Shown here piece after piece: positions 1 to 64,000 of a stretch of 64,000 nucleotides of DNA. A program made the position numbers and the translations under genes. The stretch's first letter is position 1. Each line of letters opens with the position of its first letter. The DNA lies in the IMG/VR virus record IMGVR_UViG_3300023179_000058, positions 25,766 through 89,765 of that record; one strand, given 5' to 3'. The stretch is from a virus. Below the pieces are notes generated by a model, which made no database searches, had not been told where the DNA came from, and saw only the letters and a program-made list of their open reading frames with translations.

Positions 1-7040: not shown

Positions 7041-7089
7041 AAACAACACTTTTGCTGGTGCTTGACAGGACGGCAAAATCCTGTATAAT
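7031..7089 (+). promoter_or_regulatory. Palindrome-linked early promoter 4
   Basis: TGTTG (7031-7035), loop CGTAAAAA and CAACA (7044-7048); then TTGACA (7062-7067), 16 nt, TATAAT (7084-7089). It drives the gp88-like gene at 7120. Confidence 0.8.
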
Positions 7090-7119
7090 AGGTACTGTAC
7101 TGATTGATGAGGACTTGAT

Positions 7120-7857
7120 ATGAAATTGCTTTCGACCGGAAACCCCAAAATTCTCAAGGGCATGGCTCAAGGTTACAATACCTACATTCTGCACCTTGCA
7201 CCGGCTGATGTAAGCGGTTACGAAACCTGTCCTAAGCGTACCGCCGGTTGTACTGCCGCTTGCCTGAATACGGCTGGTCGTGGTGGTATGTTCAAGCGTG
7301 GCGAAACCACTAATGTGATCCAAGAGGCACGGAAGCGTAAGACCCGTTTGTTTTTTGAGAACCGCGGCGCCTTTATGCTTCAACTTTACCTTGATATTAA
7401 AAAGGCAATCAAGCAATCCGAAAAACTTGGCTTGATTCCTGTGTTCCGTTTGAACGGCACTTCGGATATTGCATGGGAAAAGTATGAGGTTCAGGACGGC
7501 AAGAACATTTTTCAAATGTTTCCGAATGTGACTTTTTATGACTACACCAAAATGTTGAATCGTAAAGGTCGCGCCCTGCCGAATTATCACCTGACATTCT
7601 CTGCCGCGGACGGCAATGATGCCGATGTTGCAAAGGCTATTGAACAAGGGTATAATGTTGCTACGGTGTTCGGTATCAAGAAAACCCTGCCAATGCCTGA
7701 GACTTACATGGGCTTGCCTGTGTTCAATGGTGATGATTCCGACCTGCGTTTCCTTGATCCGAACGGTGTTGTGGTTGGCTTGTACGCAAAAGGCAAGGCT
7801 AAGAAGGACACCAGCGGTTTTGTGAAGTTTCCTACTATTATGATGAAAGCGGCTTAA
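7120..7857 (+). CDS. Gene product 88-like phage protein
   Basis: A 245-residue protein resembling the Gp88 family first named in mycobacteriophages. Its hallmark is a Cys cluster near the N-terminus (C37, C44, C48, with GC and ACL contexts), followed by NTAGRG. Such a cluster could bind zinc or iron-sulfur, but no function is established. A conserved LNGTSDI motif lies near residue 111. It has its own palindrome-linked promoter, and an HNH endonuclease gene follows after 1 nt. Confidence 0.75.
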   Translation: MKLLSTGNPKILKGMAQGYNTYILHLAPADVSGYETCPKRTAGCTAACLNTAGRGGMFKRGETTNVIQEARKRKTRLFFENRGAFMLQLYLDIKKAIKQSEKLGLIPVFRLNGTSDIAWEKYEVQDGKNIFQMFPNVTFYDYTKMLNRKGRALPNYHLTFSAADGNDADVAKAIEQGYNVATVFGIKKTLPMPETYMGLPVFNGDDSDLRFLDPNGVVVGLYAKGKAKKDTSGFVKFPTIMMKAA

Positions 7858-7858
7858 T

Positions 7859-8365
7859 ATGACAACCAAAAATTTAAAATCTATTCCTGGATTCTCTGGT
7901 TATAGCGTAGATAAACTTGGAAACATTTATTCATCCAAGAGAAATAAACAAACAAAACTGAATCCTTATGTTACCATTAATGGGTACAATAAAGTATCAT
8001 TGGCAAGTGATGCTGGGATAATAAAACACTTTCAGTTGCACCGATTAATAGCACAATGTTTCATTGAAAATCCTAAAAATTTACCTATCGTTAATCATAA
8101 GAATGGTAAGAAAACGGATAACCGAGTTGTAAATTTAGAGTGGACCGATGCGAAAGGAAATGCAAGGCACTATCAAAAATATTTGAAGCCTAAGACTAAG
8201 AAAATTCAAAAAAATATAAAAAAAGAAAATGAAGATTATTTTAACAAGCATTATGAAAATATGGCTGATGTTATGGACAAATTAGTGCGTGTCTATGGCG
8301 AAGACAATCCACGATTAGTGTGTAAAATATACAAAGTCATGGCTGGAATAGATGGTAATGAATAG
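7859..8365 (+). CDS. HNH homing endonuclease with NUMOD4
   Basis: A 168-residue protein. The N-terminal NUMOD4 DNA-recognition motif (IPGFSGYSVD, residues 8-17) is followed by an HNH domain: HRLIAQCF near residue 60, then NHKNGKKTDNR and NLEW. The C-terminal 60 residues are Lys-rich. It is likely a free-standing homing endonuclease wedged between the gp88-like gene and the 8352 gene, with which it overlaps. It has more AAA and TTA codons than its neighbours, consistent with later arrival. Confidence 0.85.
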   Translation: MTTKNLKSIPGFSGYSVDKLGNIYSSKRNKQTKLNPYVTINGYNKVSLASDAGIIKHFQLHRLIAQCFIENPKNLPIVNHKNGKKTDNRVVNLEWTDAKGNARHYQKYLKPKTKKIQKNIKKENEDYFNKHYENMADVMDKLVRVYGEDNPRLVCKIYKVMAGIDGNE

Positions 8366-8618
8366 TCAAGAAATTCAAACCGCAGTCTACGAGTGGGCAT
8401 GTGGTAAAAACTTTACCGCGCCCTACGGCGTTCTGACTGGTGAATACAAGAGCAAGAAAGGTGCCAAGTATCGTGCCGTGACTTTTGGTCGCGCAAGAAC
8501 TTTGGATGCTACTGTTGAGATTTACAATCGAAACTTTATAATTCTCAGAACCAGCCGCGATGGTTCCGAAGTGTTCAATGATTATGTTACTTTGATGGCT
8601 AGATTGGAGGCATTGTGA
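8352..8618 (+). CDS. Hypothetical protein (88 aa)
   Basis: Starts at ATG 8352 (or 8358) within the end of the HNH gene. It is a basic protein with predicted beta strands and no recognised domain. It probably followed the gp88-like gene directly before the endonuclease inserted. Confidence 0.6.
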   Translation: MVMNSQEIQTAVYEWACGKNFTAPYGVLTGEYKSKKGAKYRAVTFGRARTLDATVEIYNRNFIILRTSRDGSEVFNDYVTLMARLEAL

Positions 8619-8641
8619 TCCGCAGTAAACGGAAAAACGAA

Positions 8642-8836
8642 ATGATTGTTATTGACCTGACTGGTCCGCAAGGCAATGCATTTTATTTGATGGGTGTGGT
8701 GCTGAAAACTTTTCGGCAATCTGGTGCGCCAGAACTAGGCGAAGCCATTGTTGCTGAAATGAAAAAAGGTGACTATGAACACCTAGTAAAAACTTTTGAT
8801 TTGTATCTTGGTGAACATTTTATTTTGGAGCGTTAA
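8642..8836 (+). CDS. Conserved small phage protein (64 aa)
   Basis: The ATG at 8642 has a GGAAAA site upstream, like the 6619 gene. An alternative GTG at 8615 behind GGAGG would add nine residues. The N-terminal motif IDLTGPQGNAF is typical of a small protein found in many phages; its function is unknown. Followed 2 nt later by the 8839 gene. Confidence 0.6.
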   Translation: MIVIDLTGPQGNAFYLMGVVLKTFRQSGAPELGEAIVAEMKKGDYEHLVKTFDLYLGEHFILER

Positions 8837-8838
8837 AA

Positions 8839-9210
8839 ATGGGAACACGGTCTTTGACTTTTGTGTATGATGGCAATCAACCTGTATTGAATTTGTATCG
8901 CCAATTCGATGGCTATCCGTCAGGACACGGAGCCGAACTTGCTGAATTTTTGAGTGGGTTCGAAGTAGTGAATGGTTATGGCGAAGTGAAGCCTAAACTT
9001 GCAAACGGCATGGGTTGCCTTGCCGCGCAGTTGGTTGCACACTTCAAACAATCTGTTGGTGGATTCTACATTTATCCTGTAACCTCGACCGATTGTTGGC
9101 AGGACTATGAGTACCATGTGTACGAAGATAAAGTGGTTGTGAAAAATCCGACCGAAGTTATCTTTAGCGGAACATGGGAAGACCTTGATGGGTTTTGCAA
9201 AGATGAGTAA
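8839..9210 (+). CDS. Conserved phage protein (123 aa)
   Basis: A 123-residue protein beginning MGTRSLTFVYD with a RQFDGYPSGHG motif, features of a widespread uncharacterised phage/bacterial family. Mostly beta, rich in Gly and aromatic residues. Part of the early small-gene operon. Function unknown. Confidence 0.65.
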   Translation: MGTRSLTFVYDGNQPVLNLYRQFDGYPSGHGAELAEFLSGFEVVNGYGEVKPKLANGMGCLAAQLVAHFKQSVGGFYIYPVTSTDCWQDYEYHVYEDKVVVKNPTEVIFSGTWEDLDGFCKDE

Positions 9211-9243
9211 AGAAAGAGTTTTTGTAGATATGGAGATTTAAAA

Positions 9244-9453
9244 GTGAATCAAAAAATTAAAGAACTATCCAAAGAGGCTTACGAAGCCGTGATTGAAAAT
9301 ACTCCGAGTATGCTAGTCACTAGAGAAATGTTTGAGCAAAAGTTTGCCGACTTAATTCTATCGGAAGTTTTAGCCATTTGCGAAGACTTTGGCGACCAAG
9401 GTAAAGACGGACATTATTGTGCTGACGAAATTGCCAGAACATTTTTGAGGTGA
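9244..9453 (+). CDS. Hypothetical protein (69 aa), GTG start
   Basis: GTG at 9244 follows a GGAG site at about 9233. The protein is helical and acidic with no recognised domain. The 33-nt gap upstream holds only a possible 12-codon reading frame, not called. Confidence 0.55.
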   Translation: MNQKIKELSKEAYEAVIENTPSMLVTREMFEQKFADLILSEVLAICEDFGDQGKDGHYCADEIARTFLR

Positions 9454-9456
9454 ACT

Positions 9457-9837
9457 GTGGGAACGAATTACTATGTCGCAAAAAATCTTTGCGAATGTTG
9501 CAATCGATATGATGAAGAGTACCACATTGGTAAATCGTCATATGGTTGGGCGTTTTCTTTTCAAGGCTATCGTATTGAGAGGCTAGTATCTTGGCGCGCA
9601 TGGAAAGAATTTCTCAAAGACAAAGTGATTATGGATGAGTATGGAGAACGAAAAGATTACGATTGGTTTGTCCATATGATTGAAACATACAAAGCGCCTG
9701 GTTATGTGCGAGAGGATGGTCATAAAAATCTCCAACATAATGAGCAGGGAAAAATTGATAAGCGCCCATGGTTCAATCCTGAATACGATTGGGATGACGA
9801 AGATGGTTATGCTTTTTGTTCTAGAGAATTTTCATAA
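9457..9837 (+). CDS. Conserved phage protein with CECC motif (126 aa)
   Basis: GTG start at 9457, 3 nt after the previous stop, with GAGG upstream. The sequence begins MGTNYYV followed by CECC near residue 12 and a HIGKSSYGW motif, a pattern seen in uncharacterised phage proteins. The Cys cluster with the nearby His could bind zinc. Very rich in Trp, Tyr, Asp and Glu. Confidence 0.65.
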   Translation: MGTNYYVAKNLCECCNRYDEEYHIGKSSYGWAFSFQGYRIERLVSWRAWKEFLKDKVIMDEYGERKDYDWFVHMIETYKAPGYVREDGHKNLQHNEQGKIDKRPWFNPEYDWDDEDGYAFCSREFS

Positions 9838-9848
9838 AGGAGAAGTGT

Positions 9849-10067
9849 ATGTCTGGTTTTCAAAGTAAGCGAATGATGGCGGCAAGCCGCGAATCCGAAT
9901 TTTCGGAATTGCCGATTGAGGAATATGCGAGGGCATTGTTTGATGCAACCTTAGCCCTTGATGATAGCAATACCCTTACCCCTACGCCGCAACAAAATCT
10001 CATTTGGTTGCAAGCCTTGTCGGAAATGTGGGTGCGCCAGTCTAGGGAAGAAGTAAGTACTCGCTAA
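9849..10067 (+). CDS. Hypothetical protein (72 aa)
   Basis: ATG at 9849 behind AAAGGAGAAG. A helical, acidic 72-residue protein with no recognised domain. Last gene before the next palindrome-linked promoter. Confidence 0.6.
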   Translation: MSGFQSKRMMAASRESEFSELPIEEYARALFDATLALDDSNTLTPTPQQNLIWLQALSEMWVRQSREEVSTR

Positions 10068-10084
10068 CTTGTTGATTTTGCTAG

Positions 10085-10145
10085 TGTTGTTTTTATGCAA
10101 CAACCAAAAATAGTGCTTGACAAGTGGTTCGGACTTTGGTAAGAT
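10085..10145 (+). promoter_or_regulatory. Palindrome-linked early promoter 5
   Basis: TGTTG (10085-10089), loop TTTTTATG and CAACA (10098-10102), identical in loop to promoter 1. Then TTGACA (10117-10122), 17 nt, TAAGAT (10140-10145). Confidence 0.75.
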
Positions 10146-10173
10146 ATGCTTATGTTGATTGAGAGAGGTTCGA

Positions 10174-10407
10174 ATGTCTAGATTTTTGAGAGAAATGGAT
10201 GCCCGCCGTGCGCGGTCTACAATGATCCGCGAAGCCATGCGGGCGTATGAAGATTCCTGCCGCGCCGAGTATGGTTCGCCCTACGCCGCGATGGCTGGTG
10301 TGCTAGAGTCCTTACTGACTGGCCTTGCGGCTGACCGGTTAGATTCTACTGAAGATGTTGTCCGTACTTTGAAATCCTTGACCAAGACTAAACTGGAGAA
10401 TGCATAA
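10174..10407 (+). CDS. Hypothetical protein (77 aa)
   Basis: ATG at 10174 lies 5 nt after the GAGAGAGG run. An Arg/Ala-rich helical protein without recognised domains, first gene of the promoter 5 operon. Its stop overlaps the ATG of the next gene by one base. Confidence 0.6.
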   Translation: MSRFLREMDARRARSTMIREAMRAYEDSCRAEYGSPYAAMAGVLESLLTGLAADRLDSTEDVVRTLKSLTKTKLENA

Positions 10408-10823
10408 TGGCTTACATGTCCCAAGAAAAGAAAGCAAAAATTTCGGCTCTGTTAAAACCGATCCTTGCAAAATACAAAGTGAAGGGTTCGCTAAGTGTGC
10501 GTAACCATTCCTCGATTTGCTTAACCCTAAAGTCTGGTGAAATTGACTTTATCGGCAATAGCAATAAAGTTTGTGGTAGCAACTTCTATCAAGTCCAGCG
10601 TGGGTTCAAACCTAACACCAGCGGCTATGATCAAGTGAATCCGTATTGGTTTCAAGACCACTACGATGGCAAGGCTAAGGCATTTTTGACCGAAGCCTTT
10701 AAGGCTCTGAAAGGTGCGGGCTGGTATGATAATTCGGATGCAATGACCGATTATTTTGATACCGCGTACTATGTTGATGTGAGTATCGGAAAATGGAACA
10801 AACCCTACGAATTGACAAAATAA
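10407..10823 (+). CDS. Conserved phage/plasmid-type protein (138 aa)
   Basis: A 138-residue protein. The N-terminal half (KISALLKPILAKYKVKG, then a SVRNHSS stretch) and the C-terminal TDYFDTAYY and GKWNKPYEL motifs resemble a small family seen in phages and mobile elements. No activity is known. Translationally coupled to the 10174 gene. Confidence 0.65.
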   Translation: MAYMSQEKKAKISALLKPILAKYKVKGSLSVRNHSSICLTLKSGEIDFIGNSNKVCGSNFYQVQRGFKPNTSGYDQVNPYWFQDHYDGKAKAFLTEAFKALKGAGWYDNSDAMTDYFDTAYYVDVSIGKWNKPYELTK

Positions 10824-10936
10824 AGCGCCGCGATTTTGTAGCCAAGGACCTGCGTACACCGAAGTACCGTATGCGGGTAGTTGGCGACAAGCGTAAGCGT
10901 GATCCAAAACACAAATGGAAATTATATGAATCCTGA
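10793..10936 (+). CDS. Very basic small protein (47 aa)
   Basis: ATG at 10793 lies inside the end of the previous gene in another frame and runs to TGA at 10934. The peptide is strongly basic (Lys/Arg about one third) with an RTPKYRMRVV stretch typical of short alkaline phage proteins. A nucleic-acid-binding role is plausible. It overlaps the next gene by 11 nt. Confidence 0.6.
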   Translation: MEQTLRIDKIKRRDFVAKDLRTPKYRMRVVGDKRKRDPKHKWKLYES

Positions 10937-11231
10937 ACCAATGAGCATCCGTAGATCGGTGGCTGAGGAAATTCTGGACACGATTTACTTTGGGAATCTC
11001 GATTCTATCAAAGGCGCCAAAGGGCGCAAGTTTAGCAAAGTGAACACCGGACAAAAGGACGCATATATGCTCCCGTTCGGTTTCTCGAAGGACTGCTATG
11101 GTGCGGTCCTTGTGCATACCCCTAACCGAATTGAGGTTGTGACAAGGATTCGAGGCACGGAACGGAAAAACAGTTTCCGATCCGCGTATGATACAAAGGT
11201 CTTTTTGTGCCGTTCTTTTGTCAATCGGTGA
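10926..11231 (+). CDS. Hypothetical protein (101 aa)
   Basis: The ATG at 10926 is the most upstream plausible start; a second ATG follows at 10941. Basic protein, mixed alpha/beta, no recognised domain. Its last codons run into the repeated intergenic module that begins at 11228. Confidence 0.55.
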   Translation: MNPEPMSIRRSVAEEILDTIYFGNLDSIKGAKGRKFSKVNTGQKDAYMLPFGFSKDCYGAVLVHTPNRIEVVTRIRGTERKNSFRSAYDTKVFLCRSFVNR

Positions 11232-11323
11232 CCGGTTTTCCGGGCTTTTGGGCGGCTTTTGGGACTGGATGCTACTGAGACCCTACCCCCTAGCGGAAAA
11301 CCGCCCAAAACCGCCCTATAAGT
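11228..11323 (+). repeat. Repeated intergenic module, copy A
   Basis: The stretch starting TGACCGGTTTTCCGGG, then GGGCGGCTTTT, and ending with an AAAACCGCCC arm, recurs with few changes at 17353. GGGCGG and CCGCCC arms (near 11250 and 11300-11316) can pair over about 45 nt, so it may terminate or attenuate transcription. In both copies it lies directly upstream of GTTG/CAAC palindromes and a promoter. Confidence 0.6.
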
Positions 11324-11397
11324 TGTTGTTTTTACACAACATGTTGCAAAAATACAACAAAAAAGTACTTGACAAGGGTATCCGGCTTTGGTATACT
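11324..11397 (+). promoter_or_regulatory. Palindrome-linked early promoter 6, double operator
   Basis: Two palindromes abut: TGTTG/CAACA at 11324-11341 (loop TTTTTACA) and at 11342-11359 (loop CAAAAATA), opposite in orientation. Then TTGACA (11369-11374), 17 nt, TATACT (11392-11397). The predicted start site is about 11403-11405, at the ATG of the next gene. Confidence 0.75.
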
Positions 11398-11403
11398 GTA
11401 AGT

Positions 11404-11721
11404 ATGGTAATGAGAAAGAAACGGTCCGACAGAAACCATGTGCTTTACATGGTGACTTGCGAGGATACAGGCGACACCTATATCGGCTTGACGGTCGCGG
11501 TAGGTCAAGCGTACCTCAAGTCCGTCAAGGTTCGGTGGCAAAAACACCTGAGCCGCGCACGGTGCGAAAACAAGGACTGGAACTTTTGTAATGCTTTGCG
11601 AGTCCTTGATGATTGTACTTGGACCTACCAAGTGCTTGAAGTGGTCCGCGGTCGAAAGAATGCACACCAGCGTGAGCGTGAATTGATCCGCGATTATGAA
11701 CCTAGCCTCAATACATTTTGA
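11404..11721 (+). CDS. GIY-YIG-like nuclease, possibly leaderless
   Basis: A 105-residue protein. VLYMVTC, then TYIGLTVAV, give the GIY-YIG strands near residues 12-34, followed by a WQKHLSRA helix carrying the usual Arg/His region. The family makes single-strand or double-strand DNA cuts (homing, repair). In-frame ATGs at 11404 and 11410 coincide with the predicted transcription start, so the mRNA would have almost no leader and no ribosome binding site. C-terminus ends NTF. Confidence 0.65.
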   Translation: MVMRKKRSDRNHVLYMVTCEDTGDTYIGLTVAVGQAYLKSVKVRWQKHLSRARCENKDWNFCNALRVLDDCTWTYQVLEVVRGRKNAHQRERELIRDYEPSLNTF

Positions 11722-11723
11722 CT

Positions 11724-11909
11724 ATGGAAACTAAACTTTCGATTGAAGAAATTAATTTGCTTTTTCGTGAAATTGCTGATACAATTTCCGAAGAAAGAAT
11801 GAATGAGTATGCCGATGAACTTGATATGGAAATGCTACTTGCAAATCCGCGGTTCTACGGTCCTGATTGTGATGATTGTGATGGTCCTTGGTATTGGGAG
11901 GTAAAGTGA
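11724..11909 (+). CDS. Acidic small protein with CxxC pair (61 aa)
   Basis: ATG at 11724, 2 nt after the GIY-YIG stop. A strongly acidic 61-residue protein with helical N-terminus and a DCDDCDGP motif near the C-terminus. Unknown function. Overlaps the next ATG by one base. Confidence 0.55.
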   Translation: METKLSIEEINLLFREIADTISEERMNEYADELDMEMLLANPRFYGPDCDDCDGPWYWEVK

Positions 11910-12070
11910 TGAAAGGTTCAATTCGTTTTTTTCTTGGCTTGCTGATTGTGTTCGGTGCCGTTGGTACCCTTGAAGTGAATCCTGATGCAAGTTTAATCGC
12001 GCAGTTAATTCTGGCTGGCGCAGGTTTGATGTTGATGAAGTCCGGTTCGGACGCACTAGGAGGTGTATGA
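11909..12070 (+). CDS. Small membrane protein (53 aa)
   Basis: The ATG at 11909 follows GGGAGG. Two hydrophobic spans (about residues 6-22 and 29-44) joined by a short polar turn suggest a hairpin inner-membrane protein. Unknown function. Overlaps the next gene by 4 nt. Confidence 0.55.
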   Translation: MKGSIRFFLGLLIVFGAVGTLEVNPDASLIAQLILAGAGLMLMKSGSDALGGV

Positions 12071-12312
12071 TGTTTATTGCAAAGCCAAATGATATGAATT
12101 TTTCAAATTCGCAAGAGTTTGCTGATATGTTTGCGGCGCAAGCGTATTTGGAAGAAACTACTGGAGTCAACATGCCGATGGACGAATGGATCATCCTCGG
12201 TAAGATTCTAGAAGTTGGTGTTGACGGTACTCCGGCAATGCCAGAGTTTTACCCGAAAATGCGTAAGGGTAATATTGTCATGGAAAGGGTTGACATTGAA
12301 TCCTTCCTGTGA
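12067..12312 (+). CDS. Hypothetical protein (81 aa)
   Basis: ATG at 12067 behind AGGAGGTG. Acidic, Met-rich protein, mixed helix and strand, no recognised family. Its 3' end overlaps the promoter of the next gene. Confidence 0.6.
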   Translation: MMFIAKPNDMNFSNSQEFADMFAAQAYLEETTGVNMPMDEWIILGKILEVGVDGTPAMPEFYPKMRKGNIVMERVDIESFL

Positions 12313-12318
12313 TAGAAT
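12290..12318 (+). promoter_or_regulatory. Sigma70-type promoter without palindrome
   Basis: TTGACA (12290-12295), 17 nt, TAGAAT (12313-12318), overlapping the end of the previous gene. No GTTG/CAAC palindrome is present. Confidence 0.75.
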
Positions 12319-12367
12319 GATAATGTTGGTTGGTAATTTGTTTTTTTCTTAATTTAGGAGATTGATT

Positions 12368-12853
12368 ATGTCGAAGAATCTGCAATATGTGAAGGTGTTT
12401 GAGTTACTTCAAAACGCCAAGGGTCCTGTCAAGGTTTCTGATGTAAAGGCTTTGGATGGCATTGTGCCGACACGCCTTTCCACTTACCTGTGGGAAATCA
12501 AGAAAAACACGGGCTTTGCTGTTAAGTCCAATCGTGACGGTCGCACCGTTGTGAGTTATGAACTTGTTGGTTCGGGAACTGCTCCCGCCCCAAAGGTAGT
12601 ACAGGTGACTAAGGTAGCCACCACCAAGACTACGACTAAGGCTACCACTAAGGCTACTGCAAAAGCCGCGCCTGCTAAAGTGACGAAGGTCGCTAAGGCA
12701 AAGGCTATCGCGAGTGAAATGGAAGACGATGTTCTTCCGACTGCTAAGATGGTCAAGAATGCCAATGTGTTTGACGCATTGGATGAGATTGATACCACGA
12801 CCGCTGACTTTGAGGATCGTGAGTATGCATCGCAGTATGTGAAGGGAATGTAA
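12368..12853 (+). CDS. wHTH protein with histone H1-like Lys/Ala/Thr tail
   Basis: A 161-residue protein. Residues 1-65 look like a small winged helix (VFELLQNAKGPVKVSDVKAL). Residues about 75-118 are a low-complexity run of Lys, Ala, Thr and Val in repeated TKATTKA units, like histone H1-type bacterial nucleoid proteins. The tail is acidic. It may bind phage or host DNA. It has its own promoter and a TAGGAG ribosome binding site. Confidence 0.6.
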   Translation: MSKNLQYVKVFELLQNAKGPVKVSDVKALDGIVPTRLSTYLWEIKKNTGFAVKSNRDGRTVVSYELVGSGTAPAPKVVQVTKVATTKTTTKATTKATAKAAPAKVTKVAKAKAIASEMEDDVLPTAKMVKNANVFDALDEIDTTTADFEDREYASQYVKGM

Positions 12854-12857
12854 AATC

Positions 12858-13034
12858 ATGAACCTGGGACAGGCGAACACCGGTTCGCCTGACCTAATCC
12901 CTCTAGTGCTTGAAGCATGGAATCAGGGTTACTCAGGCGAACAGGTTGTGCTATACATATGCCACAAGACTGGTTGCACTATTGGCGAAGCGAAGGACGC
13001 AATTGAGCAAGTTTATTTGACAATGAAGGATTAA
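12858..13034 (+). CDS. Small helical protein (58 aa)
   Basis: ATG at 12858, 4 nt after the previous stop, running to TAA at 13032. A mostly helical protein with two Cys and a helix-turn-helix-like pattern (residues 28-52). Unknown function. Confidence 0.5.
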   Translation: MNLGQANTGSPDLIPLVLEAWNQGYSGEQVVLYICHKTGCTIGEAKDAIEQVYLTMKD

Positions 13035-13035
13035 A

Positions 13036-13524
13036 GTGATTAATAAAATCTACCTTGATATGGATGGCGTTCTATGCGACTTTGATAAGCGTTGGCTTAA
13101 ATTGTTTAATGAAACGCCTAGACAAACCCGCGAAAGAAAAGAATTTGTTCCTAACTGGGACACTTTCGTTTTGAATGAAAACTTTGTAACATTGGATGAT
13201 TTTCCTGGCTCAGACGATTTGCTAAAATTCGTTATATCAAAATCTGATACTGTTGATATTGAAATTCTGTCCTCAAGTGGCGGGCAGAAGTACCATAACG
13301 AAGTGAGGGATCAAAAGTTGCGATACCTCAAGGCGCGTGGTTTGCATTTTCCCACTAACATTGTTCCAGGTCGCAAGTTGAAACAAAACTATGCAACACC
13401 TGATTCTATTCTTATTGATGACACCGAAGATGTAATTGAAGCCTTTAATCGTGCAGGTGGCATCGGTATCTTGCATAAAGACGCGAGTGAAACTCTAACT
13501 GTTTTAAAGGAAATTTTTAAGTGA
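13036..13524 (+). CDS. HAD-family 5'(3')-deoxyribonucleotidase-like phosphatase
   Basis: A 162-residue protein with GTG start. HAD motif I DMDGVLCDFD (residues 7-16; Asp nucleophile and acid/base), motif II SSSGG near residue 80, a Lys region near 112, and motif IV IDDTEDV near 128. Close in plan to NT5C-type nucleotidases, which dephosphorylate dNMPs and can adjust nucleotide pools during infection. The whole catalytic set is present. Confidence 0.8.
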   Translation: MINKIYLDMDGVLCDFDKRWLKLFNETPRQTRERKEFVPNWDTFVLNENFVTLDDFPGSDDLLKFVISKSDTVDIEILSSSGGQKYHNEVRDQKLRYLKARGLHFPTNIVPGRKLKQNYATPDSILIDDTEDVIEAFNRAGGIGILHKDASETLTVLKEIFK

Positions 13525-13751
13525 AAACTTTCAGTACATTCGAATCGGTTGATGGTATGAATGGTTGCATGAAACGCCCTATTGTGGTTCATGCGAAACA
13601 GATTACCGAAGATTTTCGCGTTGATACACTCGAAGGTAATTACAAGCAAGGAAAAGCAGGTGATTACTTAATGCGCGGTATCGAAGGCGAACTTTATATT
13701 TGTGATAAAGCAATTTTTGAAAAAACTTATGATTGGGTGCCACATGAGTAA
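13521..13751 (+). CDS. PGDYG-like small protein (76 aa)
   Basis: GTG start overlapping the previous stop. Residues 18-74 contain KRPIVVHAKQ, GKAGDYL and GELYICDKAIFEKTY, matching a small widespread family (PGDYG-type) of unknown function. The conserved part fills nearly the whole protein. Confidence 0.65.
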   Translation: MKTFSTFESVDGMNGCMKRPIVVHAKQITEDFRVDTLEGNYKQGKAGDYLMRGIEGELYICDKAIFEKTYDWVPHE

Positions 13752-13944
13752 TGGACTAATGATTGATTGGGATACGGCTGATCGTATCACCTTATTGACA
13801 CTCCAGAATTATCGTGATAACCTACAAGATCATTTGAACGGCGGCGCTGATGGAAGCCGATGGTTGCATCCAGATGATGAAACGCATAATCGTGCAATGA
13901 TCCAAGCAATCAATTTTGTAATCAAAGACTTTGGCGGAGCCTAG
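13744..13944 (+). CDS. Hypothetical protein (66 aa)
   Basis: The ATG at 13744 overlaps the previous gene by 8 nt. A helical protein with Asp- and His-containing loop (HPDDETHNR). No family is recognised, though similar short proteins occur in phages. Confidence 0.6.
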   Translation: MSNGLMIDWDTADRITLLTLQNYRDNLQDHLNGGADGSRWLHPDDETHNRAMIQAINFVIKDFGGA

Positions 13945-13945
13945 C

Positions 13946-14152
13946 ATGGCTGAGCCAATGACAGAGGAAGACCTAATCTATCGGGCATGGCGTGATAGTG
14001 AATCGTATCAAGTGCCAATGACAAGAGAAGGCGAAGAAAAAGCGCAGGCGCGATTCTATGCATTTCGCAAAGGATGGAACTATGCTAAGTTTCACACTAA
14101 GCATAATGATATTTACATGAAGGACTACTACGAACATGGACCAAGACTTTGA
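13946..14152 (+). CDS. Hypothetical protein (68 aa)
   Basis: ATG at 13946, 1 nt after the previous stop, behind GCGGAG. Helical, aromatic-rich (KGWNYAKF). Overlaps the next gene by 17 nt. Unknown function. Confidence 0.6.
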   Translation: MAEPMTEEDLIYRAWRDSESYQVPMTREGEEKAQARFYAFRKGWNYAKFHTKHNDIYMKDYYEHGPRL

Positions 14153-14540
14153 ACGATTGAATGATATGCTCAAGGATCATTTCACTCATGTGGAACGAGC
14201 CTACTTGGGCACTGGTATTGGATGGTACAATCTCATCTATACTTTGACCAATTGCATTGATCGCCGGCTTGAACACCTAAACAAGGATGGTGGCAATCGT
14301 AAAGTAGTCATCGCACAAATCAAAGAAAAGTTTGGTGGTCTTCGGTATTATGCTGACGGTGATGTAGACGAACAAATGGATGGCATGATTGACTTTGCCG
14401 AGTCTTTGAGTTATACTATCTGTGAAGAGTGTGGTCAACCTGGCAAACTTAGAAGCGGCGGTTGGATTCGCACTCTCTGTGATGTGCATGAAGCCAAACG
14501 GCAAGAATATTATAAAGGTTTAAATGATGAACGACTTTGA
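14136..14540 (+). CDS. Conserved phage protein with C-terminal zinc-finger-like motif
   Basis: A 134-residue protein. The middle carries IKEKFGGLRYYAD, and the end has CEECGQPGKLR followed about 10 residues later by TLCDVH, a likely zinc-binding Cys/His set. This layout is common in uncharacterised phage proteins. Translationally coupled to both neighbours. Confidence 0.7.
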   Translation: MDQDFERLNDMLKDHFTHVERAYLGTGIGWYNLIYTLTNCIDRRLEHLNKDGGNRKVVIAQIKEKFGGLRYYADGDVDEQMDGMIDFAESLSYTICEECGQPGKLRSGGWIRTLCDVHEAKRQEYYKGLNDERL

Positions 14541-14712
14541 AGTACATGAGATTGGATCGTTTACAGAGATTAAATTGTCTCGCGCATTGGCTCGAACGAT
14601 TGAACAGAATCTTATTCAATTCGGTAATGTGATGCCGCAAGATGTAATCAATGCATATCACGAATTAAGAAAACATTATCAATGGCAAATTGAACAAGGA
14701 GCAATGTCATGA
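14524..14712 (+). CDS. Hypothetical protein (62 aa)
   Basis: ATG at 14524 (or the adjacent 14527) overlaps the previous gene. A helical protein with no recognised domain. Confidence 0.55.
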   Translation: MMNDFEVHEIGSFTEIKLSRALARTIEQNLIQFGNVMPQDVINAYHELRKHYQWQIEQGAMS

Positions 14713-14996
14713 GTGTAGCAGAATGGGAAACTAAAGATAAGAACAAACTCCGTAAGTGGCTTGGTGAACACCTAGCATACGGACCTGTAACTGTTGTCTT
14801 TGAAAAGAAAGATGGCACCTTGCGTGAAATGCGTTGCACATTGAAAGATGTGCCTGAGTACGAACGCAAAACTGAGAGCGAAACGCCTCGCAAGAAAAAT
14901 GATGAAGTAATGTCCGTGTTTGATATGGACAAAAGCGAATGGCGTTCTTTTCGTATTGATTCAATTAAAGAAATTAAATTTGATTTAACATCATGA
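14709..14996 (+). CDS. SH3-barrel small phage protein (DUF2693-like)
   Basis: A 95-residue protein: GPVTVVFEKKDGTLREMRCTL (two strands, residues 25-45), a charged loop, and SEWRSFRIDSIKEI near the end. This is the pattern of the DUF2693/SH3 beta-barrel family of phages. Role unknown. Confidence 0.65.
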   Translation: MSVAEWETKDKNKLRKWLGEHLAYGPVTVVFEKKDGTLREMRCTLKDVPEYERKTESETPRKKNDEVMSVFDMDKSEWRSFRIDSIKEIKFDLTS

Positions 14997-15709
14997 AAAA
15001 ACTATCTGCACTAGCACTCGCAATCGCATGTGGCGTAGCAAACGCAAACATTCGTGGCGAAGGAGAACACCGTTTTGGTCCTGAGACTGCCGAGAATGTT
15101 GCATGTGCTATTGCAGAAGAAAAAGCGAAAGAGAATGCAATTGCAAACTTTGTTGGTGAATTGATTGAGCATCAAACCAACGAAGTGTGCCGAGATACAC
15201 AATGCACCACACACCGCGCTTACTTTTCAGAAGTAAGTGGCGAGATTCGTAGAATCATTCGCAAACAGTCTTTTGTCGCACCAGACAACAAGGCATCTGT
15301 TTGCATTGTTGAAATTGATGCCGATGTGGTGAAGATTGAAAACTCTATTGATCTAAGAGTTAAAGGTAAGAATCAACTACTGAATGGCGAACGATTTGGT
15401 CTGCAAATGGTTTCTAATCGAACCGGCAACCTCGCTATATTTAATATGACTGACGATAAGTATAGATTGATCCATATGATTCGAATCGATAAGCCAAACT
15501 CGGAATTCACATTCCCAAATGGCGGCAAGTTTCAAGCAATTCTACCAAACGGCAAATACCAATCCAATGAATTGCTTGTCTTTTTATTTACTGAGAACGA
15601 TTTGACATTTGACGATGTTTACAGTAAAATGGAGTTTGAAAGGTTAGTGAAAGACTTGCCATTCAAAAATAGGAAGTTGATTAGTCATCAAATTAACATT
15701 ACGAGGTAA
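14993..15709 (+). CDS. Exported LPP20-like periplasmic protein
   Basis: A 238-residue protein beginning with a Sec signal peptide (basic n-region, hydrophobic residues 5-17, probable cleavage after ANA near 19). The following 90 residues resemble the LPP20/FlgT-type periplasmic domain. The C-terminal half is a beta-rich region similar to domains of unknown function in secreted proteins. It starts an operon of three exported proteins, which is unusual in a lytic myovirus. Confidence 0.65.
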   Translation: MKKLSALALAIACGVANANIRGEGEHRFGPETAENVACAIAEEKAKENAIANFVGELIEHQTNEVCRDTQCTTHRAYFSEVSGEIRRIIRKQSFVAPDNKASVCIVEIDADVVKIENSIDLRVKGKNQLLNGERFGLQMVSNRTGNLAIFNMTDDKYRLIHMIRIDKPNSEFTFPNGGKFQAILPNGKYQSNELLVFLFTENDLTFDDVYSKMEFERLVKDLPFKNRKLISHQINITR

Positions 15710-15711
15710 TT

Positions 15712-15852
15712 ATGAAGTATTTGTTTGTTATGATTTGTGCCGCCATGCTATCTGCATGTGGTACAATTGGTGGTGCAATGCAAGGCGCAGGACAGGATTT
15801 GAATGCCGCTGGCACCTATGTTAAAAATGTCGGAAGGAGTGAGAATCGATGA
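15712..15852 (+). CDS. Entericidin-like lipoprotein (46 aa)
   Basis: ATG at 15712 behind GAGG. The peptide has a lipoprotein signal with lipobox LSAC (Cys at residue 16), then GTIGGAMQGAGQDLNAAG, close to entericidin A/B, the small toxin/antitoxin-like envelope lipoproteins of proteobacteria. Entericidin B is bacteriolytic. The stop overlaps the next gene's ATG. A role in envelope stress or lysis is inferred. Confidence 0.65.
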   Translation: MKYLFVMICAAMLSACGTIGGAMQGAGQDLNAAGTYVKNVGRSENR

Positions 15853-16466
15853 ACCAGACGCTATGTTATGTTTTGCTTCCCATTGTAGTTTCGTTGGCGG
15901 CATGTAGTTCCGTACCAACAAGCAATGGCGTTACAGTAAAGAATGAACGGATGTTTACGAATGAAGTAAACTATCCTAGTTGGTATACCGAAGCACCAAA
16001 GAAAGACGATAAAGGAATCTATGCCGTTGGCTCTGAGTATTCGAAAGACTTTCAATTCTCAGTAGACAAGGCTATGCTTTCCGCAAAGCGTGAACTTGCG
16101 TCACAGTTTTCGTCATACACTAGTGCAATGATGAAAGACTTTGCATATGAGTCTGGCATGACTGGCTCTGATGTAGCAAGGGCTGATCTAGAGCGTACAA
16201 CTAAAATGGTTGTTGCGCGAGTGAACCTTGTTGGCGTACAGCGCGTAAACATGAAGACTGTGCATGAAGAAAATGGTTATCGTACATTCGTGCGACTGCT
16301 ATATAACGAAGATGCATCCAATCAAATTCTGCTGAGTGAGATTCGTAGAAACCAAGCATTGTATGCTAGATTCCGTGCGTCAAAGTCATTCCAAGAACTT
16401 GAACGCGAAACTGATAAAATCGATCAACAAAAAGTAGAAGAGATAAAGGCTCTTACTCAGCAATAA
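15849..16466 (+). CDS. LPP20-like outer-membrane lipoprotein
   Basis: A 205-residue lipoprotein: signal with lipobox LAAC (Cys near residue 19), then a PSWYTEAP start and an LPP20-like domain (YAVGSEYSKDF, then SAKRELASQF) and a long charged helix at the end. Together with the 14993 product it looks like a periplasmic/outer-membrane pair. Function unknown. Confidence 0.65.
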   Translation: MNQTLCYVLLPIVVSLAACSSVPTSNGVTVKNERMFTNEVNYPSWYTEAPKKDDKGIYAVGSEYSKDFQFSVDKAMLSAKRELASQFSSYTSAMMKDFAYESGMTGSDVARADLERTTKMVVARVNLVGVQRVNMKTVHEENGYRTFVRLLYNEDASNQILLSEIRRNQALYARFRASKSFQELERETDKIDQQKVEEIKALTQQ

Positions 16467-16476
16467 GGAGACTGAC

Positions 16477-16956
16477 ATGCCTAACTGGTGTAATAATTCA
16501 TTTAATGTCGAAGGCGACAAAGAAGCCATTGATAAATTTGAAGCCTTTCTCGAAGGTAATAACGGCAAAGACTGGTTCGATTTTTTTGCGCCAACACCTG
16601 CTGAATTGAAAGATGAAGGTTGGTACAATTGGAATATATCCAATTGGGGTTGCAAATGGAATTGCGATGCCCAAGATTGGGTACGAGAAGGAAATAGAAT
16701 TTCCTTCTGGTTTGATTCTCCATGGGGTCCGCCTGTTGAACTGTACTACAAAATTGAACATGCTGGTCTGACTGTGCAAGCAGAATACATGGAAGAAGGT
16801 ATGCGATTTGTTGGTGAGTTTATTGATGGTAGCCATGAGACTTACGAATATCAAGATGTAGAAGACTTGGACGATATTCCAGAACATTTGGTCGAGAATT
16901 GGAACTTGTACGACCAATTTGAATCTTGGGAAGATGAAGACGAGGACGAAGAATGA
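16477..16956 (+). CDS. Api92/YubB ferredoxin-like-fold protein
   Basis: A 159-residue protein starting MPNWCNNSFNVEG, the signature start of the Api92/YubB ferredoxin-like family found in phages and plasmids. Aromatic-rich centre (WYNWNISNWG) and a very acidic C-terminus. It does not bind iron-sulfur as far as known; the fold name is structural only. Confidence 0.75.
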   Translation: MPNWCNNSFNVEGDKEAIDKFEAFLEGNNGKDWFDFFAPTPAELKDEGWYNWNISNWGCKWNCDAQDWVREGNRISFWFDSPWGPPVELYYKIEHAGLTVQAEYMEEGMRFVGEFIDGSHETYEYQDVEDLDDIPEHLVENWNLYDQFESWEDEDEDEE

Positions 16957-17138
16957 GATTCCTTTCTGGCGTTATCATAGGCGTTTTTATTTGTACTGTT
17001 GGTTTTGTTGAGGTTGTGAATATTGTATCCAAAGGTATTCGCATCATTGAACATACTGTACAAGATCAATGGATGCAAGATCGTGGTCGGATTCGTCATC
17101 CGCAACCAGTTGAGGTAAACAATGACAAAACAATATGA
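16953..17138 (+). CDS. Small single-span membrane protein (61 aa)
   Basis: ATG overlaps the previous stop. One hydrophobic span (residues 4-24) followed by a charged cytoplasmic or periplasmic tail. Unknown function. Overlaps the next gene by 17 nt. Confidence 0.55.
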   Translation: MRFLSGVIIGVFICTVGFVEVVNIVSKGIRIIEHTVQDQWMQDRGRIRHPQPVEVNNDKTI

Positions 17139-17355
17139 TGGATTGTCCGAACGCGATATTGAAAATTTGAATTTTCTTGCCAATGCATCCGATGAGGTAC
17201 TGCGCGATTGGATGTGCAATTTTGCCGACCAAGACGATTTGGAATATGCAGGTGAACTGCTGGAAATGCTAAGATACCGCCTCCTTGACTTTGCGGCAGA
17301 ACGATCCGACCTATCCGAAAGCCGTAAAATTCTCTCAAAATACGCCGCCGACTGA
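17122..17355 (+). CDS. Hypothetical protein (77 aa)
   Basis: A helical acidic protein with no recognised domain, the last gene before the second repeated intergenic module. Its stop codon lies at the edge of the repeat, as with the 10926 gene. Confidence 0.55.
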   Translation: MTKQYDGLSERDIENLNFLANASDEVLRDWMCNFADQDDLEYAGELLEMLRYRLLDFAAERSDLSESRKILSKYAAD

Positions 17356-17435
17356 CCGGTTTTCCGGGCTTTTGGGCGGCTTTTTCGGCTTGCTGATAGT
17401 CTGACCCTCACCCCCTAGAAAAAACCGCCCTAAAT
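17353..17435 (+). repeat. Repeated intergenic module, copy B
   Basis: Repeats copy A (11228): TGACCGGTTTTCCGGG, GGGCGGCTTTT, a diverged centre, then CCCCCTAG and AAACCGCCCTAAA. It precedes three palindromes and a promoter. Arms GGGCGG and CCGCCC are complementary. Confidence 0.6.
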
Positions 17436-17436
17436 C

Positions 17437-17533
17437 GTTGTTTTTTAGACAACATTTGTTGCTTTTTAGACAACAGTTGGGAAAAAACAACACTTTAAAT
17501 AGTGCTTGACATGGGTGCCCATTGTGCTATACT
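17437..17533 (+). promoter_or_regulatory. Palindrome-linked early promoter 7, triple operator
   Basis: Three palindromes in a row: GTTG/CAAC at 17437-17453 (9-nt loop), TGTTG/CAACA at 17457-17475 (9-nt loop) and GTTG/CAAC at 17476-17491 (8-nt A-rich loop). Then TTGACA (17506-17511), 16 nt, TATACT (17528-17533). Confidence 0.8.
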
Positions 17534-17564
17534 AGAGTCTGAGATTGAGAAAACGGAGATAGAT

Positions 17565-17903
17565 ATGACGATGGAAACTGCTCTCGAAACCCTAAAGAAT
17601 GACATTGTGGCTGACTACGAAGGTTGGCAGACACTAAGCGGCAAACCCCGTACCGAAATCCAAGCCCGTATGCTTGACGAATTTATCAATGGCATCCGAA
17701 TTGACGAAGGTAGCAAGTACATCAAAGTGGTGACTGGCTCTTCCGTTTGGGGTTTCATTGTGAAGACTGATACCGATAAGAAATTTCGCAAAGGCGATAT
17801 TCTGAAAGCGGCTGGTTGGGCGGCTCCTGCGCGTAACGCGGCTCGCGGTAACATTCTTGACGGTGGCTATACGATTCGTTGGACTGGTCCTCTTTATCTC
17901 TAA
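17565..17903 (+). CDS. Hypothetical protein (112 aa)
   Basis: The ATG at 17565 is preceded by GGAG; in-frame codons further upstream cross the promoter and are ignored. The C-terminal half (GFIVKTDTDKKFRKGDILKAAGW, split by the reader at residue 70) looks like a compact mixed-fold domain seen in other phage proteins. Function unknown. Confidence 0.6.
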   Translation: MTMETALETLKNDIVADYEGWQTLSGKPRTEIQARMLDEFINGIRIDEGSKYIKVVTGSSVWGFIVKTDTDKKFRKGDILKAAGWAAPARNAARGNILDGGYTIRWTGPLYL

Positions 17904-17915
17904 AGGAATTTTCTC

Positions 17916-18254
17916 ATGGTTATGCTTGTCATTCAAACCCAAGTTTATGAAAACTATGGCGCCCATGATTGGGATGGCACCGGTGTGTGTCCCGATTACT
18001 GGAAGGCTAAAGGCGGGCATGAGTACAAAATTAAAAATGTTCCTCTAAATACAGATTATGAGGAAATTGTATCCATTGCTGGCGTGGAAAAAAGCAATGA
18101 ATACATCCGTGAGCATATTCTAGGCTGGACCATTGAGAATGACGATTACCTATCGTGGTTTGAAAAGTCTCAGTTGGAGTATGATGGCAGTATTGTATAT
18201 CCAGAACCGTCCGTAGAGTATGCGGACCTTATTGAGGAAGGAACTGTAGCATGA
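17916..18254 (+). CDS. Conserved phage protein (112 aa)
   Basis: Starts MVMLVIQTQVYENYG followed by AHDWDGTG and YWKAKGG, a pattern shared by uncharacterised phage proteins. Acidic C-terminus. AAAGGA lies upstream. Function unknown. Confidence 0.65.
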   Translation: MVMLVIQTQVYENYGAHDWDGTGVCPDYWKAKGGHEYKIKNVPLNTDYEEIVSIAGVEKSNEYIREHILGWTIENDDYLSWFEKSQLEYDGSIVYPEPSVEYADLIEEGTVA

Positions 18255-18346
18255 TTATAGGCGAATTTATTTCAATTTATCCGTTGATGAATCAAATCAA
18301 TTTATATCTTGAAATCCTTAAAGAACATTTCGTAGGTGCAAAATGA
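18251..18346 (+). CDS. Very short ORF (31 aa)
   Basis: ATG overlaps the previous stop (4 nt) and its own stop overlaps the next ATG. It is hydrophobic with no recognised family. It is called because of the tight coupling to both neighbours. Confidence 0.4.
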   Translation: MIIGEFISIYPLMNQINLYLEILKEHFVGAK

Positions 18347-18501
18347 GTAAGATGGGTGACCTACTAATTGAGATTGAAGAGTTACATGCCATGGGGTTTA
18401 ATCCAGATGAAATATCTAAAACAACCGGCATGTCGTTGCGTTTTATTCTTGAGGTACTTGAAAATTTAGAACCTGATTTTTTAAACGAAGAACCATATTA
18501 A
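18343..18501 (+). CDS. Small HTH-like protein (52 aa)
   Basis: Residues 18-40 (GFNPDEISKTTGMSLRFILE) have the spacing of a helix-turn-helix. Acidic tail. It may bind DNA. Coupled to both neighbours by overlapping start/stop codons. Confidence 0.5.
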   Translation: MSKMGDLLIEIEELHAMGFNPDEISKTTGMSLRFILEVLENLEPDFLNEEPY

Positions 18502-18986
18502 TGTACGAATTTATTTTCAATGACAGATATGATAAATCTCTTATACGAATCCTAGACATTATCTGGAAAGACTTGGATGAAGAGGCGGCACAAATGCCGA
18601 GCAGAACCAAGCAAGAGATTTTCAACAAAATTTGCTCCGACTTGAAAGCAAAGACAACCTTTGCTATTCACAAGTCGGATGTTGTTTTTTATGTAGAGCC
18701 TGACAGTCCTTGGGTTGCAAGGATTCATATTTTTACAGTAGACGAAGGCGTGTTTGGTCGTGAAAGATTGAAAGCCGCGGCTGAATTAACTTCATTTATT
18801 TTCCGTAATACTAAATTTGAAAAACTTTATGGGGTAACTGCCAATAAAAAATTTATTCTTATGGCAAAGTATTCCAAATGGAAGCCAGGACAAGAAGGTA
18901 TTCTTACAAAGTCTTATAAAACAAAAGATGGACAATTGATTGATCAATATTTAATAAGCGTAAATAAATCGGAATTCATGAAATGA
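18501..18986 (+). CDS. GNAT-like acyltransferase-fold phage protein
   Basis: A 161-residue protein. The central VVFYVEPDSPWVARIHIF, then LTSFIFRNTKFEKLYG and ANKKFILMAKYSKWK follow the beta4-alpha3-beta5 pattern of GNAT-fold proteins seen in other phages. The acetyl-CoA pyrophosphate loop is not clear, so catalysis is uncertain. Confidence 0.45.
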   Translation: MYEFIFNDRYDKSLIRILDIIWKDLDEEAAQMPSRTKQEIFNKICSDLKAKTTFAIHKSDVVFYVEPDSPWVARIHIFTVDEGVFGRERLKAAAELTSFIFRNTKFEKLYGVTANKKFILMAKYSKWKPGQEGILTKSYKTKDGQLIDQYLISVNKSEFMK

Positions 18987-19135
18987 AACTATCACTACAT
19001 GACCGCATGACAAGATACAATTGGTACCACAAAGCAATCACTCAATTTACCTTGATGGAGTGGTTTGTTTTATTTTCTCTTTTTGGTTATTTAATTTATG
19101 TAACATATGAAATCCTATCGGCAATATTATTTTGA
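18983..19135 (+). CDS. Small membrane protein (50 aa)
   Basis: ATG overlaps the previous stop. One hydrophobic span (residues 23-48) after a basic N-terminus. Unknown function. Confidence 0.5.
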   Translation: MKLSLHDRMTRYNWYHKAITQFTLMEWFVLFSLFGYLIYVTYEILSAILF

Positions 19136-19163
19136 ACATGCAATGAAACAAATTCGCGTTGCA

Positions 19164-19192
19164 TTGACAATGCTTTGGCATGGTGTTATAAT
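19164..19192 (+). promoter_or_regulatory. Consensus sigma70 promoter
   Basis: TTGACA (19164-19169), 17 nt, TATAAT (19187-19192): a perfect consensus core, without the GTTG/CAAC palindrome. It lies upstream of the genes from 19229 on. Confidence 0.85.
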
Positions 19193-19228
19193 GAATAAAG
19201 GTCATCATAGCACATGGAGGAAAAAATA

Positions 19229-19378
19229 ATGTGGACTGTACTCAATTTAGTTTTCTCATGGTGGGCATGGCAGTCTGCATCCAGCGCGTTTGAAAACAAA
19301 CATGATGGGCTAGGTTGGACAATGATATTTGTAAGTGCAATAAATTTTGCATCCGCATTGGTAAGCATAGGTCTATAA
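19229..19378 (+). CDS. Small membrane protein (49 aa)
   Basis: ATG at 19229 behind TGGAGG. Trp-rich N-terminal amphipathic segment and a second hydrophobic stretch (residues 30-48). Unknown function; overlaps the next ATG by one base. Confidence 0.5.
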   Translation: MWTVLNLVFSWWAWQSASSAFENKHDGLGWTMIFVSAINFASALVSIGL

Positions 19379-19617
19379 TGGAAGACATTGTTTACCGACT
19401 ACGCAAAAGAGCAGAAATTCGTAGGCAGATTCCTACTCGCAAAAGTGTGCAAGAAGGCGCACCTGATCGTATTGCAGATTTGCTAGAAGAAGCCGCAAGT
19501 GAAATTGAACGGCTTCGTTTGCTTTATGCCGCAGATATGATGAGCGATAAAAATTATAAAGAAGGTACTTTCGAAGAGCAAGAAAAGTTTAACCGTGAAA
19601 GAAACTATCCATTATGA
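19378..19617 (+). CDS. Hypothetical coiled-coil protein (79 aa)
   Basis: A charged helical protein; residues 30-52 (ADLLEEAASEIERLR region) suit a short coiled coil. This N-terminal pattern is common among small phage proteins of unknown role. Confidence 0.6.
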   Translation: MEDIVYRLRKRAEIRRQIPTRKSVQEGAPDRIADLLEEAASEIERLRLLYAADMMSDKNYKEGTFEEQEKFNRERNYPL

Positions 19618-20207
19618 ATATCTTTTATCTAGACCGTGATCCAAAAACTTGTGCAGAAATGCATTGCGATAAACATGTTGTCAAGATGATTATCGAATAT
19701 GCACAACTATTGTCAACCGCACACCGTATACTAGACGGATATCAAATTATCGAAAAAAGATATGTTGCAGGCTCTTTACCTGCGCGTTGGCGCAATGTAA
19801 AAGTTTGGCAACACCCAAATGTATACATGCACAAAGGCTTAATGAAGGCATCACATATTAATCACCCATCAAACATATGGGTTCGCGAAAGCAAAGAGAA
19901 TTACATGTGGCTATGTCAGATGTGGCTATGGCTCATGAAAGAATATACACATCGTTATGGCAAACATCATGCGTGTGAGAATCGCGTAGAGTATCTAATG
20001 GATGCACCTAAAAACATTCCATCAAAAGCATTTACTGATCCAACTCCTGCCATGCCTGAGTACTGTAAAGTGCCTATGAATTCGCTTTCCTCATATCACA
20101 ATTACTATATACAAGAGAAGGTTCGCTTTGCTAAGTGGACAGCGCGAGAGATGCCTACTTGGTATAAGCAAGGAGTTACAGATGCCAACATACAACTTCC
20201 AGCATAA
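19614..20207 (+). CDS. Conserved phage protein (197 aa)
   Basis: Begins MNIFYLDRDPKTCAEMHCDK followed by HVVKMIIEYAQLLSTAHR, a signature of a widespread phage protein family of unknown function. Several conserved His and Cys could bind a metal. Overlaps the 19378 gene start/stop and the 20182 gene. Confidence 0.7.
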   Translation: MNIFYLDRDPKTCAEMHCDKHVVKMIIEYAQLLSTAHRILDGYQIIEKRYVAGSLPARWRNVKVWQHPNVYMHKGLMKASHINHPSNIWVRESKENYMWLCQMWLWLMKEYTHRYGKHHACENRVEYLMDAPKNIPSKAFTDPTPAMPEYCKVPMNSLSSYHNYYIQEKVRFAKWTAREMPTWYKQGVTDANIQLPA

Positions 20208-20418
20208 AGAGACTGGTGAGATTATAGAAAAGATGATGAAAATTAGTGAGAGGGAAGAGTTCTTAAAAGAACATCCTGAATATGAGAGCGTGATTTTAGC
20301 CGCACCAAGTTTAGGTGATCCAGTTCGTTTAGGGGTCCGTAAACCTGATGCAGGATTTAGAGAGGTTCTGCAAAAGGCAAAAGCGGCTCACCCTAGAGGT
20401 AACATCAATACATTTTGA
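20182..20418 (+). CDS. T4-like conserved small protein (78 aa)
   Basis: ATG at 20182 behind AAGGAG. It starts MPTYNFQHKETGEIIEK, like FmdB-type zinc ribbons, but has no Cys, so it cannot bind zinc that way. Similar Cys-free proteins occur in T4-like cyanophages. C-terminus GNINTF matches the end of the 32711 product. Confidence 0.6.
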   Translation: MPTYNFQHKETGEIIEKMMKISEREEFLKEHPEYESVILAAPSLGDPVRLGVRKPDAGFREVLQKAKAAHPRGNINTF

Positions 20419-20453
20419 GAAGGTGCGCCGATTAACTACTATAAAGGTAACAC

Positions 20454-21209
20454 ATGGCGCGAAAACCTGTTGCAAACACAGAACCAGAAATTAACTCAAG
20501 GCAACTTAAAACTATTAACAACTCACTCAAAGTAAGATTAGATGATCTAAAAACCTTTCAGCCATTAACAGACAACCAAAAAGCATTTTTCAATGCGTAT
20601 AAGCGAGGAGACTACTTTATAGCATTACATGGTGTCGCAGGTACCGGTAAAACTTTCTGCGCTTTGTATAAAGCATTAGAAGAGGTACTTGATAAATCAA
20701 ACCCATTCAAAAAAATTATTATCGTTCGTTCGGCAGTACCTTCAAGAGAAATAGGACACTTGCCAGGCGACTTAGATGAGAAGACAGAAATTTATCGTCA
20801 GCCATATCGACAAATTTGCGAAACTCTTTTCGCAAGAAAAGATGCATACGATAGATTAGAAGAGCAAGGCTTTGTGGAATTTATTTCCACATCGTTCATT
20901 CGCGGTATGAGTTTTGATGATGCAATTATCTTAGTTGATGAAATGCAAAATTTAACATATGAGGAAATAGATACAGTTATGACGCGAGTTGGTTATCGTT
21001 CCAAAATTATTTGGTGTGGTGATTATCGCCAAACAGACTTGAATAAGAAGCGTAATGATATGAGCGGTATTCTGAAATTCTTTGACATTGCACATCACAT
21101 GGCATCATTCACAAGAATTGAATTTACGGTTAATGATATTGTTCGTTCCTCACTAGTAAAAGACTACATATTAGCAAAGATTAAATATGAAGACAATATC
21201 GAAAAGTGA
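20454..21209 (+). CDS. phoH: PhoH-family ATPase
   Basis: A 251-residue P-loop ATPase with Walker A GVAGTGKT near residue 61, RSAVPSREIGHLPGD, and Walker B ILVDEMQN near residue 163, the PhoH set. PhoH proteins have ATP-dependent RNA/DNA helicase-like activity; in phages their role is unsettled. Common in aquatic T4-like phages. Confidence 0.9.
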   Translation: MARKPVANTEPEINSRQLKTINNSLKVRLDDLKTFQPLTDNQKAFFNAYKRGDYFIALHGVAGTGKTFCALYKALEEVLDKSNPFKKIIIVRSAVPSREIGHLPGDLDEKTEIYRQPYRQICETLFARKDAYDRLEEQGFVEFISTSFIRGMSFDDAIILVDEMQNLTYEEIDTVMTRVGYRSKIIWCGDYRQTDLNKKRNDMSGILKFFDIAHHMASFTRIEFTVNDIVRSSLVKDYILAKIKYEDNIEK

Positions 21210-21214
21210 AATAA

Positions 21215-21877
21215 ATGTTTACCCACAAATTTGTTGAGTTAGCGCCACTACAGACTACAACTATAGACGGCAAACGACATTATCAAACACCTGATGGATT
21301 GGTCTATCCATCAGTTACCACAATCACATCCCTACACGGCAAGGAAGGAATCCTTGAGTGGCGCAAGCGTGTAGGCGAAGAAGAAGCAAATAAAATATCC
21401 ACTAGAGCCGCATCACGCGGCACTAGGGTACACAAACTTTGCGAAGATTATCTTAACAACGAACTATCTTTTACCGGTGCGATGCCTAACAGTATTGCAT
21501 TGTTCAAACAAATACAACCATTCATTGACAATTATGTTGGTGAAGTGTATGGCATTGAATGTCCTCTGTATTCTCATCACCTGCGCGTAGCAGGCAAGAG
21601 TGATTGTATTGCACAATTTGATGGTAAAAACGCAGTTATAGATTTTAAGACAGCAAACAAACCAAAACAAGAACATTGGATTCAAAACTACTTTATGCAA
21701 TGTGCGGCATACGCCGTAGCGTTTGAAGAGCGAACCGGTATATCAATTCCTCGCATTGCGATTGTAGTTGCAGTTGAAGGTGACAGTCCGCAACTTTTTG
21801 TAAAGAAGCGTGACGATTATATTGATATGTTTATTTCTTATAGGAAGCAATACGATGAACAATTACTACTTGGATGA
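21215..21877 (+). CDS. PD-(D/E)XK exonuclease
   Basis: A 220-residue nuclease of the RecB/YqaJ-like superfamily. Conserved: SVTTITS near residue 34, RGTRVHKLCEDY near 69, GKSDCI (catalytic Asp) near 129, and VIDFKTA (DFK catalytic pair) near 141. It probably processes DNA ends during replication/recombination, as the similar nuclease of T4-like cyanophages. It overlaps the MazG-like gene. Confidence 0.85.
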   Translation: MFTHKFVELAPLQTTTIDGKRHYQTPDGLVYPSVTTITSLHGKEGILEWRKRVGEEEANKISTRAASRGTRVHKLCEDYLNNELSFTGAMPNSIALFKQIQPFIDNYVGEVYGIECPLYSHHLRVAGKSDCIAQFDGKNAVIDFKTANKPKQEHWIQNYFMQCAAYAVAFEERTGISIPRIAIVVAVEGDSPQLFVKKRDDYIDMFISYRKQYDEQLLLG

Positions 21878-22145
21878 AAAACAAAAAGAGATTATGAGCA
21901 TTGCACAGGAAGAATGTGCAGAAGTTGTTCAAGCAATTAGTAAAATTTTTAGATTCGGATTAGATGAATCATTCGAAGGTAAGACTAATCGCGAAAGATT
22001 GACAAGTGAACTAGGTGATCTTCAATGCATGATTACACTACTTAAACAGTATGAAGTAGTTGATGATTTTAAAGTACATCAAGCCGAACTTGCAAAAAGA
22101 ACTCGCCTTAGCAAATGGTCTAACATCTTTACTGAGGTACAGTAA
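21855..22145 (+). CDS. MazG-like NTP pyrophosphohydrolase
   Basis: A 96-residue all-alpha MazG-type protein: AQEECAEVVQAISKI (ExxE metal ligands, residues 17-31) and TSELGDLQCMI (ExxD, near residue 52). These hydrolyse NTPs or (p)ppGpp-related nucleotides to monophosphates. Start chosen at ATG 21855, where similarity begins. Its stop overlaps the next ATG. Confidence 0.85.
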   Translation: MNNYYLDEKQKEIMSIAQEECAEVVQAISKIFRFGLDESFEGKTNRERLTSELGDLQCMITLLKQYEVVDDFKVHQAELAKRTRLSKWSNIFTEVQ

Positions 22146-22951
22146 TGATCGTTCTCTACGGGCATGGCTATGTTGCAGATTACATAGCCAAAGAAATGCA
22201 TAAGCAATCATTTAAGTTTGTTCGCTTAACGCATCATGCATTAGTACCTAAAGATGCAAAGTTTATTGTCAATGCCGCAGGCTTTACGGGCAACCCTAAT
22301 GTAGATGCTTGTGAGGTTTTGCGTGATGAGTGCGTAGACGGAAACATTCGATGGCCACTTAAACTTGAAAGAATCGCAAGCCAAATTTCTGATATTCCAA
22401 TTCTACACATTACTAGTGGTTGTGTGTATACTGGCTATGATAAAGAATGGACAGAAAATGATCCGCCAAACTTTACATTCAACAATGCTTCTTTCTATAG
22501 CGCATGTAAAGCATTGGCACAAGAACTACTATCGCCATATATGAACAAGTCATATTTGTTCCGAATTCGTATGCCATTTGGTCCGCACATTCACCACAAG
22601 AATCTATTGACAAAATATGAAAGATATGCTAAACTTGTAGACTATGAGAACAGCGTAACACAGGTTGAAGATTTAGCAAAATGTGTTTGTCATTTCATCA
22701 TGATAAAACCAACATATGGAATTTATAATGTTTGTAATCCTGGCAGTACTAGCACGAAAGAAATTGTTGCAGAAATGGGGCTCCATAAAGAATGGATGAC
22801 TCATGATGATTTTGCTAAGGCAGTAGTTGCGCCGAGAAGTAATTGTGTGCTAAATACTAAGAAGTTGGAAAGTGTGTATGCTATGCGGTATGCTGACCAA
22901 GCGGTAAGCGAAACAGTACGCACATACTTATCACACAATCTTTACTTATGA
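22145..22951 (+). CDS. RmlD-like NAD(P)-dependent sugar reductase
   Basis: A 268-residue SDR protein: GHGYVADYI near residue 6 (nucleotide-binding loop), NAAGFTGNPNVD, ITSGCVYTGYD, then YSACK (active-site Tyr and Lys). It resembles dTDP-4-dehydrorhamnose reductase. It probably acts with the RmlB and RfbH homologues about 4-8 kb downstream in making a modified deoxysugar. Its stop codon overlaps the start of the tmRNA acceptor piece. Confidence 0.75.
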   Translation: MIVLYGHGYVADYIAKEMHKQSFKFVRLTHHALVPKDAKFIVNAAGFTGNPNVDACEVLRDECVDGNIRWPLKLERIASQISDIPILHITSGCVYTGYDKEWTENDPPNFTFNNASFYSACKALAQELLSPYMNKSYLFRIRMPFGPHIHHKNLLTKYERYAKLVDYENSVTQVEDLAKCVCHFIMIKPTYGIYNVCNPGSTSTKEIVAEMGLHKEWMTHDDFAKAVVAPRSNCVLNTKKLESVYAMRYADQAVSETVRTYLSHNLYL

Positions 22952-23011
22952 CTGTATGAAGCAAAGAGAAAAGTGTTCTGGACGCGGGTTCGACTCCCGC
23001 CTGGTCCACCA
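22948..23011 (+). ncRNA. ssrA: tmRNA, 3' acceptor piece of a permuted gene
   Basis: T-arm GCGGG-TTCGACT-CCCGC (22984-23000), acceptor strand CTGGTCC (23001-23007), A, and encoded CCA (23009-23011). This acceptor strand pairs with GGGCCAG at 23417-23423, giving a 7-bp stem with the G3-U70 wobble that marks alanine acceptors. GACTGT near 22950 can pair with ACAGTC in the coding piece. No matching 5' half lies upstream, so the gene is permuted: the CCA end comes before the 5' end. The exact 5' boundary of this piece is not visible. Confidence 0.85.
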
Positions 23012-23028
23012 TAAGGAGATTTGTAAAC

Positions 23029-23415
23029 ATGGCATATTCCGATAAAGTAGTTGACCACTATGAAAACCCAAGAAATGTTGGATCGTTTGACAAGAACGAT
23101 ACTGATGTTGGTACTGGCATGGTTGGTGCTCCTGCTTGCGGAGATGTTATGAAACTACAGATAAAGGTTAATCATAAGACAGGTATTATTGAGGACGCCC
23201 GTTTTAAGACATACGGATGCGGGTCGGCAATCGCATCAAGTTCTCTTGTCACAGAATGGGTCAAGGGCAAGACTCTTGACGAGGCGGCAGGTATTAAAAA
23301 TTCTGAGATTGCAGAAGAACTCGCCCTCCCTCCAGTCAAAATACACTGTTCAATACTTGCTGAAGATGCGATTAAGTCAGCAGTAGAAGATTACCGAAAG
23401 AAAATCTCTTTATGA
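23029..23415 (+). CDS. iscU: IscU iron-sulfur cluster scaffold, inside the tmRNA gene
   Basis: A full-length 128-residue IscU. It has the three ligand Cys (C37, C64, C107), D39, H106, and the LPPVK motif (100-104) recognised by the HscA chaperone. IscU assembles [2Fe-2S] clusters from IscS-supplied sulfur and passes them to apoproteins. The AAGGAG site (23013-23018) begins 2 nt after the tmRNA CCA end, and the stop codon (23413-23415) ends 1 nt before the tmRNA coding piece. The gene therefore fills the intervening segment of the permuted tmRNA. No iscS, hscA or fdx is nearby, so host partners are needed. Confidence 0.93.
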   Translation: MAYSDKVVDHYENPRNVGSFDKNDTDVGTGMVGAPACGDVMKLQIKVNHKTGIIEDARFKTYGCGSAIASSSLVTEWVKGKTLDEAAGIKNSEIAEELALPPVKIHCSILAEDAIKSAVEDYRKKISL

Positions 23416-23416
23416 T

Positions 23417-23636
23417 GGGCCAGTCATGGTTTCGACAGGGCAAAGAGTAACAGAGTAGACAGTCCGGTAGATGACGACCGTAAATCGCATAAATAAAGTA
23501 AACGCAAACGATGAAAAGTTCGCATTGGCAGCCTAAACGCTGACTAGGGTTTCGGTGAGTTTCCTCGTAACAGAATAACTCACCACTAATTTTGGATAGT
23601 TGTAGTCGGCGGCAAAACCCGTTAGGCAGACCTAAC
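23417..23636 (+). ncRNA. ssrA: tmRNA, 5' coding piece of a permuted gene
   Basis: Begins GGGCCAG, then a canonical GGTTTCGACA segment. The tag frame at 23504-23536 encodes ANDEKFALAA and stops at TAA. Upstream is a possible pseudoknot 1 region (CGGT/ACCG near 23465-23482). Downstream, helices CGCTGACTA/TAGTCGGCG (23538-23546/23603-23611), GGGTTT/AAACCC (23547-23552/23615-23620), GGTGAGTT/AACTCACC (23554-23561/23577-23584) and GTTAGG/CCTAAC (23621-23636) fold the rest. No CCA-bearing tRNA half follows, which confirms permutation. tmRNA with SmpB frees stalled ribosomes and tags nascent proteins. Confidence 0.92.
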
Positions 23637-23701
23637 TTTGGATTGCTTTATGATAACGAACCGAAATGATTTTTAATTTTTTAACCTCTAAGGGGAATTT
23701 T

Positions 23702-23899
23702 ATGAAATATGTTATTGCAACTATCGTATCACTTTTCGCAACTATTGCTATGGCACAGCCAGCAAAGCAACCTGAACCAACTCCTCCTGCTAAAGTAGCA
23801 GAAGCGAAGAAGGAAGCACCTAAGGCAGAGGCTCCAAAGGCTGAAGCAAAGAAGGCTGATGCTAAGAAAGACGAAAAGAAAGAAACACCTAAGAAGTAA
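23702..23899 (+). CDS. Exported Lys/Ala/Pro-rich peptide (65 aa)
   Basis: ATG at 23702 behind AAGGGG. A signal peptide (residues 1-19, cleavage after AMA) is followed by about 45 residues of repeated Lys/Ala/Glu/Pro (EAKK, KAEAPKAE units) with no hydrophobic core. A periplasmic disordered spacer or polycationic peptide is likely. Followed by a terminator. Confidence 0.6.
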   Translation: MKYVIATIVSLFATIAMAQPAKQPEPTPPAKVAEAKKEAPKAEAPKAEAKKADAKKDEKKETPKK

Positions 23900-23936
23900 T
23901 TAAATAAGGGTCTTCCCAATTCCCCCCAAGAATTGG

Positions 23937-23976
23937 AATCCAATTTTATCACGCAGTAAGATTGGATTTTTTTTTT
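23937..23976 (+). terminator. Rho-independent terminator
   Basis: Stem AATCCAAT (23937-23944)/ATTGGATT (23961-23968) is followed by a T tract to 23976. A second hairpin, CCAATTC/GAATTGG, lies just before it (about 23917-23937). It separates the tmRNA/secreted-peptide unit from the permease operon. Confidence 0.8.
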
Positions 23977-23998
23977 GCGTAATCTAAAGGAGACTAGT

Positions 23999-25039
23999 AT
24001 GGAGTTCTTAACTCTTGCCTTGTTCAAAGGCATTTCATACCTCTGGATGTTATTCTTCATTATGATAATTGCGGGACTAGCGAAACAATATGAATTGTTC
24101 GCCCCTGCCTATTCCTATGTTAAGAATACATTCAGGTCCAATAGATTTGTAGTTGCCCTACTGAGTGCAATCGGTGGCGTTCTTCCTATCGAAGGTCGCG
24201 TTACTGTGAGCGCAGGTCTTCTTGATACTGTGGCTCCAAAAGAGTCAGAGAGTAGAAAGAAGTTGGGCATCGTGGACTATCTAGCGACACACCACTATTA
24301 CATGTGGTCGCCGTTAGAGAAAACCGTGATACTTCCTATCGCCGCATTTGGCTTAGCCTATAGTGCGTTTATAGGGATGATTGCACCTCTATTGGTGGTG
24401 AGTTTGGCGTTCATTACTTTCTATATCTGGACACAGATTAGGGAAGAAGAAATTCCAATCACACCTGGTCGATTTAAACTGAGTTCGGTCATAAGAAATG
24501 TAATGCCAATGGTAGTAGCAATTACTGCTTACGCTACAGGTGTCGCTGATCACACTTGGTGTTTTGGCTTACTTGCTTTATATTATGTGTTTATCACACA
24601 ACAATGGGATCCAAAGAAACTACTTGGTTATATCAAGTGGGATGTGATTGCAATTGTTGGCTTTGTGATTGTGCTAGGTAACTTCCTCAAATCATACGAT
24701 AGTGCATTTGTAGCATTCATCAAAGGTAGTATGCTTGACCCTACTACATTTGTTGGTATGTTGATTATTTCTGTCGTTGGTTTTGTTGCAAGTTTTCTGA
24801 TGGGTAGTTCTGGTAAGTTTATTGCTCTTGCTGTCGTTATGGCGCAAGTGTTTGGACCTCAATATTTCTTGTGGTTCTTTGCAATTGACTACGCAGGCTA
24901 TTTACTCAGCCCAACACACAAATGCGTGATGGTAGGAAACACCTATTTCGGAACGCCACTCAGCGTGTATTATAAAGCACTTGGTACTTGGGCGCTATTG
25001 CTCATTGCTACCGCGGGGCTATTTACATTCATCATCTAA
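23999..25039 (+). CDS. Polytopic membrane permease (DUF401-like)
   Basis: A 346-residue protein with about nine hydrophobic spans. It resembles the DUF401 integral membrane family (AF0261 type), related by fold to gluconate/anion permeases; a GGVLPIEGRVTVSA stretch near residue 60 and MGSSGKFIALA near 280 lie where these transporters have their re-entrant hairpins. ATG at 23999 behind AAGGAG. A phage-encoded transporter is unusual. The substrate is unknown. Confidence 0.6.
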   Translation: MEFLTLALFKGISYLWMLFFIMIIAGLAKQYELFAPAYSYVKNTFRSNRFVVALLSAIGGVLPIEGRVTVSAGLLDTVAPKESESRKKLGIVDYLATHHYYMWSPLEKTVILPIAAFGLAYSAFIGMIAPLLVVSLAFITFYIWTQIREEEIPITPGRFKLSSVIRNVMPMVVAITAYATGVADHTWCFGLLALYYVFITQQWDPKKLLGYIKWDVIAIVGFVIVLGNFLKSYDSAFVAFIKGSMLDPTTFVGMLIISVVGFVASFLMGSSGKFIALAVVMAQVFGPQYFLWFFAIDYAGYLLSPTHKCVMVGNTYFGTPLSVYYKALGTWALLLIATAGLFTFII

Positions 25040-25045
25040 CATAAC

Positions 25046-25065
25046 CTAGGGGCAGAGACCCCTAG
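25046..25065 (+). other. Intercistronic hairpin
   Basis: CTAGGGG/CCCCTAG closes a CAGAGA loop directly before the GGGAGG ribosome binding site of the barrel gene. No T tract follows. It may stabilise or tune the message between permease and barrel. Confidence 0.5.
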
Positions 25066-25081
25066 ATTGGGAGGAAAACTT

Positions 25082-25951
25082 ATGATAAAACAAATGCTAT
25101 CATTAGCAGTTGCTTTTGCATTTTTTTCTGGCAATGCAATCGCACAAAATAAATTAAGTACGCCGGAATCTGAAGTAAGAAAAGAGGAAGAAGCAAAAAC
25201 ATTACCCGCGGTAATTGTAAGTGCTAAAATTCCAAATCAGTTTGATACTGTCGGTGAGTATAATCAGCCAGTCTGGACTACTACTCGAATGTTTCCCACT
25301 ACAAGAGCATATGTGATGACACCGCCAGGTGCCGTTAAATATGAAAAGTGGTTTGACTTTAGAGATAGAAAAAATGGTCCAACTCAAATTCGTATGCGTG
25401 ATGAGTTGGCATTCGGTTTGGGAAACAGATTGGAATTAGATTTGTATAACCATACCGTGTATGATGGTCCATCTGAAGACAAGACATTTGCTTGGAGAGG
25501 ATTCAGTTGGGAGATTCGATATGCGTTAGCAGATTGGGGAAAGATTCCTGGAAACCCTACATTATATTTTGAACATAAATTGATTAATGGGGTTCAAGGT
25601 ATCGAGCCAAAACTTTTGTTATCTGACAGAATTGGAAACACCGACTGGATTTGGGCAACTAATTTCATCTATGAAGCAAACTTAGCGAAAACTAAAGCCG
25701 CACAAGAACGCGAATATGCAGTTACCGCAAGTCTAGGTAAAATTATAAGCAACAATTTGACGGTGGGTGCATCTGCACATTACAGATACCATAACTATGA
25801 AGACAATATTAAAGAACTTTATATTGGTCCGAATATCAATTATCGTGTCGGTAAGAATGCAAGATTCAGTCTAGAATATATGCCTCTAGTTTCAAAAGAA
25901 GGCAAATATGATAGTAGAAGTTTCTTTATCTTTGCATGGGACCTTCAGTAG
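25082..25951 (+). CDS. Outer-membrane beta-barrel protein
   Basis: A 289-residue protein with a signal peptide (residues 1-21, cleavage after AIA), a linker of about 45 residues, and then alternating amphipathic strands with many Tyr/Trp at strand ends (RLELDLYNHTVYDG, then WEIRYALADWG). No lipobox. It probably inserts in the host outer membrane and pairs with the permease encoded upstream for uptake. Phage-encoded barrels are rare. Confidence 0.6.
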   Translation: MIKQMLSLAVAFAFFSGNAIAQNKLSTPESEVRKEEEAKTLPAVIVSAKIPNQFDTVGEYNQPVWTTTRMFPTTRAYVMTPPGAVKYEKWFDFRDRKNGPTQIRMRDELAFGLGNRLELDLYNHTVYDGPSEDKTFAWRGFSWEIRYALADWGKIPGNPTLYFEHKLINGVQGIEPKLLLSDRIGNTDWIWATNFIYEANLAKTKAAQEREYAVTASLGKIISNNLTVGASAHYRYHNYEDNIKELYIGPNINYRVGKNARFSLEYMPLVSKEGKYDSRSFFIFAWDLQ

Positions 25952-25972
25952 ATATATAATAGAGAGTTTCCG

Positions 25973-25989
25973 GAACTCTTCAAAACCGG
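25973..25989 (+). other. Small hairpin after the barrel gene
   Basis: AGAGTT/AACTCT closes a TCCGG loop; the following bases are not a clean T tract. A weak terminator or processing site. Confidence 0.35.
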
Positions 25990-26022
25990 ATTTTATTAAC
26001 ACACACAAAAAGGAGACACACT

Positions 26023-26235
26023 ATGTCTAAAACACCTTATGAAATTCGTCTTGAACTTTTGAAAATGGCGCAGGATCAATTGAACCAACGCTACTATCAG
26101 AAAGCGGACCATGTTCGACACAACTCATCCATTAAAAATGAGCAGGTACCTCTAGCAGAGATTCCTGAATTTCCAACGACAAAAGAAATTTTGCTCGAAG
26201 CGGATGTGCTAAAGACCTTTATTGATAAGCAGTAA
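26023..26235 (+). CDS. T4-like conserved hypothetical (70 aa)
   Basis: Starts MSKTPYEIRLELLKMAQDQL, a start shared by small helical proteins in T4-like aquatic phages. AAGGAG lies upstream. Function unknown. Confidence 0.65.
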   Translation: MSKTPYEIRLELLKMAQDQLNQRYYQKADHVRHNSSIKNEQVPLAEIPEFPTTKEILLEADVLKTFIDKQ

Positions 26236-26236
26236 A

Positions 26237-26273
26237 GATTAGAGTTTTGCCAGTTGGACTCTAATCAACTGGC
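26237..26273 (+). promoter_or_regulatory. Bistable RNA element (two exclusive hairpins)
   Basis: GATTAGAGT (26237-26245) pairs perfectly with ACTCTAATC (26258-26266). GCCAGTT (26249-26255), in its loop, pairs perfectly with AACTGGC (26267-26273). The two stems interlock with no linker, so they probably form alternatives rather than one full pseudoknot. It lies 2 nt after one gene and about 20 nt before the methyltransferase ATG. Confidence 0.6.
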
Positions 26274-26293
26274 ACTTAATTAAAGGATACATC

Positions 26294-26878
26294 ATGAGTA
26301 AAGAAACAGGAAAATCAACCTTACGAAGATTCCACGACATTCGTTTTTCTACACGCTACTTTGTTGGTGATGGCATTGACATTGGTGCAGGTGACGATCC
26401 CCTATCAGACTATTCTGAATTCTTTCCATCAATTAAATCATTGCGTCCTTGGGACATGCCAGATGGTGATGCACAATATATGCATGGCGTAAAAGATGAC
26501 ACCTATGACTTTGTTCATTCGAGTCATTGCTTAGAACATGTGCGCGATCCACAAGTCACGCTTGGTAATTGGATTCGCATTTGCAAACCAGGTGGCTATC
26601 TTGTTATTGTTGTACCCGATGAAGACTTGTATGAACAAGGAGTTTTTCCATCAACATTTAATGGCGCACACTTGTGGACATATACCATTAAAAAGAATGC
26701 ATCATGGTGTGACAGATCGGTAAATGTGTTCGACTTATTATCTAATTTTGTTGACAAAGTGCATGTACATAAAGTAGAATTACTAGATGCTACATTTCGC
26801 TACAACAAACCTAGATTTGATCAGACAGATAAATCTTTTGGCGATTGTGCTATAGAAATTATTCTGAAAAAGGTGTAA
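26294..26878 (+). CDS. Class I SAM-dependent methyltransferase
   Basis: A 194-residue methyltransferase. GDGIDIGAGDDP (motif I, SAM binding, near residue 27), DFVHSSHCLEHV (motif IV region near 76) and LVIVVPDEDL near 107. It begins a sugar/glycan cluster, so methylation of a sugar or lipid is likely; the substrate is inferred. Confidence 0.8.
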   Translation: MSKETGKSTLRRFHDIRFSTRYFVGDGIDIGAGDDPLSDYSEFFPSIKSLRPWDMPDGDAQYMHGVKDDTYDFVHSSHCLEHVRDPQVTLGNWIRICKPGGYLVIVVPDEDLYEQGVFPSTFNGAHLWTYTIKKNASWCDRSVNVFDLLSNFVDKVHVHKVELLDATFRYNKPRFDQTDKSFGDCAIEIILKKV

Positions 26879-26879
26879 T

Positions 26880-27530
26880 ATGAAATTTGCTCTTCAATGT
26901 TCATATGATGCAGGCTATGCAGTTCTTGGCGATTTGACATGGTATAAAAATAAAGTCAAGTATTGTGAGAAACATGGATACACGCCTGCACTACACATTT
27001 ATACTAAACCTTTGCTTCCTCATAGTTACATGAAGATGTTTCATGTGAGAGAACTTTTCAAAGAAAATAAACACGATTGGATATGGGTTACTGGTTGTGA
27101 TTCTATGATCACAAACATGACTGTAAAATTAGAAGATATTGCCGATGAAAACTATCATCTAATTATTGCTACAGATGTTAATGGGCTGAACGCTGATAGT
27201 TTTTTGATTCGCAATTCTGAAGAAGGTAGATACTACATTGATTATATTATTAGTGGAGTTGATACTTACAGAAACCATCATTGGGCTGAACAGCAAGCCA
27301 TGATGGACTGCCAAGATAAATTTAAAGACATTACTAAATTTGTTCCTCAGAGAACATTTAACTCTTATAACTATGATTTTTATCCTCATTGTGCCAAGCC
27401 AAATTTAGATAAGTTAGGAACAGATGGTAATTGGCAACATGGAGATTTTCTAATTCACTGGCCTGGACAAACTTTGGAGCGAAGACTCCAGCATTTTGAA
27501 CGATATTCACAAAGCGTAATTTATGATTGA
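26880..27530 (+). CDS. GT34-like glycosyltransferase (GMA12/MNN10 type)
   Basis: A 216-residue protein. Core WIWVTGCDSMITN (with a Asp-containing metal/nucleotide site near residue 80), then HWAEQQAMMD and FLIHWPGQ fit the galactosyl/mannosyltransferase 34 pattern. It lies between methyltransferase and aminotransferase-fold genes. Overlaps the next gene by 8 nt. Confidence 0.65.
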   Translation: MKFALQCSYDAGYAVLGDLTWYKNKVKYCEKHGYTPALHIYTKPLLPHSYMKMFHVRELFKENKHDWIWVTGCDSMITNMTVKLEDIADENYHLIIATDVNGLNADSFLIRNSEEGRYYIDYIISGVDTYRNHHWAEQQAMMDCQDKFKDITKFVPQRTFNSYNYDFYPHCAKPNLDKLGTDGNWQHGDFLIHWPGQTLERRLQHFERYSQSVIYD

Positions 27531-28851
27531 TAAAGAAAAAATTCTGACAGATATTGCACACTATATCTGGCAACAGAAAGAACAGAAGACTTGGACTCCA
27601 GGAAAAGACTTTGTAAACTATGCAGGTCCATTCTTTGATGAGCATGAAATTATCGTAGCAGTTCGCACACTACTAGATGGTTGGCTTGTTATGGGTGATG
27701 ATTGTGCAAGATTCGAAAGAAAGTTTCCGCGCGAGTTTGGTAAAGAGTGCGGCATTCTAACAAACTCTGGTTCTAGTTCTAATCTTTTAATGATGGCTTC
27801 GCTTACATCAAAGCGCGGACACAATCTACCTAAAGGCACAAAGGTACTAGTTCCTATCGCAGGATTTCCTACGACACTCAATCCAACACTACAAGTAGGG
27901 TTCGAACCAGTCTTTGTTGACATTGAAATTGATACATTGAATCTAGACTTAGATCAGGTTGTTGATATTCTAGATTCTGATCCAGACATTCGCGTAATTA
28001 CATTCGCGCATGTACTAGGCAATCCTCCAAACATGGATTGTCTCATGGACATTGTGAAGCACTACAATCTTATTCTATTAGAAGATTGCTGTGACGCACT
28101 CGGATCAACATACGATGGTAAGCCTCTTGGTTCATTTGGTGAAATGGCATCATGTTCATTCTATCCCGCACATCACATGACAATGGGTGAGGGTGGCTTT
28201 GTCGCATGTAACACTAACGAACAAGAAGTTATTCTCCGTTCATTCAGAGAATGGGGACGCGGTTGCTATTGCGTAGGACCGAAAGCAAACAAACTCAAGT
28301 GCGGTACTTGTAAAGAACGATTCAAAGAATGGATACCTGAACTACCAGGAGAAATTTTTGATCACAAGTATGTCTATGATGAAATTGGATACAATCTAAA
28401 GCCTATTGAACTGCAAGGTTCAATAGGAATGATTCAATTAGATAAACTAGAACAGATTCATGAATTGCGTAGACGCAACTATAAAATGCTTTTTGACATT
28501 TACGCCAAGTACGAAGAATTTTTTAGTCTACCAAGAGCAACACATAAGTCAGACCCATCATGGTTTGCTTTTCCTCTAACGATTCGTAAAAATGCGCCAT
28601 TTACGCGAAGTGAAATTGTTGACTATCTTGAAGACAATTTGATTCAAACACGCCCATACTTCGCTGGCAACATCATGCTTCAGCCTGCGTATAGTCATCT
28701 TATGAATCCCGCAGACGCTAGAGATTATTTCCCGGTCGCAACATATGCAATGACGCATACATACTTTCACGGAACTAGTCCAGTGATTACGCCACAGCAG
28801 ATTCAATATATCGGTGATGTGGTAGATAACTTTATAAAAAGCAAGGTATGA
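27523..28851 (+). CDS. RfbH/E1-type [2Fe-2S] NDP-hexose 3-dehydratase
   Basis: A 442-residue DegT/AHBA-fold PLP enzyme. The usual PLP Lys is replaced by His in YPAHHMTMGEGG (H217/H218), the signature of 3-dehydratases that use PMP. Cys spacing C190-X57-C248-X1-C250-X9-C260 matches the first three ligands of the [2Fe-2S] cluster in CDP-4-keto-6-deoxyglucose-3-dehydrase E1; the last spacing differs (7 in E1). The enzyme removes the C3 hydroxyl to make 3,6-dideoxyhexoses. A reductase partner (E3) is not seen. Confidence 0.85.
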   Translation: MIDKEKILTDIAHYIWQQKEQKTWTPGKDFVNYAGPFFDEHEIIVAVRTLLDGWLVMGDDCARFERKFPREFGKECGILTNSGSSSNLLMMASLTSKRGHNLPKGTKVLVPIAGFPTTLNPTLQVGFEPVFVDIEIDTLNLDLDQVVDILDSDPDIRVITFAHVLGNPPNMDCLMDIVKHYNLILLEDCCDALGSTYDGKPLGSFGEMASCSFYPAHHMTMGEGGFVACNTNEQEVILRSFREWGRGCYCVGPKANKLKCGTCKERFKEWIPELPGEIFDHKYVYDEIGYNLKPIELQGSIGMIQLDKLEQIHELRRRNYKMLFDIYAKYEEFFSLPRATHKSDPSWFAFPLTIRKNAPFTRSEIVDYLEDNLIQTRPYFAGNIMLQPAYSHLMNPADARDYFPVATYAMTHTYFHGTSPVITPQQIQYIGDVVDNFIKSKV

Positions 28852-29435
28852 AAAAAGTTGTTCTATTCGGTGCAAGTGGAGATATAGGCAAAGAAATTCA
28901 AAAGGCATTCGAAGGTAATGTTGTTATAACACCATCGCGCAAAGAAGTTGACTTTTTGGATAAAGATTGCTATAATAAAGTATCGAATCTTTTAACGAAA
29001 GAACAACCAGATATAGTGATTAATTCTGTAGGCTGGTTTGGTGACAACTACGATACCCATTACAATATAATGGATGTAAATTTTGGAAGTAATTGGGCAA
29101 TCGTAAGACACTATATGTTGAACCCGTCAGAGAAACCTGTAAAGATTTGTATGATAGGTTCAATATGCTATAGCGAAGGTAAAGATAAGTACATTGTCTA
29201 TGCCGCAAGCAAAATGGCAATGTATAGTCTTTGGCAGGGTGCATCAAAGTATTTTAAAGATACGAATGTGAACATTGATTTAATCAATCCTCAGAGAACG
29301 AAAACAAGAATGACGATGAAGAGAATTGATGAGAATCTACAATATCACGAAACCGAAGAAGTAGCAGAAGTAGTTTATGATTTTGTCATGAACAAAAAAG
29401 GAAATAATTCAATAGATACAGAGTTTAAAATATGA
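28848..29435 (+). CDS. Short-chain dehydrogenase/reductase
   Basis: A 195-residue SDR: GASGDIG (residues 8-14) binds NAD(P), NSVGWFG replaces NNAG, Ser near 104, and YAASK near 117 completes the triad. It starts within the last codons of the 3-dehydratase. It may reduce a sugar intermediate in the same pathway. Confidence 0.75.
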   Translation: MKKVVLFGASGDIGKEIQKAFEGNVVITPSRKEVDFLDKDCYNKVSNLLTKEQPDIVINSVGWFGDNYDTHYNIMDVNFGSNWAIVRHYMLNPSEKPVKICMIGSICYSEGKDKYIVYAASKMAMYSLWQGASKYFKDTNVNIDLINPQRTKTRMTMKRIDENLQYHETEEVAEVVYDFVMNKKGNNSIDTEFKI

Positions 29436-30385
29436 AAACAACAAAAGTCGTGTATGTAACAGGTTGCTTAGGATTCATTGGATACTATGTCGCAAAGCGT
29501 TGCCTTCAAGAAGGTTACTATGTCATTGGTGTTGATAAGATTACCTATGCGGCAAATGAAAAATTGGTAGATGAACTTTTCAAAATCGTACCAAACAAAT
29601 TTAGATTTGTTCATTCAGACATTAACGATTTGGAAAGACTAACGGACTGTGACTATGTAATCAACTGCGCCGCAGAATCTCATGTTGATAATAGCATCAT
29701 GTCATCGGAAGTTTTCTTGCGTTCTAATATCAATGGCGTTCACAAACTGTTACAACTGATTCAACAAAAGAGTTTGTATAACATGCCAACGCTATTGCAC
29801 TTCAGTACCGATGAAGTATATGGTGACATTGAAGAAGGCGCACACATTGAGACCGATTTACTTAAACCTAGCAATCCATATTCTGCATCTAAGGCTGCCG
29901 CAGATATGTTGATCCTCGCGTGGGCGCGAACATTCAAAGTACCTTATGTCATTGTGCGCCCAACAAACAACTATGGCATTGGTCAATACGCAGAAAAACT
30001 CATACCGAAGAGTTGCAAGCATTTGATGCTAGGTAAAAAAATCGATGTGCATGATCGTGGTATGCCATATCGAACATGGCTACATGCATCAGACACAGCC
30101 GAAGCAGTTTTGACAATCATTAGGGCTGGAGTTAAAGACGAAATTTATAATATCAACGGAAATTATGAGTGTCAGAACATTGATGTGATTAAAAAAATTA
30201 TTCGTTGGATGAATTCAGACTTTGATTATGAAAAGTATCTCACATACTTTATGCGACCTGGACATGATGTGCGTTATGCACTGGACGATACGAAACTCAA
30301 AGCACTTGGTTGGCAACCAAAAGCAGTCTTTGATGATGAATTGAAAAAAATTATTGAACATTCGAAAAAACATTTCATATGGTAA
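29432..30385 (+). CDS. RmlB-like NDP-glucose 4,6-dehydratase
   Basis: A 317-residue extended SDR: VTGCLGFIG near residue 9, NCAAESHVDNS near 75, STDEVYG near 127 (acid/base Asp-Glu), YSASK near 149. These are the RmlB/RfbG 4,6-dehydratase hallmarks, making 4-keto-6-deoxyhexoses, the substrate class of the 3-dehydratase encoded just upstream. Overlaps its neighbours by a few nt. Confidence 0.88.
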   Translation: MKTTKVVYVTGCLGFIGYYVAKRCLQEGYYVIGVDKITYAANEKLVDELFKIVPNKFRFVHSDINDLERLTDCDYVINCAAESHVDNSIMSSEVFLRSNINGVHKLLQLIQQKSLYNMPTLLHFSTDEVYGDIEEGAHIETDLLKPSNPYSASKAAADMLILAWARTFKVPYVIVRPTNNYGIGQYAEKLIPKSCKHLMLGKKIDVHDRGMPYRTWLHASDTAEAVLTIIRAGVKDEIYNINGNYECQNIDVIKKIIRWMNSDFDYEKYLTYFMRPGHDVRYALDDTKLKALGWQPKAVFDDELKKIIEHSKKHFIW

Positions 30386-31107
30386 ACACCTTTCTTCATT
30401 CTGGTAAGTTAGGCGACATTATTTGGTCATTACCTGCCGTCAAACATCTAGGTGGCGGCATTCTATATCTTAGAACTGATCAAATTGATCCTGGTCCTAA
30501 TGAAGTACTCTTGACAAAAGAAGGCGCAGAGAGTATAATAACATTATTGAAGACTCAGGAGTACATTCATGATGTAAAAATCTACAATGGAGAAGAAATT
30601 ACGCACAATTTAGACTTGTTTCGCAGATATATTTTTGCCGTACCTGAGATTACCATCGCAGAAAGCGTATTTTTAGCGTTAGGTATTAGGGGTAATCATG
30701 AGGAAGAACTAGATCAAACTTGGATTACGGTAGAAAAAGATGCGCGAGTGCTAAATAAAATAGTTATCTCACGGACCGAAAGGTACCAAGCAGGTAATAA
30801 TCAGGTAAATCCTTTTTATCTGAAACTAAAAGAACGCAATATTTCGAAGCACGGAATATTCGTAGGTTCTTTAAACGAGTATGAGAAATTTGAAGAAGTA
30901 TATCGTACTGGGATAGAATATTATCCCACACCTACGATTCTTGATTTGGCTAAAGTCATATCAGCATCAAAATTTTATGTTGGAAATGAAAACTTAGCCA
31001 ATGCTTTAAATGAGAGCATGAAGAAAACTTCATTTCTAGAAAGTAATAAAAATCCTATAGGGCAATTCTTTTGCTATTTTAAACGACCGGATTTGTTTCT
31101 CATATAG
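30379..31107 (+). CDS. GT9/heptosyltransferase-like protein
   Basis: A 242-residue protein starting VNTFLHSGKLGDIIWSLPA, the N-terminal signature of GT-B heptosyltransferase-like proteins in phage and bacterial glycan clusters. The C-terminal FYVGNENLANAL recalls the donor-binding motif. Shorter than full-length family 9 enzymes (about 320-350 aa). Activity is uncertain. Confidence 0.6.
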   Translation: MVNTFLHSGKLGDIIWSLPAVKHLGGGILYLRTDQIDPGPNEVLLTKEGAESIITLLKTQEYIHDVKIYNGEEITHNLDLFRRYIFAVPEITIAESVFLALGIRGNHEEELDQTWITVEKDARVLNKIVISRTERYQAGNNQVNPFYLKLKERNISKHGIFVGSLNEYEKFEEVYRTGIEYYPTPTILDLAKVISASKFYVGNENLANALNESMKKTSFLESNKNPIGQFFCYFKRPDLFLI

Positions 31108-31137
31108 TTGTGTTAAATTAAAACAGAAGGAGGAGAT

Positions 31138-31704
31138 ATGAAAGCCTTAGCCTATAAGGTCCAAGTATTGTTTCTCATATGTTTGACAATAATGACAACT
31201 CATCATTACTATAAAATAAGTCAAACAACAACGCCTAGTTTGGACCTGAAAATTTCTCAGTTCACCAAAGAGGCGAAAAGAGAGATTTATTGTCTAGCGG
31301 AAAATATCTATTTTGAAGCAGGGCATGAACCAACAGAGGGCAAATATGCGGTTGCGTTTGTTACTCAAAACAGAGTTGAGAAAGGTTTTGCCGATACCAT
31401 TTGCGGTGTGGTGAAACAAAAGATCAACGGGGTATGCCAATTTTCATGGTGGTGTGAAGATAAGCCTCATTTCATTTCAACCAATAATCTATTGACAAAA
31501 GACTATAATCCAGTGTATAATGAAGCATTAAGATTAGCAATTGATTTTTATACCAACCATGACATTCTAAAGGACCCGACAAACGGTGCGTTATTCTATC
31601 ATGCAGACTATGTTAACCCGAATTGGACTTTTGCTAAAAAAGAAGTTACCATCGGTAGACACATCTTCTACAACTACAAAAGGAAGCCGAATGAAAGAAT
31701 CTAA
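31138..31704 (+). CDS. SleB-like cell-wall hydrolase with N-terminal anchor
   Basis: A 188-residue protein. A hydrophobic N-terminal segment (residues 8-22) suggests a signal-anchor. The catalytic domain begins REIYCLAENIYFEAGHEP, with the invariant Glu, and continues with VTQNRV and CQFSWWC, as in cell-wall hydrolase (SleB, lytic transglycosylase-type) proteins. A signal-arrest-release endolysin is likely. AGGAGG ribosome binding site. Confidence 0.8.
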   Translation: MKALAYKVQVLFLICLTIMTTHHYYKISQTTTPSLDLKISQFTKEAKREIYCLAENIYFEAGHEPTEGKYAVAFVTQNRVEKGFADTICGVVKQKINGVCQFSWWCEDKPHFISTNNLLTKDYNPVYNEALRLAIDFYTNHDILKDPTNGALFYHADYVNPNWTFAKKEVTIGRHIFYNYKRKPNERI

Positions 31705-31963
31705 TACTTCAAACAATGGGCTATACATTGCGCTATGCGTTATGGTAGCCACAGCATGTGCGACATTATTCTTTATGTTTTTCGCAGAGAAAGAATTTAT
31801 GTCAAAAAACATTGAACGCGCAATTGAAAAAGGAATTGATCCTATTGCTGTACGCTGTTCATATGCCGATGCAAGTGACAGAGTTTGTCTTGCGTATTCA
31901 ATTACGCACGGAACAGTTGACGCACCTGGTGCCCCTAAAATTCCTGTCCAAATTAAAAAATGA
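31691..31963 (+). CDS. Small single-span membrane protein (90 aa), possible spanin-like
   Basis: ATG at 31691 overlaps the hydrolase gene by 14 nt. One membrane span (residues 12-31) with a periplasmic-looking tail containing two Cys. Being beside the endolysin suggests a lysis function, such as an inner-membrane spanin, but no defining motif is present. Confidence 0.5.
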   Translation: MKESNTSNNGLYIALCVMVATACATLFFMFFAEKEFMSKNIERAIEKGIDPIAVRCSYADASDRVCLAYSITHGTVDAPGAPKIPVQIKK

Positions 31964-32196
31964 ATGGTAAATTAAACATCTTGACTCCAAAAGAATTTGA
32001 GAATAAAATCAAAGAACTTATGAAGTCCAAATCGCCTATCACTATGATTGATGCTGTTCTATTATATTGTGAACAGAACAATTTGGAAGTAGAAACCGCG
32101 GCTTCACTCATCTCAAGTAAGATGAAGAATGTGATGGAGAGTGAAGCCATCAAAGGTAAAATGATTACACCCAAAACTGCAAAACTACCGATATGA
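31960..32196 (+). CDS. gp33-like late transcription co-activator
   Basis: A 78-residue helical protein. IDAVLLYCEQNNLEVETAASLIS resembles the conserved part of gp33 in T4-like cyanophages, which bridges the sliding clamp and RNA polymerase for late transcription. TATAAATA late promoters in this window fit such a system. The sigma factor gp55 is not in the window. Confidence 0.7.
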   Translation: MNGKLNILTPKEFENKIKELMKSKSPITMIDAVLLYCEQNNLEVETAASLISSKMKNVMESEAIKGKMITPKTAKLPI

Positions 32197-32792
32197 GAAT
32201 GGAAGCATTTGACGCATACAAGATTTATACCGCGTTGAAGAATCATTTCGTGCTTGACAATTACGATTATTTCAAGTACAATAAGAAGATCAAGGTAAGC
32301 CATGACGCTTTCCTTAATAGGCGTGACAAAATATTTTTTGCAAAACTAGGTAATCGAAAGGATGCATACCTAGAAGACTTTTTGGTATCTAACTTTTTGT
32401 TTGACACAAAGACATGGGTAGGTGAACTACTCTCAGATCAAGCAGAAGAGCGATACAAAGATTGGAAGAGAAAACAAGAATCGTTATCTTATAGTTTTAA
32501 AAATGAGATTGCTTTTCTTGAAGACCTTACACCCGATGAATTTAATCAGTTATTTGAAAGCATAGACGGAGACCATCCAAAAATTATTCGTATGTATCTA
32601 AGAAAAGAAATTAGTATTGAAACACTTTCTATTCTTGATTCTATATTGAAGTTTATGCACAAGACTGATCAAAGAATTGATGACCCAATCTACAAAGAGG
32701 TAAGTAAATTATGCAAAAAGTACCAGCCCTTCTTAAAGTACGACCTTTCGAACATGAAAAGGATATTAAAGCAGGCGGTAACGCAGGGGTAA
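32193..32792 (+). CDS. gp59-like DNA helicase loader
   Basis: A 199-residue protein. The start EAFDAYKIYTALKNHF and DYFKYNKKIKVS are typical of T4 gp59, which loads the gp41 helicase on gp32-coated forks. Placement before gp32 follows T4-type synteny. Overlaps the gp33-like gene by 4 nt. Confidence 0.85.
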   Translation: MRMEAFDAYKIYTALKNHFVLDNYDYFKYNKKIKVSHDAFLNRRDKIFFAKLGNRKDAYLEDFLVSNFLFDTKTWVGELLSDQAEERYKDWKRKQESLSYSFKNEIAFLEDLTPDEFNQLFESIDGDHPKIIRMYLRKEISIETLSILDSILKFMHKTDQRIDDPIYKEVSKLCKKYQPFLKYDLSNMKRILKQAVTQG

Positions 32793-32917
32793 AGGTGAGG
32801 CAGAAGTCCCAAATTTGTGTTCTTCTCCAGCCAAAAAAGAATCTTGAACAACTATATACTACTGTAGTTGAGCATGATATAAGTGGACAAGCAAATAATA
32901 CAATCAATACATTTTAA
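32711..32917 (+). CDS. Small ORF overlapping the gp59-like gene (68 aa)
   Basis: ATG at 32711 lies inside the gp59 gene in another frame and extends 125 nt past it, filling the gap before gp32. A basic N-terminus with no recognised domain. Ends NTINTF, matching the 20182 product; the 13 bases encoding this end are identical. That match makes it more likely to be real. Confidence 0.4.
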   Translation: MQKVPALLKVRPFEHEKDIKAGGNAGVKVRQKSQICVLLQPKKNLEQLYTTVVEHDISGQANNTINTF

Positions 32918-32932
32918 TACAAAGGAAATACG

Positions 32933-33838
32933 ATGGCAAATACATTCGCAGAACTCCGTAAATCTCGCGCAAAAGATTTGGAGAAGTTGACAGAGCAAGT
33001 CAGCAAACTAAACGACAAGTCCGGTGAAAAGAAGTCCTACGAGGACACCCGTTTCTGGAAACCAGTTGTCGATAAAGCAGGTAATGGAATGGCAATCATT
33101 CGCTTTCTACCTGCGGCCGAAGGTGAAGACATGCCTTGGGTTCAATTGTTCTCCCACTCATTTCAAGGACCTACTGGTCAATGGTACATTGAGAACTCCC
33201 TAACTACCCTTAACAAGAAAGACCCTGTGTCTGAATACAATACCATGTTGTGGAACTCTGGTATTGAAGCAGACAAAGAAACTGCGCGTAAGCAAAAGCG
33301 CAAACTTCAATACATTGCTAATGTGTATGTTGTCAAGGACCCATCTAATTCTGACAATGAAGGTAAGGTTTTCTTGTTCAAGTTCGGCAAGAAGATTTTC
33401 GATAAGTTGAACGATTTGATGAATCCTGAATTTGAAGATGAAACACCTGTGAATCCATTTGATCTATGGGAAGGTGCTAACTTCAAGTTGAAGATTCGCA
33501 AAGTAGAAGGCTATCAAAATTATGATAAGTCTGAGTTTGAATCACCTGCGGCTCTCTCTGAAGATGATGAAGAACTTGAAAGAATTTGGAAAGCACAACA
33601 CAAACTTTCTGAATTCATTACTGAGGGCAACTTCAAATCTTATGACGAATTGAAGACAAAACTTAACAAAGTTTTGAATCTAGAAGATGATGTAGTTACT
33701 GAAAAACCTTCTGCGCCTGTAACCAAGAAGGCTGAGAAGCCTGCTGAAGTTAAGAAGGCAAAAACTGTAGAAGATAGCCCACCTTGGGATGACGAAGATG
33801 GTGATCTGAGTTATTTCGAAAAGTTGGCTGAAGACTGA
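32933..33838 (+). CDS. gp32-like single-stranded DNA-binding protein
   Basis: A 301-residue protein. The N-terminal LAST-like KSRAKDL region drives cooperativity; the OB-fold core has DTRFWKPVVDKAGNGMAIIR, FQGPTGQWYIENSLTTL and KKIFDKLNDLMNPEF; the acidic tail (PPWDDEDGD) binds partners. It has no Cys, so it lacks the zinc site of T4 gp32, as in cyanophage homologues. AAAGGAAA ribosome binding site; followed by a strong terminator. Confidence 0.95.
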   Translation: MANTFAELRKSRAKDLEKLTEQVSKLNDKSGEKKSYEDTRFWKPVVDKAGNGMAIIRFLPAAEGEDMPWVQLFSHSFQGPTGQWYIENSLTTLNKKDPVSEYNTMLWNSGIEADKETARKQKRKLQYIANVYVVKDPSNSDNEGKVFLFKFGKKIFDKLNDLMNPEFEDETPVNPFDLWEGANFKLKIRKVEGYQNYDKSEFESPAALSEDDEELERIWKAQHKLSEFITEGNFKSYDELKTKLNKVLNLEDDVVTEKPSAPVTKKAEKPAEVKKAKTVEDSPPWDDEDGDLSYFEKLAED

Positions 33839-33867
33839 TTCATTATTTTTCTCCACGGTGCAGTTTT

Positions 33868-33893
33868 AGCCCCTCGAAAGAGGGGCTTTTTTT
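33868..33893 (+). terminator. Strong terminator after gp32
   Basis: Stem AGCCCCTC/GAGGGGCT with GAAA loop, followed by seven T. It lies in the gap between the convergent gp32 and tape-measure genes. The T tract overlaps the tape-measure stop codon, and only the plus-strand orientation has a T tract. Confidence 0.9.
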
Positions 33894-36800
33894 ATCTCAT
33901 TGCAAGTGTGTATGCTCTTAATGAAGTGCGTTCAGTATTGCGTAGAATTGGATGGAAGTCTCTTACTTTATCATCTTGCATGACGAATGTTGTAATTGGT
34001 GATGAAACTTGTCGTACTGAATTATCTACAACGGTGTTTACATTTGTTCCTGCACCAGTTCCCATTGAACCATTAATTAGTTGACCTTGTTCATTCAAGA
34101 ATTGTTGAGAGCCAGCACCTAATGTGGCTGTAGGAATTACACCTCCAACAGGTACGGAAGAAAGTGTACCGGAGATGTACTCAAGACTTCCTGCGGCTGT
34201 GTTTAGTGTATTACTAAAATCACCAGCAAATGCACCAGCACCAATAGATCCGGCCGCGGCCGCCAACGAACCTGTGAGTGCGGCGCCTTCTGCCATCAAC
34301 TCTTCTCTAGTTTTCTTTTTATTCTGAACCTTACTTAATTCAACGAATTGTTGTGCGCCCTCATAGAACATTGGACCCGCTTGAATCAATTTGGCATAAA
34401 TTGCTCTTGATTCGTCTGTTGCCAATCCAGTAGACTTAACAAAGTTATCCACAAAGTCGCGATATGCAATTCTACTTTCTTCAACAGTACCTTTGAATTC
34501 TGGAATGTCAAAGTTTTCAAGACCAGGAATATTAAGTTTAGTCTTAATTTCGGTTTCAATGGCCTCAAATTGTTTTTTCTTTTGATTCAAACTGTATGTC
34601 AGTTGTTCTTGTTGCGTATAGAAGAGTTTGTAATAATCGCCAACAAACTTATTGAAATTGTCTTGCTGTTCTTGAAGGTCTTTACCTCCGAATATTGTCA
34701 TAATGTCATATTTCAAGTCGGCAAGTGCAAGACCAGTTTTACCTTCAACTGTTTTAGCAAGATCGTCTGCGGTGTATTTCAACATCTCAAACGCATTATT
34801 CATGAAGACTGTAGATTCTACAAGTCTACTGAAAGTGGTAGTTATACTTTCTAACGCATCGCCAACTTTGATTTGATAATTTACAATGTCTGCATATGCA
34901 GTTTTAATCATCTCATCGCTGAAGCCAAGAATGCTTTCTTGCAGTCTCTTTGCTTGATCTGCTTGTGAAAGCCCCATCAAGTTTATTTCAATTGCTTTTG
35001 TAAAACCAGTAATCGCTTCAGGATCAATACCTAGAATGTTTGCGCCTTCACGAACACCAGTAAATACTTGATTGACAGCACCTTGCATGTACTTAACAAG
35101 TTCTGGATCGGCTGCCTTTTCATTTCGACCGCTACGATCACCTCTAAACTTACCGCCTTCTTGTCTCCAGTTTTCGTATTCACGAATGTCTGTTCCGCTA
35201 CCTTCAGCAAGTGTTCCTGTGATACCAGCAGACTGAGTTTTCTTAGGACCCATACCAAAAAGTGAGTCAACAACACCACCAAGTATACCACCAACAAAAC
35301 CGCCGATACCAGGAAGAATAAAGTTACCTATCATTGCGCCAATAGTTGAAGAACCTACGCCTTGAATAAGTTGTTTGTCTCCAGCAATTGCACTACCAAT
35401 AAATGAACCAGCCATACCTCCTGCAAGGCCTTCTAGTGCAGTTCCGGCTATTGCACCAGAACTCATTCCGGTAGGAACAGCCATACCAGCCTCACCATAT
35501 GCGGCGGCTAATTGTGCGGAGGTCATGCCTGAAGACATTCCTGAACCAAAGTTTGCAATAGTTTGTGATCCGAGTGTGCTACCCAAACTCTGAATCATTC
35601 CACCTGCACTTGCAAGCAAACTTCCTGTTGCGAGTGCATTATAGATTTGATATCCAGCAAGTAAGGTGTTTAGCAAACCGCCAGGTGTTCTGATATTTGC
35701 ATTTTTCAATGCATATAGGTTGAATAAAGTTCCCCCAAAGCCAATGCCTCCAGAACCACCTTTAAGGATGTCCATGCCACCTTCGAGGCCTTTGCCTGCT
35801 ATAATGTTTTTACCAAACGCATTTAAAGCGACTGTTGCTGGTCCAAAGCCTAGTCCAAGTTTTTGTGCGGCATACATTGTACCAAAATCAACAAGAGCAT
35901 TGCCCATTGAAAATCCGCCGCCCGCAGGTGTGCCTTGACCAGTTACACCTGGTATAGTTCCTCCTGCACCAACAGCACTAGGCGCAGAAGGCTTAAAGAT
36001 TCCTGAGATTGCATCACCAATTGATTTAGTGCCTGAGAATACATCCATAACTGCGGAACCAACGCTCTTCACGCCTTCCCAAATACTTCCTAGAGTTCCA
36101 AGGAAGCCTCCGCCACCTCCGCCTGCCATACTGCCCATCATATTCATCTGTGCAGAACGAGCCTGCATCTGTGCGATTTGTGCTTGAGATTGTACTGAGT
36201 ATTGAGTAATGTTAGCCATGCCTTGTAGATGATTGCCTAAGACTTGACTCATGCCTTGATTGTGATAATCGCCAGCCATTACCATACCATCGCGTATCTG
36301 TAATGCGCCTTGTTCCATGTAGCGGCCTTGAGCATCTACACCTAGTTTCATCTGGCGTTCTACATTACGCTGATATTCTTCGTAACCACCAGCGCCACCG
36401 AATAGTGGGCTGAATGGCTGACCAATCATGAGAGCCATTTGCTGACTGAAGTTTTGAATGCCTTGTTCATATCCAAAGAGGCTTCGCATACCTGTTGGAA
36501 TGCCTGTCATAGCATAGATTAAGTCTTCAGTCACCATTTTCTTATTCTGGCTAACTGCGGCTTTTGCTTGCGCTACTTGTGCGCCTTTCTGACCAAGAAG
36601 TTGTTCTAACTGATCAACTTGTTTAATTAGATTGATCTTATCTTGAGTTGGTCTTCCTGTAATAGGATTCATCGCATTCAAGCGATCCACAAGAGTTACT
36701 TGTGAAGACAGTTTATCAAACTCTACTTTTGTCTTATCGTAATCCGCTTTGAGTACATCGTACTGTTTTCTAACTGATGCACCTTGTGCGTAGTTATTAA

Positions 36801-39800
36801 TAGCACGATTGAAACCTTGTGCGGCATTTGGACCAAACATAGGTCCAAGAACTTGATTGACAAACTGATCGGTGTAACTTGCGGCTAACTTCGAGAAGAT
36901 ATTGCCGTAAACAGGACCCATGTCTTTGCCAAGAATCTTTGTGGCAAAGTTTTGGAATGAGTTTTGATACAATTGATCGATTGCACCAAACGCACTATTT
37001 TGTTGTCCCATGACACCAAAACCTTGCGGTCCACCCATTGCTTTATAAAGGCTACGACTAACATCACTTTGAATTTGCCCCAAGAATTGCATCTCAAGGC
37101 TCTTACGCTGTTGATCATATTGATTGTTTAATTTTTGAATACCTGTTGCAATCTGTTGTTGATAAACAAGATTCTGAGACTCCATCTCATTTGATGCGGC
37201 ATTCAGATTAATTAATCTACTATCGGCATCTTGTCCAGTATACGCGGTTGTTGTTGCTCTTCTAGATTCAATGCCGTCAATTACACCTTGTTCGAGCAAT
37301 GTGCGATTGCGAATATAAGTTTGTTCTGGTCCACTAATTGTTCCGTTAAATCCGCCACCAAAATTACCTTGACCGAATGTGCCGCCAGCGGCTTGCATGA
37401 TAGGACCAGTATCATAGAAACCACCGCGTGTGCCACCGCCATACTGACCTGGCATACCTACAGTCATTAATGAAGGTGGTCCAAATCCGAATGATGATCC
37501 ACCGGCTCCAGGTTGTACTCCAGAGTAATAATTAGATGCGGCTGGTCCGCCCTCTTGGCGAATCATCGCCGCTTGCAATTGAGGAATTAAATGTGGCGGG
37601 ATTCTGTCATTAGGTCCAATACCCAATGAACGAGACATGTTTGCAACATACGCGCCAGTATCGTTATTATCACCAGGCGGCGCATATTTACTAATGAATT
37701 GATCAAGCGTCATTCCTCTGGATTGTGTATCCAGTTGAAGTTGCTTTTGCATCGCCAACATGCCCATCTCTGGTGTTGGGAATTGTGCGAACGATCCTTC
37801 CGGACCAGGAATTGCACCCTCTAATACGCCGCCAGGACCTGCGTAGCGTGAATAGTATCTTAGGTTACCTGGATTGTTATTGCGTACAGATATAGGCTCA
37901 TTATTTGAAACATTATTTGGTGTGTAAGTAGGAGACTGGCTAGGCAATGTTGCTGGTGCCGCTGGCGCAGGCGCTACAGGCGCAGGTGCGGGACTAGTTA
38001 ATCCTCTAGTCTCTCTTTTTCTTTCAGCCGCACTATCTCTATCTCTTCTTTGTTTATCTGAAACAATTGCATCGCGGTCTCTTACATAATTTTCATCTGT
38101 TGGAGTGAAAATTGATTTTGTAAAACCTTCTTTAGCCATTCTAGCGGCTTCTTTTGTCATTCCGCTTTGATATGGTTCATACTTTGTTTCTTGAATCTGA
38201 ATGCTCTTACCAAACTCTGCTACTTTCTTTGCTACATCTCCTAGACCAGGAATGACATTAATAAAACTTGAAATTTTATCAATAACCCAAGAAGTGACTG
38301 CGTTGACGCCTCTTGAGATTGCATTGAACATACTTGTAATAGCAGGACCAATAAAGTTTACACTTGCGTCAACCGCGTTACCTACCACACCGAATATGTA
38401 CTTCTTAGCGTTGAACCAGCCTTCACCAATTGAGTTTGATAGATCATTCCACCATGACCCAATCACATTACCCATGCGAATGAATAGTTTACGAAGCCCA
38501 ATGCGATCAAGTATCTCCATACCAAAGTTGGCAATGTTGACAACAAAATCGTCAAAGATTAGCCAAAGTTCATTAAACGCATTCTTAATACCTTCACCAT
38601 CAAAGGTGAACAAAGCACCAATTAATCTAAATGTTTCTTTTACAAAATCAAATATGTTAGTAACTAGACGAGTTAGATAAACTGTGCCTACTTCTTGCAG
38701 ACCAGTGTTATAACTTTCTGCCCATGTTGCACCGCTACCAAAAATGTTACTAATTGCATAGTTGAGTACTTGAGATGCAATGTCAACAAAGCCTAGGAAG
38801 AATGAAGAAAGCCCGCCGCCTAAGAAACCAGCAACACGATCCATAAAGGTAACTTCAATTGCATTCTTATCAATAATTGAGGCAATCTTTTCTTCATCAA
38901 ATGCAACAAGTAAACCATCAAATACAGATAGAATAATATCAAGCGGAATTAAAAACTTCAATAATTTTTTACCAATGTCACCAAGAACTTTGACTATTTC
39001 AGAATTCTTGATTGCATCAATGGCACTATCCATTGCCTTCAGTCCTTTTTGGACTGTCTCTACAACATATGTCTGATAGAAGTATCCTAGTTTTGCTGAT
39101 ATAGATTCAAGAAAGCCACCGGTGCCGCCAAGAATCTCAGGCATGATTTTGCCTAAGTCATCTAGACTTAATGCTAAACGCCCATCAGAAAACGCCTTAG
39201 TAACTCGGTTGAATGATTCGAGTGCATTAGTTCTAAGACTATCAAATTTGATAGCCAAGTCATCAAAGTAACTTCCTACTTTACCAAACGCATCGGTAAA
39301 TGTTGTTTTGAATGTGTCAAATTTTGCGCCAAGGTTTGCTTTTACTTCATCAAGCAAGTCTGCAAGAATTGCTACATTAATTAATGTGGTATTTCTTAAA
39401 CGACCAAAACTTGCAGGTAGCGCATCAAATGTTTTTTCAATTGCGCGAATTACATCTTCAAAGTTTGGTAGTCTGATTCTGACTTTAAAGTCATCAAACG
39501 CTTTAATAATGTCATCAAAACTAGGAATTTTAAATTTTGTTTTAAAGTCATCAAACGCATTCTTGAATGTATCAAGAACACCATTAAATACATTTCTGAT
39601 TCGACTTGACAAGTCCGAAAGAAACTTTATTATGTCATCAACAAAAGGAAGTTTTTTAAATCTTTCAAAAAGGTTTCTGAAAAAATCACCAAAGCGTCTT
39701 GGCAAGTCCGAAAGAAACTTTATTATGTCATCAACAAAAGGAAGTTTTTTAAATCTTTCAAAAAGGTTTCTGAAAAAATCACCAAAGCGTCTTGGCAAGT

Positions 39801-40428
39801 CTTCAAAGAACTTGAATAGATTATCTAACGAAGGAAACTTTACTCTGAGATTCTTTAAAAAGTCTAAAAATCGTAGAAGCCCATTACCTAGACCACGAAG
39901 CACATCTGTAATAAAGTTTACTATTTTTCCTAAACGAGCAAGCCCGTCTTCAAGGAATCTTAATATACCTCTAAACCTTGCGAGAATGTCATCTAACTTT
40001 GTATTCAGAGCATCAAGAAAACCTCTGAATAATTTTAATAATTTTTCAAAGCCTTTTGCAAACGCGCCAGCGATGGCGAGTGCAAGATTCTTTAAGAAAT
40101 TAAGAAAACTGTTTTGTTCATCTTTACCTTGTCCTAAAATAGCCTTTAGAATGTCGGATAAAATTGAATTAGTTTTCTTTTGTTCACCAAGAATATCGGT
40201 GAACAGTTTTTTCTGCTCTAAAGATTTTTCTTCATCGAATGCCCTGTCACGCTGGCGCTGAGTTTGATCAGCCTTCATCATTTTAGCAAGACTTGCGAAT
40301 ACAGGCGCAAATGCCGCGGGGTTGCCCGCAATGGCAGCCCCTTTCAAGCCTGCTCCGAAGCCTGAAAGGGATTGACTGATTGAACCTGCAATCGTTTTAC
40401 CTAGGTCGCCTACTAAATTTGCTGCCAT
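33892..40428 (-). CDS. Giant tape-measure-like virion protein with peptidoglycan-type domain
   Basis: A 2178-residue protein in the place of T4 gp29. Residues about 90-600 are helical repeats with FF/FRNLFERF motifs, including an exact 31-residue tandem repeat. A SVRNNNPGNLRYY domain (about residues 846-970) resembles phage virion domains linked to peptidoglycan processing. Gly/Ala-rich membrane-like stretches lie near 1400-1700. It is about 3.7 times longer than T4 gp29, which suggests a long tail if it sets the tail length. Part of a minus-strand operon with gp51, gp26 and gp54-like genes. Confidence 0.75.
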   Translation of the reverse strand: MAANLVGDLGKTIAGSISQSLSGFGAGLKGAAIAGNPAAFAPVFASLAKMMKADQTQRQRDRAFDEEKSLEQKKLFTDILGEQKKTNSILSDILKAILGQGKDEQNSFLNFLKNLALAIAGAFAKGFEKLLKLFRGFLDALNTKLDDILARFRGILRFLEDGLARLGKIVNFITDVLRGLGNGLLRFLDFLKNLRVKFPSLDNLFKFFEDLPRRFGDFFRNLFERFKKLPFVDDIIKFLSDLPRRFGDFFRNLFERFKKLPFVDDIIKFLSDLSSRIRNVFNGVLDTFKNAFDDFKTKFKIPSFDDIIKAFDDFKVRIRLPNFEDVIRAIEKTFDALPASFGRLRNTTLINVAILADLLDEVKANLGAKFDTFKTTFTDAFGKVGSYFDDLAIKFDSLRTNALESFNRVTKAFSDGRLALSLDDLGKIMPEILGGTGGFLESISAKLGYFYQTYVVETVQKGLKAMDSAIDAIKNSEIVKVLGDIGKKLLKFLIPLDIILSVFDGLLVAFDEEKIASIIDKNAIEVTFMDRVAGFLGGGLSSFFLGFVDIASQVLNYAISNIFGSGATWAESYNTGLQEVGTVYLTRLVTNIFDFVKETFRLIGALFTFDGEGIKNAFNELWLIFDDFVVNIANFGMEILDRIGLRKLFIRMGNVIGSWWNDLSNSIGEGWFNAKKYIFGVVGNAVDASVNFIGPAITSMFNAISRGVNAVTSWVIDKISSFINVIPGLGDVAKKVAEFGKSIQIQETKYEPYQSGMTKEAARMAKEGFTKSIFTPTDENYVRDRDAIVSDKQRRDRDSAAERKRETRGLTSPAPAPVAPAPAAPATLPSQSPTYTPNNVSNNEPISVRNNNPGNLRYYSRYAGPGGVLEGAIPGPEGSFAQFPTPEMGMLAMQKQLQLDTQSRGMTLDQFISKYAPPGDNNDTGAYVANMSRSLGIGPNDRIPPHLIPQLQAAMIRQEGGPAASNYYSGVQPGAGGSSFGFGPPSLMTVGMPGQYGGGTRGGFYDTGPIMQAAGGTFGQGNFGGGFNGTISGPEQTYIRNRTLLEQGVIDGIESRRATTTAYTGQDADSRLINLNAASNEMESQNLVYQQQIATGIQKLNNQYDQQRKSLEMQFLGQIQSDVSRSLYKAMGGPQGFGVMGQQNSAFGAIDQLYQNSFQNFATKILGKDMGPVYGNIFSKLAASYTDQFVNQVLGPMFGPNAAQGFNRAINNYAQGASVRKQYDVLKADYDKTKVEFDKLSSQVTLVDRLNAMNPITGRPTQDKINLIKQVDQLEQLLGQKGAQVAQAKAAVSQNKKMVTEDLIYAMTGIPTGMRSLFGYEQGIQNFSQQMALMIGQPFSPLFGGAGGYEEYQRNVERQMKLGVDAQGRYMEQGALQIRDGMVMAGDYHNQGMSQVLGNHLQGMANITQYSVQSQAQIAQMQARSAQMNMMGSMAGGGGGGFLGTLGSIWEGVKSVGSAVMDVFSGTKSIGDAISGIFKPSAPSAVGAGGTIPGVTGQGTPAGGGFSMGNALVDFGTMYAAQKLGLGFGPATVALNAFGKNIIAGKGLEGGMDILKGGSGGIGFGGTLFNLYALKNANIRTPGGLLNTLLAGYQIYNALATGSLLASAGGMIQSLGSTLGSQTIANFGSGMSSGMTSAQLAAAYGEAGMAVPTGMSSGAIAGTALEGLAGGMAGSFIGSAIAGDKQLIQGVGSSTIGAMIGNFILPGIGGFVGGILGGVVDSLFGMGPKKTQSAGITGTLAEGSGTDIREYENWRQEGGKFRGDRSGRNEKAADPELVKYMQGAVNQVFTGVREGANILGIDPEAITGFTKAIEINLMGLSQADQAKRLQESILGFSDEMIKTAYADIVNYQIKVGDALESITTTFSRLVESTVFMNNAFEMLKYTADDLAKTVEGKTGLALADLKYDIMTIFGGKDLQEQQDNFNKFVGDYYKLFYTQQEQLTYSLNQKKKQFEAIETEIKTKLNIPGLENFDIPEFKGTVEESRIAYRDFVDNFVKSTGLATDESRAIYAKLIQAGPMFYEGAQQFVELSKVQNKKKTREELMAEGAALTGSLAAAAGSIGAGAFAGDFSNTLNTAAGSLEYISGTLSSVPVGGVIPTATLGAGSQQFLNEQGQLINGSMGTGAGTNVNTVVDNSVRQVSSPITTFVMQDDKVRDFHPILRNTERTSLRAYTLAMR
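39611..39796 (-). repeat. Perfect 93-bp tandem duplication in the tape measure
   Basis: Positions 39611-39703 and 39704-39796 are identical at all 93 bases. Each copy encodes 31 residues including RRFGDFFRNLFERFKK. No synonymous change has accumulated, so the duplication is recent or kept uniform by recombination. Confidence 0.95.
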
Positions 40429-40626
40429 TTATTTTCTTCTTGACTTTATTTGCGCTTGTTGTTCTCTTTGTCTTTGATTTTCTTCTTTTATAAATTCAGC
40501 CAACAGGGTTATATAAATGTCACGCTCAAAAGGCATCATCTCCTCAAGTTCAGTTAAACTATATTTATGGTGTTGTACCATAGCAAAGTTTGTCTTGTAA
40601 TAATTCAGAAGATTTTCATTGGACAT
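40429..40626 (-). CDS. gp51-like baseplate hub assembly protein (65 aa)
   Basis: A 65-residue helical protein with YSLTELEEMMPFERDIY, matching the short gp51-like proteins of T4-like cyanophages, much smaller than T4 gp51. It lies between gp26-like and tape-measure genes. Stop is adjacent to the tape-measure start. Confidence 0.7.
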   Translation of the reverse strand: MSNENLLNYYKTNFAMVQHHKYSLTELEEMMPFERDIYITLLAEFIKEENQRQREQQAQIKSRRK

Positions 40627-40628
40627 TG

Positions 40629-41369
40629 TTATCCGAAAAAACTTGTCATACCCTCTAATTCTACTTTATCTTCACATCCGCATGTAGCGCATGTCCAAGT
40701 AATTACCTTCTTCAACTTAGGCATTGTGTTAAAGAATTCAGTTATTTTTGCAAACTGTTCTTGTGAAAGCCCGTTGATAAATTCTATCAATTCGCTCTTT
40801 GTAGATTCGCTAGCCGGGTAAGTGTTCTCATTATCAAAAATGTAATCGATACTCTCAACCACAACACCTTGAATTACATCAAATTGATTTTGTTTGTCAT
40901 TGGCTTGCAATTTATCTGCCATAGACATGGTTGGATATTTGAGTACAACACCAACGCCAGACTCTTCATCTAACAAAATCTTGCTAGTGTGATTCTCATT
41001 TACTTCTACTTCAACATCCATAATGTTTAACTTGTATGGAGTATTGTACTCACACATTTCGCCCTTAGAGTTTAAACCTGTTGGGTGAGTGAGTTTAAGT
41101 TCAATCTCTTCACCAATTGATTTGCCACGAAGACGCAAGAAGAAATATTCCAAATCAAACATTGGAAGTTTATCTACATCAATTTCGTCTACAGAGCAAT
41201 TGGTAATGATCTGTTTAATTGCACGAAGCATCTCTTTAGGGTCTTGGGATTCAAGAGCCATTAAAAGAATCTTCTGTTCTTTAACTAAGAACGGTCTATA
41301 TTTGTAACTTTTTTTAGTTGAATGTAATGTCAACTCATAAATCGGTGATTTGATTTTTGGTAAAGCCAT
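40629..41369 (-). CDS. gp26-like baseplate hub subunit
   Basis: A 246-residue protein, with VKEQKILLMALESQD and LPMFDLEYFFLRLR typical of gp26-like proteins in cyanophages. The C-terminus has a CATCGC zinc-like motif. It helps assemble the baseplate hub. The ATG lies behind AAAGGAG. Confidence 0.8.
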   Translation of the reverse strand: MALPKIKSPIYELTLHSTKKSYKYRPFLVKEQKILLMALESQDPKEMLRAIKQIITNCSVDEIDVDKLPMFDLEYFFLRLRGKSIGEEIELKLTHPTGLNSKGEMCEYNTPYKLNIMDVEVEVNENHTSKILLDEESGVGVVLKYPTMSMADKLQANDKQNQFDVIQGVVVESIDYIFDNENTYPASESTKSELIEFINGLSQEQFAKITEFFNTMPKLKKVITWTCATCGCEDKVELEGMTSFFG

Positions 41370-41398
41370 GATGTTTCTCCTTTAGTATAAAAAAATAA

Positions 41399-42133
41399 TT
41401 ACGCAGTTAGAGTGCCAGCAGTTTGTTGTGTGTTAAAAACTGGCGTATCTCCAGGTAATTGAATATACCCTTGCGTAAAGTCCACAGTATGAAAACGATA
41501 AGTCATTGTTACTGAAAATCGTTGATATGTGTTCTGCTCTTCCCAAGTTAAGTTCATTGGACTTAACTGGATTGGATATGCGTTGAACAAAGTATATCTA
41601 GCAAGTTGTTTTCTGTCTCCACTTACTTGATGTATACGCACTTGTCCAGATGCATATTGATTATAGTATTTTGAAAGACCAGCACGGCTTGCATTTCCGT
41701 TTTGAAGGTCTGTCTGATTAATAATGTTTTCGACCCAAACTTCAAACATTGCTCTTTCTCTAAAATCCTCAGAGCAAATAATCTGCATGTTTACATCTTG
41801 GTACGAAGTTTCATATGCATATTTTGTCGTTGGTCCGTATGCTTGATCATCTGCGGTAGATACAGTTCTTCCTGGCAATTCTGTCGCTTCACAGCGAAAA
41901 CGAAAAGTACTATTAATGTCTTTACCATCAAACGAATTCCACCAGTTTGGTCCTGAAATATTTACGCTACCTGCAACATTGAAAGTTTGTCCAGGACGAT
42001 TTGCATTAGTGAGTCCTGTTCTTGTTTTAGTCAAGAATGCACTTCTTAACTCTGGAGGCAAATCAACCTCCGCGTAAAACATATTAGGTCTTACGGGTTT
42101 GAAGTTTGCTCTAAATTGACTGATACTAAACAT
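41399..42133 (-). CDS. gp54-like tail-tube initiator
   Basis: A 244-residue protein with the tail-tube fold pattern: ELPGRTVST, then YETSYQDVNMQIICSEDF, then RYTLFNAYPIQLSPMNL. In T4, gp54 and gp48 sit on the hub to start tube polymerisation. It lies with the hub genes. Distinguishing gp54 from a gp19-like tube protein needs comparison. Confidence 0.65.
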   Translation of the reverse strand: MFSISQFRANFKPVRPNMFYAEVDLPPELRSAFLTKTRTGLTNANRPGQTFNVAGSVNISGPNWWNSFDGKDINSTFRFRCEATELPGRTVSTADDQAYGPTTKYAYETSYQDVNMQIICSEDFRERAMFEVWVENIINQTDLQNGNASRAGLSKYYNQYASGQVRIHQVSGDRKQLARYTLFNAYPIQLSPMNLTWEEQNTYQRFSVTMTYRFHTVDFTQGYIQLPGDTPVFNTQQTAGTLTA

Positions 42134-42145
42134 ATTTGTTTGTCC

Positions 42146-42742
42146 TTAAATCATTGCTCTACTGTCTGCCCAAATGCTTGCTTTATCTGATTTTTTAAAT
42201 CTTTCAAGTGGTAGAAATAGCGCAATGTCCCATTCCGGCGCTTTAATTTCCAAGAATTGCGAACGAACATGATTGTACAAGTATCGTTTTACAGTTGGTT
42301 TGAATGCACTATATTTAGATGCACTTTGCAGAATACGATAGGTTGCTAGAATCTTTGTTTTATCATTGTACTTCTTATCAGTTGTAATAGTGTACAATGC
42401 GTCCATTAACTTTGCGCGAAGCATGTATGGTAGATAATGGAAGTTGATTCCCAAAAAGCCATCGTTATAAGTCTCAATAGGAAAAATTAATGGAAATGTA
42501 TCATAATATGGTAGGTCAAGTTTGCCCTTTGGGTCATACTTAAACAAGTACATATATCCAGGCTTCATGTCTACGACTTTGCGTTTTGGCTCAAACGAAC
42601 GAATAACTTTGGATGGCGTAAGCGAGGCAATGCCTTCCGCTTGTTGCGCGGCATCTCTGTACCATTCTCTTGCGACTTTGGTTCTTGCAGGTGTCATACC
42701 TGCTGAAACGCCGCGATAGATGAGTTCTTTAAATAGAAGCAT
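42146..42742 (-). CDS. T4-like conserved virion-region protein
   Basis: A 198-residue basic protein with PGYMYLFKYDPKGKLDLPYY and a PEWDIALFLPLERF end. It occurs beside gp4 in T4-like phages. By position it may be the DNA-end protector gp2 or another completion protein; the sequence alone does not settle this. Confidence 0.5.
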   Translation of the reverse strand: MLLFKELIYRGVSAGMTPARTKVAREWYRDAAQQAEGIASLTPSKVIRSFEPKRKVVDMKPGYMYLFKYDPKGKLDLPYYDTFPLIFPIETYNDGFLGINFHYLPYMLRAKLMDALYTITTDKKYNDKTKILATYRILQSASKYSAFKPTVKRYLYNHVRSQFLEIKAPEWDIALFLPLERFKKSDKASIWADSRAMI

Positions 42743-42768
42743 AAAATCCTACTGATTTGCGATACATA

Positions 42769-42776
42769 TATTTATG
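42769..42776 (-). promoter_or_regulatory. Late-promoter-like box for minus-strand genes
   Basis: CATAAATA on the minus strand, one base off TATAAATA, about 27 nt before the ATG of the 42146 gene. It may drive the minus-strand virion operon. Confidence 0.4.
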
Positions 42777-43206
42777 TCAATTGCTTCTCAGTAAGTAACT
42801 TAAAATCCCAATTTCTGTCTAAACAATACTCAGTTGCCGCTTTCCATTTGGCTTGATTGACGCCCCATGTCATCACTTCATTCAGATACCTGCGCGTAGG
42901 TTTACCGACAAGTTTTGCCGGTTCTAGTGTTTGTTTGTGTGGTTTTACCTCAATCAATGATGCACGAATAGTGCCGTTTTTATCTTTATAGCGTATCCAG
43001 AAATCGACAAAGTAACGATGCCAACGATTATCGATTGGAGACTTGTAAGGTACAACTATCTCTTCCGAATTCCACTCCAGAATTGACGAATTTGTATCAC
43101 AATAGACCATGAATCTGCGTTCGAGTAGACTCCGATAAATGATATTTGTTGGATCACCCTTGTATTTTTGTGGGTTTTTCGGTTTGAATCTACCTTTGTA
43201 TGCCAT
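42772..43206 (-). CDS. gp4-like head completion protein
   Basis: A 144-residue protein starting MAYKGRFKPKNPQKYKGDPT, then IYRSLLERRFMVYCD and a nuclease-like EVKPHKQT motif, matching T4 gp4/50 head completion proteins, which prepare DNA-filled heads for tail joining. Begins the minus-strand operon, divergent from gp48. Confidence 0.88.
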   Translation of the reverse strand: MAYKGRFKPKNPQKYKGDPTNIIYRSLLERRFMVYCDTNSSILEWNSEEIVVPYKSPIDNRWHRYFVDFWIRYKDKNGTIRASLIEVKPHKQTLEPAKLVGKPTRRYLNEVMTWGVNQAKWKAATEYCLDRNWDFKLLTEKQLT

Positions 43207-43214
43207 TTTCAGAT

Positions 43215-43222
43215 TATAAATA
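43215..43222 (+). promoter_or_regulatory. T4-type late promoter before gp48
   Basis: TATAAATA at 43215-43222, about 26 nt before the gp48 ATG (43248), followed by AGGG. It matches the T4 late consensus, read by gp55/gp33 holoenzyme. It lies between divergent late operons. Confidence 0.8.
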
Positions 43223-43247
43223 AGAGAGTTAACCTATAGGGATTTAT

Positions 43248-44270
43248 ATGGCAAGAACATCTTTCACACCAACCGCAGATAATCAGACGGCTCTGTATCC
43301 TGAGGCTGGTTCTGGAATACAGGAAGCGTCTTCTGCGGTAAGCGGACATGACCGCTATACTGCGGCTAATCTAGTTCAAGGAACTGGAGTGTGGCAATAT
43401 CCTATTCAGAATGATGATTTTAATGTGCCATTTTTACAATTTAAATTTCTTGATGCCTTTGGAAATATTTTCAATCAACAAAGGGCACCTACTATCTATC
43501 TGCGAATGCCAAATCAATTTAACATTTCTGCATTCTCAGAGTACGCAAGAACAGATAATGTCTTTGGTGCTGGCAATCAATTGCTTAAAAACGAAAACGA
43601 TCTAGCACTTGGTCGTGCAAAACAAGAAGAGTCATTTGATAGCAGTCTAATTGCAAAGTATGGATTGAGTGCGGCTGAAGCGTTTCAAACCGGTATTGCA
43701 AGAGCGTTGAGAAATGTTGAAGGCTTTCTTGCATCTGGTGGTATGAACAACATTGCACAATTTGAATTTACTCAAAGACAAGCAGTTAATCCGTTCTCTC
43801 AGTTATTGTACAAAGGTCCTCAGCACAGAAAGTATCAAATTCCTGTAATGATGCGTCCACGATCAAAGCAAGAAGCAGAACATATCAAAAAAATTATTCA
43901 TACTTTTAGAGTTGCATCATCACCATCAGTTCCCGATGTAAGTGGTAATTTTACATACACTGGATTAAGTGGAACAAGACCACCTATTGAAACTGGTATT
44001 GGCGAAGGCAGTACATTCACATATGGCTATCCGCACCTAACTCAGTTTGATGTGGTTTTCAAAACTGTAGAGCAAGATATTAAAATTTTTAGAAGTAAGG
44101 CTTGCGTGATCGATTCTGTTGCAGTTGACTATGGTGGTCAAAAACTTACATTCTTTGAAGATGGTAATGTAACAGAGGCGCAGTTGACAATTCAGTTGAC
44201 AGAAATTATTCCAAGAACACTTGGCGATGGTCTGTCCGAAGCAAAGAACAACAATTTCTCAATGGTATAA
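43248..44270 (+). CDS. gp48-like baseplate tail-tube cap
   Basis: A 340-residue protein with QAVNPFSQLLYKGPQHRKYQ and TFRVASSPSVPD near the middle and DYGGQKLTFFEDG near the end, as in gp48 of T4-like cyanophages (T4: 364 aa). It caps the hub and starts the tube. First plus-strand late gene. Confidence 0.85.
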   Translation: MARTSFTPTADNQTALYPEAGSGIQEASSAVSGHDRYTAANLVQGTGVWQYPIQNDDFNVPFLQFKFLDAFGNIFNQQRAPTIYLRMPNQFNISAFSEYARTDNVFGAGNQLLKNENDLALGRAKQEESFDSSLIAKYGLSAAEAFQTGIARALRNVEGFLASGGMNNIAQFEFTQRQAVNPFSQLLYKGPQHRKYQIPVMMRPRSKQEAEHIKKIIHTFRVASSPSVPDVSGNFTYTGLSGTRPPIETGIGEGSTFTYGYPHLTQFDVVFKTVEQDIKIFRSKACVIDSVAVDYGGQKLTFFEDGNVTEAQLTIQLTEIIPRTLGDGLSEAKNNNFSMV

Positions 44271-44271
44271 A

Positions 44272-44793
44272 ATGTTTCAATTTTTTCCTAAAACACTTTA
44301 TCTTATTAACGACTTTGATTATCAAAAAGTTGTTGATCTAAATGTGTCTGCACAAATTACAGACTATGTTAAGAAATTCAAAACTTCTCCCTCGATTCGC
44401 CAATTCATTATTCGAGACGGCGAAAGACCAGAAGCACTTTCACAACGCCTATATGGTACACCAAAATACGATTATCTGATTATGTTATTGAATGACATTG
44501 AAAGCATCTACGATGACTGGCCTCAAAATTCTGTAGCACTCAATAACTATATTGAAAAGAAATATGGAAGCATTTCCGCATCGAATGTAACAGGTTATTG
44601 GTACACTGGTGACGGTGATCAAGTGGCGGAAGCATATTGGAATACGCTAACAAATGATCCAAAAAAATATTCCAAGTCATTCCTTGAATACGAAGTAGAC
44701 TTGAATGATGAGAAAGCAAAAATCGATATATTTGATATTCAAATTGCACTAAAATTTGAAACTGGTTTACAAGAATTATTTGACAATCTATAA
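44272..44793 (+). CDS. gp53-like baseplate wedge subunit
   Basis: A 173-residue protein. The core RPEALSQRLYGTPKYDYLIM, followed by NDIESIYDDWP, is the LysM-like gp53 domain that clamps wedges together. Start chosen at ATG 44272, one base after the gp48 stop. Confidence 0.85.
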   Translation: MFQFFPKTLYLINDFDYQKVVDLNVSAQITDYVKKFKTSPSIRQFIIRDGERPEALSQRLYGTPKYDYLIMLLNDIESIYDDWPQNSVALNNYIEKKYGSISASNVTGYWYTGDGDQVAEAYWNTLTNDPKKYSKSFLEYEVDLNDEKAKIDIFDIQIALKFETGLQELFDNL

Positions 44794-46178
44794 TGGCATA
44801 CACATTTCCTAAACTTAATGTACCTCGCGATCAATTTGGCTTTCAGATAGAGTCAGAATTAACTACGCCCGATCACATTAAAGATACATATAAGTTAGCC
44901 ATATTTTTTATTAAAATTAAAAACGGCAGAACTATTTCTTTAGGTAACTCTTTCAGTAAACTTGAGATATATGAAGACATTTTTAGTCCGTCAATTACTG
45001 GCAAAGTATCTATTTACGATTATGTTGGTGGTATTGAAAAGTTTCTTTTTACTGGCGGCGAAACAATTACATTGCAAGTACTTAAACCAGGCGGTTCAAA
45101 TGAAATTTTAATTTCGCGTGATGATTTGATTGTTTATGAAGTAGGTAAGATTCGTTACGATAATGAAAATGCTATGACATATGATTTGCATTTTACATCA
45201 AAGGCTTCAATTGCATCACAGAAAAAAAGACTGTATAAAAGTTTTGGTGCTGATAGAGGATTAAAAAGCGTATTTTCTAAAATTTATTCTGATGTGAACG
45301 CAGTTTCAAATCTGAATATTAATACAATTGATCCTGATATTAAACTTCAGAATCCGTTTGTTTCTCCTGGATACACTCCACTTGAAGCACTATCGCAACT
45401 TGCAAGAAGATCATGTGCATTAGGCGACTATTTTGTATTCTATGAAAAACTTCATGGAAGAAATGCCGCAGATTTTAAACATGTATTCATTTCACTAGGC
45501 TCACTTAAAGAGTTTTGGAACAATACAGAAAAATTGCAAAAACTTGTTTACCAACCAACTCAAGATTACATAAACCGAGAAACAAGCACATTTATTCAAT
45601 TGAAAAGTTTTTTAATTGAAAACAATTTCCAACATTTGGAAAGAATGCAGACTGGTTTCTACAATTCAAACATTCGTCAAATTGATCCATACAGTCGCAA
45701 TTATACCGATTCAAAAATCAGTTACAAAGACATGGCACTTGACACGGATTTTTATGCAAATCGTATCTTGGAGAACAATAACGAATTTTTAAAATACGAT
45801 GATAGTTACCCAGAATATCCTGGCGAAAGATTGATTATTAAACCGAAAAATGATATAGTATTAGATAAGGCGAATTGGATCAAATATGACACTTATGGCG
45901 GTCTTCTAAATAGTGGGTTAAGAGTGCTTGCAGATATACCAGGCGCAGATAATCGCATTAGCGTAGGCTATGCCGTAGAATTGGCACTACCAAGTAAGGT
46001 AGCAAAGGCACAAAACTTAGAACAAAGTTATGTTGCTGAAGACGAATTTTATTCAGGCAAATATCTAGTAACGGCGGTGCGTCATATGTTCACTAAAGAC
46101 ACTTACATCAAGAAAATAGAACTAAGCCGCGGCTCACTCAAGATTAATCTTGACAGACGCATCGAACAAACGAGTTAA
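44793..46178 (+). CDS. gp27-like baseplate hub protein
   Basis: A 461-residue protein: SFSKLEIYEDIFSPSITGKV at residues 53-72 and KYLVTAVRHMFTKDTYIKK near 430 are typical of gp27/gpD-type hub proteins, which connect tube and spike. Starts at the gp53 stop. Confidence 0.8.
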   Translation: MAYTFPKLNVPRDQFGFQIESELTTPDHIKDTYKLAIFFIKIKNGRTISLGNSFSKLEIYEDIFSPSITGKVSIYDYVGGIEKFLFTGGETITLQVLKPGGSNEILISRDDLIVYEVGKIRYDNENAMTYDLHFTSKASIASQKKRLYKSFGADRGLKSVFSKIYSDVNAVSNLNINTIDPDIKLQNPFVSPGYTPLEALSQLARRSCALGDYFVFYEKLHGRNAADFKHVFISLGSLKEFWNNTEKLQKLVYQPTQDYINRETSTFIQLKSFLIENNFQHLERMQTGFYNSNIRQIDPYSRNYTDSKISYKDMALDTDFYANRILENNNEFLKYDDSYPEYPGERLIIKPKNDIVLDKANWIKYDTYGGLLNSGLRVLADIPGADNRISVGYAVELALPSKVAKAQNLEQSYVAEDEFYSGKYLVTAVRHMFTKDTYIKKIELSRGSLKINLDRRIEQTS

Positions 46179-46181
46179 AAA

Positions 46182-47135
46182 ATGAAACTAACATTTTCAG
46201 AATATCTTAATAAAAGAGAATACGAAGCGCAAGTATCGCTTGAAGAAAAACTTATTCTCTATAATAATGGCGCAAAGTACGGACAAATAGTATTCTTAGC
46301 CGGTGGTGCTGGCTCGGGTAAAGGCTTTGCGATTAGTAATTTTATGCAAGGCGAAGATTTTAAGATTCGTGATGTAGATGCATTAAAAGTTGCATTTCAA
46401 AAACTAGATGATCTAGGCAAATTTACTATGGATGAGTTGCTGAAGAAGTACGGCGATAATATTAATAAAAAAGACATGGAATTTATTCAAAAGAATGTAA
46501 TTGATAAAGGCTATTCTCTTAAAGATTTAAATCTTAAAACGCCAGAGCATGTTTATTCGTTGCATGTTTTGATTCGCGCAACAGGTGCAAAAAATAAAAC
46601 ACTTGATCTATTGCTTGACGGTGCGGCACAGAATACCCTGCCAAATATTCTAATTGATTCTACATTTGCAGACATGGATGACATTAACACTTACATTCCG
46701 ATGTTGATAAAAGCAGGATATAAAACTACAAACATTCATGTGACTTGGGTACTAACTAATTATGAGATTGCAATTGAAAACAATGCAAAGCGTTCTAGAG
46801 TTGTACCACAAGACATTTTGTTAAAAACACATAGAGGCGCGGCACAAACAGTATTTAAACTGGTGAAGACAGGATTTCCAAAAGAAGTAGATGGTGGCGT
46901 TTATGTTGTATTGAACAACCCACAGAATACAATGTTTATCGTTGATCCGAAAACAGGTAAGCACTATAAAGATATTAAAGGCAACAAAGTTGTAGGCAAC
47001 TTCATGTATTTGACAATGAAGAAGCCAGGTAAAGCAATGACAACTGATGCAGATGTACGCAAGCAATTGTACACTTGGATTAAAGACAATGTACCACCAG
47101 ACGCATTAGATACGAAAGATTTAGATAGTCTATGA
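46182..47135 (+). CDS. Zeta-toxin-like P-loop kinase
   Basis: A 317-residue protein. IVFLAGGAGSGKGFA (Walker A, near residue 40), ILIDSTFADMDDI (near 165), and LTNYEIAIENNAKRSR with a basic lid (near 195) resemble zeta-toxin/polynucleotide-kinase-type ATPases. Zeta toxins phosphorylate UDP-GlcNAc. Its place between gp27 and gp5-like hub genes is unusual; it may be carried in the virion. Substrate unknown. Confidence 0.65.
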   Translation: MKLTFSEYLNKREYEAQVSLEEKLILYNNGAKYGQIVFLAGGAGSGKGFAISNFMQGEDFKIRDVDALKVAFQKLDDLGKFTMDELLKKYGDNINKKDMEFIQKNVIDKGYSLKDLNLKTPEHVYSLHVLIRATGAKNKTLDLLLDGAAQNTLPNILIDSTFADMDDINTYIPMLIKAGYKTTNIHVTWVLTNYEIAIENNAKRSRVVPQDILLKTHRGAAQTVFKLVKTGFPKEVDGGVYVVLNNPQNTMFIVDPKTGKHYKDIKGNKVVGNFMYLTMKKPGKAMTTDADVRKQLYTWIKDNVPPDALDTKDLDSL

Positions 47136-47362
47136 AAACATTCAAACAATATTTAAGCACTCCTGCTACGCAAGAAGAGTGGGAAGAAGATGTATATGGA
47201 CCAGAACTTGTTGAAGTACTCAAGCAAGTAGATGGTAAGTGGGCGTTAGTTTCAAAGAAGACAGGCAAACCTCTTGCATACTATAAAGGTGAAGGCAAAC
47301 CTTCAGACGATTGGGTAGCGAAACAAGAAAGACGCATCCAATATTTTAAACACATGGGGTAA
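47132..47362 (+). CDS. T4-like conserved small protein (76 aa)
   Basis: KWALVSKKTGKPLAYYKGEG, then WVAKQERRIQYFKH, is a recurrent module in T4-like aquatic phages. It overlaps the kinase gene by 4 nt. Function unknown. Confidence 0.65.
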   Translation: MKTFKQYLSTPATQEEWEEDVYGPELVEVLKQVDGKWALVSKKTGKPLAYYKGEGKPSDDWVAKQERRIQYFKHMG

Positions 47363-47364
47363 GT

Positions 47365-48516
47365 ATGTTTATAGGTCGCGAAGGTTTTTATTGGTGGATT
47401 GGTGTTGTTGAAGATAATGTAGACCCATTGTTATTAGGTCGCGTTAAAGTACGCATCTTTGGTTATCATTCTTCTTATGCAGAAAGAGCAAAAGGAATTC
47501 CTACTGAAGACTTGCCTTGGGCGACAATTGTTGTTCCGCCTAATGGACAAAACACTTACTCTAGAATTGGTCTAGGCGAATGGGTCATAGGTTTCTTTAT
47601 GGATGGCGCAGACGCACAAGAGCCAATTGTGTTAGGTATTATACCTACACCTCTTTCTGAAGGTGCAGTAACAACCGGCTTCGGTCGATACGGTTCATCG
47701 AACAGATCATTTTCTCAGATCACTACATCAAAAGATAACTATCCGCCAAACGGAAGTGCAGATAAAAGTTATTCTAGACTAGCGCAAAGAATGTCTCTAA
47801 TGTCTGAAGGTGGCCACCAGATCAATCTTATAGATCATAGTGACACAGATAATCCCTCTATCTTAGAAATAAGACATAAAAACGGAAGTTCCGTTGTAGA
47901 ACTTAGAAGTAACGGATTGACGATTAGCAATCAAGGTAAGACTAAAATCACATTTGACGATGAGCGTATATTTGCTGTAGGTCCACATGGCACAAACGAA
48001 TTATCCGTACCACCCCCTCCACCAAGTCGTGGCGGTGGTAAAATTATTTGCACAAAACTTTATGAGTTAGGATACTTGTCGCATGAGATTTATGAACTTG
48101 ATCAGCAGTTCGGTCAACTTCTAGTCGAGAAAAGTCCTGACACTTACTACGGATATATCGCATGGGCGCAAACTGTAGTAGATTGGATGGAAGGTAACGG
48201 ACCTCAATGCATGTTTTGGATTCGTGATCCAGAGAAAAGAAAGCAAGCCCAAGTTTATCTAAGTACTAAGTGGGCTAAAGAGATTGCTACACCATGGGCA
48301 AGTCACATGGCGTATCTAATGGGGTCTGAAAAAGACAAGAATGTCGCCGGCAGAGTTTTAATGAATGTTGGCAAACCAATCTGTAAAGTGATTGGTATGT
48401 GGCAAAGATGGTTTGGCAAATCTGATCAGCCGACCGGGTTATTCAAGGGTTTCCTATTGTGGGGAATCTTTGCAATTTTACGATTTATTGTATGGTTTTA
48501 TAGGAATGTAAAATGA
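47365..48516 (+). CDS. gp5-like baseplate spike with unusual C-terminal domain
   Basis: A 383-residue protein. The N-terminal OB fold (YWWIGVVEDNVDPLLLGRVKV, FMDGADAQEPIVLG) and the following beta region match gp5. The T4 lysozyme domain is absent. After a PPPPP linker (near residue 215), residues 225-330 form a helical domain (CTKLYELGYLSHEIYELD, YGYIAWAQTVVDWM) found in other phage tail proteins, and the last 20 residues are hydrophobic. This C-terminus could insert in the host membrane. Confidence 0.75.
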   Translation: MFIGREGFYWWIGVVEDNVDPLLLGRVKVRIFGYHSSYAERAKGIPTEDLPWATIVVPPNGQNTYSRIGLGEWVIGFFMDGADAQEPIVLGIIPTPLSEGAVTTGFGRYGSSNRSFSQITTSKDNYPPNGSADKSYSRLAQRMSLMSEGGHQINLIDHSDTDNPSILEIRHKNGSSVVELRSNGLTISNQGKTKITFDDERIFAVGPHGTNELSVPPPPPSRGGGKIICTKLYELGYLSHEIYELDQQFGQLLVEKSPDTYYGYIAWAQTVVDWMEGNGPQCMFWIRDPEKRKQAQVYLSTKWAKEIATPWASHMAYLMGSEKDKNVAGRVLMNVGKPICKVIGMWQRWFGKSDQPTGLFKGFLLWGIFAILRFIVWFYRNVK

Positions 48517-48674
48517 AAACAGAAGAACTTCAAAACGCACTCAACAAACTTACTGAGATTGAGAGACAAATTTTAGAGGATAATATCAACTATCACACAG
48601 CGTTGATTTTATTGAAATTGTTTCCTGACAACGAAGTGATTAAAGAATTAGTCAATAGGAGAAAGAAGTCCTAA
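48513..48674 (+). CDS. Small helical protein (53 aa)
   Basis: ATG overlaps the previous stop; TAA at 48672-48674. A charged amphipathic helical peptide with no recognised family. It ends just before a late promoter. Confidence 0.55.
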   Translation: MKTEELQNALNKLTEIERQILEDNINYHTALILLKLFPDNEVIKELVNRRKKS

Positions 48675-48680
48675 AACCTT

Positions 48681-48743
48681 TATAAATACTCTTAAATCAT
48701 AGGGGACACCCTATTTTAGTTGCTTGTCAAGTGTTTGTCAAGT
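48681..48743 (+). promoter_or_regulatory. Late promoter with structured leader
   Basis: TATAAATA (48681-48688). Just past the expected start, ATAGGG/CCCTAT forms a GACA-loop hairpin (48699-48714), followed by two direct repeats of TTGTCAAGT (48724-48732, 48735-48743). They lie in the 88-nt leader of the 48777 gene. Confidence 0.7.
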
Positions 48744-48776
48744 AATTTTGAAACATTAACCATTGAGGAACAAATC

Positions 48777-48953
48777 ATGTCCAATCACGAAACACTTGTC
48801 AATTTATTTGAGACTTACCTAAAAGAGAACGAAAAGTTCGCAGAAAAGGGCGTTAAGGCTGCCGGAACGAGAGCAAGAAAAGCATTAGCAGAGTTTACCA
48901 AAGCGGCAAAAGAACGCAGAAAAGAAATTCAGGATCAAAAGACAGCAGAATAA
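48777..48953 (+). CDS. Small basic helical protein (58 aa)
   Basis: ATG at 48777 behind GAGG. Lys/Ala/Arg-rich helical peptide (ARKALAEFTKAAKERRKE), like short histone-like proteins of T4-like cyanophages. It may bind DNA in the capsid or serve in assembly. Confidence 0.6.
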   Translation: MSNHETLVNLFETYLKENEKFAEKGVKAAGTRARKALAEFTKAAKERRKEIQDQKTAE

Positions 48954-48956
48954 TAT

Positions 48957-49334
48957 ATGGCATCCGCATTTTCCGACTTATCTTTAAGTTTTAAGATTAA
49001 TCCTATTACTGGAGATATACCACCTGCGCGTAATGAAAGTGCAGTAAAAAAGTCTCTGATTAATCTAATCAAAACTCCTGTCGGAACGCGCCCATTTGCG
49101 CCTGAATACGGATCAAGAGTTTACGACTACTTGTTTGAACCAGCAGATACACAAACAGAGTTGCGTTTAAATGATGATCTTGCACAATGTATCGAAAGGT
49201 TTGAACCTAGAGCAAAAATAGTTGCAATCGAAACCAGTATGAAAGACAATGGTATTGAAATAAAAGTTGAATATTATGTCGTGAATGTACCTGCCCTACA
49301 ACAACTAGAAACAGTAATTACAAGAACGGCATAA
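48957..49334 (+). CDS. gp25-like baseplate wedge
   Basis: A 125-residue lysozyme-related fold protein: KSLINLIKTPVGTRPFAPEYGS, the hallmark EPR-type region (here RFEPRAKI near 85), as in T4 gp25. It forms the core wedge with gp6 and gp53. Confidence 0.9.
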   Translation: MASAFSDLSLSFKINPITGDIPPARNESAVKKSLINLIKTPVGTRPFAPEYGSRVYDYLFEPADTQTELRLNDDLAQCIERFEPRAKIVAIETSMKDNGIEIKVEYYVVNVPALQQLETVITRTA

Positions 49335-49338
49335 ACAA

Positions 49339-51156
49339 ATGGCTACACCTACAAATTTAAAAATTGATGGCGTAAATTTCCAACAGATTCGCGAAAACTT
49401 CAAGAACTACTTGAAGAATCAGGACCAGTTTAAAGATTATAACTTTGACGCTTCTGGTATTTCAACGCTACTTGATATTCTAACTTTTAACACATACTAC
49501 AATTCGTTTTATGTGAATATGGTTTCTACTGAAGCAAACTTGAATACCGCACAGCGCAGAAATTCAATTGTCAATCTTGCTGGAAGTTTGAACTATGTTC
49601 CAAGATCAACAACTGCCGCAAGAATTAAAGGTAGACTTAAACTTACACCAACGGGTTCACCCTCATCACTTACACTACCTCAGTATACTCGCTTTGATGC
49701 AGTTTACGAGGGTGTGACTTATTCTTTCTTAACTCAAGAACCTTTGACATTTACATCTGGCACTAGTTACACTTTAAACAATGTTGAATTGATTCAAGGT
49801 CGTTATGCACAAGAAAGATATACGGTCAATCTTGATGATGCTACTCAGAGATTTTTAATCAATAATGCACAAGTTGACACCGCAACTTTATTGGTTCGTG
49901 TTCAAACTTCTTCAACAATCGGTACACTCAGAGTGTTTGAAAATCCAACTAATTTTGTAGAGATTAGTGGTACAACTCGCGCATACTTTATTAAAGAAGT
50001 TGAAGATGGTAAGTATGAAGTATATTTTGGTGACGATGTTCTTGGCGAAGGCCTTGATAACGATAACATCGTAATTTTAGATTACATCATTACAGAAGGT
50101 GCCGCCGGAAATCAAATTCGTGAAATAACTCTTGCGTCTACTGTATCTGGTATTCAAGATGCATTGTTTACTGCCAGTGATGTTTCAATGGGCGGTGAAG
50201 ACAGAGAAAGCGCAGAAAGAATTAAATTTGCCGCACCTAAATTCTACACAGCACAAAATCGTGCGGTTACAGTAGAAGACTATCGTGCTATTCTTTTGAA
50301 TGCTCCGAATGTCGGATCAGTAGCAGTATGGGGCGGTGAAGACAACGATCCACCATTCTATGGTAAAGTTTTTATTGCAGTAAAACCTACAGTAGGTGAG
50401 CAATTAACAACAACCGAAAAAGACAGTATTATTCGAACCATTCTTAAAAGTAAAAAAATTCTAACAGTTCAAAATGAAATAGTTGATCCGGAGTTTATTT
50501 TTATTACTATTGTTGCCGATATAAAATATGATCCAGAACAGACTGTTGCAACTCAAGATAGCGTAAAGTCAAAAATACTTGACACGATTAAAAACTACAA
50601 CGATACAGACATTAATCAATTCTCAAAGTATCTACGCTATTCAAAACTATCGCGTTTGATTGATACTTGTGAGCGTTCAATTCTAAGTTCCGAATTGACA
50701 TTATCAATGTATAAAGAAATTGATTTGCAATTGGGTCAAGCATCACGTTATGTAATTAACTTCTCAAACGCAATTGCAAAGACAACTGTAGGTCGTTTGT
50801 CAAGTTTCGGTTATGGCCTTGGCGGCGCAATTAGTTCAGCCGCATTTACATATCAAGGATTCCCTAACTGTCAGTTAGAAGATAACAACGGCATCATTCG
50901 TATTTTCCGTAGAGTTGAACAGAATATTTTTGGTGTTTCTCAGAATGTGGGAACCGTAGACTATGATACTGGACAAATTATTCTAAGCGACTTTAATCCA
51001 ACTGCGCTTGCCGCAGGTGGCGTTACTCTCAAAATTTTTACTACACCTTCTGGCAATGACATTTTGCCATTACGAGGACAAATCGTTAGCATTCGTGACG
51101 ATGACATTACGGTCAATCTAACAAACGACAAATCAATTAGCCTTGTAAGAAGATAA
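49339..51156 (+). CDS. gp6-like baseplate wedge
   Basis: A 605-residue protein with the gp6/gpJ core: DASGISTLLDILTFNTYYN (residues 34-52), RRNSIVNLAGSLNYVPR, and AQNRAVTVEDYRAILLNAPN near 300. The ring of gp6 dimers controls sheath contraction. Follows gp25 as in T4. Confidence 0.9.
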   Translation: MATPTNLKIDGVNFQQIRENFKNYLKNQDQFKDYNFDASGISTLLDILTFNTYYNSFYVNMVSTEANLNTAQRRNSIVNLAGSLNYVPRSTTAARIKGRLKLTPTGSPSSLTLPQYTRFDAVYEGVTYSFLTQEPLTFTSGTSYTLNNVELIQGRYAQERYTVNLDDATQRFLINNAQVDTATLLVRVQTSSTIGTLRVFENPTNFVEISGTTRAYFIKEVEDGKYEVYFGDDVLGEGLDNDNIVILDYIITEGAAGNQIREITLASTVSGIQDALFTASDVSMGGEDRESAERIKFAAPKFYTAQNRAVTVEDYRAILLNAPNVGSVAVWGGEDNDPPFYGKVFIAVKPTVGEQLTTTEKDSIIRTILKSKKILTVQNEIVDPEFIFITIVADIKYDPEQTVATQDSVKSKILDTIKNYNDTDINQFSKYLRYSKLSRLIDTCERSILSSELTLSMYKEIDLQLGQASRYVINFSNAIAKTTVGRLSSFGYGLGGAISSAAFTYQGFPNCQLEDNNGIIRIFRRVEQNIFGVSQNVGTVDYDTGQIILSDFNPTALAAGGVTLKIFTTPSGNDILPLRGQIVSIRDDDITVNLTNDKSISLVRR

Positions 51157-51157
51157 A

Positions 51158-54100
51158 ATGACTGATAAAGTCTATTATAATCCAACTCTTGGACTTCAAA
51201 ACATCACGCCTGCGCTTGATGATAAGACATTTTTGTTTTTCCTTGGAGTGTATTATGATTGGATGCAAACAACTGATATTACCTTCAATGGTGCTTCAGG
51301 CGCATTCGCAAACGGTGAGGTAATTACAGGGCAAGATTCAAAAGCAACAGCAACAATTCGCTATGTAGGATCAAACACAATTACTGTCTCAATGAAGACA
51401 GATACTCCTTTTGATCTTAACGAAGAAATAGTTGGTGGCACAAGTGCAAACTCAGCATTTGTTTTAGAATTATCAGACAATGTATTGCGTAAAGCATCTC
51501 GCATTCGTGAGAATAAAAACAACGAAAAGGCGCAAGGTCAGTTTCTAGAATATCTTAAAGGCGAACTGAACAAAGGCATACCAGTTAAAACTTCTGCCGA
51601 TAGAAGAAGACTGATTGCACAATTAAAAGATTTTTTTAAATCAAAGTCTACTGAAGAAGCATACACATTCTTATTCAGAGCATTGTTTAACGAAACGATT
51701 GAACTTCGTTATCCAGGCGATGATCTATTGCGTGTTTCAGATGGTAACTTTTTAAAACAAAGTACTATTCGTATTAATGAACGCTCAGTCGTTCAAGTCA
51801 TGGGTAACGCAAATGTTATTGCGGGAAATAATCTTGTTGTTGGTACAAATACAGACTTTTTAGCATTTTCAACAGACAGTCATTTTAAAATTGGTACACA
51901 GCAAGCAGTTGTATCAAGCGTTATCAACGCTACACACATGTTTGCGAAAACAAACTTTACAACAACTGCAAACAATGAGTTTGTTTATAAGTTAGTACCA
52001 ACCGATATTTTTGCTCTTAAAAACAAAACCATTCGCGGTAAAACATCTGGTGCAATTGGTGTTGTTGCTGATGTTCGTGCATCTACGCTAGGTGGTAAAC
52101 CATTTGCTGATGTTATTCTTCGATTAATTTCTGGTGGATTTACAGAAAACGAAATTATTGAAGACATTGAAAATCCTTCATCAAATGTGGTTGTGTATGG
52201 TGTTGTAAGTAGTATTAATATTAATGATGGCGGTACAGGCTACGCAGTTGATGATGAAGTGCTTATCTATGGTGATGGTGCAGAAGCAACTGCAAAAGTT
52301 ACTTCTGTTTCCGATGCACCAATTTCAAAAATTATTCTTGCAAATACAGGTATTGGTTATCAGAACAACCTGAATGCCATAGTTAATAACTCTGGAACTG
52401 GTGGCACAGGATTTGCAGTTAAAATTTCTGAAATTGCAAACACATACACCGTTGGTGCAAACAATCAATATACCGTTGGTGACACAGTATCCGTAAGAAT
52501 TGTAAATCGTGGATCTGGTTATGTTGCGTTACCTACAATTACACTACAAGACACTTCGGTTGCATCACTTGGTCTTCTACACGATAAACTCATTCGCATT
52601 AATGATCATGGTACTTTGTATGAAGTGGGCGATGCGCTTGTCTTTACCAATCCAGTAGGATTTACTGGAAACACCGCAGTAGGTAGAGTTGCTGCCGTTA
52701 CTGAACGATGGGCAGAGACTCCCGCAATTTTAGTTGCGACAGAAATTGTTGAGCCATATAAAGATGAAAGTTTGTTAGATGACTTTGGTTCAAACACAGT
52801 TAGTGTTGAAGGTGAAGGCGATGAAGAAGTTGGTATTCTAATAGAAGGTAGTTACTACGACAGAATCAAAACTGAAGATTGGCGTGGTATTGGTCCAATC
52901 GAACGCCTAGAACTTACATATTCAGCAAACGGAAATTACGCATTCGGTGATGGTTATTCTACAACCAGTCTACCAACAATTGCAGTTTCATCTGCAAATG
53001 GTATTGGTGCAAATCTTGAAGCATTTAACATTCAAGGTAAGAGTGCAGTCATTCAAATTGACGCAGGTAATAACATTGCAGGTATTGGATCAATTCGCGA
53101 AGTTACTATTCTCAATCAAGGTATTAACTATACTAATGCGACAGTTGATGCAACAGGTTCTGGTGATGGTAATGCAAATCTGACAGCAGACATTACAGGT
53201 TTGTTCGTTGATGCAGGTCGTTTCACAAACGATGATGGTAAAGTCAACTACAAAATTCTTCAAGACTCTTTATTCTATCAAGACTTTTCTTATGTTATTC
53301 GAAGCGGTTTGTCATTTGACAGATATAAAGATATTGTTAAAGAAGTTATTCACCCTGCTGGTCTAGAATTCTTTGGCGAGATTGTTATTACCAATACAAT
53401 TTCTGCCGTTGCACAATTTACTTCAGAAGTTATTGCGGATCGCGCACCAAGATTTGTTTCTCTGTTCTCATTCTTGTCATTGTGGCAAGGCTATGGATTA
53501 CCTCCACCAGTGCAGTCTTCAATTATTGTCAAGATTAAGCCAGTTGTTGCTTACATAGATCAAGCAAAACTTGACTTGCCTGAACAGAATGGTGGAACAA
53601 TTCAAGTTGAAATTAATCCAACAATTAATGTTGCGGCAATTACTCACACAGAATATCGCCCAATTATTGCACCAGTTATTGATGTTGGTATTTTTGGTGC
53701 CGCAAATGTTACAGTCATTCCTGTATCTCCAGGCGCAAGCGAATACGAGGTTGTTCTTGCGGGTGCATCTGTACCTGCTACATTTGATCCATCAGGTGCA
53801 GTCAGAGAGATTAACATTGAACCGATTGTTATCAATCAAGGCGCAACTGTTATTGAATCTACTGATTCAGGACTCAAAGGACCGCGACAATTTTTTCTTG
53901 GACCAATCGATGTTTCCGCAGAATTTATTCTGTCAAAAGTTGCACCAAAAACAGAAGTTTCTGGCGGCGTAGGTATAATTGTATCAACGGCTACATTTAC
54001 CGATTCGGAATACAATGTAGAGATTCCTATCTTTGTTGGCGTTGCGCCGACAATTATTCCGTCAGATGAAATTGCTATGCCTAAGTTTTATAAAACAGAA

Positions 54101-55807
54101 CTCAATACTTCATCTCAACTTAATAGTTTATACAAAGTTGAGATCAATTCTGTTTACACAAGACTACCGCCACTCACATATGGCGATTTAATTATTGGTA
54201 ATTTTGCTCAAGATTTAATTCTTTATGAAGCAGACACCAAGTTTAATACTACATTGTACAATGTTGGTGCCGCTAGAAATGAATACAACATTGAGATTCC
54301 ATCGTATGTTGATGTTACAATGGGATTCTATAGTGCTATCACTACAATGCAAACTGATATTAAGTCAGTTGAAATTGATATTGAATTGCTACAGAGTGTC
54401 ACAGTTACACCAAGCACTCGCTACAAGATAGACATTGTTTCTGGAGAAAGTATTACAAAAGGACAATTCCTTTTCAAGAATCTTCCTTTAGATGCATATG
54501 CAACAGAGCAAATTCAAGAGGTTGCAACTTTAACATTTAACTCTGTATCTCCAATAACTTATCCGAATGTAAGGGCGAAGACAGATACAATCATTGAGAT
54601 TGACTTACCACCGGCAGTTATCGTTCAACCTTTGAATGTTGTTCCTAGCGATTACTTCCCTGATATAAAATACATTCAGCCACAATTAAACATTGCCTCT
54701 TTAGATTATAGCGAAATTGAAGTTAATGTTGAAACATTTGCGGATGCTACAATGGCATTCTATAGCAATATCATTACAATTGAAACTGACATTAAATCGG
54801 TTGAAATTGATATTGAATTGTTTAAGTCTGTGGCTTCGTCAGCAAGAACAAAGTATACGATAGAACCATCTGCAACTAATTTGGTTATCGAAAGCACTCC
54901 GTTGCCTTCTATTGAGATTGAGATTCTATCTCCTATGGATAGATATAAAGACAAACCAATTTTAGCATACTCGCGTGAAGCAATTGCCTTGTATGAGAAT
55001 GAACCTCTACAAGATAGAATTTCTCTTGCTGGCGCAGGTTTTGTAAATGGTAAACATGATTATTACTATCAGCAAGCCCGTCTAAGACAGTTTAGAGATA
55101 CTGAAACTTCTGAGTTAGAGAATCTTTCATTCTTGGATGTATTTGGTGACGATACAGTACGCAAAAATATACCAATTACCGGTGTGATAAACACACCAAT
55201 TGTTGTATACGATGATTTGCCTATTCAGAACATTAACGGACAACAAATAAATACTGTCGCAAATGCACTATTCTCAGATAGTAGCGGATTGCGTCCTGTG
55301 GTATTTGGTTCAAGTAATAACGGCACTACTAACGGCATTATTACTTTCACAGTTCCGGCGAATGCTCCTAGTACATTATATTACATCTGTCAATTCCATG
55401 GAACAATGCAGGGAGTGCTTTCAATTACAAGTTCAGCAGGCTCAGGTGCCAATAATTATACTACATTCAATGTGACAAATTCTGGTGCTTCTGCTTATGC
55501 AATTGATGGTAACAATAACCCAACACTAACATTAGTGCGAGGAAATACATACTACTTTGCAGTTTCAGCGCCAGGACATCCTTTCTGGATTAAAACAAAT
55601 CCAAATACCGGCACAAGTAATGCGTATAGTAATGGACTAGTAACTGGTACCAACTTTACCGAAGACTTTAAAGTCCGAGATTACATCATTATTGGAAACG
55701 AAAAATTCATTATTACAGATATTGCAAACTCGGATTACATGGAGATTAATGTCTCCGCATCACAAAATTACACCAATGTTCCCGCTTATAGAGAAGTTTT
55801 TGTATAA
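51158..55807 (+). CDS. gp7-like baseplate wedge with cupredoxin-like segments
   Basis: A 1549-residue protein after gp6, as T4 gp7 (1032 aa). Residues 1-190 carry the wedge N-terminus (FFLGVYYDWMQ, then QFLEYLKGELNKGIP). A beta-repeat unit lies near 216-280. The middle is beta-rich. Near 1390-1500 are two half-domains of a cupredoxin-like fold, in swapped order: LYYICQFHGTMQG precedes GHPFWIK. Copper ligands (Cys, His, Met in the first half; His in the second) may be present. Confidence 0.75.
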   Translation: MTDKVYYNPTLGLQNITPALDDKTFLFFLGVYYDWMQTTDITFNGASGAFANGEVITGQDSKATATIRYVGSNTITVSMKTDTPFDLNEEIVGGTSANSAFVLELSDNVLRKASRIRENKNNEKAQGQFLEYLKGELNKGIPVKTSADRRRLIAQLKDFFKSKSTEEAYTFLFRALFNETIELRYPGDDLLRVSDGNFLKQSTIRINERSVVQVMGNANVIAGNNLVVGTNTDFLAFSTDSHFKIGTQQAVVSSVINATHMFAKTNFTTTANNEFVYKLVPTDIFALKNKTIRGKTSGAIGVVADVRASTLGGKPFADVILRLISGGFTENEIIEDIENPSSNVVVYGVVSSININDGGTGYAVDDEVLIYGDGAEATAKVTSVSDAPISKIILANTGIGYQNNLNAIVNNSGTGGTGFAVKISEIANTYTVGANNQYTVGDTVSVRIVNRGSGYVALPTITLQDTSVASLGLLHDKLIRINDHGTLYEVGDALVFTNPVGFTGNTAVGRVAAVTERWAETPAILVATEIVEPYKDESLLDDFGSNTVSVEGEGDEEVGILIEGSYYDRIKTEDWRGIGPIERLELTYSANGNYAFGDGYSTTSLPTIAVSSANGIGANLEAFNIQGKSAVIQIDAGNNIAGIGSIREVTILNQGINYTNATVDATGSGDGNANLTADITGLFVDAGRFTNDDGKVNYKILQDSLFYQDFSYVIRSGLSFDRYKDIVKEVIHPAGLEFFGEIVITNTISAVAQFTSEVIADRAPRFVSLFSFLSLWQGYGLPPPVQSSIIVKIKPVVAYIDQAKLDLPEQNGGTIQVEINPTINVAAITHTEYRPIIAPVIDVGIFGAANVTVIPVSPGASEYEVVLAGASVPATFDPSGAVREINIEPIVINQGATVIESTDSGLKGPRQFFLGPIDVSAEFILSKVAPKTEVSGGVGIIVSTATFTDSEYNVEIPIFVGVAPTIIPSDEIAMPKFYKTELNTSSQLNSLYKVEINSVYTRLPPLTYGDLIIGNFAQDLILYEADTKFNTTLYNVGAARNEYNIEIPSYVDVTMGFYSAITTMQTDIKSVEIDIELLQSVTVTPSTRYKIDIVSGESITKGQFLFKNLPLDAYATEQIQEVATLTFNSVSPITYPNVRAKTDTIIEIDLPPAVIVQPLNVVPSDYFPDIKYIQPQLNIASLDYSEIEVNVETFADATMAFYSNIITIETDIKSVEIDIELFKSVASSARTKYTIEPSATNLVIESTPLPSIEIEILSPMDRYKDKPILAYSREAIALYENEPLQDRISLAGAGFVNGKHDYYYQQARLRQFRDTETSELENLSFLDVFGDDTVRKNIPITGVINTPIVVYDDLPIQNINGQQINTVANALFSDSSGLRPVVFGSSNNGTTNGIITFTVPANAPSTLYYICQFHGTMQGVLSITSSAGSGANNYTTFNVTNSGASAYAIDGNNNPTLTLVRGNTYYFAVSAPGHPFWIKTNPNTGTSNAYSNGLVTGTNFTEDFKVRDYIIIGNEKFIITDIANSDYMEINVSASQNYTNVPAYREVFV

Positions 55808-55810
55808 ATA
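55803..55810 (+). promoter_or_regulatory. Late promoter before gp8
   Basis: TATAAATA at 55803-55810, overlapping the stop codon of the gp7-like gene; the expected start is about 55816, followed by the leader to gp8. Confidence 0.8.
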
Positions 55811-55822
55811 AGAGAGACTTTT

Positions 55823-55882
55823 ATGAGTGGACTTTTTACCATAAACGATAAAATAGCCAGAATTGGCTCAACAAGGAGATAA
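55823..55882 (+). CDS. Possible leader peptide (19 aa)
   Basis: ATG at 55823, just after the late start site, with AGAGAGA upstream; stop 4 nt before gp8, with the gp8 ribosome binding site inside it. No known homologue. It may couple gp8 translation, or be chance. Confidence 0.3.
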   Translation: MSGLFTINDKIARIGSTRR

Positions 55883-55885
55883 AAC

Positions 55886-57151
55886 ATGCCAGCAATTGCA
55901 ACCAGCAAATTTAGAGTGCATAATGCAGAGCAGTTTCTAGAAGCATTCTCAGAAACCTCTAATACCATTATGTACCTCTTTGTGGGTGGACCAAGCGCAT
56001 TTACCGATGACACTAACCCACCAACACCAACCAACTCAACCGCAAACATCGAATTCCAACCATGGCGCGATGCATTCGGCGCAAAGCGTATTCAGACAAC
56101 TGATGTTGTTCACGTTATTGATCGTTATGACTGGACTTCAGGTACAGTTTATGATCAATACGATGATCAAGACACAAACATTCTAGACGATGATTTTTAT
56201 GTTCTTACAGACGATTATAATGTTTACAAGTGCTTGTGGAACAACGGCGGTGGCGCATCAACAACAAAACCAACCGGTACATCTACAACACCATTTAATA
56301 CCGCTGACGGTTACAAGTGGAAGTACATGTACACTATCACTACATCTGATGCTTTGAAATTCTTGACAAACGACTACATGCCAGTTCGTACTGACTCTAC
56401 TGTAGCCTCGGCCGCAAACAATGGCGCAATCCATGTTATTCAAGTTACCGCAGGTGGTTCAACTTATGCTTCAGCACCATCTGTAACCATTACTGGTGAC
56501 GGTTCTGGTGCAACTGCAACCGCTACAGTAGCCGCCGGCGCAGTCACCGCGATCACTCTAAGCACAGTTGGTAGCGGATATTCAAACGCAACAGTATCAT
56601 TCTCAGGCGGTGGTGGTTCAGGTGCGGCCGCAAGAGCAATCATTTCACCTAAGTATGGTCACGGTAACAACGCTATCGAAGAACTTGGTGGTAAGTTTGT
56701 TATGATTAATGTCCGTCTTGACGGCTCAGAAGCAAACACTATTTCTACCGCTAACGACTTCCGTAAAATTGCTTTGGTTCGCGATCCATTCGAATTTGGT
56801 ACTGCAACTCGCGCTACATCTACGAACTATCGTCAGACATATCGCTTCACAATTCCATCACCAAACGCAAACTACATTGTTGACGAAGTAGTAACTTCTG
56901 GTTCTAACACCGCGGTTGTTGTTGAATGGGATAGCACTAACAAGTACTTGTACACAACCAAGCCAATGCCACAGACATTTGCAAATACTGCATCTGTTGT
57001 TGGTGCAACTGGTACAACAGGTACAATTTCTGGAATTGCTAACTCACAGTTAGAACCATATTCTGGTGATGTTCTTTACATCGAAAATCGTAGCCCAATT
57101 TCCCGTGCTGCCGATCAGATCGAGGACGTTAAACTAGTCATTGAATTCTAA
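55886..57151 (+). CDS. gp8-like baseplate wedge
   Basis: A 421-residue protein beginning AIATSKFRVHNAEQFLEAF, with YVLTDDYNVYKCLWNN and DGYKWKYMYTI, as in gp8 of T4-like phages. A Gly/Thr/Ala-rich inserted stretch (residues 190-250) looks like a repeat from tail-fibre-type proteins. Wedge assembly protein. Confidence 0.88.
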   Translation: MPAIATSKFRVHNAEQFLEAFSETSNTIMYLFVGGPSAFTDDTNPPTPTNSTANIEFQPWRDAFGAKRIQTTDVVHVIDRYDWTSGTVYDQYDDQDTNILDDDFYVLTDDYNVYKCLWNNGGGASTTKPTGTSTTPFNTADGYKWKYMYTITTSDALKFLTNDYMPVRTDSTVASAANNGAIHVIQVTAGGSTYASAPSVTITGDGSGATATATVAAGAVTAITLSTVGSGYSNATVSFSGGGGSGAAARAIISPKYGHGNNAIEELGGKFVMINVRLDGSEANTISTANDFRKIALVRDPFEFGTATRATSTNYRQTYRFTIPSPNANYIVDEVVTSGSNTAVVVEWDSTNKYLYTTKPMPQTFANTASVVGATGTTGTISGIANSQLEPYSGDVLYIENRSPISRAADQIEDVKLVIEF

Positions 57152-57187
57152 TCGTTATTATTACTAAACTTACTGTAGAAAAAAAAT

Positions 57188-64000: not shown

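Follow-up and report, generated by a model that had tools for sequence, protein, structure and literature searches.

The 64,000-nucleotide stretch of viral DNA analysed here (the window) carries a circularly permuted tmRNA gene whose intervening segment (IVS) is taken up by a complete iscU gene, and it belongs to a broad class of viral loci in which small protein genes are nested at the same position. The explanation we favour, with a confidence a little above even, is that the IVS of viral permuted tmRNAs is a cargo port, carrying one small exchangeable gene (sometimes two) on a single precursor with the tmRNA, and governed by a stem whose closure would act as a switch. Comparison of the sequences establishes the architecture of these loci, its conservation, the selection acting on the nested frames and their exchange, and from these features we infer the switch between translation and maturation.

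The iscU-bearing tmRNA locus

Within the window, positions 22950–23536 of the forward strand form a single match to the covariance model of permuted tmRNAs (RF04321, tmRNA_permuted; cmscan, 127.5 bits against a gathering score of 47, E 1.4e-24), and an independent call by ARAGORN likewise returned a permuted tmRNA, with the tag ANDEKFALAA. The acceptor-side half, or 3' piece (22950–23011, forward strand; placed by the start of the RF04321 match, ARAGORN and direct reading), lies upstream of the 5' piece and contains a helix strand, the T arm, the acceptor 3' strand CUGGUCC (23001–23007), A73 and the CCA end (23009–23011). The 5' piece (23417–23627, forward strand) begins with the acceptor 5' strand GGGCCAG (23417–23423), which on direct reading pairs with its counterpart at all seven positions, G3-U70 included, and continues with an mRNA-like region and then helices, its 3' end differing by tool (23536 for RF04321, 23627 for ARAGORN). 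The tag frame with its TAA occupies 23504–23536 (forward strand; ARAGORN coding part 588–620, direct reading). A permuted tmRNA with this 7-bp acceptor stem and tag had been proposed in a first-pass annotation made from the sequence alone, and the covariance model, ARAGORN and direct reading together bear it out down to the coordinates. A spaced pattern describing both halves has one match in the window and none in any of 100 shuffles, and an RF04321 search of the whole 89,765-base virus record, of which the window is a part, returned only parts of this same tmRNA and no second tmRNA half; a normal half elsewhere had been named beforehand as grounds for doubting the permuted reading. No group I intron was found, the T loop being uninterrupted and no intron family being matched within the window, where cmscan also gave no rRNA match; a promoter scan gave no signal above chance. 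Upstream, an ORF of 268 aa resembling by eye a sugar-nucleotide reductase (22145–22951, forward strand; ORF list, direct reading) ends with a stop (22949–22951) whose last two bases are also the first two of the tmRNA match, and the tmRNA is thus tightly packed, with coding frames on both sides. The virus record encodes PhoH, and its large structural genes look T4-like. Elsewhere in the window (250–2883), five tRNA genes (two Leu, two Ser, one Gly) lie around a 478-aa ORF.

The IVS itself (23012–23416, forward strand; 405 nt), bounded by the CCA and the paired 5' acceptor strand, is predicted to be absent from the mature tmRNA. It holds a complete iscU frame of 128 aa (23029–23415, forward strand; ORF list, PHROG 8429) that starts with ATG, ends in RKKISL, fills 96% of the segment and closes with a TGA (23413–23415) one base before the tmRNA 5' end at 23417, just as the first-pass annotation had described it. 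Its product scores 186.1 bits against Pfam NifU_N (PF01592; cut-off 22), and its translation contains C37, D39, C64, H106 and C107 together with LPPVK at residues 100–104, which we take to be the cluster-binding residues and motif of IscU. The gene is single-copy in the 89,765-base record, in which (the record may be a fragment) no second iscU, SmpB or IscA-type gene was found.

As an ordinary gene, iscU is present in at least 600 stretches of other viral contigs, and 7 of 43 other iscU contigs carry a permuted tmRNA scoring over the cut-off; the readable IVSs of other iscU contigs (L020, L369, L372, L375) hold no iscU. At L020 (3001–4060), iscU and a frame that by eye is IscA-like immediately precede a permuted tmRNA whose IVS, of 108 nt, lacks a nested gene, an adjoining arrangement that could possibly represent a step towards the capture of iscU by the IVS. 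A search of viral contigs for nested iscU elsewhere, with gaps of 392–422 nt, led to products of 124 aa (L233/L235) and 122 aa (L234), none of them iscU, and the next gap range gave no match in viral contigs.

Nested genes in viral permuted tmRNAs

A small gene behind a Shine-Dalgarno (SD) sequence at the start of the IVS was found in 66 of 118 clean, distinct permuted tmRNAs (the window and 117 other viral-contig loci), a proportion that is not a frequency, since the later searches were selective. The first sample was drawn from viral contigs by a pattern of T arm and acceptor end, unselected for IVS content; its IVSs measured mostly 50–220 nt, and 22 of its 57 clean loci held a nested frame under a strict rule that missed two further likely cases (L120 and L189), the nested share in this unselected sample being about 40%. 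Searches for long IVSs, for SD-type leaders and for the 3' end raised the set to its full size. The nesting, for which the first-pass annotation knew of no equally exact parallel, is thus not singular, many different cargoes occupying the same position.

Nested frames fill a median of 87% of the IVS, and in nested IVSs of at least 150 nt 29 open frames were counted against 0.36 expected when the interior was dinucleotide-shuffled and the start kept. Every cluster with comparable sequences gave a pN/pS of 0.08–0.31, a substitution pattern that shows the nested cargoes to be under purifying, protein-level selection. The stop is a UGA at -1 in 42 of the 66 nested loci and lies at -12 or -13 in 14, while eight nested frames continue past the IVS into the tmRNA 5' piece.

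These cargoes represent about 39 protein families, among them IscU (in the window), thioredoxin (L256/L314; PF00085, 75 bits), a PGDYG-domain protein (L243) and the 122-aa protein of L234, which is GNAT-like by eye only and found no match in a tblastn search against isolated phages. Strongly hydrophobic, membrane-like peptides of 23–24 aa ending in VLL occur in 14 variants (L105, L119, L151, L158, L163, L177, L191, L241, L244, L280, L304, L305, L316 and L322), with a pN/pS of 0.30. A conserved zinc-ribbon-like frame (MKYTALCPxCF...KHKCF) in a 101-nt IVS (L087, L135, L147, L153, L279, L286, L309 and L328) has no stop in the IVS and continues into the tmRNA 5' piece, where its end is not conserved. 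Two overlapping frames, for a 34-aa membrane-like peptide and then a protein of about 110 aa that is GNAT-like by eye, share the 474-nt IVS of L369 (290–763; contig IMGVR_UViG_3300042691_017939), which is longer than that of the window, and the IVSs of L301 and L283 likewise hold two frames.

Cargoes are evidently exchanged between tmRNAs. Among 53 nested pairs with 92% or more identity in the mature tmRNA parts, pairs that overlap in their members and are not independent, 46 carry unrelated cargo and 7 the same; L147 and L182, with tmRNA parts 99.4% identical, have different nested frames. With near-identical tmRNAs carrying different cargoes the IVS behaves as a cargo port, and homologous recombination within the conserved arms of the tmRNA is the probable means by which its content is replaced. 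A separate arrangement at L370 (140–1020; contig of L166), where a frame resembling by eye a GIY-YIG homing endonuclease interrupts a tmRNA 5' piece after which a second permuted tmRNA copy follows, suggests active gene movement at the tmRNA site.

As to distribution, a pattern of T arm, CCA and NAAGGA gave at least 120 matches in viral contigs. One exact longer pattern uncovered no nested case in 84,980 prokaryote species genomes; its sole match there, on one contig, looks like a normal one-piece tmRNA with a hairpin behind it. An IVS leader of the TAAGGA type was found in none of the isolated permuted-tmRNA phages XacN1, SM1, PA_L9, Rb1, X1, QDWS359, BUCT628 and QDWS595, so that all nested cases seen come from uncultivated viruses, some of them on contigs 270–364 kb long.

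The IVS stem and the proposed switch

A point absent from the first-pass annotation is that the SD and the last codons of iscU form an 11-bp stem continuing the acceptor stem. Its 5' strand (UAAGGAGAUUU; 23012–23022, forward strand) holds the SD AAGGAG (23013–23018) and makes 11 pairs with the 3' strand (AAAUCUCUUUA; 23402–23412, forward strand), which was assigned by pairing and covariation, consists of the last iscU codons and is the source of the ISL end. The UGAU that follows (23413–23416, forward strand), the iscU stop plus one base, faces A73-C-C-A with an A-U pair, a C.A mismatch, a C-G pair and an A-U pair, and the composite helix of acceptor stem, ACCA/UGAU bridge and IVS stem comprises 8 + 13 bp with that one mismatch, at a predicted -30.1 kcal/mol. 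A conserved, covarying stem of 10–11 bp is formed in almost all IVSs, base i (i = 1–11) being paired with base -(i+4). Stem cells are paired in 93.8% of instances in nested and 90.6% in non-nested loci, against 81.1% and 61.5% when 3' ends were swapped between loci (observed value reached in 0 of 1000 swaps) and 41–62% in slid registers; the loci are related, which makes the swap tests and p-values optimistic, whereas the slid control keeps that relatedness. Non-nested loci have many different stem sequences, and in nested loci the 5' strand contains the SD, the 3' strand being the end of the ORF or the few bases that follow it. The predicted stems are weaker in nested (-7.5 kcal/mol) than in non-nested loci (-10.4 kcal/mol), as expected if ribosomes must open them, though SD and codon composition could give the same result.

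The stem also bears on the ends of the nested proteins. UGAU, opposite ACCA, ends the IVS in 65 of the 66 loci with a nested gene and in 39 of the 52 without, and since it is found in gene-free IVSs as well, the exact placing of the iscU stop is largely given and was probably not made for iscU. Where the UGA stands at -1 the stem also supplies the final codons, so that cargoes with no relation to one another have C-termini in common, the 42 loci of this type including VSL (12), VLL (14, mostly one family), KSL (3) and ISL (2, one being the window). The other viral iscU proteins examined commonly end in NRHSQ, RKKH and similar sequences, and the one among them that ends in SL does so with a different stop and codon context; the ISL end of the window protein, resembling that of unrelated cargoes, thus indicates that a tmRNA frame was already in place when iscU was fitted into it. 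It also speaks against a misassembly, or a chance iscU fragment caught between two tmRNA halves, as the origin of the locus. Such an artefact might be suspected because the nested iscU is known from one metagenomic record among those searched, but we find it scarcely credible: the gene is complete and fitted at both ends, and the fit of its SD and last codons into the stem, together with selection across the class, led us to reject chance and misassembly alike.

Thermodynamic prediction, which models the RNA by itself, free of ribosomes and ongoing transcription, puts the openness of the window's SD at 0.00 for the precursor and at 0.01 for the excised IVS; the means of the nested class are 0.09 and 0.10, rising to 0.39 with the 3' strand of the precursor shuffled. 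The start region of iscU is also predicted to pair with other iscU sequence, so that the stem need not be the sole block to translation. A simpler view would take the IVS as free space in a crowded genome, offering a compact passenger a ready-made promoter, SD-like leader and stop; a paired SD would be tolerated because ribosomes and RNA folding exchange fast, and neither process would regulate the other. The unrelated functions of the cargoes, the presence of UGAU and stem also where there is no cargo, and the large share of the IVS that the frames occupy in the window and in the class all agree with such a passenger, and the SD may be in the stem only by forced overlap, as the stem must start the IVS and the leader is short. 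Even so, we consider this reading rather doubtful, since across about 39 families the SD stays inside the stem, even though lengthening the leader slightly would release it.

The first-pass annotation had offered another model, in which ribosomes terminating at the iscU stop would cover the tmRNA 5' strand and delay its maturation, translation thereby repressing the tmRNA. This model would predict the position of the stop, a single base ahead of the tmRNA in the window and at -1 in most nested loci, but not the 14 loci with stops at -12 or -13 or the existence of UGAU without cargo, and with the SD closed few ribosomes would reach a finished precursor. It is unlikely as an account of its own, while being compatible with the cargo port as one half of it. 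A less probable proposal still, to which we would assign only a slight chance, is that the excised IVS is the working mRNA, trimmed to a nonstop message whose product would be tagged by the tmRNA of the same transcript in a self-limiting manner. Processing as predicted would leave the excised segment of the window with 17 nt ahead of the start codon and a single base beyond the stop; nevertheless, the SD is predicted to stay paired in the excised RNA, and the frames that continue into the 5' piece could not be completed from it. These eight frames suit translation of the unprocessed precursor better.

The switching cargo port that we favour would operate in that precursor. A single transcript would serve cargo and tmRNA, a capacity that the first-pass annotation had already suggested and that the architecture of the locus supports. 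As long as the IVS end has not emerged, ribosomes would find the SD accessible and make the cargo from nascent RNA. Synthesis of the 3' strand and of the 5' acceptor strand would then allow a helix of about 21 bp to close, which would hide the SD and permit release of the two-piece tmRNA by RNase P and 3' processing. A transcript would thus give a brief pulse of protein followed by a single tmRNA, and as the SD would be free only until the IVS end is transcribed, cargo would come from nascent transcripts. For iscU, the predicted folding makes mutual exclusion of its translation and tmRNA folding, through an SD inside the stem and a stop opposite the CCA, more plausible than before. The full generalisation, in which the maturation helix supplies SD and stop to every cargo, translation and maturation exclude one another and the tmRNA arms let phages swap cargo, is put forward more tentatively, at somewhat less than even confidence.

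Significance and relation to known systems

If this explanation is true, a familiar non-coding RNA gene also serves to carry fast-changing phage proteins, many of them tiny and easily overlooked in annotation, and uncharacterised phage cargo should be sought between the CCA and the tmRNA 5' end. It would also provide a possible reason for phages to keep permuted tmRNAs, and a specific example, open to testing, of a transcript that can become either mRNA or structural RNA.

Two-piece permuted tmRNAs are known, also from aquatic phages such as Melnitz (PMC9004378, PMC11915505). In the available text of the second, a tmRNA database paper of 2025, the IVSs of published permuted tmRNAs are non-coding, with one tRNA and one repeat as special cases, homing-endonuclease genes are described from tmRNA group I introns, no mention is made of an IVS that contains a protein gene, and the term 'open reading frame' does not occur (PMC11915505). 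No report of protein genes nested in the IVS was found in the open-access literature. New here are such genes and the broad class behind them, permuted tmRNAs themselves being known. With those described by RF04321 the window shares the 3'-IVS-5' order of pieces, the G3-U70 pairing of the acceptor, the tag and the covariance model, and it differs in an IVS that is protein-coding cargo with SD and stop. Like the group I introns with their homing-endonuclease genes, it has a protein gene in a stretch removed from a tmRNA precursor; here, however, the gene lies in the permutation IVS, with no intron or splicing, and the cargoes are varied and are not homing endonucleases.

Some 23S rRNA IVSs encode a protein. 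The structure of 23S rRNA IVSs and their removal by RNase III have been described (PMC2743711). These IVSs resemble the present case in that complementary ends form a stem, the fragmented RNA is held together by pairing and an ORF may be present. They differ in the RNA and the enzymes concerned, and in that here the SD and last codons form the stem, with many cargoes. A sequestered SD is also a feature of mRNAs with riboswitch-like or temperature-responsive leaders. In these, as predicted for the nested genes, RNA pairing controls access to the SD, whereas in the permuted tmRNAs the SD pairs with the final stretch of its own ORF, a strand that also belongs to the maturation helix of another RNA.
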